In this document: positions 1 to 64,000 of the stretch, in pieces | Position numbering within the stretch: position 1 is the stretch's first letter | Layout: each line of letters begins with the position of its first letter | NCBI GenBank assembly: GCA_001599975.1 | Contig: BCIO01000003.1 | Span: 3,391,659 to 3,455,658, forward strand | Direction of reading: 5' to 3' | Origin: Cystobasidiopsis lactophilus | Taxonomy: Eukaryota > Basidiomycota > Agaricostilbomycetes > Agaricostilbales > Chionosphaeraceae | DNA: 64,000 bases | Translations under genes and position numbers: made by a program | Notes under the pieces: generated by a model | What the model saw: only the letters and a program-made list of their open reading frames with translations | Told to the model about the DNA's origin: nothing | The model's database searches: none

Positions 1-1
1 G

Positions 2-3000
2 ATACCCACTCGCCAAGGCCTCCGCCGTGCGCCCGATGCCTATTTCAGCATCGTAGACCTGCTACCAGATCTCGCCATCGTCACTCTTCCCAGCGGCTTG
101 CCTGTGAAAGGGCACGTGGAGCGGATCCTACAGCAAGCCGGCGTCAAACGCCATGTCGACCTTCAGGTCCTCTTCACCAGGCTTTTTGCGGCTGGCGAAT
201 GGTCGCACTCGGAAGTCATCAAGTATTTGGTGTCCGTCCAGAGTACGCTCAACGAGGACGAGATCACGCGGTTGTCACAGACCGCGTGGCTGCCTTCGAA
301 CGTCGCCTCGGACACGAAGCACAAGGCTTCTGATCTACTGGAGCCCTCTCCGCTCTTTGAGTCGCTTGGATTGCCATGTCTGGCTCCTACCAAAGGCTCT
401 CGCTGGTCGCCACACTCCTCCGAAGCAAAGTTCCTCTACTCCATTGGCTTACAGCGCTACCCGTCGACGGCGGCCATCATCAAGGCTGCGTCTAGCTCCA
501 ATGCAGACGCCGATTCTCGCAACGCCGCTCTGCAGTACTTTCTCACCAACTTTTCGGCTCGCTACACTGGGTGGTCTCTGAAAACTTTTGGGAATGTCGC
601 CTTCGTGCCGGCGTTGGATGGCCTGAAGGAGGTGCTGGCGGAACCCCTGAAGTGCTTCAGCAACCCATTGGCGGCCTTACTTGGGTTCCCTATAATCAGT
701 CCGACCTATCGCGTTGAAGCGCAAAAGTTCAAGATTCTGGCGGATCCGCCCGCAGCCACACTCCTGCACCTTTTGCGTACCTCCCCGCCCAAGAAGTCAG
801 AAGAAGCTTCGGCCGTTTTCAGCTACTTGTCCAGCATTGTGACGGTCTGTCATTCAGCCTTTACTTGCAGTCTCTCTTGGCTCACATGCATTCTCGATCA
901 GGCTTTCTCTTCCGGCGACTACGCTGAGCTTCGGAAAACGCCGTTCATTCCAGTTGCCCGCAAAGTGTCGTCCAGCTCGGTGGATGTTACCGTCCAAATG
1001 GTAGAGCCTTCGTCGTGTTACTTCAGCAACGAGTCCTCCAACAAGATCTTCGCCTCCATCTTTAACTACATTGACTTTGGCAATGCCAGCAAAGCCTTCC
1101 TCTCTGCGTGAGCTTCCCCTCTGAAGCTTAGCTCTTACGCGCTTTTGAAAGATGGTTCGAAGGTGTGGCGTGCGGGCTGAACCCAGCACCTCCGAAATTG
1201 CGGCGACGGTGCTGTCAGACCCTGCCCGAATTCTTGATCTTGCTGGAGGTTTCGAACCTTACATGTAAGCTCGACGATTCCCTTCCCGTTGATGTCAGTC
1301 GTTGAAGAGGCTGGACTGCTAAAGGGATATCCTTCGCCCTATTGCTGCCTCGTACAAGACGTTTTCCAAGGACCTGCTGACCGAAATGCGCACCAAGCCG
1401 TTTTTGCCGGCTCTGATTCGAATCAAGTCCAAGTCTAAGTCCAAAGAGGCCGAAGACGAAGAAGAAGGTGTCGAAAGCTTTGGGTTGCGCCAAGCGGCCA
1501 GCGTGGTCTTGGTCGATAGCGTCATCTTGCACCGGCTCTTTGGTCACCTCGTGTATGCCATCCCTCAGGAGGATATATTCGAAGTGTTTGCAGAAGCCCT
1601 GGGAAGCAAGCGCCTGTCCAAGCTCTGCCACGAAGAGATCAAGATGTCGGCAACTGTGCCTTCGAGTAACCAAGCGGACGAACTGAAAGCACTCATACTG
1701 GAGCGACTCGCTTTGTTCTTGCACGAAAGAGATGGCAGCCGCAAGGACATTGTGCGCTCCCCAGAGTGGCTGAAATCTCATCTCAAGGTGGTCGAAGTTC
1801 GCAAGCTGGAAAATGTGAGCAGAATCCAAACGCTGCTTGGTCGCATGAAGCACGAAGTGTGGAGTCTGACCGATCCTTTGTCTTCAGCACATTACTTTGG
1901 TTTTCGGCCAAGGTCACACCACCGTCGTCGTGCCAGCAACAGCCAGCGCTTCGATGCTCCGGAACGAGCTGGTGCTCCACTTGACATTTGCCGAACTCGA
2001 TTACTTCGAAGTCGCATCTGCTCTCTGCAAGCATGTTCTCTCCAAGCAGAGAGTTAACGACGCCCTGCTGCTCCTCACGCTGCTGACAACTCCTCTGAAG
2101 ACGCTGCAGCGCCGAGGCTTTGACACCAGCCGCATTCTCAACGCACGCAAAGCAGAGCAGGTTCGAATCGAACAAGAGAGGAGGGAGGATGAACTCAAGC
2201 AGCAGCAAGTGGCTGTCACTGCTGCGGCACAAGAAAAGCAGGTCCAAGAGTCGGTCAAAAAGATCCAAGAGGTGCTGCCAGACATTGATCCCGAATTCGT
2301 CCAATCACGTCTACAACAAGCGCCTTCTATGCCCCTGGACTCCTTTCTGCAAAATCTGCTCACGGCGGGGACCAATTACCCCAAGAAGCCGTCACCTTCA
2401 TCTTCGCCACCCCGACTGCCGCGGCCCGAAAAAGATGCACGGACCAATGCAGTGGCGCCTGTGTCAAGTCCTATTGCCCCAACTGGGTCGGCAGGAGGGT
2501 TGCTGAGCAAGTGGAAGAATCGCTTTGGCTATCACCCAGTGCCTTCGTCTTCTTCTTCATCGTCCGCCATCACACCTTCGCCGGCCACCCCGCCTCCAGT
2601 CTTACCTCCTCCTTACACCTCCATGCGCCCGGGCCAGGGCCAAATTGGGCAAGGAACAGACGCTACGCCAGTGGACGATATCAAGTCGAACGTGATCCGC
2701 GCCATACAGGCCTCCAAGCCTGACCAAGCCAACAATGTTTTGAGCCAAGGAGATGTTCGCCAGGTGAAGGAATCGGAGGCTACTTACTGCGACTCGACCG
2801 CGGTGGGTTGTCGTGTTTGAAGATCAGCCTTGACATATCTGAAGTTCATCTTCTCACAGGCGACCANCCNAGTCTACACCACTGATATTGACGGTCTACG
2901 CTTCTTCATTGCCAAAGATGTTCCAGATGCCGAAGCGGTTTTGACGTGGGTTCTTAAATCTCTGCTTTGCGCGCGGGGAGACTAAAGAGGTCAACAGACA

Positions 3001-3538
3001 ACACCTGGACTCTTTGAAGCGGTTCGCTTCTCAAATCATCGTAAGTTTTTTGGTGCTAGCCTGGCTAGCTAAAGGCATTGCTGATCGCGCTTGCTACAGA
3101 TTCCCTTGGGAGGTGTCTTCCGACTAGATCCTCGAGCCCTGCACCTTTTCTACGACCTCTCTGGCCCATTGATTGCTTTCAACCGGAATGGGTCGCTCTT
3201 CATCAATCTGAGATTCTTCTTGGCGTGGCATGATGACCAAGTCTCTCGCGGCGACCTGGAAGGGGCACTGATTTCCAACTTTTTCACGCTGGCCCATGAG
3301 ATTGCCCACAACCTGGGTTCGCGTCCTCAGCTTGCCTTTGTTTGAGACTGAACTAATCAGATTGAGTGAACAGTATCGGAGCACGGCAGTCAGCACGAAT
3401 TCTACTCGTCCAGCTTGGCCGAATTTCACTTCATGCGCTTGGTCAGGTGGGCGAAGGTTTTGCTCGGAGACTGGGACGACGCTGATTTGAGTCCACAGCT
3501 ACCTGGAATCCATCAAGCCCGCCGGAGCTTCGCCTTGA
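2..3538 (+). CDS. DUF3684 sacsin/Hsp90-ATPase-like protein, 3' portion
   Basis: This is the C-terminal part of a large fungal protein of the DUF3684 (Nov/sacsin-like, Hsp90-type ATPase) family. The gene is open at the left edge, so the ATPase domain lies outside the window. Exons fit as 2..844, 902..1107, 1163..1264, 1325..1814, 1888..2802, 2860..2949, 2990..3040, 3100..3316, 3374..3446 and 3499..3538, all in frame. The piece shows a helical repeat-like region, an acidic/basic coiled stretch (EQERREDELKQQQ), a CUE-like helix (DIDPEFVQSRL), a Ser/Pro-rich linker and the family's closing motif HEIAHNL...SEHGSQHEFY. The 57-nt segment 845..901 is a stop-free in-frame intron that a simple ORF call reads through; removing it restores family-like spacing. 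Two N bases (about 2867, 2870) fall in exon 2860..2949 and leave two residues undefined. Function is not established; a chaperone-like role is only inferred. The family call is fairly sure. Confidence 0.8.
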
Positions 3539-3779
3539 GGCCATTTCCACCTCTGAACGCTCGATAGAACTCTTGTAATCATTACTTGCACGACCTCATT
3601 GAATGTAGACTAGCCTCTGTCGGTCATCCTATCTTGTGCCACGACTGAGACGCCACCGCATGGGCACCGGCCGTCAACATCAAACCTGCCTCCCCCTAAG
3701 CTTAAGTTAGAGTCGGACGTCCATCTTGCACTTGACAGACTTTGCTACCAGTTCCGGTGCTTCCTCTCCCCTACAGAAG

Positions 3780-4565
3780 ATGTCTGAGAAGTGCGAAGAT
3801 TGCCTGCCCACGCAAACTGAAGCGGCAGCTGGTCCTAAGGTCGCCTCGGCCTCGACCTCTCAAGGCGCTCAACCCAAAGCGGCTCCAGAGGTCAACTTGC
3901 TCAATGCCGCGACATTCACAGTGCCCAGTGCACCGACAGAGGGTGCTCGAATTGTGATTGAGTTCTGTGATCGCTGTCGATGTGAGTTCAGCTCGACGAG
4001 GAAACTCGACAAACTCTGAATGACACGACTTCGGGACGCAGGGCTTCGTGAGCTTTTCACTAGTGCTGTGTCCAACGCCTTGACCAGGATAGTACGAGAG
4101 CAGACCGAGCTACGTGGACGCAAACAGAGCTGGTCTGTAGAGCCCCCAGTCCTGACAGCCAAGCGCATGAACTCAAGTTTCGCCATCGGGCTCGCAGTTC
4201 TTGACGTTTCCCAACACACCTGAGCAGAAAGGCTTGACTTCGATAACATTGATGCCGCGAAACGCACCAGAGACGGCCGGGAGATGGCGGGTCTGGCTAT
4301 GGCTCGAAGGCTCGGAGGACGGCCGACTGGTTTGGGATCGCAAGATCGAAGAGGTCTGGCACCCTCTCTTGCATTGTATTGGAATTGCACTGAGCAGAAG
4401 ACGATAGGGCTTCGGAGAGATGAAGGTACTCAAGCAAAGGTCCGCAATGCTTGCTTTGAGTTGTCTTGCCTTTGAGCTGATGTGATCCTCCGGTTGCCCA
4501 CTCAAAGGATACGAGATGTGCTACTTCCGGAGAAAAGCCTAGGACACTCAGATCGTTCATTGTAG
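3780..4565 (+). CDS. Rdx-family (SelT/SelW/SelH-type) thioredoxin-fold protein
   Basis: The small redox protein predicted here has 160 residues. Exons are 3780..3981, 4042..4047, 4104..4132, 4198..4353, 4408..4439 and 4508..4565, total 483 nt. After an Ala/Pro-rich N-terminus of about 55 residues come the family motifs in order: VIEFCDRCRW with a CxxC redox pair, LHRATWTQTEL, LTFPNTP, VWDRKIE, EMKVLKQRIRD and the closing PEKSLGHSD. In animal relatives the second position of the pair is often selenocysteine; here both codons are TGT, so this is a Cys-only version. The second exon is only 6 nt (GGCTTC), flanked by a CGCAG acceptor and a GTGAGC donor. It supplies the W-L-H that the family needs between CDRCR and RATW. 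The role is presumed thiol-disulfide chemistry; substrate unknown. Start chosen at MSEKCEDC, the only ATG in frame ahead of the conserved domain. Confidence 0.85.
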
Positions 4566-4695
4566 TCTTCGTCTCGCGTCACTGTTCGAATGTCTAGTGG
4601 AACGGAGTAACTTTGCATCTATATCATTAGGGAGCCATCTACACGGACAAGCTCGCGCAAAAATGCCATGTACAAGTCAATCGAGCGTACAAATG

Positions 4696-6151
4696 TCACC
4701 CTTGCTTGACCTCATACTGAGTGTAGTCTGGAAGCCGTGATTGCTCGCTGCTGCCTGCAAATCTGGAGGCAATTGGGCTGACCAAGGCCGAAAGCCAACC
4801 CCCAACCTTCTCCAAAAGCGTAGAAGTCGTCACGAGGCCGACCACTCGCAGGCCGAGCAGCACCAGCTCGACGCCAGGCCGAGATTGCCAAAACAGCCAC
4901 TTCGGCACCCACACTGCTGGCCATTGACCGTCCTTGACGATGGGCCTCATCAACTGTTCGTAGCTAGCAAACGCTTGCACGTGGTTGCCATTGTGCTTGG
5001 CAAGCTCGCCGGCCAGAAGGTAGGCGCCAACAAGCGAGAAGCTGGTCCCTTGGCCGCTGAACGCCGTGCCACAGTATCCTGCGTCTCCCACCATCGTGAA
5101 GCGGCCCCGGCTCCAGAGAGGCATCCGAACTTGAGCTGATCGTTCGAGGTAAAAGTCGGTCTCTGGATGACCGAGCTGGGCCAGCTGAAGCAACATTCAC
5201 GTCAGCTTCACGATACCTTTGAGAGAACTCGTGATAGTTCTTACAACGTCAAGACCTTGGAAGCTGAGACCCTTGAAGCGGTCTTGGATGAACGACTTTT
5301 GCACCTCCGCGCTCGACTTTTCGACGCCGGTGGACGGGGTCCGCAGGATGGCGAAGGCAAAGGTGCCGCCTTGGTTGTCCGGCCTTATGACCAAAGTGCG
5401 CTTGCCAGTGGCGAACATGACACGCGAGAACTTGGAGTCTGGGCGCAAGAGCGGGCATCGCCAGTAGGCCGTGTAGAAGCCGAGGTCGAGCCGCTTGATC
5501 TCATCCTTGGTAAAAACGAGGCGACGGGATGACGATCCGACACCTTCAGTTGAGACCACGAGATCGAACTTGCGAGACGAGCCGGAGGCGAATTGAACTG
5601 TGATGCCGTCTGCCTGCTCCTGCAAAGACTGGATGTGGTCGCCGTAGATGTACTCCGTCTGGTTTAGGGCTTTGTCCACGAGGATTTGAGCCAGGTCGCC
5701 GCGCAAGATTTCGAGTTCATTGGTGAACGAGAATTCCTCCTTGAGGTCGGAAGGGACGCCAAAGGTGACCCGCGGGCGATCTTGCTCGTCCACAATCACG
5801 GCGCCCACCTCCTTCGTTCCCTTGAGACGGACTGCATCGATACTGGAGCTCCCTCCGTCACTATCGAAAATCAATGTTGTGGAAGAGCAACTCACATGTC
5901 CATTTTCTTGCCCACCTCTCGGCCGAGGTCCTGCAGGTCGATGCCTTGGCCGCCTTTGCGTAAAGAAGGTGCGCGCTCAACAATAGTTGTGGAGTAGCCA
6001 TAGCGATTCAACCAGTAAGCCAGTGCCGGTCCAGCGATTGACGCTCCAGAAATCAAGATCGACAGCTTGCCTTCTTGATCGACTCGTTCAATCGTGAAAC
6101 TAAGACCTCATGTTGTGATCACACACCTTTAAGAGCAGGGGTGGAGGACAT
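4696..6151 (-). CDS. FAD-dependent monooxygenase (TetX/PHBH-like)
   Basis: Class A flavin monooxygenase of 437 residues, read right to left. Exons are 6127..6151, 5896..6073, 5217..5860 and 4696..5162. The N-terminus carries the dinucleotide-binding fold (LSILISGASIAGPALAYWL, a GxGxxG variant with GASIAG) followed by the acidic strand end TTIVERAP. The mid-region has FDLVVSTEGVGSSSRR, the usual DG motif region with Glu in place of Asp. The GD motif GRFTMVGDAGYC lies in the last exon and binds the FAD ribityl chain. The C-terminus ends in a hydrophobic helix pair, so membrane association is possible. The substrate cannot be read from sequence; such enzymes hydroxylate aromatic or polyketide compounds. 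No biosynthetic partner genes lie beside it. The intron at 5861..5895 is only 35 nt. Exon phases agree throughout and the family call is secure. Confidence 0.88.
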
Positions 6152-6703
6152 CTCGTGCAGCGATTTGAGGGAACAAGCAAAGCGCAGTGACAAAATTTGG
6201 AGCGCGAGCAACAGAGCGGATTGGGATCAAGACAGCAAATCGCGGCTCGATGCACACCGCTGCGCCGATTAAAGCAACACGTATAGCATGATAGAGTGCC
6301 GAACAGCAGCGCAAGTCCTGGCGTTCTAAATCGGGCGACACGCCTTGCCCTTTGCCGAGGTGATTCGTCGTCGCTGGCGGCTAAGCTTTGTGCGGCCGCT
6401 CATGTCTCGCTTTGTGGGCGCGTCAGTTCCCAGACATGTTAGAAGTGGCGCTAAGTTGGAGAAGGAAGCACGATCACGCTGCGCGCGAGCCTGACAATTT
6501 GCTGCCCACTCGGTGGCGAATGACCAGAGTCTCTGCATGGAACGCCCTTCCTTCCGCGTTCATTTGCTCAGATTGCGTTTGGATCTTGAACGACAAGGGC
6601 TCAGTACGGGTTCCAAAAGAGGAGGGCTCAGAGTGACAAAATCGGTCTAAGACGTATGAAACGGGAATGAGAAGAAAATGAAATGAAGGAAAGTTGGCAC
6701 TAG
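6152..6703. other. Intergenic region between FAD monooxygenase and A1
   Basis: About 550 nt upstream of the monooxygenase and downstream of A1. No open frame here has family features or convincing splice partners. It should hold the monooxygenase promoter and the A1 3' UTR, but I see no clear TATA box or repeat. Confidence 0.4.
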
Positions 6704-7947
6704 CTATGAGCTACCATCTTTAGAAGCGTCAAGGCCGTGTCCCAAGCGCAAGTCTCTGAATCTCGCATCCCGCGCGCGACGGGCCAAATTCCAGCCGGTC
6801 CGCAAGTAGTCGGCCACCCTTTCGCGATAGATGCCCTTCTCTGGAAGAGCCTTCTTTCGTTCAGAGACCGCCATTTGGAGACGGTCCTTGAGACCTTGAA
6901 TAGCTTCGGCTTTCTTCTGCGAGTCGCGAGAGATTTGCTGAACACGGTGCATGAGGAGAGTGTGCATGCGGGATTGGTCACTGTGTTTGTCGTCGCGGGG
7001 TTTGTTCAACTCAGCCGACTGTATAATCCAAATTTTCGCCAGACTGGTTTGGAGGCGGTCGTCAGAGATGAAACACCCGGAACTGCATTTACTGTCGGGG
7101 CTGCCATGGTGCTTGTTGTAGAGAGAAGCGTAGTTGAAAGAAACCGTCATGTGGTAGAGAATGGTGATGATCGCCATCCGCCGCTGAAATTTAGGGTAGC
7201 CAGCTGTGGGACAGGTCAGAACGAGTCAGCTTGCCGCCTCCCACAACAGGAGAAGAAGCGAACCCGGATCTGTTATGATCCAATGGTAAGATTTCACTTT
7301 GGGGAAGCGCTGATCGAAACACTGGCAAAAGGCGACGAGAACCTCATCAAGCTTTGCCAGCGTCGAGCTGGCCCACGCTTTGTCCATGGCTTTGGCATGA
7401 TTGAAAAGGACCGACAGCCCTTTCATCGTTTCTATGATTTTCGGGCCAATAGTAAGACGCGTTGTTTCGTCTACTATCTGGAGCAGAGCGGCCATGGGCA
7501 CTGCGAAGGGGTGCTCGGCGTCGAGATGGCCAACGCGTATCTGTGGGCGACCGTTTCGATCACAAGGAGTGCCAGCAGTCTCCCTATATATCTTGTCGTT
7601 GAGGTCCAAACTGTCGATACCGAAGGCTCGCGCACTCACCTGTCTACAACAAGCTTGATGTCGGAGCTCGCCCAATAAATGGCCATTGCACGCTGCAGGA
7701 CAGTGTCTGCCGCCCTTTCCCAGTTTGAGCGGATGAACGTCAGGCGCGAGATTTGGCGAGCCCGCTCGGCCACGAAAAAGGCGATGAGCTCTTTCCAGGC
7801 CAGTTTCTGGTCATCGTGCAGGCGCAACGCCCCGGCGATGGGGAGGTTCTCCTCCGCCTCAGCGGCAGGAGGCTCTTCTTGGATAAGGGGGGAAGCATCT
7901 ACGAAGGGCTCCAGGGGACTAGTTTGTTCGATAAATTGGCCTGGCAT
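6704..7947 (-). CDS. Unknown family A, copy 1 (A1)
   Basis: I do not recognise this protein. Three exons, 7640..7947, 7264..7610 and 6704..7203, give 384 residues. It belongs to a local tandem family with A2 and A3. Shared features in order: an acidic, proline-rich N-terminus; a helical block (KLAWKELIAFFVAERA); RSNWERAADTVLQRA; a middle block ending in CFDQRFPK and HWIITDP; and a last-exon core LAKIWIIQSAELNKP followed by a basic tail with KGIYRER. No signal peptide, membrane span or catalytic motif is visible, and the composition suggests a soluble helical protein. The first intron is 29 nt (7611..7639), far shorter than its counterparts in A2 (57 nt) and A3 (53 nt) at the same phase. Start chosen at MPGQFIEQ, matching the start positions of A2 and A3. 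Confidence 0.7.
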
Positions 7948-8382
7948 CTTTTGCAATGGCGGCGCAAGGAGATTCAACACGTCTGCAAATAAGACTGCCG
8001 AGGTCTGCAGTTGGCCAGATGTAGGATGGAGGAAGGAGAACAACCGTGAGAGGACCCGAGAGGTGCATTTTGGCAAGCTCGCCGGGGCAGCAAAAGGCCC
8101 CTCGAATGGCCAGCTGAGCCGACAAAGGGAACCGGGGCAGCCAAAACTTCCTACTCGACGACCAAGACCGAGCTCATAGTCCACAAGGCTAGCCATTCCG
8201 AGAGGGTATTCCAAGGCTTCGCCGGGTCTGGCAGCCGAGCAGCAGTGGCGACTCGCTGAATTAAAGCATTTGCTGCATGGCACGGGGCATCAGGGGGTCA
8301 CATAAGCCACTCAAAAGGGCGCTCAGTGTAGCAAGCAAGGCAACTGGCGAGCAAGCAGTCATAAGAAAGCCAGAAGTTTGCG

Positions 8383-8438
8383 CCAACTCGGCCAAAGCGG
8401 AGCAAGAAGCGAGAGCCGGGCTTGGAGCTGCTCGTCGA
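8383..8438. repeat. Upstream block shared with A2 (copy 1)
   Basis: This stretch, about 440-490 nt upstream of the A1 start, matches 11172..11222 upstream of A2. Common segments are AGCAAGAAGCG/ACCAAGAAGCG and GGCTTGGAGCTG followed by TCGTCGAT. A related GCTTGGAGCTGCTCGGCCAA lies upstream of A3 at about 14113..14132. It could be a promoter element, a transcribed leader or a remnant of a larger duplicated unit. Confidence 0.6.
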
Positions 8439-8755
8439 TGTGCTCATTCTTAGTTCAACCGCTGCCTTGTGACTGTTGGTCCTAGTAGCTCGACTGGCGA
8501 GGCGGCGGTCCTGCGCCGACCTTCATCTGCGTCCAACAATGCTTCCAGATCAAGACTTGGCCGCGATTCCGGGTGCAAGGCTTTGCGGCTCGCTGAGCGC
8601 CCACGAACACCGAGAACGGGTCAGGAACGACGTCAACTCAGCTTAAGGCGAGCGAGTGGATTCAAGGGCGTCGTCTCTAGATTGCAGCGGCTAGGCAAGA
8701 AGCTGGTCGGATGATGGGAGCCCTCAACTGCGGGCGACCCGGACTCTGGCTTCCA

Positions 8756-9164
8756 TCAGCGCTTCCCTGGCGATACTCTGCGTCTCACCAGTGTTCGTCT
8801 TGAGGGGTAGCTGGAGCCCATGCGTGCCGGATGAGCGGGCGAGCGGGAACGGCTGTATGGGTTGGAGCGCAGCTGTGGCAAAAGGGCAGGCGGCACCGGG
8901 AAGCGCAACGGTGCAGGGTCTGGAGCATCCAGTGGTGGTCCAAGTGCGTCTGTATCCTCGTCCTCCTTCCGCCTCATCGACTCGACTCCATTCGCCTTTT
9001 CGGCGTCCGCATCATGCTCAAGGCCCGAACTTGAATATCCAGTTCCGTTCAGGCGACCTGCCTGCCAACGACTTGGATGCTCCCTTCGACCCATCGCCCC
9101 TTGCCTGCAGCCAAAGGTCGACTTCTGGGCTTCGGTCGCGAAGTAGGCATTGTCCGACTGACCC
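8756..9164 (-). CDS. Possible small hypothetical protein between A1 and A2
   Basis: An uninterrupted reading frame runs leftward from MGQSDNAYFATEAQ at about 9164 to a stop at 8756, about 136 residues. It is rich in Arg, Ser and Pro towards the C-terminus (RSNPYSRSRSPAHPAR) and has no recognisable domain. The frame extends further upstream without a clear start, and opposite-strand frames are also open here, so it may be chance. It lies in the gap between A1 and A2. It could be a lineage-specific gene, a decayed one or noise; I give it low weight. Confidence 0.2.
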
Positions 9165-9365
9165 ATTCCTTGTCCTTCAGTCTTTGAGCGAGGGCTGTTG
9201 CTGTGCTCATAGCAAGAAAGTGGGAAATGTAATATGTACAATTCTACCAGATCGAAACTAAGATGAGGGCCGGAAGATGGCACTATGCTATAACGATTGA
9301 AAACAAGACCGATGTGAATGCCCATCAGAGTTCGAAACCGAGCCCGCAAGCTGTTGAGATGCGCT

Positions 9366-10599
9366 TCAAAGACCGCGAAGGACATTAGCTCCTCGCATGT
9401 TCCACTTGTGGCGAAGGGCGTCCCATTTCATCCACACGCGATCCTGGATCCGCTCACGGTAGACGCCCTTGTTGTCTGGAAGTTTCTTCAAGTCGCCAAC
9501 AGCAATTTCCAAACGCTGGTTCCGATGCTCTTCGAGAACGCGAGCTTTGTGGGCTTCGGCAAGAATAGGCCAGACCCGCTGCATAAAGAGGACGCACGTG
9601 CGGTTGTTAAGAACAACATACGCCTCCTCATTACTTTTAGGCCTGTTTCGTTTGGTTTTGATTCGGAAATCTTGAGGTTTGCCTGCTTGAGCCGATTGCA
9701 AGATCCAAAGTTTAGCCAGGCAGTCAAGAACAGGGTCGTCAAGGCGAGACGCAGAGCGAGAGCAGCAACCGGAGACTTTCGAGCAGCTTCGGTGGTGATC
9801 GGCGTAAGCATTCGCATGCTCGACGTAAGCTTCCATGAGATGGAGCTGGGCGATGACCAACATTTTAGCCTGGCCACTTTTAAAGGCCTCTGTTGGTGGC
9901 ACCCCAAACAAGAATATTGAGCCAGGACACGCAGGATGGGGTCAAAGAATGCTGACCGGGATCTCTTACGACCCAGTGCCGCCGGGTGGTGCTTGGTTTT
10001 GGAAACTCTTTGTCAAAACGTTCGCAGAATATTCCGCAGAGTTGGCGCGCTTGACTTTGGATTCCGTCTTTGGCAGTTAGGCGATCACGGGCAGAACGTC
10101 CGACGAAATATTCTTTCAGGTGCTCGTACATTTCTTGCAGCTCCTCTTGGAGGACGTCGGATTTCTCTCGAAGGCACTTGATAGGTGCTGTGAAAGGATG
10201 CGTTTGATCTTGATGGGAAATGGGCGTCGAGAAGAAACCAAGGTGGTCGTAGAGGTTGGGATTGAATTTGCTGGAGCCACGGTGTGAAGATCAATGCGAA
10301 TGGGCAGTCCGGGCGAGATCGTCTCACTTTTCAACCTCGGCCATAATGCCTTTATCCTCCCAGCGAGCGGAAGTTGCATGCTCCAAAGCAATGCCGACTG
10401 CCCTCCTCCAGTTGGGTCGGATGAATGCCCACTTGTGATCGCGCTTAGCTATATAGAACTTGACAAGCTCTGTCCAGGCAGCCTTTTGCTTTGGGGTCAA
10501 AGGACCTCTGTCCAGCGTCTCTATTGAAGAGGCGTCAACAGAGGACGCAAGAGAAGCGCTGTCGTCGCTTGCGGTTGGAGAAGGCTCAACCTTTGGCAT
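9366..10599 (-). CDS. Unknown family A, copy 2 (A2)
   Basis: Second member of the tandem family, 369 residues from exons 10328..10599, 9957..10270 and 9366..9889. Intron phases (2, then 1) equal those of A1. Matching blocks are KAAWTELVKFYIAKRDHK, RPNWRRAVGIALEHA, CERFDKEFPK with RRHWVVRDP, and the core LAKLWILQSAQAGKP, then KGVYRERIQDRVW near the end. The N-terminus is short, acidic and Ser-rich (MPKVEPSPTASDD). No targeting signal or enzyme motif is visible. Neighbours A1 and A3 lie on the same strand with gaps of about 1.4-1.5 kb. Function unknown. Protein similarity to A1 and A3 is modest, so the duplications are not recent or the genes change quickly. Confidence 0.7.
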
Positions 10600-12051
10600 G
10601 GTGAAGTTTCTGGGGGGAAGAAGATGGGCCGCTGGACACCAGAGCAAAGATAGGGGCTGGCGGTCGTCGCCGCTTGAAGGTTTAAGGTGGAAGATAGCGC
10701 TGGGGCTCGGAAGAGGGAAGCAGCGAAGGGCGCAGAGATATTTCTGAGTGCGAGGCTTCACGGGGGCAAGAGACAGATCTAGCAAAGGCACAGAGCTATC
10801 TGCGTCTGTCTGGATGCTAATGGAAGAAGGACAACCTGCGCATTTCCCTGGCACCCTCTCCCGAGAAGCAGCAGCAGCGTTTCAGAAATGGCGACTTCCT
10901 CGGACGCAAGAACAACCGGCGACAAAGGGAAGCAGCAGCAACATTACTAGCTCTAGTGCGACCAAGTCTCTCCAACAGAACCTGTGCGGTGGGAGAGCAT
11001 TTAACTTCGGGCACGTCCAGATGAGGCTTGGGCACTGCGGCTCAGCCAATGGCAGTATCAGGCTCCGCTCTCGAAGCAGGCGGGCTAGCAAACACGACAT
11101 GCTCCATCTTTCTAGAGGGCGCTCAAGAAACAAGGCAACCCAGCAACCAAGCAGATGCGCAGATGAATCGAGGCAGCTCGCCAACGCGGACCAAGAAGCG
11201 CGGCTTGGAGCTGGTCGTCGATCCCGTCTTCCAATTTGTAGCCGGGGCGGTCCACGTCCAGCCCTCTGAAGTCATCAAGGACGCGTCTCACTGGCGCGCA
11301 ACGCAAAGAGGCCGCTCGAAGAGGGTCACCACGGCTCAGCAGCCTCTGCCGTCTTCAGCTCTGGTCCTGCCTGCTTCCCGCCGCGCTTCGTAGCTCTCGG
11401 CTTCTGGACATTGGTCACAGCATCTCTCTGACCAGGGCGATGCGCTGAAGCCTAAGGTCCGCTCGCCGCTTGAGGGACTCGGATCTTGCGGCTGGGACTT
11501 GAAGCGCTTTGAGCCGGGGGTGGCGATTCGCTCTGAGGACATTGCGTGGAACAAGGCGGTGATGGCATGATCAGTTGCGTTCCCTCTACGTGCTGTGCTT
11601 GCTTCACAATGCAGGCCATTCATCGAGCAGTCATCTCCGCTGCCCTCCCTATTCAATGCCCAGAGTCGACCTCCTTCGCCTCTACTTCCTCTTTTCCTCC
11701 CTTCAGTCCACCTTTCGCAGCTTGGCTGAGGTCTATGTCGTCGTAATGAATGGCTGTGGAAGCCCCTTCTTGTCGTTCCAGGCCGCCGGTGGACAAGCGC
11801 ACGAGCTTGATGTGGGTGGCCAACGCTCGTCGTTGCAAGATACTGTACTCAACTCACACTCAACAGGTTGCCATGCATTTGAGAGGTCTCGTTAAGGGTA
11901 CAAGTAGCCGTAGATGTCTTTGTTGGCTACGGGGAATGTGAGATTGGGAACTGCACAAGTCTAATGATAGCTGGGTACAAGAGATGAAAGCACGCGGTAA
12001 ACGAGCGAGACTATCAGAGTATCAGTTCGAGTATAAAAAGGCGAACGACCT
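10600..12051. other. Intergenic region between A2 and A3
   Basis: About 1.45 kb upstream of A2 and downstream of A3. It contains the block shared with the A1 upstream region (11172..11222). Several short open frames occur on the minus strand (for example about 11336..11656 and 11653..11838), but none has a recognisable domain or clear splice context. I call no gene here. A TATA-like ATAAAAAGG lies near 12033..12041 on the plus strand. Confidence 0.4.
11172..11222. repeat. Upstream block shared with A1 (copy 2)
   Basis: Counterpart of 8383..8438, about 570-620 nt upstream of the A2 start. It shares CCAAGAAGCG, GGCTTGGAGCTG and TCGTCGAT in the same order, and the DNA to its left (about 11105..11160) also aligns loosely with 8308..8375 (GGGCGCTCA, CAAGGCAAC, CAAGCAG). 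Confidence 0.6.
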
Positions 12052-13446
12052 CTATAAGTTGGGCTGCTCGCCGCGGAGGCCCAGAGCTCGAATGCGGTTC
12101 ATAAGTGCCAACTTGTCGCCCACCTTGGCAGCAACGTGATCCAACATTCTCTGGCGCTGCTGAGGGAAATAACCGCTCTCTTGACCTGTCTTAAGATTGA
12201 ATTTGGGAGGGGCCTTCTCCATTCGTGCAACGCGCTTGTCGCGTGCCGTCCGCTCTCTTGCCGTCCGCTCCAGCATTTCACAGACACGGGTCATGACGAG
12301 ACCTCGGAGGTGCGCTGAAACTTGTGTGCCGTCACCGTAGGCTTTGGGGCTTTCGTGCAAAGCGGAACGTAGGATCCACATGTCGGCTAGGGATTGGATG
12401 AGACGATCTTTCAGACCAATCGGACGGAAGATCATGAAGAGTCCAGCTTTGGTGTAGTCTTCCTTGAAAAGAAACAAATCCGCTGCATCAAAGATGGCCC
12501 GCTGGCAAATGCGAACGCGAGCGTCCATAGCTGTAAACCGTCAGCGAACGAAAATCGCTAGGGCAGCGAGCGCCAAGTTTCAAGAACACACCTGCACTTG
12601 GAACAGTCCAATACATTGAATGGCTATCCTTGACTTCCATGCCGTTAAAATGATCATCAAATCGCTTCAAAGCCGCGACGATAGCTGGTTTGATTTGGTT
12701 GTCCACAAGGGCTATGCTCGACCGCTCCACTTTTGCTGTGGCGCTTTCCAATTCCTTATGGTAGACAGCTTCGTTACGCTACAGAGAAAGATCGAATAGC
12801 TAAGCCAGCATCTCAATCAAGTCGATGCAACGCACCTGTCGTTTCTCTTCTGCATATTGCTCGCATAGTTTGCCTACTTCGGCCAGTATTTCTTCAATGT
12901 CAGCAAACACATTGGAAGCTTGATTCATTTCTTCGGAGTCGAGGCCTCTAGCGAAAAGGTCATCTCGCATAGGGTGATGCCAGACGGCCTGGGGTTTAAT
13001 TCCAAGATGGCCTTTGGCAGCAGCGTGTTCTCTGATACGATGAAACATTATGACAATCAAATAGACACAAGCGAGGCTACTCACTCGCGGGCGACTGTCA
13101 TAGCTGCCGACTTCGTGCATAGAACTCGAGCGCGTTGGAATGCCACTCGAATCATTTTGTCCCAATTAGGAGGCGCCACTTTCGTGGGTTCACGTCGACG
13201 GCCAGCCCAAAGTAAGGCGTTCTTCATCTTGGCCTTGACTGCCTCATTCCACTTTGGGCGCATCGCCAAGTGGAATTCAATGAGAGCTATCCAGATAGCA
13301 GCATCTTCTGGTGCAAGTATGTGGCCATCGGCACCCTTGATGACGGCAGGTTGCTCAGAGGATCTTTCTATACCCTCTGAGAACTTGGAGCCGGGTCTAG
13401 CGATATTGACTATTTGGGGGGCAGCTGGCTCGTTTACGTTGACCAT
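12052..13446 (-). CDS. Unknown family A, copy 3 (A3)
   Basis: Third and most divergent member, 407 residues from exons 13085..13446, 12836..13031, 12592..12778 and 12052..12530. It keeps the phase-2 first intron and the phase-1 last intron of A1 and A2 but has one extra phase-0 intron (12779..12835) in the middle block. Shared features are AAIWIALIEFHLAMRPK, PPNWDKMIRVAFQRA, RFDDHFNGM with HSMYWTVPSA, and the core LADMWILRSALHESP; the YRER motif is reduced to a region rich in Arg and Gln (YFPQQRQRM). The middle contains a likely coiled coil (EEILAEVGKLCEQYAEEKRQ). No enzyme signature, signal peptide or membrane span is visible. Start MVNVNEPAAP matches the start positions of the other copies. 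Confidence 0.68.
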
Positions 13447-14368
13447 TTGAGCTATGTTCGCTCCTGTGGAAAGCGTAGCGCTCGTAACCATCATCGAGAG
13501 TACAGAAAAACGTGAACAGGCGAGAAGAATAGTGAATGGCAGGGGTCGACCGCAGCCAGATGTGCACGATGTATTGAACTGTTCGTTGTGGCGAGTGATG
13601 AACAACCTCTATTTATCGAGAGAGCGTCCCAGGTCGCTGTTCGAAGCGAAGGAACCGAGCCCGAAGAAGAGAGACAGAAAGGCAAGCTCGGCTCGAGTTG
13701 GACAGCTCGGCGGACAAAGGACCCCCTCGAGCGATTCAGGGAAACAGGAGACCAGTCTTCCATTCCAGGAGGCGGTCTCGCATCGAGGCCGAGGATGACC
13801 ATCGGGGTCGACGAACAGGGACGGCTCGAGTGGGCAGCTCGGCGCACTCTCGAGCACTCTCGAGCCAACGCCGCGTTGACCTGTGTGCCTTTCAAGTAGT
13901 CTAAGGAGTAGGGCAAGAAGCCATGACAGACTTAAGAGACTGGTGACAGGGCAAAGCAAGCAAAGTCACGGTGTGGCAAATCAAACAATTCGCGACAGAA
14001 AGCCCAAATCTCACTTGAAAGGGTATCCAGGGCGTCAGGCACTCCATCAGACTAGCAGCAAACCAGCGCAAGAATACCGGACATGACCGACTCAGACCAA
14101 CAGGCTGGCGCGCTGCTTGGAGCTGCTCGGCCAACTTATGGCTTCCATTCTTGCCTTCTTCTGTTAACGTGTCTGGGCACTCTGGTCAACCACACTTGGT
14201 CCTAATCATCGTCTTTGCGCCGCGTCGAGTTCGCCGCAGGCGTTTTGCCGCCTGGTCCGTTGCTGGAAGCTTGTAAATTTTTGGGGCCATAATCTTTGCG
14301 GTAAGCGCTCGGCTTGACTTCTCATGTATCAGGTCTGACGGATTATAGGTGTGATCTGTCCTGCTCAG
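13447..14368. repeat. A3 upstream region with short direct repeats
   Basis: Noncoding in my reading. It contains a direct repeat of about 25 bp, GGCTCGAGT..GG.CAGCTCGGCG, near 13690..13715 and 13823..13847. It also has two adjacent copies of the 10-mer GCACTCTCGA at 13844..13863 and several CTCGAG palindromes. Near 14113..14132 it carries GCTTGGAGCTGCTCGGCCAA, related to the blocks upstream of A1 and A2. It lies between the divergent A3 and F-box genes, so it may hold promoters for both. Confidence 0.5.
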
Positions 14369-15780
14369 ATGCACCTCGCCGGCTTGCCCGTCGAGCTGCT
14401 CCACCGCATTGCCGGCTATTTGAACGCCACACCCGGGATCGATATTGGCAGGCAACAACCAGAGCCTTGCCTCCAGTTCTATCACCGGTCCGATTTCAAA
14501 ACGGCCTTCACCTGTCGAGCAGTCTACGCCGCCTTTGCTCCCGTCTTCCGGCGAAGTGTCTGTGTCAAGATCGATGGGCAAGACTTCCACCACACATCTG
14601 ACATGCATGCTCTACTGTATCAAAGACAAGGTCTTCTTCGGCATGTCCGACTCATCGAGCTTTATGTTGGAGGCGCGTCGCCGCTGGCCTTCTTCGAAGA
14701 GTTCTTGTCTTGGCCGGTGTTCCAGATAACGCGTCCCGGCGTGGCACTCAGCCTGACGAGAGTTCCACGGGCCCAGTTTGAAGCAGTTTTAGCAAGTGGA
14801 GTCTGGCGGCGGGATCAACTGGTCGACTTGGCGGTTCGCTTCAACAGTCATTCTGATTCGCTCCTCGACTTGACCCCTTTTGTTCGCCTACATGCGGTCA
14901 AAATTGATCATGTGGCTATTGTTCTCCGCACCAGAGATCACGACCTGTGCCGGCTGGGTTTCCAAGACATTTCGAGCTGGTCGATCAAGGACGGGCAATT
15001 GTTGGTTGGGGACAAGTGCTGCAGCTGGCCTTGGACGACGATCACCCCTTGTGCAGCTTGGAAGATGCGGAACTGGAGCGCCATCTGCAAGTTATGTGGC
15101 GGGCGGACCCGCATCGCGAGAGCCGCTTGTATCTGTACGCGCAAGCAGCGGCAAATCCCACCTTCCAGCTGGACTGGGGCCGAAGCATGTCAGCACTTCC
15201 GACAAACACGACCTTTCTCTTTATCGAGCTCCCCTACGAACGCGGAGATCTGGGTTGCATGCGTTTCAGCAAGATGGCGACCTGGGCACATCTAGCCCAC
15301 CTCACCGCCTTGACAAAATTGATCATCTGGTACCAGGCCGGCCCTCTGTCGCCTGATGTTCTCGACTCAGAAGACGACATGATGGAGCAGCAGGTCAATG
15401 CTGGGTGTTTCTCCCTTCACACGCTGGTGTTGCCGAACCTGGTGGATCTTGAAATACACTGCGACTGCGAGATGCCTTTTCAACACGAAGCTCTACTGGC
15501 CTCCTCCCTCAAGATTCTCACCGAGCAAGCGCATTCGCAACTACCGGCTCTCAGGCGCCTCGAACTGTGGCTGTCACGGGTGAAGCGGTGGCAGCGCTTG
15601 CTCAATTTCATGGGCGAGGTCGGCTTCGAGTTTGCGGTGGGATTCCGAGATCACGCAGACGACAAAGAGGAGGACTACCAGGATCCACAGGCAGACGCGG
15701 TGCCGCTAAGACGGATGGGATCTGAGGAGGAGTTCGAGGTGGTGGACGATTTCAAATCTCAAAGCTCGGAGGACGAATAG
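14369..15780 (+). CDS. F-box-like protein, frame change inside
   Basis: The N-terminus (MHLAGLPVELLHRIAGYLNA) has the LP..L...I..YL pattern of an F-box, which would bind Skp1 in an SCF ubiquitin ligase. The body is leucine-rich with LRR-like spacing (LTPFVRLHAVKIDHV, TALTKLIIWYQAG, LVLPNLVDLEIHCD), and the C-terminus is strongly acidic, ending EEEFEVVDDFKSQSSEDE. The reading frame changes between about 14912 and 15025. No intron with a good GTGCGT-type donor explains it; the best candidates are GTGGCT at 14912 or GTTCTC at 14921, spliced to an AG at 14976. A real frameshift or a sequence error is equally possible. The substrate cannot be predicted. F-box call moderate; exon join uncertain. 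Confidence 0.6.
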
Positions 15781-15988
15781 GTAGCTGTTCTTCCTGAATC
15801 TCGTTTGGATGCTCCTCTCACCCTTTGTGCAGTGACAAGCGCCGAACGCCGAGTTGTCTCGCACCAGGCGCGATGCCTTTGCACAGGTTCTTGGGCAGCA
15901 AAATCATACATTTTAAGGATACGAATATCGTGGCAACATGATTTGTTATATACACACACACAGGAGGCGAATAAGCGGTGCAAGGCGG

Positions 15989-17277
15989 TCAAAGGATCGT
16001 GTAGTCGCCCCAGCACATAGGAGGCGCCAGGATTAAGCGCTGATAGGGTGTGGCGATAGAATACAGGCCGTGGATGGAGCCGTCTTTCCTTGAGAGACAT
16101 AGATAGTAGAATCCCTGTGAGACATACCCCGAACTCATCAGATTGTGCACTGATGTGAGAAAGGCAAGGAGCGCCACCCACCGCTATTGTCAGCTGCGAG
16201 TCTTGGGGCTCCAAGTTGACGAAGCCGGTCTCTCGCCAGCGCATGAGGATGTAAGAAGGGTGGTGGCCTTGGTCCTTGATAGCCTCTGGGTCGATGCCGG
16301 CGAAAGCGTCCAGCTTGGACCAAAAACGGCGGTCCGAGGCGACCATGCGCTCCAGGTCGGCCGGCGTCGAGCCTGGGTCCCCCGTCCGAAACAAAGTGTG
16401 GTTGACTGTGCACAAAATTTCAGCGCAAGTTCTTGGGTAGAATTGAAGAAGAGCTCCAAACGCACTGCCATCAATGATCTCGCCCTCGAAGCTGGTGTGC
16501 ACCCGCAGCGTCTCTGCCGAGCCGGGCACATTCTTAGCCTCTGTGATACGAACATATCCAGCTAGTCAGTCAGGGCATCGTGACTCAAGTGGGAAGGGCG
16601 GCTCACCCATGATGCCTCTGAGCAAGCCAAGGTCCCAGTCCACTTCCTGAATGAGCACCCTCACATCCCACCTGTCCTGCCTGTTTGTGGTGAAATGCGA
16701 CATGAGGCTCTGTGATGTGGCTAGGGAGAAGCACGCAGACGAACCTTCTAGCGCCTGAAGGCTGACTGGCGACCCTGGCCTCGAGCCGGATCGCTTCCGC
16801 CGCTCCTCCCTGCTGCTGCCCGCCGCCTGTGCTGGACGGCAGCAGGACCCTGTATCCAGTTTGCGAGTACTCGGACAGCGGGCAGAAGCTCTGGCAGCCC
16901 TCGAGGAGCGAGCCCTTCCTGAGCCAATCCGTCTGCACTGTTTCCCCCTTCCGGCTGCTGCCCCTCGCTCCTGCCGCCGCTGGCCCCGTTGCTGTGGATG
17001 TTGGAGGTTTGAGAAGGACGTCGGACCGCGGCGGCGTCAGTGGCCGGGTGTGTGGGTCGAGCAGCGAGGAGGGCGGCGCTTCGTCCAAATCGTCACTGGC
17101 GAGCGAAGTGGCCAGGCAGTCGGCCAGCGTGCTCCCGCTCGACGACGTGCCGGCCTCTGGAGCTGCTACTGCTGCCAGTGGCTCGAGCGCCCGCCGGCTG
17201 CTGGGCGAGGCCGGCGTAGGCATTTGTTGTTTGTTGTCGCCTGAGAGAGGTCGAGTTGGTGCGGAGGCAAAGCTCAA
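15989..17277 (-). CDS. GID4: GID4/Vid24 substrate receptor of the GID/CTLH E3 ligase
   Basis: Vacuolar import and degradation (Vid24/GID4) protein, 343 residues. Exons are 16745..17277, 16607..16680, 16466..16540, 16182..16405 and 15989..16114. GID4 recognises N-terminal proline degrons, classically on gluconeogenic enzymes, for the GID/CTLH ubiquitin ligase. After a Ser/Ala/Pro-rich N-terminus of about 110 residues come the beta-barrel motifs: LRKGSLLEGCQSF, RWDVRVLIQEVDW, HTSFEGEIIDG, ASDRRFWSKLDAF, SYILMRWRETGFV and GFYYLCLSRKDGSIHGLYS, ending near the C-terminus as in the family. The third intron (16406..16465) is 60 nt, in frame and stop-free, so reading through it would insert 20 foreign residues. 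Start is the first ATG in frame. Family call is secure; the first junction is the least certain. Confidence 0.9.
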
Positions 17278-17518
17278 AAAGCTTGAGCGGAAATTGCGTC
17301 AGGCTTTCGAACTATGAATTGATGGTAATGCAAAGGGGGTTTGTGTGATGCACAGAATATGGTGTGTAAATGATGCAGCCAGAGCTAGTCAGGACAGCGG
17401 CCCAGACTCCGCCGCTTCTCGTGGTGGCGAACCCTCAAGGGCCCCGTCTGTGCGGGGCGATTTCATACAGCGGGCTTTGGTGGTGGTGGCAGAACGGGCA
17501 CGTAGTGGCTGTGCTGCC

Positions 17519-19526
17519 TCAGGATTGGGCCATAGACCTGCAACGCCGAGAGACTTCAGCATTCGGGCCCACCGGGCAAAGGCACAGGCGTGCGCTGACC
17601 TTGAATAGGAAAGGTGCAAAGCCAAAGATGGTGAGAAGGATGCCAAGGATCGTGCAAGACCAGCCCTGTGCGTGAATCAAAGTCAGCTTCGTCGGTGGCA
17701 AACCCAAAGCATTGCATTCAAAGACCTACGGCCCCGAGATTGTTATACATCTGTTCAAAAGACGATTGGTATAAGCGAATGCTAATATGCTCGAGCGTGT
17801 GAACAGGAACGAACCTGAGTGGAGAAGAGCGGAAAGCAAGCAGCCATGCCGAAGCGCAAGAGGTTGAGGGCTTGGAAGGCGGCGCCCACTTGGAACTTGT
17901 ACGTGTCGCTCAAGTAGATGAAGCAGCCCATGGTGAGGCCGATCTGGCTGAACGCAAAGATGCCGCCGGGGAAGACCGGCGCCGCCCAGTGTATTGACGG
18001 GTTCGCCGTCCAGCCGAGCCAAAAGAGCGAGATGGGCGCCAAGACGGCGCTGACCATGGCAAAGTAGAGCCGGATCTCTGGTGCTGGTGACTCGCCTCGC
18101 TCGATGGCTTTGCGGAAAGGCCGGTTGGCGATGGCGGCCGCGGGCTGCACGTCGATCACTTGAATAGACGAACAAGCGAAAACCAAAATAGAAGCACGGC
18201 TCACTATTGATAAAAGCAAGCCGACGATGAGAGCGATGAAGGGCAGGCCAGAGTTGCCCACTGCAGAAAGGAAATGAGTTCGATCCAGCAACCAGCAACG
18301 GGGCGGGTAGGAAGCGTACGAGACCAGTGCCTTTGCTTTTGATAGATGTACGGATAGGCGCTGAAGAAGAGGTTGAGGATGGAGAAAAGGAAGGCGACGT
18401 AGAGGGAAAAGGCGAGGACGATGGGCTCGCGGACGAGGTAGGCCAAGGGCAGGACGAAGAAGCGCTTCATTTGCTGGGCGACCACAAAGACCTTGCCCTT
18501 GTCGTGCACGGAAACGTGGGTCTGGCCAGTCGACTTGGTGAGGCGCGCGGCTCGCTGGCGGAGGACGGTGGGTTGGAACGCTTCGGAGACGGTGCAGCAC
18601 ATGATGGCCATCAGTCCAGCAAAGCCGGTAGAGACCCAATCGATGTTGCGCCAGGAGCCGCTGTACTGCACCACGTAGCCTCTACCCGGAAGAGTGCAGT
18701 CAGCATGTCCAATTTTTGACGGCCAGTCAAGGGCAAGAGGAAAACCCACCCAATGAGTGGTCCAAGCGAAGGGCCCATTAACTTTAGCGCTTCGCATTAG
18801 CCATTGATCTGGTGGCGAACGAAAGGCAAGAAGGATTGCGTACTGGTGCGACTGCACCCACGGTGAAAGGGATGGCCATCTCCTTAGGAACAAACAAGGT
18901 GCCGACTGTTGCTGGCCCAAGACTTTGGACGCAAGCGCTGAAGAAGCCGGCGAAGAAGCGGCACACATTGGCCGCGGCGATGCCGTTGGCCCCAGCGACG
19001 CCTGCTGAGAATGCGGCAAAGACGGCCATCGTACTGTTGTTTCTTGGGCTATCAGACATGTCATGGGCGAGAAGCAATGAGAAGACGCACCTCGCTATCA
19101 TCCACTTGCGAGAGAGAAGATCGGCTAAGGATGGCCACACCAACGAGCCTGCGGCCAAGCCCAACAGAAAGGTGAACTGGCCCAGCGCGAGGACTTCTTT
19201 GCTCGTGCCAAACTCTAGGGCCATTGGACCGAATCCAGACACGTAGGAGGAGACAGATATTGTGCCTATTGTAAAGTTTGAAATGCATGAGCCCAACTCT
19301 TCAACAATGACTGATCACTCAGTGAATGCTGCCCACCTGCCATCATGGAGAAAGTGTACACCATCAGAGTATACCACTTCTTCCTCTTGGACCAGTTGAG
19401 CGCGTTGTGCGGATCGTCATCGGTAAAGGCGACAACAAATGGGTCTTCCGCCGTCCCCAGGCCCGGCAATGGCGCCTTTTCTGGTGGCTGGACAACCATT
19501 GTAGACGAGGAATGTGTTGAGGACAT
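17519..19526 (-). CDS. MFS transporter, DHA1 drug/polyamine type
   Basis: Major facilitator of the fungal DHA1 (Tpo/Flr-like) group, predicted to export drugs or polyamines at the plasma membrane. It begins MSSTHSSSTMVVQPPEKAPL, followed by the typical lead-in NALNWSKRKKWYTLMVYTFS. Recognisable parts are the first helices with SSYVSGFGPMALEFGTSKEV, the motif-A-like loop WPSLADLLSRKWMIAR, the motif-C-like helix RFFAGFFSACVQSLGPATVG, MGPSLGPLIGGYVVQYSGSW, a long basic central loop, NSGLPFIALIVG and the final FPLFSTQMYNNLG then GWSCTILGILL. Supported exons include 19337..19526, 19091..19265, 18844..19033, 18750..18781 and 18320..18681, then a segment from 18260 down and two small 3' exons ending at 17519. 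Splicing near 18190..18230 is unresolved. Confidence 0.85.
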
Positions 19527-20407
19527 TTGAATGGAGACAGACGAAGGGTTGGGAGTCAACCTGTCAGGCAAGCTAAATATGACCAGCTGATTAAGCAGCT
19601 CCAGATTCCGGCGGGTCGATCGGCAGCACACAGTCATTCGGCAGAAATAATTGTCAGAGGAAGAGACAAATAGGATACTAATCGAGGAGAAGGGCGCCTG
19701 ATGCACAGTAAGCCTGCAAAAGAGAAAATTCGGCGGGAGCCTTGCCACGAGCAGATGCCCAGTTCTGACTGTTGCAAGGTGGCAAGCGGTGCCAGTCATT
19801 TCTATGGCAGCAATGAGATGACAGCAGCAGGGTCTGCGAGGTCGAGCCGCAGAGATTGGCTCAGCTCCTTGCTCGCCGCCACTTCCTCAGCAAGCAGGCA
19901 AGTTCCGCCGGTGAGGCCGCGGTTCACGCGCTTTGGGGACGAGGCCAAGAGCGTTTTCGCCATTGGATAGAGCGAGTGACTGTAGACAGATAGATTGAGC
20001 TTGCACGCTTGCATGTTGAGAGAGGGACGGGGAAGAGAGAAGAGATCGGATGTGAGCCGGCCAAGACATCCGCAGAGAAAGTGAAGGTGCAAACCCATCT
20101 AGTCCCGTGTATGCGACGTAGATACAACTCAGAATAACTGCCCAAAGCATCCCCGAGAACAATTTCATTCCCAATCTCAATTCGCCACCAGAGCGCCTTC
20201 TGCCGACTTGAAGTTGCGCCACCCGTGCGCCGTCTACCAATCACCAGGTGAAGGCGAGACCAAGTTCAACCGCCGGCGGAGGGGTTGGTCAAGAGAGAGA
20301 AATACGTGGTGGCGCTTTTGGCAGAGGTCGCGAGAGAACGGATGCAAACGAGTGACCAAAGTCCTTGCACCGATGCTAACAGTGGGCCATATGGAGGAAG
20401 CAGGGTC
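19527..20407. other. Intergenic region between MFS and CNH genes
   Basis: About 880 nt upstream of the MFS gene and downstream of the CNH gene, both leftward. One minus-strand frame (about 19924..20244) is open for about 100 codons but shows no domain. It presumably contains the MFS promoter and the CNH 3' UTR. No repeat or clear TATA box was seen. Confidence 0.4.
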
Positions 20408-23400
20408 TATGTGCTAGCAATACTGTGAATCTGAACATGGTTAGAGATACGCTCGGCCCAGAAGCATGCTCTTGAACCTGCGCCACGCCTCGACGTGAGC
20501 CAGAAAACAGCCAGTGATAAAACCAAAACGCACCCATAGAGCCAAGGAAGGTGACCTCGCGCATAGTGTCCCACCCTTCTGGTGCCTTCATCCGCCTCTT
20601 CAGAGCGTCGCTGGGGATGACCTCGATGGGCTTGAGGCCCGACCCAACTTCAACCGCTTGAATCTCCGCCATGCCCAATCCCAACAGCACCGTCTTGCGC
20701 GCCGAGTCGGTGAGCATAATCTCCACGCGATTAAGTGATAATATAGTCTTGAGAGCGTCCGGCATATGGTCGAAAGACGTCTGGCCGTCTTCTCGCCACC
20801 CGACCGACTTTTTGATAACAGAGCGGCCGTCGCCGTCAACGATGCCAGTGGTGGCCTTGCCACGAGTGACAAAGAACAGAGCTGGCGGCCCAGAGTTGCG
20901 TGCGGGGTGGTTGGCCAAAAGCGAAATGGGCGACAACAATGGCAAGGCGAACTGGTCCTCCGGGTCGGGCTCGGGAGGCGGTGGCTGAGGTGGCGCTGGG
21001 CTGAGCGAAACAACAGAAGTATAAAGTGGGGGGATTAAGTAGGCAGAGGCGAGGACGGAGGGCGGAACCGGCGGGATGAAAGGTAGCTGCTGGAAGGTAG
21101 AGAACGGCGGCATGTCGCTGGGATTCAAACGCGTCGATACGTCAACAGGGTTCTGTGACGTGCCCACTGCCGAAACGGTCTCCGATCTTACTGGTTCTGA
21201 CGTCGAAGGCGGCACTTCAGGAGGATTGGAGTCGTGGCGCTCCCTTGAGGTCGCGTGCTCGGCGTCGCTTTCCGCTGGAGCGTGCCCGTGTGCTTGAGCC
21301 AGCTGTCTTGCTCGCTCCCGCTCTCTTCGGGCCATTCGTCGCTCATTGCGCGTCACGCCAACTTCGCGCACTCGCACAGTCGATGGCTCCAGGGCAAAAA
21401 TAGACTCGTCGTAGACCACTGCAATGGCTTCGAGTCAGAATCTGAGCAGAGGAGCTATGAAGTCATGGCAACGTACGGTAAATATCAACCAATTCGTCGC
21501 CTTGCAGCTGGAACTCGATGGTCCGCGGCGACTCTGGCAGCACAAAGGTCCGATTTAGTGAGAGCGACACATTGCGTGAGCCCTGGATCAGCAGTTTCAG
21601 CAACAGGCAGGAATATTTGACCAGGCCGTGAGACTCACAGTGAAGAGTTCAATGCGCTCGCCGGCGTCACCGCAGAGGACAGCCAAGTAGGTGCGCTTCT
21701 TGGTCTCGACGGCCCGCATCATCCGGGTGCCTTTGGTTCGGGCCAGCTTGATGTACTCCAATGGCGCGTTGGCTGATGCTGGGTGGCGTTCTGCCGCTGG
21801 CGAGTTGGTATGCAGGGGATTAGAGACAGGCGCATCGGCAGACTCGTAGCGGCTGGCAAGTGGCGGCCTTCGAGGCTTCTCGTCCGACCTGGTGGGCACC
21901 GCTGGAGTGGCAGAGGATGACGCAGAAGGCTCAGGTGTGGGGCCTCCACGCCCAACCGAAGTTCTGGAGTTGTCGGATGATTCTGAATTCCTTGGTTCCG
22001 GCGAGTCGGTCCTGCCGAGGCCATTGACTGCAGGCTCCAAAACTGCCATGCTGGTGGTTTCCATATTGCGAGGGCGAGAGTAGGCTTCTCCCAGCATTTC
22101 GTCCACCGTCTCCGGTTGAAGTGGCAAGCCGGAGGAGCTGGAAAGGGAGCTGGACATAGCGGAAGACATGGGTGCTGGAGAAGATGTTGTGCTGGATCGC
22201 AAGCTATCTAGGACGGACCACCTCTTGCGTTGGCGAGCGGTGATTTGAGGTACAGGGGAGTCCGGGGGCTGCGGAGTGGTGGAAGGCGAAACGTTTTCCT
22301 GGTCGGTGTCAAGGATTGGTGAGCGAACTGTCTGCCATGTTCGTGCAGACGCGGAAGACGCCGTGCGAGTCATCCCTTGAGACACCGGCGGCTCTTCCGC
22401 TCTTAAGAAGTCCGCTAGCGACCGCAGACCCTCTGAGCTGTCCATTCTCGCCATCGATGCTGGGCGAGGGGTGAAGCGGGTTCCATTAGAAGAGCTGGAT
22501 AAGGATCGAGAGGAAGCGGAGAGAGGGAGAGAGTCGCCGTTTGTCACAGTGGTGGCTGACACATTGCTAGCGATGCTGTCCATTGTGTTGGAGTGCGACA
22601 TGGTGCCGTTCGCTTCGGCCAGCGACTCGATGCTGTCAGATGTACTGGACTCGGACATCATGCTTGGCTCTGCCACCAGCTCGACCTCGTCGTCCTCATC
22701 TTCCTCTTCCACCTCGTCGGTCGCTTTGGCCAGCCTCCTGCGCTTGGGCGGCGCAAAATCGTCCTCCCCGGGCGGCCCAGACTCCTTGAAGAATTGGGTG
22801 AGCTCGGCAAGGCTATCCGATTGCTCTCGGGACGCAGATCGCGCCATGAGCGACGACCGGCGCATCTTAGATGAAGTCGGCGAAACCGGCGGGCGGTTCT
22901 CCTTGGCGTGCTCTTCGTTATCCGCCTGCAGCATTTGGGCGAATGACATGCCAGGCGATCCAGGGTCGGAGTCCGACAATGCACGCGGCGAGCGAGCTGC
23001 CAGCCTTGGAAGTTTCTTCGGCGGCAGGTGGCCCAGCTGGCTGTCGGCGTCCTCCCACTCTTCGTTGTCGCTGTCCCGTTCTCGGGCGTGGTTAGGTCCG
23101 TTTTCAGTCAGCGATTCCGATTCAGAGGCGTTCAAGAGGTGCTGGGCGAGCGAGTCGGACGAAGGGTTGATCGGGTAGGCGGACCCTCTTCTTGACCGAG
23201 GCGAGGTGCGGGGATGCTTAGGCCGAGTTGGCGAGTGCAAAGTGGCCACAGAGCTCCGCCGGCTGGCAGCTCGCAAAGTTTCCCGGCTTTGGGCCCGCCT
23301 GATCGCTTGGGGTGAAGGCACGACGGTGGACAGAGTGGACCTGCTGCGCTGCCGAGACGGGCCGGGTCGGCTTGCTGGAGGAGAAGCGAGAGTTCTAGGA

Positions 23401-24943
23401 GGTCGGTAGTCCGGAGGTGGTGTGATTGGGAGGCCGTTCTGGGCTTGAGCGGTTGGTGGCGTCGGGAGCAGGCTTAGCGGCCGAGGCCGGCCGGCTTTCC
23501 CTTTGCCTTTTACATCAGTCGTAGAGAGCGTCACAGGAGGCGGGGAGAGTGATAGGGCAGGAGATTGGCCGTGGGCCACGTTGACGATGGCTCGGGCCAG
23601 GGACGGCGTGCTGAGATCCTTCATCTTCTTGTCGATGATGGCGCGGATGCCGTCCAAGGCATATACTGTGGTAGAAAAACGCTGAGATGCGGTCAAATGG
23701 CATGCGAAAGGGACGGCCACCAACCTCTGACATGGTCGTTGCGGCCAGCAACAGCGAGCATAATGTTGCTCCTCTCTTTTAGAATGGCGATCGACTTGAA
23801 CCGGACGCGCTTGAGCACCGAGACCGGCCTCTTGATGTCCGGCCTCTGCGCAAAAGGCAGGAACTCGAGGCCGGAGCTGGTGCCGATCAGCAGGTACTTG
23901 TCGTCCAGGACGGCGCCGCACAGCGGCTGAGAATTGCGGGAGAGCGAAAGCGAGGCGGAAACGGCCTCCATTTTAAGCCCGATGTCGCTCAGCGTGGGTA
24001 TGCGGTCGGCCGAGGACGAGGCTTGGGCAGAAGCAGACAGGGAGGGGGATTTGGGAAAGGTCGGTTCCGAGATGCTGTTCGACAAGCCGAGTCCTACTTG
24101 CGCGTTCGAGTGCAGCGAGCCCGCCCTCCGTAGCGCACCAAAACCACCTCTCTCAGAGACGGGAGAAGAGCGGCCTTCCGGACCGGGCGAAGGCAAGGGG
24201 GACGAGTTGGTGCGCTGGTGGTGATTCGGCATGGGCGAACTGGGCGTCGAGGCGGGCTTGGGCCGAGGACTTAGGAGCTGGGAGAGGAACGAGCGCTTAG
24301 TGGTGGTGGCTGGAGAGGTGCTGGCGGAAGACGTCCCCTGCGGTTCATTTACGTCTCCACGGATCAGAACAAAGCGCTTGCCGCCAAACGACAGGAGACA
24401 GCCAAAACGCACCTCGGCGGCCAAGCGGGCCAGCGGGCTGTCTGCCACCGAGAGAAAGGTGCCAGCTGGCTGGGCGGAGGCAGACCGGCGCATGGTCTCA
24501 GCGGAGGCCAGGCGGGAGAGGTGAGGGGAGGATGGCTGGGAGTGGGAGATGGACGGCCTCTGGCTGGTGCTGGCGTGCAGCGCTTGCGATTCCTCCCAGG
24601 TGGGCGGAAGCACCGTGTCCTCCTCCATGAGCTCAATGGCCTCCACGGGCGAAGAAGGCCGGTCCTCGGGGTCGACCTCGTCCCTTGAGTCGTCTGCGGG
24701 ATGGCGAAAGGCGCCGCGCTCGCCGAACAGGCTGTGGACTGGGGACGTGGGCTCTTGTTCGGCTAGTGTGGTGGCATTGAGGCGCATGTCGAGCGACAGG
24801 ATCGAAGTGACCGAGCCAGAGCGTAGACGACCAGCTGGGCGTGCGGGCGCAGCTTGGTGGGCGGCATCGTCCAGGACCAGCTCTTCAGCGAGCTGCTCTT
24901 CGCTGCTGTCATCGTGGGCATTGCCAAGTGCCGATTCAGTCAT
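20408..24943 (-). CDS. CNH (citron homology) domain protein, long low-complexity insert
   Basis: Leftward gene of roughly 1,400-1,500 residues. Exons 23725..24943, 21639..23665 and 21477..21582 are well supported; a fourth starts at 21418 and its 3' end is uncertain (a good GTGCGT donor near 20530, stop near 20408 if spliced, near 20376 if not). Parts of a CNH beta-propeller are visible: AAEVRFGCLLSFGGKRFVLI, LCGAVLDDKYLLIGTSSGLE, VSVLKRVRFKSIAILKERSN, DHVRVYALDG, then TKKRTYLAVLCGDAGERIEL and GDELVDIYLVYDES. A very long Ser/Pro/acidic segment of about 550 residues interrupts the propeller after DKKMKDLSTPSLARAI. There is a basic helix (NERRMARRERERARQ) near the C-terminal part. CNH domains bind small GTPases or scaffold membrane traffic. 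I see no kinase, RhoGEF or Vps-C signature. Exact role unknown. Confidence 0.72.
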
Positions 24944-25698
24944 GGCAGGCGGGCGGGCAGCGGCAGCAGCAATCCGAGCCTAGTTGCCATGCATTTGAGG
25001 CCGTCGTCTGTACTTTGGTATCGAAGCTTGGGGCTGGGCTAGTCTCGGAACTGACGAATACGACACACAAAAACACAAAGCAGGCTGGTCGACGGCGAGA
25101 GAAAGAACGAGCGAGAAGGGGATGGCCGGCTGGGCCTGAAAGAATCAAAGATCAGAGCGCGGTGGCCTCGCTTGTCTGGCTTCCGTGATGAGCTGCTTGT
25201 CAGAACAAGCGATCCAAGCGTCGCAGCCTTGCTCAACTCCTGTTTGGATCAGGCCTTCTCTAGCACTAAGGAGGAAGCCCGAGTGCCTTGTCCTCTCGAA
25301 TTGGCAACCAAGGGCGCGGCCTGTTTTCACGCTCAAAAGGACGCGATTTCAGGATATTTTTTGGTGCCTGGCTGCTCTCCCTGGCGCGTCGTCCTGGACT
25401 CCGGATTACACTGATTAGATACGTCGCGTTTGAGGGCCGGCGAACGCAGTTTTGCTTGGCTGCGCGCCGAAGAAGTCGCTGCCTTCTGGACTGCTTTGCT
25501 CTGTTGTCTGCATGAGGCCCCATCATGGCTTGGTTCGTAGTTCTTTGAAAGGTATCTCAGTGCTGCCAAGGCCCAAGGCTGGTTTGTCGGGCGCGAGGAG
25601 CTGTCGGACCGGTGGCGACGACTTGTCGCTGCAACCTTCTGAGGCCGACGATTAGCTACTGCCCTTTACTCATTGGCCGGCATGTGCACTATTAAGGC
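24944..25698. other. Intergenic region between CNH gene and B1
   Basis: About 750 nt holding the CNH gene's upstream region and the 3' side of B1. No frame here shows a domain or good splice context. No repeat was noticed. Confidence 0.4.
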
Positions 25699-26237
25699 CT
25701 AGACCTCGTTCAAGTCGTTCAAGAACTCAATCCGCAGCCCCTCGGTGTCGATCCCGTTTCGCTCCAGCTTGGCCACCACCCTCTCCCGAACCACAATCTC
25801 ATCGTCCAAGTCCGCCTGTGCTTCATCCATCAGCATTCCATGCATGGCCTGGACCGCAACGCCGTAAACAACGAGGTCGAATTTGAGTCTCTCGTATTCG
25901 GCTTCCAGCGCTGACTCGTGCTTGGCTTGGACGTCTCTCGCTGGGCGCATGCCATGCTGCTTGGGGTGCTCCCTTTCTGTTGGTACCATCAGTCATTATG
26001 CGTTTTTGCTGGTCTTCGACAAAGGCGAGAGGACGTCGACTCACTGCGCTTCATGGTGTCGAGAGCTTGATCAGACTCTGCCTTGACTACGGCCGGATGG
26101 GCCACTTCGAAGGCCAAAAGTCTTTCTTCGTGCTTTCGAAGTTTCTCGGCCATTCCTTTCAGGTCTTTGATGAGAGTGATGTGCGTTGACTTTCTCAGCT
26201 CGGGCGTGAGCCAGGCGTCCTCGCTTGGTATTTTGAC
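25699..26237 (-). CDS. Unknown family B, copy 1 (B1), 5' end unresolved
   Basis: Small protein I do not recognise, read leftward. Supported exons are 26045..26237 and 25699..25976; any first coding exon upstream of 26237 was not found. The product reads WLTPELRKSTHITLIKDLKG, a charged helix (EKLRKHEERLLAFEVAHPAV), KREHPKQHGMRPARDVQAKH, then EYERLKFDLVVYG...MHGMLMDEA and the C-terminus RVVAKLERNGIDTEGLRIEF, ending FLNDLNEV. It is about 63% alike by eye to B2 over the last 90 residues. Mostly charged helices, possibly coiled coil; no signal peptide, membrane span or catalytic motif. It lies on the far side of the MYND gene from B2, on the same strand as B2. Confidence 0.6.
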
Positions 26238-26835
26238 CTACGACCTACCATGTCTACGCTTTCAGTCTGACTGGGCAGATGTTGGTCAACTCGAGGCAAG
26301 GTTGCAAGTGAGAACGTCTTCCGCCCTTTCTTCACGTTGGAGCTCGGGCGCTCTCAGCAACAGTCCGTCCGGGCCGTTAGGGACGACCTACTGTGGTAAC
26401 GCTGCAATAACTTTATCAGGTTTAATTTGTCATGACTCCGGCTTTTGGCGTCTGGGAATTCGTCACAGGTGATCTCATTCGCTCGAGCCGTCATCTCACT
26501 CCGCGAACCAAGTTGCAGGTCAAATCACCCGTTCGACTGACTGGTCAAAATGTCAAGAGCTCAGCGTCAAGGTGTTGCAAAAAGTTGGGTGGCAAATCAG
26601 CGCATGGGAGAAGCGGGACGCAATCTAGCGTCCTTGCTGGGCGGTCATTGCTTCCATCACATACATGTCATGCAACCAAATGGCACAGGACCAGTCGTAT
26701 CAAGACAGCACCACTTGTCAAATGGTCACTCGCCCGGGAGCACACCTCAGCCCAATCCTCTCTCTTCCCACCTTGAAGTCCGAGAGCATTGCTCGTTTGT
26801 TTCGGCTCACTGATAGCCTCGCCTCGTGAGAATCC

Positions 26836-28041
26836 ATGTCCGGAAAGCAATTCTCCTGCTGGCGTTTCACCGATGTGCCACCGGGCACTGGGTCCTCACC
26901 TCAGACTGATGGACCGTCTGGCGACAAACCGAAACACCTGGTTATAGGTCATCGAGGGGTAAGCGAGAGCTCCTGAGGTCGAACTATGTATTGACACTGT
27001 AGCCTGTTCTTGATCAGTGCGACAATCCAGAATGTGAACACATGGAGACTTCGCTTGAGCGTTTCATGGTTTGCGGGCGTTGCCGCAGTCGCGTAAGGAA
27101 ACATGCTCTGCCGGTTCCGTTGGCTTGCCAATACCCTGCTTTCACAGAAATATTGCAGCCCAGTCTGTCAAAAGAAGCATTGGAAGAGTGAGTCAAACGC
27201 TTCGATCCAGGCAAAGCCGCCTCCTCAACTCCGTGTAGGCCACAAGCAGGAATGCGCAGACATGGCCGGAGCCTATCAGAAATCTCAAGAAATAGACGAT
27301 AGGCAAGCCAAGGCGATTGCAAGCCTCGGGCCTGGGTACAGAATCGTTCAAGCGACACCTTTCAACCGAGTCCAATTGGCAACGGCAGTCCAAGATTTCA
27401 TCCACTACTATCAAAACATGATTGCCAGCTGTATTGGGTACGCCTTAGAGCTGTACAAGCTGCCCCAGCCTCTGCCAGAGTCTGCCTTGACCAAGCAACT
27501 CCTGGTGATCAACCTCAAGAGTCGACCGGGCACCACCGCCGACGCCACTGGCAAATCGGCCTTCCTCATCGAATCTTTCCTATGGACGACGTGCGACGAC
27601 TTCTACCCCTCGTGGTTGGGCAAATATTACCCACCACCTCAGGCAAAGGCATTCTGGGAGCAAATCGAAGCCTTCCGCAAGAACTACGTTCAGATGAAAA
27701 GATCCGAAGGTGCTCTTGGCGTGTGCAGTGCGGTGGTAATCATTGACAAGGTGCGCCGTCTTTGCCAGCTCGGAAAGTCTGTTGGTGTGCTCACATTGCC
27801 CTCTGTCCGTTAAGCTGTCCAAGCCATGGTTTGGCCCCATTGGATCGGATTTCTTGGATCCTACTCGACTTTATCCGAAGTGGCAACAACTGTTCACAGA
27901 GGTTGTTGAATTGGGCGAAGGGGATGAGGTTTGGCTTCTTGTGCTTTCTTCTTCTCGTCGGTCAGCTGGCTGACAAACGACTACCAGGGTGTGCTCAAAA
28001 TGAACAACGTCAGATTACATGGCGATATGATCAAGCTTTGA
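26836..28041 (+). CDS. MYND zinc-finger protein
   Basis: Protein of 305 residues from exons 26836..26958, 27018..27092, 27148..27187, 27239..27750, 27815..27928 and 27988..28041. The MYND finger spans roughly residues 42-80: CDNPECEH, VCGRCRSRKYCSPVCQKKHW and HKQECADM, giving the C4-C2HC zinc ligands across four exons. MYND domains bind proline-rich partners and are common in transcriptional co-regulators and SMYD enzymes, but no SET domain is present here. The remainder (about 220 residues) is helical, with PFNRVQLATAVQDFIHYYQN, LLVINLKSRPG and SFLWTTCDDFYPSWLGKYYP, resembling lineage-expanded basidiomycete MYND proteins of unknown function. It lies between B1 and B2 on the opposite strand. 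Confidence 0.85.
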
Positions 28042-28258
28042 GAGTGTTGAAAGAGGTGTGCGCGCTTTCTGCTCCGCTCGGGCCCCCGGCCCTACTGTTG
28101 CTGTGTGGCTCATGTCGCTGTCAGGCTTTCCTGAAGCATTTGAGACCGCCTGAAGTCTTGTGCGCATGTGTAGAAGGGGGGCAATAGGGGTTCTGGGGAC
28201 TTGCTGGCAGTGGCAAATGACTCGGTTCCAATGGGCTGCTTCTCTTGTATTTTAGCTT

Positions 28259-28820
28259 TCAGAACTTGAACTCGTCCATATCGTTCACAAACTCGATATG
28301 AACGCCCTCTGTGCTAAAACCGTCTCGCTCTAGCTTAGCCAAGACACCCTGGCGGATGTTATCCTCGTCGACAGCCTCTTGTTCCGTCGCCTCCATCAAA
28401 ATGTCGTGGATCACTTGGGTCGCTACTCCAACGTAGACAAGTTCCTTCTTAAGTCTCTCGTATTCGGTGTGCAAGGCCGATTTGTGCTTCGCTTGAACAT
28501 CCTTGGCCGGGTGCTTGCCGTGATGCTTGGGATGTCCGTTGCCTGGCGTGGCCCATCCGCGACTTCAGCCCCTCTGCCAGATTTACAAGTAGCTCACAAC
28601 GCACCGGCAATGCCCTGAGCTGCCTCTTCGTCTTGGGGCTTCTCGACCACCTCGGGATGGGCCGTCTCGAATGCCTGGTGCAGACACCCACTTCTCGTCA
28701 GCGCCGCCACTGATTGTGCGACTTATCTACACAGAAACGACTTACCAATAGCATCTCCTCGTGCTTTTTGAGCCCCTCGGCCATCTTCTTCAGGTCCTTG
28801 ATGAGGAGAATGCGGGTCGT
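28259..28820 (-). CDS. Unknown family B, copy 2 (B2), 5' end unresolved
   Basis: Paralogue of B1. Supported exons are 28746..28820, 28605..28674 and 28259..28542. The sequence reads TTRILLIKDLKKMAEGLKKH, then AFETAHPEVVEKPQDEEAAQ, HPKHHGKHPAKDVQAKHKSA and TEYERLKKELVYVGVATQVI, ending GVHIEFVNDMDEFKF. B2 has an intron (28675..28745) between MLL and AFE where B1 is uninterrupted (RLLAFE), so an intron was gained or lost after duplication. A candidate start (MASLRQFHLSEA, 28881) lies just upstream but does not splice in phase with any donor I could find. Charged, helical, no known domain. Confidence 0.6.
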
Positions 28821-29074
28821 CTGAATTGGCCAATTTGTCAGGCTCTGCTTCCGACAAATGAAACTGCCTCAGACTTGCCATTTTGAAGCTGGAAAGATGA
28901 TGGCTGCAGACTGAGAGACCCAGTCTCGCCCAAGGACAGTAAGAGAATCCGTCCACTCGTGGTCAAGTGTTTCGCCCGGGGACACCTTCTCTCGGTCGAC
29001 ACTCCTTCCTGCGAACAGGGTTGACCTTTTACGACCAATTGGGTTCGTACCAGGGTGCACAGCATGAAGGGGCG

Positions 29075-30296
29075 ATGTCAATAGCCAAAGAGCTCGGCCT
29101 TCCCCAGCCCAAGCCACGGTGCAGCTGTTGCTATCTGCCAGCCCTCAGCTGGCTTCTGCCTTCGGTGCTCTTCCTGCTCGCCATCGCAGCCGTCGCCCTC
29201 TTTGTCGTTGCATCCGTTCTCCCTGTGGACCAAGTCCGGCTAGTAGAGTTGGGTTTCAATGATGGCGTTCACTTGGACCTGGGCACTTTTGGGCAGTGCG
29301 CCACTATCAACGGGACTCAAACGTGTATCAGAACGATCGGGGTCGACCTATGCGAGTCTTCTTTATTTCCTTCTGCTTCTATAGGGCTCGTCCTCACCCA
29401 AAAAGGAGCAGCCTATCTGCCCGCCGCCGACCGCTCGGTGCAAGGCTTGGCCGCCATCAAGAAAATGTCGAGCTTCCTGGTCCTTCATCTTATCTGTACG
29501 ATCCCTTATACTTGAACCTTGAGGCTCTTCTGACGCGTCGAACAAGCTGCCGGACTTTTGCTAGCCACCTTCACGCTGTACATCGTCGGCATCGCTTTCG
29601 AAGTCTCTTGTTACTGCTGCTTGTCCGTCAGGCTTTCTTAACTTACCGTGATACACGACTGACTTGGGCAACAGCGGGAGGGGCAACGTGCCGGCTTTCG
29701 TGGCGCTCACCGCGGCCATGGTTGCCGGCCTGGGCGCTGGGGGCTTGGACGTCGCTCTCATACTCTACAGCCACAAGAACACGTTCCTCACAGTGTCCAC
29801 CAACACCTTCGGAGTAGCTCTTGTGGGCGCTGGAACTGTGTGCGCCTTTGGAGCTTGGAACGTTGGGCTGGTGCACTTTGTCCGGGTGCGCAACTTTGTG
29901 GGCGAAGCGGACGAGCCGGACTGGATCCAGCCTTCGATAATGGGCGACCTTTCCGTCGCTGGCGATCCCTTGCCTCCCAAGTCGCGCTTCTCAAAAGCCT
30001 TGCCACCACCACCTCCGCCTTCCTCGACGCGCACCACTTCCTACCTTCCCCCGGCTTCTGAAGTCCTCGACGACTCCCAAGACTACTACTATGACGACCC
30101 GCCTCTATTGGGAACCTCATACCCTTCTACAACGACCCGGACGCCAAGGGGCTCGTGGCGCGACAAACCTCGACCACTGGGAGCAACGATGTACGAGCAA
30201 AGGCCGCCCTCCAAGAACTTCAAGCCCCCTCCTGTCTACGCCGCATCTTCGAGATACTCCCTATCTACAATGGTCACGAAGAAGACGGGGTTTTGA
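29075..30296 (+). CDS. SUR7/PalI (Rim9)-type four-span membrane protein
   Basis: Protein of 372 residues from exons 29075..29495, 29547..29622 and 29675..30296. It has a short cytosolic N-terminus with a Cys cluster (RCSCCYL), a first membrane span (WLLPSVLFLLAIAAVALFVV), an extracellular loop with the family-type Cys pair in FGQCATINGTQTCIRTIG and an N-glycosylation site, and three further spans including LLATFTLYIVGIAFEV, VPAFVALTAAMVAGLGAGGL and VALVGAGTVCAFGAWNVGLV. A cytosolic tail of about 140 residues is Pro/Ser/Tyr-rich (PPPPPPSSTRTTSYLPPASE). SUR7 proteins mark eisosomes and PalI/Rim9 proteins act in alkaline pH sensing; the long tail favours PalI-like, but the loop alone does not decide. 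An in-frame read through 29342..29386 is kept because no phase-compatible intron was found. Confidence 0.72.
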
Positions 30297-30493
30297 AATG
30301 TAATCAAAGGATTGGACATTTGATTCTTCAACTCTCTGGCAATGTCGCGAAGTCAATGAGAGCAGATACAAGTGTTCCATAGTGCAAAGTGGAGATTAGG
30401 ATGGGTAAGTTACAAGTGGGTGTTCAGATGAAGCGTGTCAAAAATGTCCATGAGCATTTTAGTCCCCGGGGCCCCTTTCCGCCAACCCCAAGT

Positions 30494-31012
30494 TTAGGAC
30501 GAAGAGTAGCACTCCTGGCTGGTGGAGTTGTAGTACTGGCCAAAGAGGGCGCAGTCGAACGCATTGGCGTGCACAGAGGGGTTGTAGCAGTTGCCGGTGT
30601 GCGGGTCCCAGAGGGAGCAGGACGAAGCGCAGTCCGGAGCGGGCTCATCCGGCCAGTAGCACTCTTGCGAAGTGGAGTTGTACAGCTGGTAGTACCACGC
30701 GCAGTTGTAGTCCGAGGGGTGCCGGGCTGGGTAGTAGCACTTGACTGTGGGTCATAAGACACCAGTTCAGCTGCCGGTCTTCGGAAGCAAGATGGAAGTT
30801 GGTAAAACCCACCAGTGTTAGGGTCCCAGAGCAGGGAAGCCGAGCCACACAGCTCGGTGTTCTGCCAGCCGCAAGAATCGGTTTCGCAGCCTGTGCCACA
30901 GAACATCAGGTCTCAGATTTCGGGAAGTGAGGGAAGAAAGCTCACGCTTGGCGACGGGCATGCCGAGGGTAAGAGCTGGCAAAGCAGCGAGCAGGGTGGT
31001 CAAGAAGAGCAT
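30494..31012 (-). CDS. Secreted cysteine-rich protein with two tandem units
   Basis: Small protein of 131 residues from exons 30946..31012, 30813..30890 and 30494..30744. It starts with a clear signal peptide (MLFLTTLLAALPALTLG) followed by a Lys-Arg pair (VAKR) that could be a Kex2 site. The mature part is Cys-rich (about 11 Cys) and holds two tandem units of about 40-47 residues. Each begins LWDP(N/H)T..CY, continues through a D(Y/F).CA motif and closes with the identical YNSTSQECY, which includes an N-glycosylation sequon. No enzyme domain is recognisable. It could be a secreted effector-like, cell-wall or carbohydrate-binding protein; sequence alone does not decide. It is transcribed away from the PP2A gene with a TATA box upstream. 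Confidence 0.8.
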
Positions 31013-31160
31013 GATTGGTTGTTTGACGCAGAGAGAAGTGCGGGAAGCGAGGTGAGTTTCGGTGTGGTGTGCGGGGTAAGGCGCGGGAAAAGTTTGTGTG
31101 AGACTTGGTGGACTGAAAGCAGGTAGGTTGGATGAAGAGGAGCAAGAGATGCAAAGTGCT

Positions 31161-31168
31161 TTATATAG
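31161..31168 (-). promoter_or_regulatory. TATA box upstream of the secreted Cys-rich gene
   Basis: Read on the minus strand the sequence is CCTATATAAAGC, a strong TATATAA match about 150 nt upstream of the ATG at 31012. TATA boxes are often found on highly or conditionally expressed fungal genes. Confidence 0.55.
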
Positions 31169-31777
31169 GTAAGTCCCAGGTCGAAGGGCGGTGTCTATGC
31201 CGTTTTAGACCAGGAGAAGGAGCCTTGTGATGCCTCGGAGATCCTTACGCGAGCCACAGCACAGAAATAGAGGTGGCGAGCAGGTTTCACGGGCTGCAAG
31301 TTGCCTGTATCACTGACCCGAATAGGCAAGTTCGGCCTCTGCCTCGCACCCAGCAAAAGCCAGTCAGGCACCAAGGTTGACTCAAGCAGTGCGAGGCTCT
31401 GCAAGTCGCTTCCCCGCGCTTTGCCGTCCTTGTTGACATACAAAGGCATCTTGTGACATACAAAGACCGAATTAGGCCTAGCGCAATTCGAGAGGCGGAG
31501 TTGGCATGCATGTGAATTGAATCCAGCAAAATTTTGGCGCCCTGAGGAGACGCAGGCAAGGGCCAGAGCGTGGCGGGGGCCATGGCAAGGCTTCAGACGT
31601 GTTTTGAGCTGACAATGAACGCGATAAAGAGCCATTCTGAGGTTCAAAAGTGGTGGCCACAACCACAAGGCTTCGAGCTCCCTCCGAAATCTGGCGGTCA
31701 CGCTTCCCAGCCCCTTGCAGCAAGACCAGGTCAGCATGGCGAGCAACATGCAGACAGATGAACTGTGAGCTTCAACA

Positions 31778-33999
31778 ATGCGTGTATCGGCAGGCCAGAC
31801 TAACGCAACAAGTCGCAGACACCCGCTGGTCGTGCTTGTCGGTGCGTCGAGGAAGCCTCGCTCTCCTTTGGGTTCTTGTTTTTGACAGGTTCCCTCGCCT
31901 TGCTGCTGTTACCAGGTGCGCTCCCTAGCCTACATTGAGCAGTGTGCACAGGCTGACTCGAGGCCACAGACGAATTGCGCGGCGAGGACGTGACGCTGAG
32001 GCTGAATGCGGTTCGAAGGCTGGCCACGATTGCGCTCGCTTTGGGGCCGGAACGGGCGCGCGACGAGCTGGTGCCATTCTTGATGGAGAGCTTGGACGAC
32101 GAGGACGAGGTGCTGCTCGTGCTCGCCGAGGAGATTGGCAACTTGACAGAGTACGTCGGCGGGCCGGCGCACGCCCACCTTCTGCTCGGCCCCTTGGAGA
32201 ACTTGGCCGCCGTCGAGGAGACGCTCGTCCGCGACAAGGTGCGTTAGCGTCCGGCATCATTTGTTTGATCAAATGCCCAAGGGGATTCCACCAACAGGCC
32301 GCCGAATCGATCAACAAAATCTCTGTCGTCCTTTCCCCATCCCAGCTCGAATCCGACTACCTACCCTTGCTCAAGCGCCTCTCCACCGGCGATTGGTTCA
32401 CCTCCCGCACTTCCGCCACTGCCTTGTACGCCTCCGCTTACGCTCGCCTGCCCGCGCCTACCCAGGAGGAGCTCAGGCGGTCCTTCACCTCCCTCTGCTC
32501 CGACGAGACGCCCATGGTCCGCCGCGCCGCCGCCAAAGAGCTCGGTGCCTTCACCAAGGTCGTTGCCAAACCGGTGCTCACCGCCGAGCTCGTGCCCGTC
32601 TTCCGCAAGCTGGCCTCGGACGACCAAGACTCGGTCCGCCTGCTCACCGTCGATGCCTTGATCGCCATCGCCCAGGCGCTCGACCAGGAGGAGTGCAAGA
32701 ACTACCTCGGCTCCACCATGAAGGCCATGGTCGCCGACAAGTCGTGGCGCGTCCGCTTCATGATCGCCGACCACTTTGTCAAGCTGGCAGAGGCCGCCGG
32801 CGAGGACATCGTCCGCGAAGAGCTCGTCATGGCCTTTGTCGCCCTGCTCAAGGACAACGAAGCCGAGGTGCGAACAGCGGCAGCGGGCCAAATTCCAGGT
32901 GTGTTTTGCAATGCCTCAGCTGTGGTCGTCTTCTGGCTTGGAGCTCAAAGGCCGCGTCCGGACACACAGGGTTCGCCAAGTTGATTGACAGGGAGATCAT
33001 CCTTGCCCGGCTCATGCCCTGTGTGCGCGACCTGGTCACCGACACCTCCCAGCACGTCCGCGCCGCCCTGGGCAACCAGATATCCGGCCTTGCGCCGCTG
33101 CTCGGCAAGGAAGCCACCAACGAGCACCTCTTGCCCTTATTCCTCCAGCTCCTCAAGGACGACTTCCCCGACGTCCGCCTCAACATCATCTCCAAGCTCG
33201 AGCAGGTCAACAACGTCATTGGCATTGACGACCTCTCCTCCGCCCTGCTGCCTGCCATCATGCAGCTCGCCGAGGACAAGCAGTGGCGCGTCCGGCAGGC
33301 CATCATCGAGTACATCCCTCTGCTCGCCAAGCAGCTCGGCGTCGCCTTCTTCGACGACAGCCTAGCCAAGCTCTGCATGTCCTGGCTCGGCGACCCCGTC
33401 TTTTCCATCCGCGAGGCCGCCACCATCAACCTCAAGAACCTCACAGAGGTCTTTGGCGTCGACTGGGCCAGGCAGACCATCATCCCAAAGGTCCTCGCCA
33501 TGGCTCAGAACCCCAACTATTTGTTCCGCATGACCACCATCTTTGCCATCACCGTGCGTCTCTTATCCTTTTTGGAGCTCTTCTTGTAGAGATTCTCACC
33601 ATGCGTTGTGTCATCGCACAGGCCTTGGGGTTGGTGTTAAACCCGGAAGTGATCCGCGCTTCGGTACTCGACACGGTCAACACACTTGTTGGCGACAGCG
33701 TGCCCAACATCCGCTTCAACGTGGCCAAGTGTCTGGAGGTGCTAGCCACCAGCCTGTACGGCCAACCGGGCGGACCAGAGCTCGTACGGGATGGCGTGCT
33801 GCCCGGCCTGGACAAGCTCAAGTCGGACCCGGACGCCGACGTGCGTTACTTTGCCATCAAGGCGTACGACGTTGCCGCCGCCGTTGCATCCGGCCAGCCG
33901 CCACCGACCACCGCAGCCGCTGCCACCGCTTCGGCCCAGCACGCTTTCGCCGCCTCGCAGCCACAAAGTACGGACGTCGAGATGGAGAGCGTCTCTTGA
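31778..33999 (+). CDS. TPD3: PP2A scaffolding subunit A (PR65/Tpd3)
   Basis: Regulatory/scaffold A subunit of protein phosphatase 2A, 631 residues. Exons are 31778..31841, 31970..32238, 32298..32898, 32970..33553 and 33622..33999. It binds the catalytic C subunit and a variable B subunit through HEAT repeats. About fifteen HEAT repeats run the whole length; diagnostic stretches are [68 protein letters not shown] and [17 protein letters not shown]. The start was chosen because exon 1 joins the first repeat exactly (LVVLV|DELRGED) as in other A subunits. The C-terminal 35 residues are Ala/Pro/Gln-rich and lie outside the repeats. The first intron (128 nt) is longer than the others. Identification is secure. 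Confidence 0.96.
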
Positions 34000-34547
34000 T
34001 GCTTCTCTCTTCCGACTGCTCTTCGACTTTACTCGATCTCTGTTAATCTCTCTCGGCCTTCTTTCTTTGACGACTCTCCTCTCTCAACTTTCTGTTCTTG
34101 CATGAATATATCCGCGCCCGCGCTCTCGACCAAAAAAATCTCTTCTTCTCAACTCTTAGAAATGATGGACAACGGAAACCAGTAACTACAAGATAAAGGC
34201 GGCGGGAAGAAGGGCGACGACAAAAGGGATTCTTGCAAGTCTGGGTAGCAAACGGGGCTTGGTGGCGACAAAGGGGAGGGCAGTCCTTAGGGCTTCCCAA
34301 CCAGACGCGGCTGTTTGCACTCTTTTGCAGAAAGCTTGAAGAATGCCCAAACAAGACTTTGATGTAGCGCGAACCACGGCTGTTGAGGCTTCTTGCCGGC
34401 CTCGAATTTTCAATTGTTGGCGTTGCACAAACGTTGCACCTTTTGGTATTCCTGACAGCCCGGCATCATTACGTGTAAAGGAGGGGCCGGATCATGGGAC
34501 TCTGTTGTGCTAGCAACGTCGAGCCAGCTGAGAGTTGCTGAACATGG
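34000..34547. other. Convergent intergenic region after PP2A A
   Basis: The two flanking genes converge here, so this should contain both 3' UTRs. The segment just after the PP2A stop is CT-rich. No gene or repeat was recognised. Confidence 0.45.
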
Positions 34548-35752
34548 TCAGGGCTCATAGCTGCCTCGGTCATCGAGTGCCACCTTCTCCGATTCTTCTA
34601 GTGGCTCGACATCTGGCAGAGGTCCTTTGGGCACAATCATGTTCTGAGACCGAAGCCGTGAGCCTCGGACAAGGAAAGGTCAAAGGGGGAAGACTTGCAG
34701 GAGCCGAGCCGCTGCGGTGGAAAGCGACTTGGTAGCCAACCTTGATGTGGTGAAAGTTCGTGGTTGAGCGGAAGGCTTCGATGGAGTAAAGTCGCTTGAG
34801 GTAGAGGTTGAGGTTTCTGAAGCCATGGCGAATCAAGCGGGAGTTGCACTTGAATAAAGTGGCGTAGACTGTATCAAAGCGCACCTATAATCATGTCTTC
34901 AGTCTCTGAACACCCTCAGTGAAGTAAGATGGACGCCCACCAGGGTTGTGTAGAAGCGAATGTCTAGCTCCGTCAAGGTGGGGCCGAACAAGAATGGTCC
35001 GCCGCTTTTCTCGAGCATGTCGTCGAACACATCAAGGCTCTCGAACAAAGCATCCACTGCTTTGTCGTACGCCTCTTGAGTCTGCGCCAGTCCTGCCTTA
35101 TAGACGCCCGTGTTGATGTCCCTTTGCATACCGGCCTCGAGCTCGTCGATTTGTGGCTGGTACTGCTTTGGGTAATAGGTGAAACCCTTTCGATCTTCAG
35201 GCAAGAAGTCGTCAAACGCAGTCGAGAGCATCCGGAGGATTTGATCCGACTCGTTCTGGGCAAATCTGCGTGAGCGCTTGCCCAAACCTGACGCTCAAAG
35301 GAATGCGCATACATTCACGATCTTGCCTGCCTTCTTGTCGTAGAGGACTGGCACCGTGTATCGGCCCTCGTAGTGTGGCTCGTCCTTGAAGTAGATCTCC
35401 GAGAGCAATTTGGCGCCAAACAGAGGGTCGGCATCGCATCCGGGCTCTTCAGGACGGAACGCCCAGCCAGGAAACTTGCCGTCGGACGTGGCTTCGCCCT
35501 TGTCCCAGTGCACAACAGACATGGAAATGATATTCTCGAGGCCCTTGAGGTGGCGGATGATGACCGCCCGGCACGCGCTGATCACCTCGACTGAGCTTCT
35601 GACCCCATCCAATATTTAAAAGAGGCTTGAATTGCTGACAATGGGCAGAACAAGCCAACATAGAGGTGGTACCGTTGCATTTCGGGCGGAAAGTCGCCAC
35701 CGGGAGCAATCTTGTCAGTCCATTGCGTCTTAGGTTTGGCATGCTCCGGCAT
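34548..35752 (-). CDS. ECM4: S-glutathionyl-(hydro)quinone reductase (ECM4/GTO type)
   Basis: Omega/Xi-class glutathione transferase that removes glutathione from glutathionyl-hydroquinones, about 314 residues. Exons are 35640..35752, 35313..35577, 34941..35255, 34729..34884 and 34548..34643. The catalytic motif is rebuilt across the first intron as HLYVGLFCPFACRAVIIRHL; the usual CPWAHR is CPFACR here, keeping the catalytic Cys. Other family signatures are MSVVHWDKGE, HYEGRYTVPVLYDKKAGKIV, NNESDQILRML, GPFLFGPTLTELDIRFYTTL and VRFDTVYATLFKCN, ending NMIVPKGPLPD. The last intron (34644..34728) gives a shorter C-terminal segment than usual before IVPKGP, so that junction is the weakest. It would act in the cytosol on quinones from lignin or aromatic breakdown. 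Confidence 0.88.
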
Positions 35753-36290
35753 TGTGTGCACAGCTTTTAAACAGAATAAGCTTCTTCCAAGCGGAGCGAT
35801 GCAGTTGTTGGTTAGCTCAATCGACTTCCCCGAGCGATGATGTCGCCGTCCGCCACCAAAACCCGAACTTGTCTTTTTGTTTCGGGATGGCCGCTAGGGT
35901 GGTCTTCGCCTTGATATGCATATGCCAGACCTTGCTCTGAAGTGGCTTCTGAGCCTCGGTGCAGCCCACTACGAGACGGGCTCCGTTTTTGGCTGCGAAC
36001 ACTGCTCGGCAAAGTTTCGACTTGGGCAGCCTTGCTGGCTATTATATGGCTTCTAGGCCTTTGCTGGCGGACTCTTTTGCTCCTCGGAATTCTCCTTTTG
36101 CTCATGATTGGCTGTGCGATCTCCGCGACACGGACCTCCTGGTTCAGAATGGCTGTGTCCCTTTTTCTCGAATGCACCGCGAATGGCGAGCCCTAAATTT
36201 TGCTTGGTTCCTGTCGACGTGTTGCGTAGAGAGCCCTCTGAAAGAGTTCTTGTCACCAACCATCAACAAGCCCCAAGACAAGCGCAGAAA
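35753..36290. other. Divergent intergenic region, ECM4-type and MFS genes
   Basis: About 540 nt between two divergent starts, so it holds both promoters. It contains many short direct and inverted pieces but no clear TATA box or repeat I could defend. Confidence 0.4.
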
Positions 36291-37995
36291 ATGGCAGGCA
36301 GAAGAAGCGACATGCACATCGAGCTCGAGTCTCTTCCCTCCACCGCGGTCAACAGCCCTCTCCAAACTCCATCAGCCCACACGTCGCATCAGTTCCTTTT
36401 TTCTTCGGACTACGCACCCCAAGGCAGCGCTGCCACCGTGCAACTGCCAGCAGCCGATTCTGGCCGAGGTGCTTTTCAATTCTTAATAGCGGCAGCTCTC
36501 CTACAAGCTATTGCCTGGTCACTCCCGGGCGCTTTTGGAATGTAGGGCCTTCCAATCCCTTCCGAAGCTTGATATTTTACTGAAGGTTGCTGCATTTCCT
36601 GACAGCTTCCAAACTTTTTACAAGGACATCTTTGCGGACGCCACACTCATCGTCTACACCGGCACCGTGTCAACGGTAAGGCCCATGACACTGTTTTGCT
36701 TGCGACAATGATGGCTCATTCGGTAGCCAGGGTCTCGTCAATTGTGGCTGCTTTCTTGCATTTCCTTTAATCGAGGCTCATGGACGCTACCGACGCCATG
36801 CGCTGCTCGTGGGGTGGGTTTTATGCTTTGTCTCGTTCCTTCTGGCCAGTTTTGCGACGGAGGTGAGCTCGCTAGTCCAAAATGAAAAGACAGAATTGCC
36901 GATGCAACAACAGTCTTGGCATATCTTCCTGACGCAAGGAGTTGTGTATAACTTTGGTTTGCTCTTGATTTACGCGCCCTGTATGGCTTTCCTAGCGGAG
37001 TGGTTCCAAGCGCGTAGGGGTTTGGCTTTGGGTGCGATCTTTGGGCAGGTCGCGATCTGGTTTTGCGAACGTGAAGCACATGCTGATCTGGTTATCCCGA
37101 CAGTGGCTGCAGCATTGGCGGTCTCTGCACTCCTCTGGTGGTCTCCCATCTTCTGTCACAGTACAGCTTCCGCACCACTTGTCGAGCGATCGGATGCTTT
37201 CTCTTCCTCTCCATTGGCCTCCTTTTGCCCTTCATAAAGGGTCGTCTTCCGGCCTCGAGAGCTTCTCTCCGGAAATCCTTTGGCTTCCAGAACTTGAAAC
37301 GGCCATCTCTCTGGCTCATTCTAGGCTGCAACTTCCTCCAGGGTGGCGGCAGCTTTCTTCCCTCTCTATACCTGCCTTCGCAGGCAATAGCCATGTCTGT
37401 TCAAGCTTCTAAAGCGTCGGCTCTCCTCACTCTTTTCTCTGCTGCCTCCTTCCTGAGCCGCATTGGCTTTGGCGCACTTTCTGATTACTTCGACCCCTTC
37501 ACGCTGGCCATTTCCTCCATGGGCTCGGGAGCTTTCACATTTGCGGTATGGGGCTTTGCAAGCAACTACGCGGTAAGGAAGTCTCTGTCAGTGACCCAAT
37601 GAAGAAGTTGACTTTGGTGTTCCCTTAGGTATTGGCGGTTTTCATCTGGATGTTTGGCCTGACCTCAAGCGGCTACTCCTGTGAGTTTTTTTTTTTGGCA
37701 CATTTTCTGTCACTTTGTGCTAAAGGTCGCCGAAGCTCTGTGGGCATGGGCGGCGGCGTCGATCGTTTCAGGCAACGAAAGCACCACTTCAGTCGTTGGT
37801 CTGATGAGCGCCTTTTATGGACTTGGCACTCTAGTCATCGGCCCTGTTGCGGCAACATTTGACACCTCAGTGCCACACCTTTCTGGGTTCACCTTCCAGT
37901 TTGCAGGCTATCGATCTCTCGTCATGCTGACTGGCAGTCTTATGCTGGGCTCTTCGGCCGCCATACTCGGGCGTTGCTTTTCTCAACCTCAATAG
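36291..37995 (+). CDS. MFS monocarboxylate-type (MCT/Mch) transporter
   Basis: Twelve-span major facilitator of the fungal monocarboxylate porter group, 460 residues from exons 36291..36541, 36606..36675, 36731..36862, 36914..37120, 37162..37572, 37629..37680 and 37736..37995. The lead-in AFQFLIAAALLQAIAWSLPG is followed by GAFGIFQTFYKDIF, typical of the first helix and loop. Others are GYRRHALLVGW-like loops, YAPCMAFLAEWFQARRGLAL (the conserved EWF..RRGLA), IPTVAAALAYSFRTTCRAIG, FLSRIGFGALSDYFDPFT and SSGYSSLWAWAAASIVSGNE. The segment AIWFCEREAHADLV in exon 36914..37120 replaces the usual GxGG motif, so a small unresolved intron may lie there. Substrate unknown; homologues carry short carboxylates or related anions. 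Confidence 0.86.
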
Positions 37996-38626
37996 ATGCA
38001 AATGGGACTATAAGGAGGGTTTGGTTCAAAGAGAGTTGCGGTGGCGAAAGTTCTTGCCTTCCCTCAGCACCTCGGCTGACGCTCGTTTTGTACGCGCTGC
38101 GGGTCGGAGCCATTATGCAAACCCTATTACTGAATGCGAGGCCACCGGATATCGTCGCTAGAACGAAGTCGCTTCGCCAAGACCGATACACGGAGCTAGG
38201 CCAGACCTTCCGCCTCACTTGTGCACCGTCTGTCCTGCAGCGACCACCAAAGCCTTCCAGGCTTCCCTGTTCATCATGGACGCTCTGCCCCTGTACACAT
38301 TCGTTCTGTACAGACCAGCAGACTGCATGTAGACCGGGCCGGCCCTCAACTGTTCGTGGGCGGGCCAGCTTGGCCGGCAGCAGACCTGTTCAGCCCTCTC
38401 TCAGCATTTTCCGGTTCCGCCCTGCCATTGCTTGCCTACTGTATTCTTGTGTGTCCACTACCACCACCTGTAGAGCTGCTTGCAGCGGCGGCGACGATAG
38501 CGGCCTCTGATCGAATACCCGCCGAGAGCGCATCCTTCTTTCCGCATCGTCTATACTTATCAGTGCCCTCTGAATCACCCATTGCTTCCTTCTCCGCCAT
38601 CTACGAGTTCTTCACCGAATCCGACG
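37996..38626. other. Intergenic region upstream of the APC permease
   Basis: About 630 nt after the MFS stop and before the permease start. Moderately CT-rich near 38400..38600. No gene, TATA box or repeat recognised; it likely contains the permease promoter. Confidence 0.4.
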
Positions 38627-40926
38627 ATGGCCCACATTCTACACCACTCGGCCAACCCCGAAGTGGAACGGCAAGAAGATGACCGCGAAGAAGCCCGTCT
38701 TGCAGCCCTCGGCTACAAGCAGGAGTTCAAGCGGGAGTTCAAGAATATGTGAGCTTGGTAGTTTCCGGGGAGTTCGCCGCTGGTATACTAAGCCTCTTCG
38801 CAGGGCCACTATCAGCTTTGCGGTAGCGATCATGGGCATCCCTTTCAGTATTGCGGCTACGATAGACACGCCTTTCCTTCTAGGAGGGCCTGCCTCTGTG
38901 ATATTCTGCTGGTTCATCGGATGGTTAGGATGCTGTTGTTTGGCGCTTTCGATTGCCGAGATCATCAGCGCCTACACTACTTCAGGTGGGTCGCTGTTGC
39001 CCTGCCCCCTCCATTGCTATCACTGAGATAGTTCTACAGGCGGCATGTACTCCGCCACTGCATAGTGAGATACTCCTTCGTTACGGCTAGTGACCTGGCT
39101 TACAATGAATGCGCTCACCACCAGTTTGCTCCCCAAATCACACCGAGCACCTGTCGGTTTCATCATGGGCTACCTCAACTTCTTGGGGCAGTGCGCTGGT
39201 GTGGCCGGTAATGAGTGGGGCCTGACGAGGCTCTGTTGGGCGTTCATCATAGTCGCCAAAGATGGCGATTACGTTGTCACCACAAACATGGTCAGACCAT
39301 CTTGTCTCCTTTTGCACGTATTTTCTGACAAGAATGAACAGCAAGTCGGCCTGTGTCTAGCGCTTTTGATTCTCCACGGCTTGGTCAACTCCTTAGCCAC
39401 CCGTCAGCTTGCCCACCTCGCCATCCTTCAGGGCTACATGGTTCCCGGCGTCACTATTTTGGTCATCATCGTCGTTCTGGCATGCACAGGAAAGTCGGAC
39501 ATGAACTCTGCCAGCTACACTTTTGGCACCATCATCAACCAGTCGGGCTGGAGCTCGGACGGCTTTGCTTTCTTGCTCGGCCTTCTCTCCGTCCAGTACA
39601 CCATGACGGATTAGCAAGTGCCCTGCCATGACCAATGCGGTGGACGCAATACTAATGCCGAAATTTCACAGTGATGCGACTGGCCATCTGGCGGAGGAAG
39701 TCCACAACGCGTCCATCGCGGCTCCTGTTGCCATCTGCATCGCCATGCTAGCCACAGGGCTCGGTGGATGGCTGCTGAACATCGTTCTGGGTAAGCAAAA
39801 GTTTAAGGTCAAAGCTGCAGAACTCATGCACCGCCCTCAGTGTTGTGCAGCCCCGACATCTCCGAGCTTCCGGGAGTGACGGGCATGACTATGGTCGGCG
39901 TCATTGCAAACGCGGTACCCAAGAGCGGGACGCTGGTCCTTGTCTTCTTGGTCATCATCGTCGGCGGCGCCACCACTCAGACAGCCATGTTGGGTGAGGC
40001 CGGCCGCCTTACCACTCTGAGTCACAATTCTGACGCCCTCTATATCCAGCGGCGGCAAGAACTGCATTTGCTTTGTCGCGCGATCATGCATTCCCAGACC
40101 GAAAGATTTTCGCCAAGGTGGGTGCAGTTCTTCTTTACACTCAAGTATGGATGCTCACGTTCGTATTTGTAGGTTTGGGGACGAACCAAGACTCCAGGTG
40201 GGCGTGATACTCAAAGAAAATAGACGAAATACTCACAGAAGCCCGCAGTCAACGCCGTCTGGGCCGTCATCCTTTTGTGCTTCGCCCTCATCTGCCTTGG
40301 TTTTGCGTCGACCATTGCTGTGAACGCCATTTTCAGTCTTTGTGCCATTGCTCTTGATTCGTGGGTGACCTCAATAGGATTTGAGACGGCTCCCGCTCAT
40401 CCGCTTCGTGAACAGCTCCTATATAATCGGCATTGTCGCACGGCGTGTCTACAACAATCACCCCGAGGTCAACTTCAAGCCTGGACCGTTTTATTTGGGC
40501 CCGCGCCTCGGCCTCGTCATCAACTGCATAGCAATCGGCTGGACCTGTTTCACTGTCTGCCTTCTCGCAATGCCAACGGTGTACCCCGTCACCCAGTTCA
40601 ACATGAATTATGTGGGTTCTCCTGTGCGATCTCTTGTGGTGGGCGGTGCTGATTGGATGTTTCAAGGCTTGCTTGTTATTTGGAGGCGTCATCATCCTCT
40701 CCGGTCTGCTATATGTTACCTATCAGCACAAGAACTACCATGGTCCGGCCAGAACGTGCGTGTCTCTCTGACGGAAGTCGAAAGCCCAAGCTCACAGTCC
40801 TCCTTGGACAGGCTCGACGAGGACTATGTGCCTTCCGACTCCGCTACCAGCAAGCCGAAGGAAGAGTCCTTCGAGGAGCCCAAGGAGTCGTCCCCTGCAG
40901 CTACGAAAGTCGTTTCTGCATCGTGA
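38627..40926 (+). CDS. APC-superfamily amino-acid/GABA/choline permease
   Basis: Amino-acid/polyamine/organocation permease of the fungal Uga4/Hnm1-like group, 554 residues in thirteen exons between 38627 and 40926. Main ones are 38804..38985, 39125..39290, 39342..39613, 39672..39790, 39841..39993, 40249..40360, 40416..40611 and 40667..40755. Motifs in order: ISFAVAIMGIPFSIAATIDT, SIAEIISAYTTSGGMYSATA, APVGFIMGYLNFLGQCAG, LLILHGLVNSLATRQL, FLLGLLSVQYTMTDYDATGH with LAEEVHNASIAAPVAI, RTAFALSRDHAFPDRK, FKPGPFYLGPRLGLVINCIA and GGVIILSGLLYVTYQHK. Twelve spans are expected, with an acidic Ser-rich tail. The intron 39614..39671 begins GCAAGT, a GC-AG intron. The final 35-nt intron (40756..40790) is inferred from frame alone. 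Plasma membrane uptake of an amine or amino acid is likely. Confidence 0.9.
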
Positions 40927-41077
40927 GCCTGGCTTGTGTGCTCTGTAGTGCTAGCGCTGTGCGATGTGTAGGCTTTGATTTGTGGGACCCTGGGTGATAG
41001 CGATCGCGCCGAGGGCGGCTAATTGCATGATAGAGCCCCTTCGTCTTCCCATCTCCGCCATCGCTTGCATTGTTGAT

Positions 41078-43173
41078 ATGTCTGTTGAGAACACCGTCGA
41101 GAAGAAGCAGGTGACAAGATCTAGAACGGGCTGCTGGAGTACGTCGCCGCCTTCGGTCGAGTGAGATTGCAGTGCCTGATTTCGCTTCTCCAGCTTGTCG
41201 ATACAGGAAAAAGAAGTCAGCACGCCTTGCTTCTCTCTGGCCATCCTTGTGCTGATAGACCGCAACAGATGTGATGAGATCTTTGAAGACGGAAGCTGCG
41301 ATCGTTGCCGGTGCGTTTGCCAAACAAATCGGCGAATAGTGATTGGAAGCTGATGACGCTGCAGCCAATCCCACTTCAAGTGCCAGCGTACTCGGCCTAC
41401 AACTGGAGAAGCTAAAGCTCAAAAGACACTACGCGAACTGCCCGACATCGATGGCGTCGACTCGCTGGCTCACCGGCAGCCTCCCGAAGTGATGCCAACG
41501 CCAGCTGTCCGCCCTGTGGCCTCCACCTCAGCCCAGGTCTTCTCTCGGCCTCTCGGTTCTCCCGAACAGCTTCCAGCATTTGCGTCAGAGTCCCCCTTTG
41601 GCCAACTCGGAACGCTGGCCCAAAGCCCCGGCGCGGCTGATTATCCCTTGATCTCGTTCGACTTTCCAACCGAAGGCAGCGACTCGCTCTCTGACGTCCT
41701 CGACCTCTCTTCATTCGAGCCCTATGCCGATGCCACCGCCACGTTCTCCTTCCTGCCAACGCCCAAGAAGTTTGATGTGTACGACCGCATCGCCTCTGGG
41801 TGGTTTGCCAGCTTGCTGCCCGAGCAGTCCCAGCAAGTCAAGGCCCGCATGATTGGCAAGACCAAGCAACACTCTCTGACACGGGCAGCACGCAACGCGG
41901 TGTGCATTCTGTATGCTTTTGCATTGTTAGGGCAAGAGGGTGGGTTGGCGTTGGACAAGGCCAGCAAGAAGCGCTTGAGCTTCATCACTTGGGACTCGGC
42001 GCTGGAGGTGTCTCGAGTAGCTCGGGCCATGGACGTCACCGTCTCCGACGAAGACCCCGGCTCGCTGGAAGCCAACCTCTCCACTTTCCACCCCGCCCTC
42101 GCGGACTTTTTCTTCAAGCAGTCCATCGAAGCCTTCAATGACCCATCGGTAGACTCAGAGGCCAAGATCTGGGCCATCATGGACATGCAGCTCTTTGCTC
42201 TGGCGCACAAAGGCGCGCCGGCCGTCTACCCAATTTTAGACCTTGGGCGCCAAGTCATCAAGCAAGTGCTTAACTCACAGCGCCCATTGCTGGATCCTGT
42301 ATCCTACGCAGGAGAGGGTCACTTCCTGTAAGCTCGAGCCCGATTCATGCCTGCATCGCACTCACTCTTGGCGGCAGGTTGACGATGTTTTGCTGGGCCG
42401 ACCTGAGTGCCGCCATTTGCAAGAACCAAAGCACCTTTTTTGAACTGCCGCAGCCTGATCGTAGTGGCCAAGGGCTGCCTATGGTCGACCGCAAGAACTG
42501 CCCACCCGCCTACCTCACACTCCCCATGCATTTGGCGTTGTGCATTGCCGCCACCTGCAACCTCTCGGCCAGACGATCCGACTTGTCAGAGGAGCAGTTT
42601 GAGCGGGAAGCAACGAAACTTCTGCAGCAGATTCAATCTTGTGAGTTGCTCGCCTGCAAGGGGCGACCGCCACAGTCTGACCACCCGTCGCAGATCAACC
42701 CGACATCCCCTCGCTCATCTCCTCAGCAGAGAGTGTTGAAGGCTTCTCGACTCCGCTGTGCGCCGCCGAGATGTGGCGGCATGCCACTCTCATCCACTTC
42801 TACCAAGTCATCCAAAAGAAGGGGCCGCTCTTCGACCAGCTCAAGACGTCGCTCAAGCAAATGCTCGGCACACTCAAGTTCATCACGGAGCTCTCGCCTT
42901 TCCTCGCATGTCCTCTCTTTCTGGCGGGCTCTATTTGCATCGATGAAGAAGATCGCACCACCGTCCGCAAGGCACTGGGCGCAATCGGCTTCGAGCAGTT
43001 TTTGAAGGATGACTTGGCGGTTCTCGAGGAGCTATGGCACGAAGAAGACATCACAGGATTTGGTGAGTTAACCCTTCTTGTTTTTCAAATGCGCTTGAGC
43101 TCAACGTGCGCCATCAGTTGTGGACTGGCATGCTTTTGTAGAGAGCAAAGGGTTGACTGTGGCATTCTTTTAA
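41078..43173 (+). CDS. Zn2Cys6 transcription factor
   Basis: Fungal binuclear zinc-cluster regulator, 591 residues. Exons are 41078..41138, 41194..41215, 41269..41310, 41365..42327, 42378..42640, 42694..43062 and 43118..43173. The zinc cluster at about residues 18-46 is split over four exons and reads TGCWTCRYRKKKCDE, GSCDRCRQSHFKC, with exact CxxCx6C...CxxCx6C spacing. A Ser/Pro linker follows, then the fungal-specific regulatory region with FDVYDRIASGWFASLLPEQ, RAARNAVCILYAFALLGQ, MWRHATLIHFYQVIQKKGPL and FLACPLFLAGSICIDEEDR. It sits between the APC permease upstream and the convergent DUF3445 enzyme, so it may control either or both. Phases and total length (1,776 nt) agree. DNA target unknown. 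Confidence 0.92.
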
Positions 43174-43213
43174 GTGGGTTGACGATGTAGTATTGTAATC
43201 TATTCTATGGTGT

Positions 43214-44749
43214 TTACAATGGATAGGCCTGCACCTTCTCATCAGCCTTGACGATGCCTTCCGCCACTTGGCGCTCGTGCGCTTCCTGGCAGTACCGAAG
43301 CAAAGTGCCGTTGGGGTTGAAAAGCGGTGCGCCCTTGTACAGAGCGACATCCTCGGGCCAGCTTTGGATGGCACTGGCAAGGCGGCCAGGGATGCCGGGC
43401 TCCTTCATCATGTCGGAGGCCCTCTGCAAAATTTCGCTCAGCAATGCCACTCAAACAGCAATGAATAAACACACTTCTAGATAGATGCGAACAGTAAAGA
43501 GGATGGCGCCAGACTTGGGAAGGCGGCGCAGCGTTTGGCGCTCAGTCCGGAAGCCAACTCGATTAGGGTCGTCCGTCGGCGGCGGGTCAACCACACCTGG
43601 CGGCCGGTTGACAATGGTAGGCTTTTTAAGCTTCATGTCGAAAAGCTCTTCCGGCCCGTTGGTGCTGTTCGACCAGACAAGCTCGTCGTCGATTTGGAAG
43701 AGGTAGTCTGCAACGCGCAACTCAACCAAGCTCTCTTACAATGGAGAGGGACGGATGCCTTACTATTACGAGCAACCGGTTTGTCAACGGGAAGCTTGGC
43801 AAAGAAGCGATTCATGCCGGTCTGCAAGTTGGTGGTGTCTGGAAACGCACGGTTCAGCGTCGCTTTGAATTCTACAGGTGGACAACCTACATCTAGGAAC
43901 GCCGCCGCTGAGGTGAAGCTGGTCCAAAGACATGCCAACTTTTGCGCCAGGTCATCTAAAGGAGAACGGCAGGAGAATAGATGTGGCGCACCTTTGTCCT
44001 TCGGGCGGTAAAAGCCAGGAGTGCAAACGCTCCCTGCTCGCCAGTAGTACTGCTTGTCTTCGCCTTCGATCATGAGGACGATGTCGTCTTGGACAAGCGA
44101 GCCGCAAATAGTCATGGGATCTTCCGTGTTGAGGTTGTAAGTGGCGCCCTTGCCGTCCATCGTGCCCTCTGGCGCCAGCGTGATGGTCTTAACGCTGCCC
44201 AGCCCATACCATCCGTCCGTATCGTCGTTGCGGGTGATGGAGAAGAGAGACGGGTAGCGTCTGGACAAATACTCTGAAAGCTCCTGCGCCGACTCTTTCG
44301 CGGCTGGCTCGGCGCCTGGCAAAGTCATGACGGCGTCCACGCCAGACTCTCGCATCCTGGTGACTCTGGCTTCATGGTACATCTGGTAGCGGTTATCGAG
44401 CTCGATCCAGTCTTGAAAGTCGAGCGAGCGAATGCCCATTCTGTTCGCATCTTTCGCCTCAACCTTCTGCTTCCTTCGGAGACTCATAAGAGAGGATGAA
44501 GACGTACGTGATGTTGTAGTTGCCCCATCTGAAAGGTCGGTAAGGGACTGGCTTGGTCTTTTGGACGTCAAAGTTGGGGAAGGGCTCGACGGGCGGGAAT
44601 TGGAACGGCACGATGGCCTTTTCGCCTTCCTTCTCTTTAGGGGCAGCCTTGAGGTGGATCTTGGCAGGAGCTGGCTGAGGTAAGAACCGCCTGGCCACGG
44701 TGTAGCAGACGAGGACCAAAGCCAAGGCGGGCAAGATGAATTCGAGCAT
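43214..44749 (-). CDS. DUF3445 heme-dependent oxidative N-demethylase-like protein
   Basis: Protein of 418 residues from exons 44508..44749, 43992..44440, 43764..43886, 43475..43707 and 43214..43423. A single N-terminal membrane anchor (MLEFILPALALVLVCYTVAR) precedes the DUF3445 (HODM alpha-subunit-like) domain. Diagnostic stretches are PYRPFRWGNYNITMGIRSLD, WIELDNRYQMYHEARVTRM, MTICGSLVQDDIVLMIEGED with YYWRAGSVCTPGFYRPKDKG, and MNRFFAKLPVDKPVARNNYL with FRTERQTLRRLPKSGAILFT. Bacterial relatives are heme proteins that oxidatively demethylate small amines such as dimethylamine; fungal members are largely uncharacterised. It is convergent with the Zn2Cys6 factor, 40 nt apart. Family call strong; substrate is inference only. 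Confidence 0.88.
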
Positions 44750-45495
44750 GCTGGGCGTCGACGTTCTGGCGTTGCTGATTATTGGTACAGGGAGAACCCT
44801 GATCAGCGAAGGACTGGATGCAAGGAGCCGACTAAGTCCGCCGAGCGGGGCGGTAAGGGAGCAAGCGATGCTGCGAGACGACGATAGAGGTAAAACGCAT
44901 TCACGCCCAGCGCGGCAAAGAGGCGCTTGATGGGCAAGGTTCCAGACCCCGCTGTTGTCGAGGCATTCTGCTACCTATGGTGCATGTAGACCAAATGCAG
45001 TAGGTGTGTAAAGTAAAGCTGTCGAGGACAGAGCTGGGGGAAGGACAAGCTAGCCGCCAGCAGGCAGCGGAGGCAAATTTAAGTTTCCGCGCCGCTTTAT
45101 CTCTCCACATTTAGCTCGGTTTGAGGAATCTGAAACCGAGCTTGACGTCGACCTAGTAGTCTCAAAATCAGGCGCAAGCTTCTTGGAGGCGCGTCGTCGA
45201 ATGAGAGGCGATGTCTTCGGGCGAATCATCCGAGAGCTCGCTTTTTTCGCCCATTTAGTGTGCTGGTGGCGTTGGCTCCTTTTTTCGGGTTGTTGGGGCT
45301 TCTAAATGATGTAGAACGAGCTAGGACAGTGGAGCTATGCGATCGAAGCCAGAATGTTAAAGAGCAGGCCAAGGTTTCGGAGGCAAATTTGGGCCCTAAA
45401 AATCTGGAGGCAATGGGATATGGCAAGCAGCACAGATAATCTACGCGTATATTGGACATAGAGCAAGAGCAACAGAAGCACAGAAGAGGACAGAA
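44750..45495. other. Intergenic region upstream of the DUF3445 gene
   Basis: About 750 nt with no frame showing a domain. It should contain the DUF3445 gene promoter. No repeat noticed. Confidence 0.4.
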
Positions 45496-45980
45496 CTATG
45501 AGGGATTGGACAAGCGGTGGAAGTCGCGGTCGCCAAACTTGGTGTGGTGGCAAATCGAAGTTGTGGCTTGAACACGACTTCGTTCGGAGTGGAAGGTGGG
45601 CTTGAAGGCCTTGGTCATCAAACTGGTTCGAAGAACAAGGTGGCGTTTTCGCCCAAAGTGCAAGAGCCGGACGGGCGAAACTGGTAGAGGGTGGACTGCG
45701 TTCGACCTGGTCGGACCTGCTGCATCCAAAGTTGACCTCTTCTCGTCGCCATCGCTGTCGGCACCGGAGTAGGAGGTGGGCACGAGGGCAGCAATTTGAA
45801 CAGGACCAGCACGATTGGGTTTGGACGCCTTCTTGAAACGCTTGGCCTATCATCCCACCCAGAACGCCCAGTTCCGCCACCGGACTTATCTGTGACGCAT
45901 CACCAACATCGACCAGACGAATCGAAACCCACCACTCGGACTCCGCTCCGCCGCACCCCAACGAGTAGTGCCAGGCATTA
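45496..45980 (-). CDS. Possible small two-exon gene, unrecognised
   Basis: On the minus strand a coherent basic frame runs from an acceptor-like GATAG near 45850 to a stop at 45496. It reads AKRFKKASKPNRAGPVQIAA, YSGADSDGDEKRSTLDAAG, HFGRKRHLVLRTSLMTKAFK, ending KFGDRDFHRLSNPS. Upstream, a start MPGTTRWGAAERSPSGGF near 45980 could join through an intron starting GTGATGCG. Neither part resembles a family I know, and the opposite strand is also partly open, so this may be spurious. Reported as a weak candidate because the surrounding 1.9 kb otherwise holds no gene. Confidence 0.22.
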
Positions 45981-46669
45981 AAGGCCGAGAAAGGCAACTC
46001 CAAAAGAAAGCAAGACAGCGTGCGCCAGGCTAGTGCGCTGGTGTCCTAAAGGGGAACCTCCCATACAAACCGTCCGAGAAGGAGCAGCTCTGCATCGAGC
46101 GCGCAATCGAGAGCTGTGCAATCAAAAGTCGCTCGTGAGGTGCGGAAGGGCCTGGACGCAGGACCGCATGAATGGAAATTTTGAGGGCGCCACAAGGCCA
46201 ATTGGCGTCGTGCTGGCGCATGCGTATGCAAGAGTGGATGGAGGGAGCAGAGCAAGAGAGCAAGAACAGCAGAGCGGAGGCGAGCGGCGGCGCATTAAGA
46301 AAACCACGCTAGCTCGAAGGCTAGACCCTTCTTAGCCTGCAAGCACGAATTGACGGCGTTCCCACGGGCCTCACGCCCCAACGACGAACGATGAAGCTGC
46401 CAGCGTCCAAGGCGCTGCCGCAGTAGACGGCAGCCGGCCTAAACCAGCCTGATATTCGCATTTGGACGAACCTCCTCTTGCGCGCGGCGGCCGTGTTTAC
46501 TCCAGATCCGACTGGCCCGGCTTTTCCTGCTTCGACCAACAACGGCCACCCAATCAACCTCTGCGCCTAGCCAGGAGTAGCAGCGAGCAGGGACCGGGGC
46601 AGCAGCAGGCAGCCAGGGCGCAGGAACGGGCATCAACAACGGGCGGAAGTGCAGCAGGCCAGGAGTGGC
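45981..46669. other. Upstream region of the RCK-type kinase gene
   Basis: About 690 nt with no convincing gene. Probably the promoter and 5' leader of the kinase; CAG-rich near 46590..46660. Confidence 0.4.
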
Positions 46670-49600
46670 ATGTCGGCAGTGGTCCTCTCCCCCGCCCTCG
46701 CCTCGCACCCAGCCGTCCGACAGCGCAACAGCTCCGTCTCGTCCACAGCGAGCAGCAAGACTTTGATCGAGGACATGACCACCGCCGTCCTCCAGCCCAC
46801 CCACGACCGCCAGCACGCCGCTGGGGACCCTTTCAAGCCGGTCGCCTCCACCTCCTCCCTGCCTTACAGCCCGCCGCCCGTGCCGCAGGTGGCCAATGGC
46901 GTCGCGGCCGGCAAGAAAGCCCAGCAGCAGCAGCTCCAGCAGCCCACTTTTGTCAACCTGCCCAACTCAGCCCCTCGGTCTTACACCATCCTCAAAGAGG
47001 TCGGGGATGGCTCGTTTGGCACCGTCTGGCTCGCAGACTGGCATTCGCCGCTAGAGTACGTGCTCGAACCCCTTGGAACCCGGCCTGAACTAAAATTATT
47101 GTTTGTGGCGCTTCTTCCAGCCTACCGCCGGGCACAGCGCCGCCTGGCCCCTCCTCCCGCCCAGAGTACGCTGGCAAGAAGCTGGTGGCCATCAAACGCA
47201 TGAAAAAGTCCTTCACCGGCGGCTGGGACGAATGCATGAAGCTAAAAGAGCTCAAGGTTCGTCCTTCTTTCGCGCTCGCGCACACAATGCAACGGCTCGA
47301 AGTCCTCAATCTTGGGCACAAACAGTCATTACGGACAATACCAATGCACCCTAACATCATCCCTCTCTACGACGCCTTCCTGCTGCCCGCCACCAAAGAG
47401 CTCTACTTTGTGTTTGAGTGCATGGAGGGCAACTTGTACCAACTCACCAAATCCCGCAAGGGCCGGCCGCTAGCGGCAGGCCTGACCGCCTCCATCTTCC
47501 ACCAGATCCTCCTTGGCCTCCACCACATCCACACCGCCGGGTTCTTCCACCGGGACATGAAGCCCGAGAACTTGTTGATCACCACCACCGGCCTGGCCGA
47601 CTACCCGCCTTCGGCCGTCTACGCGCTGCCGGGCTCGCCGTACGAGAAGGATGTCACCTGCATCGTCAAGCTGGCCGACTTTGGCCTCGCAAGGGAGACG
47701 GCCTCAAAACCGCCGTACACCGAGTACGTCTCGACCAGGTGGTACCGCGCCCCCGAGGTTCTCCTCCGCTCCCGCGACTACTCCAACCCGGTCGATATGT
47801 GGGCCTTGGGCACCATCCTTGCCGAAATGGTCAACTTGAAGCCCCTCTTCCCGGGCCAGAGCGAGGTCGACCAAGTCATGCGCATTTGCACAATCCTAGG
47901 GGATCCAACCACTGACTACGGCCGCGATCCGAGAGGCCTACAACGAGGTGGTGGTGTGTGGGAAAAGGGCGTGAAACTGGCAAAGTCGGTCGGCTTTCAT
48001 TGGCCAAAGGTTCGTGGCGCTCTTCCTCCCGGAGAACTTCCTCTCAGCCAATTTCCTGTCTCGAACAGAACATGCCGGTCAACTTCCCCTCCCTGTTCGA
48101 CCAGAACTTGGCGTCTGCCCAGCTCATCGACTGCATTGCTGGCCTACTACGGTACGAGCCCAAAGCGCGGCTCACCACCCGCGAGTGCCTGGATCACGAC
48201 TACTTTCGCGACGTGGCTCCACGTTACCGTCCGCTCGGAGCGGCCGACCAGCAGCAGATCTTACCGCCAACACCAACGTCCATCAACGGCGGCCCGAGCC
48301 AATACATGGGCCCGCAAGTGCCGGCTCACATCGTGCCTCTCGCTTCGCCGCCACCCACCGGCCCCGACGGCCAGATTCCCCATCCCAGCTGGCAGTCTTA
48401 CCGACAATCTTCGGTCGTCTCTGTCCAGTCTATGCCCGAGTCCGTTGCGCCCTCGCCGATACCGCAACCTTGGGAGCGGACGAACGGCTCCTCCGTCTAT
48501 GCCTCGTCGTTGGCTGGTGCACAGCGTCGTCAAGCTACAGCGGCTTCTTCTATCGACTTTTACGACGGCTCCATCTTCGAAGGCATCGCGCCGACGCGCG
48601 ACGTTTCGCTGTACAACTATGCGACCAACTCGCCCACGCCCTCGCAGCTCAGCGCGTTCCAGGCGAATGGCCAGCAGACCATCTACGACGACGACTACTC
48701 TCGCAAGCTGCAGGAGGATGCCAACGCTCGGGCCCAAGCACAGGCCCACCAGCAGCAGCAACAGTCGACGAAGAAGGGCTGGTCTCTCACTTCGGTCTTC
48801 AACAACCAGCAAGCAGGTGGCTCTTCGCCTGGCTTGGGCTCGTCAGCAGCGAGCACGTCGCTCAAGCGGTCCACCTCCCAGAGGTCAGCGCACCAGGAGG
48901 AGCTGGCGCCCGCAGCGGCCGCAGGGAAACCGACGGACCCGAAGAAGGCCAAGAAGGAAGCCGAGAAGGCGGCCAAGGAGGCAGAGCGGGCGAGGCGCGA
49001 GGCAGCGCAGTTGGCAGCCCGAGAGCGCGCCCGGGCCGTCATGCAGAAGAAGTCGCAATTGGGCGCCAAGGCCGATACATTCTTTGGCACCTCCGAAGCC
49101 CAGCCCAACCTCATGCCATCGGCCAAGCCGGTGCACAAGCAGCTACCCAAGATGCACGGCAGCACGAGCCAGGCCAACCTCTTGCCGCAAATTGCCGAGG
49201 ACGCGTCCTCGTCTTCCAGGCTGGTGCCGTTCGACGTGCGGTGGAAGGCCAGGCGGCGGGACGACGACGACGACGTGCACTCAGTGTCCAGCAGCGAGAC
49301 CCGCAACTCGAACGAACGCCGCTACTCCGTCTCGTCGTTCAACACAGTCGACTCGGACCCTGGCCCGCGCGCTTTCCTAAGCGGTCAAGCTTCTCGCATG
49401 ACCACCGGCTCGTCCTTCAGCTCGTTTGGATCCCGACGCAGTGGTCTGGAGCACTCTTTCCATCTGCCCTTGGCGCAAGAGTATGGGGCGCCGCCACCGG
49501 GCACCTCTGGCTCTTCGGTTGACCACCACCTGGCGCAGACCTTCCAAGGGCTCACCGCGGCGGACGCTTCGCAATGGAACGGCAGCCCCTATCAGAGTCC

Positions 49601-49802
49601 GGCGGGCTCCGAGAAGGGCTTCAACTTCGGCACGACCCCAAGTGCCACTTTCAACCCTTCCCTCCACTCGCTCACTTATAGGCAACAGCAGCAGCAGCAG
49701 CAAGCCTCTTCCTCTTCAGCATCATTTCCAGCTATACCTCCCGCATCGGCGCCTTCGCAATTCCCGCCCCCGCCTTCGCAAGAGCAGCAGAGCCAACAAT
49801 GA
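46670..49802 (+). CDS. Ime2/MAK/RCK-type protein kinase with long Q/S-rich tail
   Basis: Serine/threonine kinase of the Ime2/Crk1/MAK group, 979 residues from exons 46670..47055, 47121..47256, 47326..48009 and 48069..49802. A low-complexity N-terminus of about 100 residues is followed by the kinase domain. The glycine loop is EVGDGSFGTVWLA, the lysine VAIKRMKKSF, the catalytic loop FFHRDMKPENLL, the magnesium loop LADFGLARE and the activation loop PPYTEYVSTRWYRAPEVLL with a TEY dual site. An insert of about 19 residues precedes the DFG loop (TTTGLADYPPSAVYALPGS). The 520-residue tail is Ser/Pro/Gln-rich, with a Lys/Ala/Glu coiled stretch (KKAKKEAEKAAKEAERARRE) and polyglutamine runs. Such kinases act in meiosis entry, morphogenesis and mating, and are activated by CAK and a dual-specificity input at TEY. 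Identification of group is secure. Confidence 0.93.
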
Positions 49803-50109
49803 AGGCGGTCGCCCCCTCCCTTTCACCCATGTTCTGTGCATCCGTTCCATTTCCCTTTTACTTTTAGGGGTCATATACCTAGCCCAGGCTCCGCTCAACC
49901 CTCACTTGTGCTTTTCGTGGCATCTTGCACGTCTTAACCTCATTCGCGCTTTTGAACCCCCTTTTGCAATCCCCTCGCAATAGGCACCTTATCTCAAGCT
50001 ACTTTGCTTCGTTTGCCGCCGCCACAAATTGAGACCAACTGTTGGTGCAGCGCCTCCCAACGTCAAGTCGCCCGCATTCTCTTCTTCCGCACCAGTGGCC
50101 CTGCCCAAC
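49803..50109. other. Gap after the kinase gene
   Basis: Kinase 3' UTR region with pyrimidine-rich stretches and then the upstream region of the next plus-strand gene. Nothing further seen. Confidence 0.4.
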
Positions 50110-51063
50110 ATGAGCACTCCCAGCTTGGACATGAACAAGCTATTGCAGATGCAGTCGATTCTCAGCCTGTGAGCGGCCTCGTCGGACTTTGCCGAGGCAA
50201 CGAGCTCATCACGTCTGCCAGGCTTTCCTCCCTCGGGAATGCTCCTGTTGGCGCTCTTTACACTCTTCAGGCGCTCTGTGAGCTGAAAATTTGAGTAGCC
50301 GTACAACCTGCCCATCTTTCTGTACGGCTTGGCGACCGGCGAATCGTCTGGAGGGCATCTGCTCAACTTGACCGCTCTTCTCGGCGCCTCGTTCGTGGCC
50401 GATATCCTGGTGGGCCCTAATGCTTTGTACTTCCAGAAAACGCTATCTGACGCTTATCTCGTAGTGGCTCATTCTCTGGCGGAAAGAGGTAACGGCCACG
50501 TTCACACCCTTGCGTCTTTGTTCAGGGCCTAACGTGCGTCTTGTCTCTAGTACTCCAGCTTCACCGCTTTCCTGTAAGATGTTTTGCTATTTGTCTATCA
50601 AGTCTTCTAGATTAACAAGTTGTCGCAGGATCCTCGTCATCAGTAAGGCGTTCTCCTCTTGCCGCCCAACTCGCGGTGCTAACGCTCTCCTCCTCAGTGG
50701 CGGCCAAGATTGTGACCTTCCTTGTGGGTTATCTAACAGCTCTTCAGACTATGCGTGCTGACCGCAAAGCAGACTTCGCAAACCCAAAGGCCGTTCGCTG
50801 GCTTGGGCGAAGAGGGCGGCCAGACCATCTGGAGCATGCCTGGCGGCTTGTCCAGCCAGCAAGGCCAACAATCTGCACCGGCTGGGACCTACCAAGGTGG
50901 CGAGTAGCCTTGAGCTTTCGGCTGTCATTCGTGCCTCAACATCTCTCCTGCAGGCTACTCGTTCGCAGACGACAACGAGAGCATCGAGGAGACGCCCGGC
51001 GCAGGAGGAGCCAAGAAGCAACAGCAGCAACAACAGCCGGGTTCGAGCTACCAAACTGTTTAG
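50110..51063 (+). CDS. Possible ATRAP-like (AGTRAP) membrane protein
   Basis: Plus-strand gene of several short exons whose joins I could only partly resolve. Exon 50110..50168 gives MSTPSLDMNKLLQMQSILSL and joins 50222 onwards (LSSLGNAPVGALYTLQAL). A further block YNLPIFLYGLATGESSGGHL continuing LNLTALLGASFVADIL is hydrophobic, as is AAKIVTFLVGYLTALQ near 50700. The 3' part reads PFAGLGEEGGQTIWSMPGGL, then through an intron ending at about 50953, YSFADDNESIEETPGAGG and QQPGSSYQTV with a TAG at 51061. Helix order and the closing SYQT resemble angiotensin receptor-associated protein relatives in fungi, but this is recalled by pattern and could be wrong. The intron near 50281..50301 is unresolved. 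Confidence 0.35.
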
Positions 51064-51418
51064 ATTCCTTTCTCTCAAAAGCGAGCTTTGCGAATTACCT
51101 CTGCCTATTGTACTCCGTTACTATGACCAGAAGAACCGCGTGAAAAACACAAGGCTATAGATGGAAGTGCCATCTCGGCGTGCTGGGTTGCTTCTCAAGC
51201 GGCGTTGCATTGACGTCTCTCAACTTGGAGCGAAGGGACGGCAAATCACGCCGCGAGGGTCCGCTCGTACTGCTGTGTGTAACAAGAGGCCAGAACTGGC
51301 TGACCTGGTCTTTTTTGCAAAACACAATGCTGTCCGTTTTTCCACCTCGCTGCCCTCCGATCCTTCCATTTCTAACCCACGTCCTCCCACCAACCACCAA
51401 CCAAGCGAGAACCCAGTT

Positions 51419-52063
51419 CTATGCCTCGACCTCGATGCCCTTCTTCTTGAGGAGCTCGGTGTTGACCGAGTCTTGCATGGAGCGGTGCTTGAAGGCGGCC
51501 AGGCGGGCGGCCTCGCGCTCGTCCCGGCTGGTGTAGGTCTTGCCAGAGGATAGGGAGCGGCCCGCTGCATCCAGGGTGCCTATTGCTGTCCCGACGATCT
51601 GTTTGACCAACCGCTAGCCTGAGCCTAATTGCAATGGAAGGCTGAGAGGGAGGGAAGCGACGAACGGCACAGGCGCCGAATGCGCTGCCCAGGTTGCGTT
51701 GTTTTAATCCGGCCAGGAAACCAGCTGCGCATCCACCTCTGTGCATTTGGCCCAAAACAATAATCTCAGAAACGGAGGAGCAAGCAGAGATAGCAGCGAG
51801 GCCAAGCCAACGCACATCGCAGAGTTGACGGCGTCGTCCTTGCCGCGGAAGTTGGCGACGGTGCCGTCCACGAAGGTGAAGGCGGCGCCCATCAAGGCGA
51901 ACAGGCCAATCGTCGAGCCCGTGCGGGTGAAGACGCCCAGGGCGCCCCGGTCGTGCTTGGCCAGCGAATTCTGCACGGCGGAAACCGCGAGGCCCACGCC
52001 CGCCGAGGTCAGGCCGACCTTGAACGTCTGCGGCCCCACTTCCTTGGGCGCAAAGCTGGCCAT
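51419..52063 (-). CDS. Complex I accessory subunit, NDUFA11/21.3 kDa type
   Basis: Tim17-fold membrane subunit of mitochondrial NADH:ubiquinone oxidoreductase, 166 residues. Exons are 51816..52063, 51666..51738 and 51419..51598. Four hydrophobic helices are visible: VGLTSAGVGLAVSAVQNSL, STIGLFALMGAAFTFVDG, GGCAAGFLAGLKQRNLGSAF and CAIVGTAIGTLDAAG. The loop TVANFRGKDDAVNSAIGGCA matches the family. The C-terminus is charged (TSRDEREAARLAAFKHRSMQ, KKKGIEVEA). The start is the first ATG (MASFAPKEVGPQTFK). No cleavable presequence, as expected for this subunit. It would sit in the inner membrane arm of complex I. Phases agree. Confidence 0.87.
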
Positions 52064-52511
52064 CTTTACTTGTGTAGGGAGGAGGGAGGCTGGCTGGCGA
52101 GCGAGGCAAGAGCTCGCCCGGCGATTTTTGGAGCGAGCTAGGCTGGGTGGCGGAACTTGCGGTCCTCAAAAGCTCCCTCAATATGGTTCTGTTGTAAGCT
52201 GCATCTCGTTTTGAACAGCGTATAATTCTCAGTGCTGAGATCGCAAGGGCTCTCTGGGTCGTTGAACTTAGGCGATTCAGACTGGCTCACTGGGTGGCGA
52301 AGACAACTTGGCTTGGAAGCCGAGCCAAAAGGGCGAAAACATGTGGTCTGGAAAGTTCAGAGAAAGGAGAGGGAACAATGGTGGAGGAATATTTCAAGCA
52401 AGAACGCAAGAAGAGATGTGGAAACGAGCGAGAGCAGCCTTGGTAGCGAAAGGCGGTCCAGCGGGGCAGGTGTGATACTGGGCTTCCAACCAAGGCTACT
52501 TGCTAATTCCC
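52064..52511. other. Gap between complex I subunit and C1
   Basis: About 450 nt upstream of the complex I gene and downstream of C1. No gene or repeat recognised. Confidence 0.4.
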
Positions 52512-52829
52512 TTAAGAAGGTAAGCAGACGTATGGACCGAGAGAGAAGGGCTGAGCGCACCGGTTTTCCTGCTGGCCGTGTTGCCTAGCTTCTCTATTTC
52601 TGTCAGCGGTGTCCCAAGCACGCTGATAGGCTGGAAAGTTCCATGCACCCGAATAGCCATGCGCTTCTGCGCCGTTACCATGAGATGTAGGCGCCCCAGA
52701 GCCTGAGGGCTGCTGCGGGTGTTGCTGGCGAGTTGCAGCTGCGTTCGCGTATGCAGCGGCGTCCATCCTGCTGCTGAACTGTTGCTGTGTAACGACATTC
52801 CCATACTTGTCTCTAAGAACGCCTGCCAT
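52512..52829 (-). CDS. Unknown small family C, copy 1 (C1)
   Basis: Small protein of 105 residues that I do not recognise. It opens MAGVLRDKYGNVVTQQQFSS, is rich in Ala, Gln and Gly in the middle (AAATRQQHPQQPSGSGAPTS), then has an aromatic stretch AEAHGYSGAWNFPAYQRAWD and a charged end RNREARQHGQQ. C2 at 54152..54517 shares the opening pattern M(A/E)GV(L/I)R.K.G.VVT...F and the later order GAP..H, W, W..(A/D)...R.REA. No signal peptide or membrane span. Hydrophilic and probably disordered. The last 15 codons could belong to an unrecognised intron. Regulatory or stress-related roles are possible but only guesswork. Confidence 0.55.
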   Translation of the reverse strand: MAGVLRDKYGNVVTQQQFSSRMDAAAYANAAATRQQHPQQPSGSGAPTSHGNGAEAHGYSGAWNFPAYQRAWDTADRNREARQHGQQENRCAQPFSLGPYVCLPS

Positions 52830-53025
52830 GGTGCTGAAGATTCGATTTCGGAGGGCTTACGAGTTTGAAGGGCAATGTGCGAGATGTCAGTTAGCTGGGC
52901 TTCCTATCTCACAGGTAGGTAGAGACAATAGATAACTCACTTAAGCTTTTCAGAAGCTGGGACGATACTTTAAGAGCCGTAGGCTGGGAGAAAGTGGTCT
53001 GAGCAGAAACAAGAGTTCAAACGGC

Positions 53026-53034
53026 CTATATATA
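53026..53034 (-). promoter_or_regulatory. TATA box upstream of C1
   Basis: TATATATA read on the minus strand, about 200 nt upstream of the C1 start. Spacing would leave a 5' leader of about 170 nt. Confidence 0.4.
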
Positions 53035-54151
53035 CCTTGCGTGCCGGAAGAGGAGTGTGACACCTTGAAGAAAAAGAGGGGTCTTTACTAAGCCTGACCG
53101 TGTGTCGAGGGAAAGAGACCTGTCGACCAGACCTGCAAGGCGCGGAGAATATTTCGGGGCCACTAGATCAAAGGTTGGAAGGCGTTATCTGAGGTGTAGG
53201 GGCCTCTGAGAGAGTGCAGGAAGACAACATGACCGCGATGTCGCTCTCCTCAAACTCCAAGGCATAGTCAGCGAGGCGATGGGCAGAGACAGGGACAATT
53301 CTGGCCAGGGCAACGCATTCCGAGCAAGTTGAGGACATCCTGAGCGTTTATGCAAGCTTTCGATGCATAGGAAAGGAAGTGGCAATAGCGACCAATGGGC
53401 GGCGAAAGGTATAACTCGAGTGATGGCGGCAGCGGCAGAAATCACAACGAAGCTCCTCGGGAGCCAGGTTCGTTAATTCACTTGCTGACAAGGGCGGCAG
53501 TCAAGCGTCGAGCACTGGCGACAATACAAGAGGGCAGTCCTTCAGAAGTCAAGCCTCAAGGCTTTGTCGGTAGGCCTGCGCCAGGCCTTTGCGAGTCGGT
53601 GGCAAAATCTAAAATCTGGCGCAGCACCTCCGACGCCAGTGGAACGAGAGTTCTTGCATTCTGATTTTAAATCAGAAAGCTCAAATATAGCGGCGAAAGG
53701 GCAGAAAAGCCTGTAAGAGCACGACGGGCGAGAGGCAAGGTTGCCGCCGTTGCCGGGCTCTTCTCGCTCTTCAGCTCAAGGGGCGGAAGGTCAACATGCG
53801 GTTCTCAAACGGTTTCTGGATGCCAAGCACCTAGACTTTGGAATATGATACGTTCTTTGATCCGGGTCCTCATTAAGTATTCAAATCGCGACGGCTCGCA
53901 GGGTGGGTTTCATCCATTCGGCGAGCATGGATAGCAAGTCCAAGCCAGCGTGGTCAAGACAAACTATATGGAAAGTTCAATATATAAGAAAAATAACAGG
54001 TAAGCATGCTTTGAACTGATAAGAACGGTCGAGATGGGAGGGGAGCGAGAGGCAGCGTATACGGACGGGGATGGAGCTTGACGCTTGCGCATTGCACGCC
54101 TACTCCCTGAGGGTGCTTATGAGTGAGTCGATGTATGAATCAGTGAAGCAG
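53035..54151. other. Intergenic region between C1 and C2
   Basis: Just over 1.1 kb with short frames only, none with a domain. Contains AT-rich spots such as ATATATAAG near 53979..53989. Nothing further supported. Confidence 0.4.
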
Positions 54152-54517
54152 CTATTGGACGCACTCGAGATCCGTACGGTTTGCTGCATTCGCCTCTCGC
54201 TCTCTCTCTCTTGCGTCCCATGGGCCGTGGTGCTCCTCCCAGCTCCATCCGCCTGTGGTGGTATGAACTAAACGGCGGCCATCGTGGTGCACTGGCGCTC
54301 CGGGACCGGACTGCTGGGCGGGATGGCCGGCACAGTTCTGATGGGCCGCCGTGGTCATCATTTGTATGAAGCCTGCCTTAGTGAAGTTGGAGGGCTGTTT
54401 TTGAGTTGGCGAGTGATCGGGGGCACCGTTGTTCTTGTTGCCTCCGGGATTCATCATGCGAAAGAATTCCTCCCTAGTGACGACTTTGCCGCCCTTGACT
54501 CTGATAACACCTTCCAT
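54152..54517 (-). CDS. Unknown small family C, copy 2 (C2)
   Basis: Small protein of 121 residues, paralogous to C1. It opens MEGVIRVKGGKVVTREEFFR, runs through an Asn/Gly/Pro-rich linker and a short helix (SNFTKAGFIQMMTTAAHQN), then has GPGAPVHHDGRRLVHTTTGG, a Trp-rich stretch GWSWEEHHGPWDARERERE and ends DLECVQ. The FFRMMNPGG segment near the start and the FIQMMTTA helix look like two copies of a short motif. No signal peptide, membrane span or known domain. It lies on the same strand as C1, about 1.3 kb away, and like C1 has no visible functional partner. Real-gene status rests on conservation between the two copies. Confidence 0.55.
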   Translation of the reverse strand: MEGVIRVKGGKVVTREEFFRMMNPGGNKNNGAPDHSPTQKQPSNFTKAGFIQMMTTAAHQNCAGHPAQQSGPGAPVHHDGRRLVHTTTGGWSWEEHHGPWDAREREREANAANRTDLECVQ

Positions 54518-55590
54518 CAGGCCTGCTGCTTGACTTCAGCGTGATGCTCCAAGGTGAAAGTCTGTGCGCTCGTCAGGCCAGAGTCTTGTTAGAGTAAGTA
54601 GACAAGCACACGGACATTCAACAGCGGGTGGCCTTGTCGCTTATGAGCCGTCAAGCTTCTTGGATCTTGGACGCGTCATCGGTTGGAGTCTTGAGAGTAG
54701 GACGAAGGCAGAGAACGTACATAGCTTGTCGAAGGTTGACTGATGCTTGGTCCAAAGCGGAAGGACGATAAAGTATAGGCTGAGGAGGAGCAAGGGTCCA
54801 TCCGGTTCTTATAATCCCTGACTTTCAGAAGAAGCGCATGCGCATGACACTTGGTCTAAAAGTGCAGGTCTCGGTCACTACTCCGTGGGAAGAATCAGAC
54901 GTCGACGACCCGGAGAATTTCAAAGTCTCCCGGAGTCAAGACGAGAGGGCGTCTTCTGCCAGCGCTCGCACCTTGAGACACAGAAGGAGGAGTTGCCAGG
55001 CAGTCTCAAGGATTTCAGATTCCCGCGGCAAAGAATCAGGAGGTTGCGTCGGAGTGACACTGAAACTGGTATCTGCGCTGGAGGAGTAGTACGCAGCCCG
55101 AAAGGTTTGAAGTCTTCCGCGGAGCATTGAGGAGTTCAGCCAACTCGGACAGTCGAGGCGTTGGATGCGATGAGCGGACAGCAGCAGAAGGGCTTGAGGC
55201 TTCGCCGGCGCAGACACCCCAGGTGGCAAAACCCGTCGCAATCACTTTACCTGCGGCGGTGAACGGACAGCTCTAACCACTTATTGTCTCTTCTACGAGC
55301 ACAGAACTAGGCAGCTGAAGCACAGAGAGCCATTGCAGAGCACGCCGGGCAGCCCATCGTTGACGAGATCTTGGCGCATGAAGAAAGCGGGCAGAGTGTC
55401 ATGCATTTGGTCTTCCGCTCTCGAAGTGACTCCGGGAAGGTGCAAGCGAGTTCAGATGGCCATTCGAGAGGGAGAGTCCAATTCCCGCGAGCGCGCCGAA
55501 GGAGGACCAACACTCGAGGCACCAAAAAAAGACCAATCTTTGGGAAAGCCAATTTGCGTTTGCCTCTCCTCCACGACAGAGTCTTCAAGC
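54518..55590. other. Intergenic region between C2 and eL13
   Basis: About 1.07 kb between divergent genes. Several short frames on both strands show no domain. It should contain both promoters; no TATA box or repeat is clear. Confidence 0.4.
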
Positions 55591-56371
55591 ATGGGTTGGG
55601 GCAAGAACAACGTGCTTCACCGCAACCATTTCCGCAAGGATTGGCAGAGGCGAGTCAAGACTTGGTTCGACCAGCCGGGGAAGAAGCATAGCAGGCGGGC
55701 AGCGAGGGAGGTTAAGGCGACAAAGTCTGGCGCCAGGTACTTGCCCTTTGCCTGCTGTTGCTTGCTGCGCTGTATGCTAACAGTATGCGCACGCACGCTC
55801 GCCCAGGCCCACCGAGCTCCTCCGCCCCGCCGTCCGATGCCCGACCGTCAAGTACAACATGCGCCTTCGAGCCGGCCGCGGCTTCACCTTTGAGGAGCTC
55901 AAGCAGGCCGGCATCGCCCGCCACGAGGCCCTGACCATCGGCATCCCCGTTGACCACCGCCGCCGCAACAGGTCCGAGGAGTCCATCGCCCGCAACGTCG
56001 AGCGCCTCAAGGCCTACAAGGACCGCCTCATCCTCTTCCCCCTCAAGTCCAAGAAGCCAAAGAAGGCTGACTCCACTGTGCGTTGTCGTCCTATTCATAC
56101 GCCCAGTCACACAAGTGCTGATCCACAGCCGTTCTTCATCACACAGGGAGACGCTCTCAAGGCCAAGACCACCCGCTCCACCCAGTCCGTCCTGCCCATC
56201 GTCCAAGAGTTCAAGGCCGAGGCACCCCGCAAAATTGCCGAGGAGGAGCACGCCTTCGACGCCTATACCACCCTGCGCAAGGCCCGCTCGGACGCCCGCT
56301 ACGTTGGCGTGCGCGCTGCCCGCGAAAAGAAGAAGGCGGAGGAGGACGAGGCCAAGGCGAAGAAGGCGTGA
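55591..56371 (+). CDS. RPL13: 60S ribosomal protein eL13
   Basis: Ribosomal protein eL13, 213 residues. Exons are 55591..55736, 55807..56077 and 56147..56371. Signature stretches are NNVLHRNHFRKDWQRRVKTW, RPTELLRPAVRCPTVKYNMR, GRGFTFEELKQAGI, IGIPVDHRRRNRSEESIARN and RLKAYKDRLILFP. The C-terminal part has IAEEEHAFDAYTTLRKARSD. It is a structural component of the large subunit. For the second intron two acceptors 18 nt apart are possible (56128 or 56146), giving ADST|PFFITQGDALK or ADST|GDALK; the second is closer to other eL13 proteins. Identification is certain, the acceptor choice is not. Confidence 0.96.
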
Positions 56372-56730
56372 TTTCCCATTTGGTGGGACCTTTGCTTGTA
56401 TCCTTCGCCTACCCGTTTTCCATCTTTTTTCGGCTTGCTGCAACCACGACATCACATTTTTTTGGGGACCAAAACTTTTTCCATGGCTTTTCTCGCGCTT
56501 TCGCCTTGCCCATCTTGATCCCTGAGTCTTCAGCACCATGAGGAGAAGCAAGAGGCACTGTCAGAAAAAACAGTCGCGGGTCGCCGCCGCCGACCACGAG
56601 TTTCCGTCCCTTGTTTACAAAATCGCAGACACGCTTGGGCTTGCCTTTTCCAGCGGACCAGCATAACCCTCCGTCAACCTTTCTGTATAAAACGCTGTCA
56701 TATGTTGCAGACGGTAACGATCTTTGGCCG

Positions 56731-58742
56731 ATGATGAAGGAGGAAGAGCCAACCACAGTGTTGGAGGAGATCATGCCGGAGAAGCTTGAGGAGGACAACA
56801 AACCTGAGGCGACGACGCCGGACAGCGACGCTTTGCCATTGCCGCACTGCCTGGACGACGACAATGCACCCAAGCATGCGGACGAAGAGAAAGCCTTCAC
56901 CAAGCCCAAGCGGCGGAAGCCTCGCAAGGTGCTCAAGGGCATGCGCTCTCGCCCGCTCATTGTCATCCCCAGAACCGCTCTCGATAAGCGGACGCCCATA
57001 GCCTTGGACACTAAACACAAGAGCTCCGCCTGGGTCTCGCTCTTTTACGACCTCATCTTCGTTTCCATCCTGTAAGCCAGTCTCTCCGCTTGCGCCGGAA
57101 CCTCAGAGACAAAACAAGGCTGAGGCTTTCTGGCGGCGAAAGGACGATCTTCTCTCACGACTCTGAAGTGGCCTCTCCAGAAGGCATCCCCATCCTGGTC
57201 TCCTACTTCCTCATCGTCTGGGTGGTGTGGACGTCGCAGCTGGTGTACGACTGCCGCTACCAGGCCGAGGACTGGCTCCACCGCGTGTTCAAGTTCTTCC
57301 AGGTCGTCATCTTCATGTACTTGGGCGCCAGCAGCGTGGGCTGGAACCTAGGCCACCTCTCCGTCGACCCGCGCGACACCTCGGTGCACGCCGTCGACAA
57401 CTTCCTCTCCCAGCAGAGCTTCAACACGGTGGCCCTCGCCTACGCCGTCTCCCGCCTCGTTCTCACCATCCAGTACGTCATCGTCGTCGTGCTGGCCATC
57501 CGCACGAAGCACGCTTGGAAGTCGCTCCTGATCCCCATCGTTTGCGGCACCGTGTCCACCATCTTTTCCGTCTTTGCCGCCATCTGCACTTTCCAGAACA
57601 GAGGCATCATCAGCACCAAGATCGCCCTGCTCTACATCGGGATCGCAATCGAAGCGATGGGCATCGTGGCAGAGGTGTTCGCCAAGGCGACCGTCAAGTG
57701 GTCAGACCACGAGCTGTCGGAGCGGCTGGGAGGCTTGACCATCATCATGCTTGGCGAAGGTAGGTTTCGAGCGTGTCATAGAGTGCTCGCAAAGTCACTA
57801 ACAAATGCCAAATTTAACAGGCCTGATTGGCATCCTGGGCAGCTTCAACAAGGCGCTCGGCTCCTTCTCCGCCGACTCGAGCGCATCTTACGGCAACGCC
57901 CTGGCCGCGGTCAGTGTCGTCTACTTCCTGTTCACCTTTATATTCGACGGCCTGCTGGACAGCCACTCCTTTGGCACGAAGCGCCTCATGCTCTGGCTGC
58001 TCCTCCACCTACCCCTCCACCTCGGTCTTCTCCTGCTCCTGGCCGCCGCACGCAACTGCATCACGGCCTTCAGCGTCTCTACGGGCCTCGCATACCTCCT
58101 CGCCACCGCCAATAATTGGACCCCCGACAACAACAAGCTGACGCTCCTGATTGGCCGCCTCGATCTCAGCCCGCCCTGGCCTATCGAGGTCGAATACCTG
58201 GACAGCCTCTCCGAAAACGCCACCCAATTCGCCGACGCGCTCAAGTACACCGCTCAGGTCGAATACAAGACGTTCGAGCTCTATGGGTTCGGCATCAGCC
58301 CTGCAGCAGCGCACAACTACGCCACTCTGCTCACATCTTCTGCCAACGACACTCTCGATAAGTATGCCAACTGGGAGGAATCGCTTTACGCCGGCATGTT
58401 CGACGGCGGCATCTGGCTCCTGCCGACTTGCGGTATCACCCTGATCCTCATCGCTCTGGCTACCTACTTGCGCAGCGGCGTTCGAGGCAAGCTTGTCCAC
58501 CTTTGCCCAGTTTACCTAGTCTGATCCACTCTGCAGAATACCCGCAGTTTGTCATTGGTGTCATTCTGTCATTGCTCGGCCTGCTCGACATTGGTGGCGA
58601 AGACTCGCCCTTGTACAACCTCACTTCATCGGGTTGGGCGTTGCCGACTTTGGCGCTCTCGTTGTTCGTCATCTGGGCCCACGGTGTGCTCGTGACGGTG
58701 CGAGCAGCGCGGAAAGAGATGCGTCAAACGAAGAGCAAGTGA
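56731..58742 (+). CDS. LtrA-type (low temperature requirement A) membrane protein
   Basis: Multi-span membrane protein of 609 residues. Exons are 56731..57071, 57143..57759, 57821..58486 and 58537..58742. An acidic/basic N-terminus of about 95 residues leads to the LtrA signature WVSLFYDLIFVSILTIFSHD, followed by GIPILVSYFLIVWVVWTSQL, VFKFFQVVIFMYLGASS, FNTVALAYAVSRLVLTIQYV, ERLGGLTIIMLGEG and later SVVYFLFTFIFDGLLD. About ten spans are likely, with a luminal or outer loop between them (TPDNNKLTLLIGRLDLSPPW). LtrA was named from Listeria cold growth; fungal function is unknown. The last intron (58487..58536) begins GCAAGC, a GC-AG intron. Start at MMKEEEPTTV is the first in-frame ATG; total length fits. 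Confidence 0.82.
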
Positions 58743-58820
58743 GGCTTGCACGGGAATCGGCAGCTTCGAATAAAGGGCAGCAAATGAGCCCGGTACAGCA
58801 ATGCAAGAAAATCGAAAGAA

Positions 58821-61800
58821 TCAAATGGTGCTGTGCTCCCAGGCCTCGACATCGCTGGCGAAGTCTGCCAAACCCTCCAGGCACGCATCGACCATGGCGC
58901 CCCGGTCCCACTGCCCGCGATGCTCCCAAACGATCTCGCTCAGAACGGCTCGCAGCTGCTCTAGCTGGTCCACGCTGAAAGAGCTTGTCCGAAGCTCGAG
59001 ATTGTGCGCTAATGACTGGACCAAATCTTCTGGCAACACAAAATCGGGAAGCGGCTCGGGCGGCGGAGTGGGCTCCCTGTCAAGCGCCATGGGTTGCTCT
59101 TCGGCCACGGGCGGCAATGCTTCTGTCGCTGGAGGCGGGACAATGGCGGCGGCGGGCAGCGGCAAGGGGTCGTTCAAAAGATGGGACAAGGTGGAAGGCG
59201 ACGGCGAAGGCTCTGCCAAATGATTGATGCCGTTGGGCAGGTGGATGCCGTTGACGGCCGGCGTCGCAGGGACTTCCGCGGGCGCTGCGCCAGGCTCGTC
59301 GGCGCGCAACCTCTTGCGAGCTGCCTCCTCTTCGCCTAGTGGGTCTTCCGACCGCGCTCGCTTGCCATTTGCAGCGGCTTGCGGGTCCTCTGGCGCTGGA
59401 TCTTTCGGATCCACCAGCACGACCTGCTTGGCCTTGCCCTTTTGCTTCTTGATCCGCTCCCGCTCTCTAGCAGCCATCCGCGTGCACTCGATCTGGAAGC
59501 TGGCGTCGCACGCCTGGTCGCACATCACGGTGGCATAATTGAGCATCATGCCTGCCCTGGCGACTTGCTCGGGATCGGTGTCGAGGGAGGCATTGTTGAC
59601 AATAATATGAACATCGGCGAGGAACTCGGCAGGCGTTAGATAGTGATCGTAGAACAGATCGTGGTGGATGACATCCAAATCGATATTCACAAACTTGTGG
59701 CGAATAGGTGCTGGCTCTGGCTCAGCTGCTTCGGGTTCTTGCAGAGCGGCGGCAGACTCGGGTGCGGCGGCCCCGTCAACGCCGTCTTCGGGAGCGCCAT
59801 CGACTGTTCCTGACACGCCAGTGCCGTTGACTTGCACCGGAGATGGGCGAGGAAGTGTGATCTCGTCCTCCGACATGATGTCGACGGGCGTGGGCGCGCG
59901 GACGGGAGGCGGTGGCGGCATCTCTTCCTCTGGTGCCAGCTCGGGCGAGGGCGGTGGGATGTAGTCGTCGCCGATGGGACGACAGAACCGCTTGAACCGC
60001 TTGCGTAGCTCTTGCACGACAGGGCCCAGCTTGAACTTGAGGTACTCCCGCAAGCGAAAGTCGTTCTCGGCTTGTTGGCGGAGCTCGGCGTCGCTGAGTG
60101 GGCGCGCGACCGGTGGCGGGGCTTTGGGAAGTTCTTCCAGAACTCTTTTCTTGCGCGGCAGGGCGTCTGGGAATTGTGTGGGCGGCATGCGAACGTGGGC
60201 GATGGTTTCCGCGAAGAATTCGCGCCGCTGGATCTGTGACCGCGGCATTAGTTGTGCAATGTTACAACAGCCGAGAACGCCACAGCTGCTTACCAATGAA
60301 GGCTTCTCGAGAACGATGCGGTTGTTGCGCATAAAGCCGAACCAAGCTCGAACGTCGGCCGGCAGCTCATCAATGTTGCAGTCGGCTACGGCCAGAAGCA
60401 GGACTTGGTCGCTGGGCTCGAGGCCAGTCTCCAGCAGTGAAGCCATGGTGCTGCGAACTTGTTCGGAAACAGTGTCGCACCAGCCCTTCAAGCTGGGCAG
60501 ATAGATGATGGATGGCTTGTGGCGCTTAGCCTCGACGAAGAGCTGTACGATGGCAGCTTCCGGTGAACGCGTTGAATCACTGACGAGGGTGCCGAGATCA
60601 AGCGGCTGGACGAGGTAGCCATCGAGGTGGTGTAAGATGGCCGCGCCCAAGCGAGACTGCCCCAAGCCAGGCTCGCCGAGAATCAGCAGCCGGGGCCGGT
60701 AAACCCGAGAGGAGTCGAAGGCTGTTGAATACAGGCAGGCAGGCTGAGAGTCAGAACACGATTGAGGACGAGACCGGCTAAACGCACAGGACAGCATCTT
60801 TTGCTTGGTAAAATTAGCACCATCAGCCGCGTCTTCCTCAAACTCGGCTTCTTCCAGCACGCTGATCTTCTTGGCGCTTGGTAGGATCTTGGACAGAATG
60901 CCTTTGGCCTTTTCGAGGACAGGATCGATGATAGGCTTGAGGTGATCAGGCACAGGCGCTGCCAAGCTAGAGGCGGAGCGAGCAGTTGAAGGGATGAGAT
61001 CTGTTGTGTGCGCCGGTAAGTAACTTGACGGGTCAGAGAGCGAGGAGCACGCCTCACTTTTGGCAGAAATGACAAAGTCGCGCGCGGTCACTTCGATCGA
61101 CTCGGGCTTAATGAGCAAGCGGTCCGAAGTTTTGTAGATCTGAGGGTAACGCCTTTGGACAGCATTGAGAGCAGCCTCTGTGCACAAGGCCTGCGCACGA
61201 TAAAATCAGAGCGCTCGGAAAACGATCGCAACAACGCTCGCTCACCCGCATATCAGCGCCACCGTAGCCTTTGGTCATGAGTGCGAGCTCATCCTTGAAG
61301 TCGTCGGTCAGGCCGGGTTGCCAGCCCTTGGTGTGGATGTCGATAATGGCTCTCCGGGCGGTCTTGTTGGGCAACGGGAAGTAGAACTCGCGGTCGAAGC
61401 GGCCGGGGCGACGCAAGGCAGGATCAACGGCGTCCGGCCTGTTGGTGGCACCGATGACGATGACTTGGCCACGCCCGTCCATGCCATCCATCAGAGCCAG
61501 CAAGGTGGAGACGATGGAGGCGTGGATCTGGTCTTGCTTGCTGCTGCGCACCGGCGCAAGCCCTGTTGACAACGCAAAAACCTGGATGGGTGCCGGAAAG
61601 GATACTCGTAGAATAGAACCGATACGAACCGTCGATCTCGTCAAAGAAAATGATGGAAGGCTGGCTCTGCTTGGCCTCTTCGAAAAGCAGACGGAGCTGC
61701 CTCTCGGCCTCGCCCACCCACTTGCTCAAGCAATCCGCTCCTTTCCGCATGAAAAAGGCTGTACATCGAAATATACGGTGGAACAGTCAGCAAGAATCTG

Positions 61801-63681
61801 ATGGGAGCATCGGAAAGACGAACAAATTTTTTGGCCCTCGGTAGAGCAGCTAGCGGCCAGAGCTCTGGCCAGCAACGTTTTACCGGTTCCCGGTGGTCCA
61901 TGAAAAAGTACGCCTCGAGGAGGGGTGATGTTGAAGCGCTGGAAAACCTCGGGGTAGAGCAAAGGCAAGGAAACCATCTCCTTCAAGCGCTGGATGTGCT
62001 CCTCCATCCCACCCACGGAATCGAACGAGATGGGGTTGGAGGGCAGCAAAGGATCAATGTCTGCTAGGTCTGTTGTCGAACATCTGCGTGAGCACATACA
62101 GCGAGCGAGCAAAGGAAGAAGACACTCACTTCCGGTCACCCGCCCAAGATTACTCGGAGTTCCAGCAGTATCAAAGCTCGCTCCGCCAGCGAAGAAACCT
62201 CCAGCGCCAGCGCCACCCAGCATGCCGCCGCCTGGAAAGCGCTTTCGCGGAGTCATCATGTCGTCGTCGTCCGAGTCGCCTTTTGCTCCGCCAAACAGCT
62301 TGTCCAGCTGGCGTCCGGTCATGGCCAGCGGCAAGCCTTTAGGGCGGCGGATCGTCTTGCTAGGTTGACCAAGCCGATCTCTGCGGCTGTTGGACTGGGC
62401 GGCCGATTCTTGGACAATTTGCTCAATGGTGGGAATTTTGTAGTCGACCTTGGTGGTGCGGCGGCGAAAGGAGTAAACCTTGTCGTCCGAGCCATCGTCG
62501 TCTTCCAGCTGGTAGTCATCGTCGTCGTCCATAGCAGCTTTCGAGTTGCGCGTTGTTCGCTTGAAAGGCTGCTTCCTCTCAGCGGCTGCTTTTTCTTTGG
62601 CGGCTGTCTCGTCGGCCATGCGCTGGAGCCTGCGCTTTCGAGCTGCTCGGTCGTCCTCGTAGTCTTCGTTGGACAGCATCGCATCGTCGTCTTCGTCGAG
62701 ATCGACAAACTCCTGCAGCTCGCGGCTAACTTTGTTGCGCCGGCCTCGGCCTGGGGTGATGACCACATCGTCGTCCTCGTCCTCGTCGCTGAAGACGGTC
62801 CTGGAGGTAGGGCGGCCAGAGCGGGAGGTGTAAGACTGCTGCTTCAAGGGCCGGGGCCGCCTGGCCTCCTCCTCGTCGTAGTCGTCGTCTGAGTCTTGGA
62901 TTCTGGACGCCTTGCGCCTGTGCCCGCCTGAGCCTCTGCGCTGGCCGTACTCGTCACCGGCGTCCTCGTCCTCAGCAGCGTCAGCGGCCGCGTCCTCGGC
63001 ATCCTCCTGCTGGTGGGCGATGGCATCTTGCTCGGCCTCAAAGGCGTCGTACTCTGAGCCGCTGACGATTTGCATTTCTGAAGCAGGAGCCAGCACCTGG
63101 GCTTGCTGTTGCTGCTGATGCTGGATGTGGAGGGTGGCATCAGAAGATGGAGGATCGTAGCCGCCCAAATCAGCCTCGCTGTTGGCGCCCGCTGCTGTCG
63201 TGGCCATGCTGCTCCGCCTCCGGTTGGTGGATGCAGACGGACCAGTGTCAGGGAGACCAGTGAGCAGGTCGACGGCGGCGGCGTTGTTGCGCGTGGCCCG
63301 ACTGTGCTGAGGCGGCGAGTAATGATGGCTGCCGGCGCTGGAGACGGGCTTGCGCGGCCTGAGCGAGTGACGGATGGGCGGAGACTCTTGCTTGACAGGT
63401 CGACGCTCGCGCAAGGCCCTGCCCGTGTTGGTGTAGAACTCGCCGCCGGCCGAGCCTTGCTGAGGGGATTGATGCGCGAAGGTGAGCTTGAGCTTGGCGC
63501 CGGTCCGGGGCTGCTGCAGCTCCTCTTGCTCGTCAAAGTCGTCGTCTGAGTCGGCTACTCTCGCCCGCCCCATTTGCTGGTTGGTCGCCCTTGGAACAGA
63601 AGGGGGCCGCAAATTAAAGCGCGTTGCCTTTGGCTGCGTGACTTGGCAATTTATGGTCGCCCCCTTGATCTTTGGTGGCAA
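58821..63681 (-). CDS. YTA7: YTA7/ATAD2-type AAA ATPase with bromodomain
   Basis: Chromatin AAA ATPase of 1,476 residues, read leftward. Exons are 62130..63681, 61824..62069, 61630..61758, 61246..61562, 61058..61190, 60788..61000, 60294..60721 and 58821..60233. YTA7/ATAD2 proteins remove or position histone H3-H4. The N-terminal 520 residues are acidic and disordered with Asp/Glu runs. AAA1 has Walker [16 protein letters not shown], Walker [11 protein letters not shown] and the arginine finger region [16 protein letters not shown]2 is degenerate: [18 protein letters not shown] has Gln for the Walker Lys. The bromodomain ([35 protein letters not shown]) follows, then a Pro/Ala-rich acidic C-terminus. 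All phases agree. Identification is secure; it is convergent with the LtrA gene, 79 nt apart. Confidence 0.95.
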
Positions 63682-63901
63682 AGCAGTGCAGGTGAGGCAG
63701 CTTGAGGCTCAGACAGAAGTGGCAAGCCACAAGCGAGCAGGGAAGAGCGGGATCATGCAAATGAACTTTGCAAAAGAGGACGCGAAGCTTTCGTTAATGG
63801 CAAGGCTACAAGAAGTGTACACTGTTGCGAGGCCCTTCATGAAAGACGAATGAGGTTGAAGGGGGACCTTGGCGCCGGTGAGGGAATCGGGCGCGAAAGA
63901 T

Positions 63902-64000
63902 TTAGTGCCAGTCGGGGGTGGAGACCTCGAAGAAGGTCGGGCCGGCGACGGTGGCGGCATCGGAGAGCGCCATCTTGTTGGTGACGACGACGTAGACGCG
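63902..64000 (-). CDS. 3' end of an unidentified gene
   Basis: The minus strand is open from the right edge to a TAA at 63902. The last residues read RVYVVVTNKMALSDAATVAG, then PTFFEVSTPDWH. The stretch is well formed and codon use matches neighbours, so it is probably the terminal exon of a gene that begins outside the window. I cannot assign a family from 33 residues. It is oriented towards the YTA7 start, about 220 nt away. Confidence 0.5.
   Translation of the reverse strand, partial: RVYVVVTNKMALSDAATVAGPTFFEVSTPDWH

Follow-up and report, generated by a model that had tools for sequence, protein, structure and literature searches.

In Schizosaccharomyces, the wtf meiotic drivers form a multi-copy gene family of multi-intron, diverged paralogues that share FLEX, an 11-bp site located in intron 1 or upstream of the gene and bound by Mei4 (PMC9562144). 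The wtf case shows that a regulatory motif can be held in common by fungal paralogues that have diverged. Here, we present an analysis of a gene family with six or more members in Cystobasidiopsis lactophilus that is like wtf in being multi-copy, multi-intron and diverged and in having a shared, putatively cis-regulatory sequence; however, instead of a site of 11 bp as in wtf (PMC9562144), the six genes have a family-specific upstream element of 146-313 nt. More importantly, this upstream DNA appears better preserved than the proteins, which hints that the genes are switched on together. New here are the shared upstream element in all six genes and a family larger than three.

The window is a 64,000-nt stretch (C3:3391659-3455658) of a 22.1-Mb genome in eight contigs. 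It contains three genes on the same strand, A1, A2 and A3 (cluster A; Table 1), with pairwise protein identities of 20-30%. The first-pass annotation had taken these for one family, and leave-one-out profiles and intron phases agree in bearing this out. Its view of a tandem family of three holds for the window genes but not for family size: the last exon of A3 matched two further loci on the same contig, and reading that region yielded B1, B2 and B3 (cluster B), 2.4 Mb from cluster A. Leave-one-out profiles recovered each of the six, with E values between 1.1e-34 and 5.1e-64 when scaled to 10,000 sequences (A3 1.8e-43, A2 1.2e-42, A1 1.1e-34), while the best of 1200 shuffled sequences reached E 1.6 against the six-member profile. 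By this measure, the homology among the six members is far beyond chance. Similarly, a cluster-B protein profile found all three A members (E 2e-47 to 6e-17) and a cluster-A profile all three B members (E 3e-42 to 9e-20), the weakest link being that of an A1+A2 profile to A3 (E 3.4e-4). Across all six proteins, identity is 17-35%. Six protein queries against the organism's own genome gave no convincing seventh member, and six is a lower bound. Two candidates (C6:159699-159923, E 7e-4; C4:926928-927179, E 0.14) were rejected as chance because the last-exon profile of all six members had no match in either ORF up to E 10.

Table 1. Predicted genes and conserved flanking features (window positions unless prefixed C3)
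Feature	Position	Strand	Details
Gene A3 (407 aa)	13446-12052	minus	Exons 13446-13085, 13031-12836, 12778-12592, 12530-12052; intron phases 2, 0, 1; hand-built predicted model
Gene A2 (369 aa)	10599-9366	minus	Exons 10599-10328, 10270-9957, 9889-9366; intron phases 2, 1; hand-built predicted model
Gene A1 (375 aa)	7947-6704	minus	Exons 7947-7640, 7583-7264, 7203-6704; intron phases 2, 1; hand-built predicted model
Gene B1	C3:982806-984256	plus	Read from the region of the two A3 last-exon matches; predicted model; intron phases 2, 0, 1
Gene B2	C3:985536-986826	plus	Read from the region of the two A3 last-exon matches; predicted model; intron phases 2, 0, 1
Gene B3	C3:988288-989618	plus	Read from the region of the two A3 last-exon matches; predicted model; intron phases 2, 0, 1
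A3 upstream element	14012..14157	minus	566-711 nt before ATG; recovered at E 1.6e-11 by a profile of the remaining five; cluster-B profile at 14146-14011, E 5.6e-8
A2 upstream element	11091..11347	minus	492-748 nt before ATG; contains exact 16-mer CTTGGTCCGCGTTGGC; cluster-B profile at 11305-11132, E 3.3e-13
A1 upstream element	8293..8557	minus	346-610 nt before ATG; cluster-B profile at 8441-8291, E 9.9e-13
A3 3'-flank block	11928..12010	minus	After stop codon; B1-B3 profile at 11994-11942, E 5.8e-7

The exon joins of all six models are predictions. The phase-2 first intron and phase-1 last intron reported for the window genes recur in every one of the six. The full series is 2,1 for A1 and A2 and 2,0,1 for A3, B1, B2 and B3; thus, A3 has three introns and A1 and A2 two each. 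Introns are 48-73 nt long, and 15 of the 16 predicted ones are GT..AG. The blocks described for the proteins occur in the named order, but the core is wider than annotated (L[AS]xxW[IV][IL]xxA), and the HW of the preceding block is present only in A1, A2 and B2, with YW in A3, AW in B1 and CW in B3. In the protein tree, in which one of three inner branches lies above the program's star threshold, the pairs are A1+A2 (100/100), A3+B1 (90/91) and B2+B3 (86/86). The middle phase-0 intron and a block in the 3' flank are common to A3, B1, B2 and B3, and A1 and A2 have neither; tree, intron number and 3' block agree on the split into subfamilies.

At third codon positions the six genes are close to saturated (26-42% identity in all 15 pairs), and because of this the age of the family cannot be read from them. 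Second positions are more alike than third positions in 15 of 15 pairs, a pattern that points to protein-level constraint, with the reservation that the codon alignment was guided by the proteins and somewhat favours this outcome. The first-pass annotation had spoken of rapid divergence, a claim that near-saturated third positions together with constrained second positions do not demonstrate. Two weak splice donors (GTTCGC in A1 intron 2 and GTCAGC in A2 intron 2) and the GC donor required by the first intron of B3 are what gene-model artefacts or decaying pseudogenes might leave. However, open frames and intron phases are consistent over six diverged copies, the excess of second over third positions holds in every pair and profile scores lie far above those of shuffled sequences, making such an origin highly improbable.

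Repeats ahead of the window genes led to a blastn comparison of the upstream regions. An element of 146-313 nt lies 300-748 nt ahead of the predicted ATG of all six genes, in each case on the strand of the gene. A profile built from the cluster-A copies alone found the three B copies (E 1e-12, 1.2e-9 and 1.1e-8), and the reverse search recovered the A copies (Table 1). In these cross-cluster searches, which covered the window and 38 kb of further DNA, the only other match of either profile at E up to 1 was an antisense touch on the A3 copy (E 0.0094). In pairwise blastn, B2 and B3 are 67% identical over 240 nt, B1 and B3 68% over 208, A1 and A2 71% over 130 (E 6e-10), and A2 and B1, from different clusters, 64% over 217 (E 4e-12). 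The A3 copy is recognized less readily in this way, with same-strand matches to A1 and A2 (E 0.087 and 0.24) and, for B1 and B2, opposite-strand matches only (E 4e-4 and 5.6e-5).

The closest pair of elements is B1-B2, with 76.5% identity over 281 nt (E 1e-51) by blastn and 75% in a further comparison, compared with 41% in their coding DNA and 29% at third positions. The element appears non-coding. Between B1 and B2, mismatches fall evenly over the three phases in the longest ungapped block (10/11/12 in 133 nt) and in the next (3/5/4), with an uneven 3/8/2 in a short block of 43 nt, and the gap runs are of 1, 2, 5 and 6 nt, which does not suggest a codon rhythm. Likeness among the elements goes by cluster and not by protein relationship, for B1 is nearest to B2 in the element and to A3 in protein. 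Because the likeness of the B1 and B2 elements exceeds their protein relationship (27% identity), gene conversion inside cluster B may contribute to it and inflate the values within that cluster. This same pair suggests that flank likeness as a whole could mostly lack function and be left over from gene conversion or from late copying of segments; however, across the 2.4 Mb between the clusters the A3 and A2 elements retain 59-62% identity to those of B1 and B2, while third codon positions in the same pairs are at 32-34%, and we regard a mere by-product as unlikely. Rather, since the flanks are alignable over 2.4 Mb while third positions are near saturation, selection on the flank would be the best explanation.

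The core of the element is CTCCAAG, a gap of 6-22 nt and then CTTGGTCCGCGTTGGC with variants. An exact 16-mer, CTTGGTCCGCGKTGGC, occurs at four places genome-wide, all of them before family genes (B1, B2, B3 and A2). One mismatch adds 12 further places, and allowing two raises the total to 121, including the A1 copy, versus 48 for the reversed control. At full stringency, the element core is family-specific. A loose composite core lacks this specificity: it was found at 15 genomic places, that is, before all six family genes and at nine places elsewhere, and its reversed control at none. A wider regulon was considered for the nine; we read them as chance, because a third-order Markov model expects about 12 places (3 hits in 5.5 Mb) and the element profile is weak in the nine corresponding 3.1-kb stretches (best E 0.0038 and 0.011). 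Diverged copies of the element may exist elsewhere in the genome, since even the A copies escaped detection when the B1 element served as a DNA query.

A promoter module is the simplest function for such an element and predicts co-expression of the six genes. Alternatively, the element could be transcribed, as a non-coding RNA or a long 5' leader, and conserved as RNA rather than as promoter DNA. Consistent with this idea, all six copies have the orientation of their gene, and 8 of 34 predicted base pairs are changed on both sides in at least one sequence. However, tandem duplication also keeps orientation, covariation counts against the consensus fold, which is left without support (+2.96 kcal/mol over five copies), and no Rfam family reached the gathering threshold in the window; we consider a transcribed element rather unlikely. 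For the promoter reading, we propose that a single regulator reads the module, in which case the six genes would be expressed together.

The second conserved flank lies about 50-125 nt past the stop codon of A3, B1, B2 and B3. Five of the six pairs of this 3' block were reported by blastn (E 9e-7 to 0.02), and the B1-B3 profile did not find it after A1 or A2. Its motif KTAGACWTGTGYAGT occurs at exactly three genomic places, all after family genes (A3, B2 and B3); one mismatch adds eight places, versus five for the reversed control. We propose that the block tunes mRNA end formation or stability in this one subfamily.

The proteins are best read as soluble and basic, based on a pI of 8.8-9.4 in all six and hydropathy plots in which no member has a membrane or signal-peptide-like stretch (hydropathy only, no dedicated predictor; best 19-residue value near the N-terminus at most 0.47 in each). 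Wtf proteins are membrane proteins, and in the lack of a membrane-type hydrophobic stretch by hydropathy the six proteins differ from them. Consistent with the first-pass view that the core belongs to no recognised family, we obtained no credible match in Pfam, NCBIfam, PDB or a protein collection, all of uncertain coverage for this lineage. For the six members, nothing came near the cut-off in Pfam (best E 0.032, Filament) or in NCBIfam (best E 0.14); in the PDB, no chain matched the full-length profile (E up to 1) or the first-exon profile (E up to 10); and the protein collection gave no match at E up to 1 (7730 candidates; 7997 scored candidates). Pattern matches to the A3 last exon among viral and prokaryote contigs (5 and 62, respectively) were not confirmed, and no such family was named among the literature entries listed. 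The control for the protein collection (a 220-aa LtrA-like piece; 294 candidates, no match) was badly chosen, full-length relatives lying beyond its length limits, and is uninformative on fungal coverage; absence from the databases is therefore only weak evidence that the family is novel. The first proposal, that a family lacking any recognised core has been amplified locally, is supported.

Two likenesses to known domains deserve mention. By eye, a tryptophan-rich two-helix spacing encoded in exon 1 (W, with NW some 20 residues later) looks like that of the Myb/SANT-like DNA-binding domain PF12776; however, none of the six first-exon sequences matched any Pfam family at E up to 10. The last-exon profile matched six PDB sequences at E up to 10, the best being the kinesin-light-chain-type, TPR-like repeat chains 4y6w (summed E 8.3e-8) and 4y6c (5.3e-7); no TPR family from Pfam was found in any of the six members. 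Because these matches consist of several weak stretches in shifting registers (single-stretch E 0.86 to 4 or worse), we read them as probable helical repetition and not homology. Structure predictions for two exons, each from the three window sequences, were all-helical or nearly so, with mean pLDDT of 57.5 and 52.9; models this poor make a helical fold a weak inference only and do not lend themselves to fold comparison.

The first-pass annotation had also suggested conflict, mating or host interaction, for which we found no specific support. None of the six proteins has, by hydropathy, the N-terminal signal peptide expected of secreted effectors. STE3 pheromone-receptor matches, which like gene structure and content fit a fungus, probably a basidiomycete, fall on contigs C4 and C1; neither cluster is linked to an STE3 locus, as both lie on C3. 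Homeobox_KN gave a match at C1:4761248 and, at a distance of about 195 kb from cluster B, a weak and partial one (C3:1185043). The family may have a link to mating, although no close linkage to the STE3 or Homeobox_KN matches was seen. A meiotic driver or self-recognition set, with fixed expression timing and diverging proteins, would fit tandem and split clusters, proteins of 17-35% identity and conserved regulatory-like DNA. However, no gene with its 1 kb upstream contains FLEX (GTAAACAAACA) with fewer than two mismatches (best two in A3, on the opposite strand, and three in the other five), no poison/antidote architecture was noticed, and the second-position constraint extends to all 15 pairs; a conflict family is distinctly improbable. 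In wtf drivers, an alternative transcript that begins in intron 1 yields a second protein.

Altogether, we favour, at a probability of about 0.55, a co-regulated family of at least six ancient paralogues that encode soluble, basic and probably helical intracellular proteins, in which a promoter module peculiar to the family is present once per gene, about 300-750 nt ahead of the ATG, and one subfamily has a 3' module. Most likely, the proteins would work as subunits that bind or scaffold, perhaps within an assembly of mixed composition, a guess from their soluble, basic and probably helical character. It is rather unlikely, but worth considering, that this undescribed family has a dedicated regulon in which the promoter module, and the 3' module of one subfamily, are constrained more than the proteins, so that protein divergence goes with a fixed timing, which would be expected of recognition, drive or a multi-subunit assembly of mixed make-up.

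The family is real and uncharacterised, with an unusual regulatory-like signature. Families without a recognisable domain usually give no functional handle; here, the shared flanking DNA supplies one. As bait, the element could help to identify the regulator and the condition under which all six genes are active, and because its conservation is confined to the family, co-regulation is open to direct testing. Moreover, the family offers a clean case in which non-coding DNA outlasts its own coding sequence among paralogues.

The element upstream of B1, one of three plus-strand members of the family that lie 2.4 Mb from the window on the same contig, overlaps the start of the open frame of the divergent neighbour, which has a leucine-rich-repeat appearance and which we take to be SOG2-like. 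Because of this overlap, the neighbour's true start codon may lie elsewhere than the open frame suggests, or a single element may act in the promoters of both genes. A compact core outside the family, positioned within long open frames and with an element profile E value of 0.0038, was considered as a further copy of the element and taken as chance.

Features considered, with contigs (C) of this genome (G000) or window positions
Feature	Location	Strand	Basis
B1 element	C3:982146-982456
Open frame of divergent B1 neighbour	C3:981572-982429	-
B3 intron 1	C3:988578-988650
Flanking frame, presumed FAD-dependent monooxygenase-like	window 5197-5976	-	by eye
Flanking frame, presumed F-box protein-like	window 14348-15292	+	by eye
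STE3-type receptor locus	C4:1994434-1995499
STE3-type receptor locus	C1:2329659-2330000
Protein kinase	window 47089-48000	+	Pfam
LtrA-type membrane protein	window 57015-58113	+	Pfam
AAA ATPase	window 58824-61205	-	Pfam
CTCCAAG..CTTGGTCCGCG core	C3:1377500-1380600		element profile

A Pfam search of the exons flanking the three minus-strand paralogues in the window (A1 to A3) returned no match for either. The two STE3-type receptor loci are on separate contigs; the stops within the matched stretch on C1 are perhaps introns.

For intron 1 of B3, only a GC donor fits, while the other five family genes have GT at this position. B3 may contain a rare GC-AG intron or be a copy in early decay.
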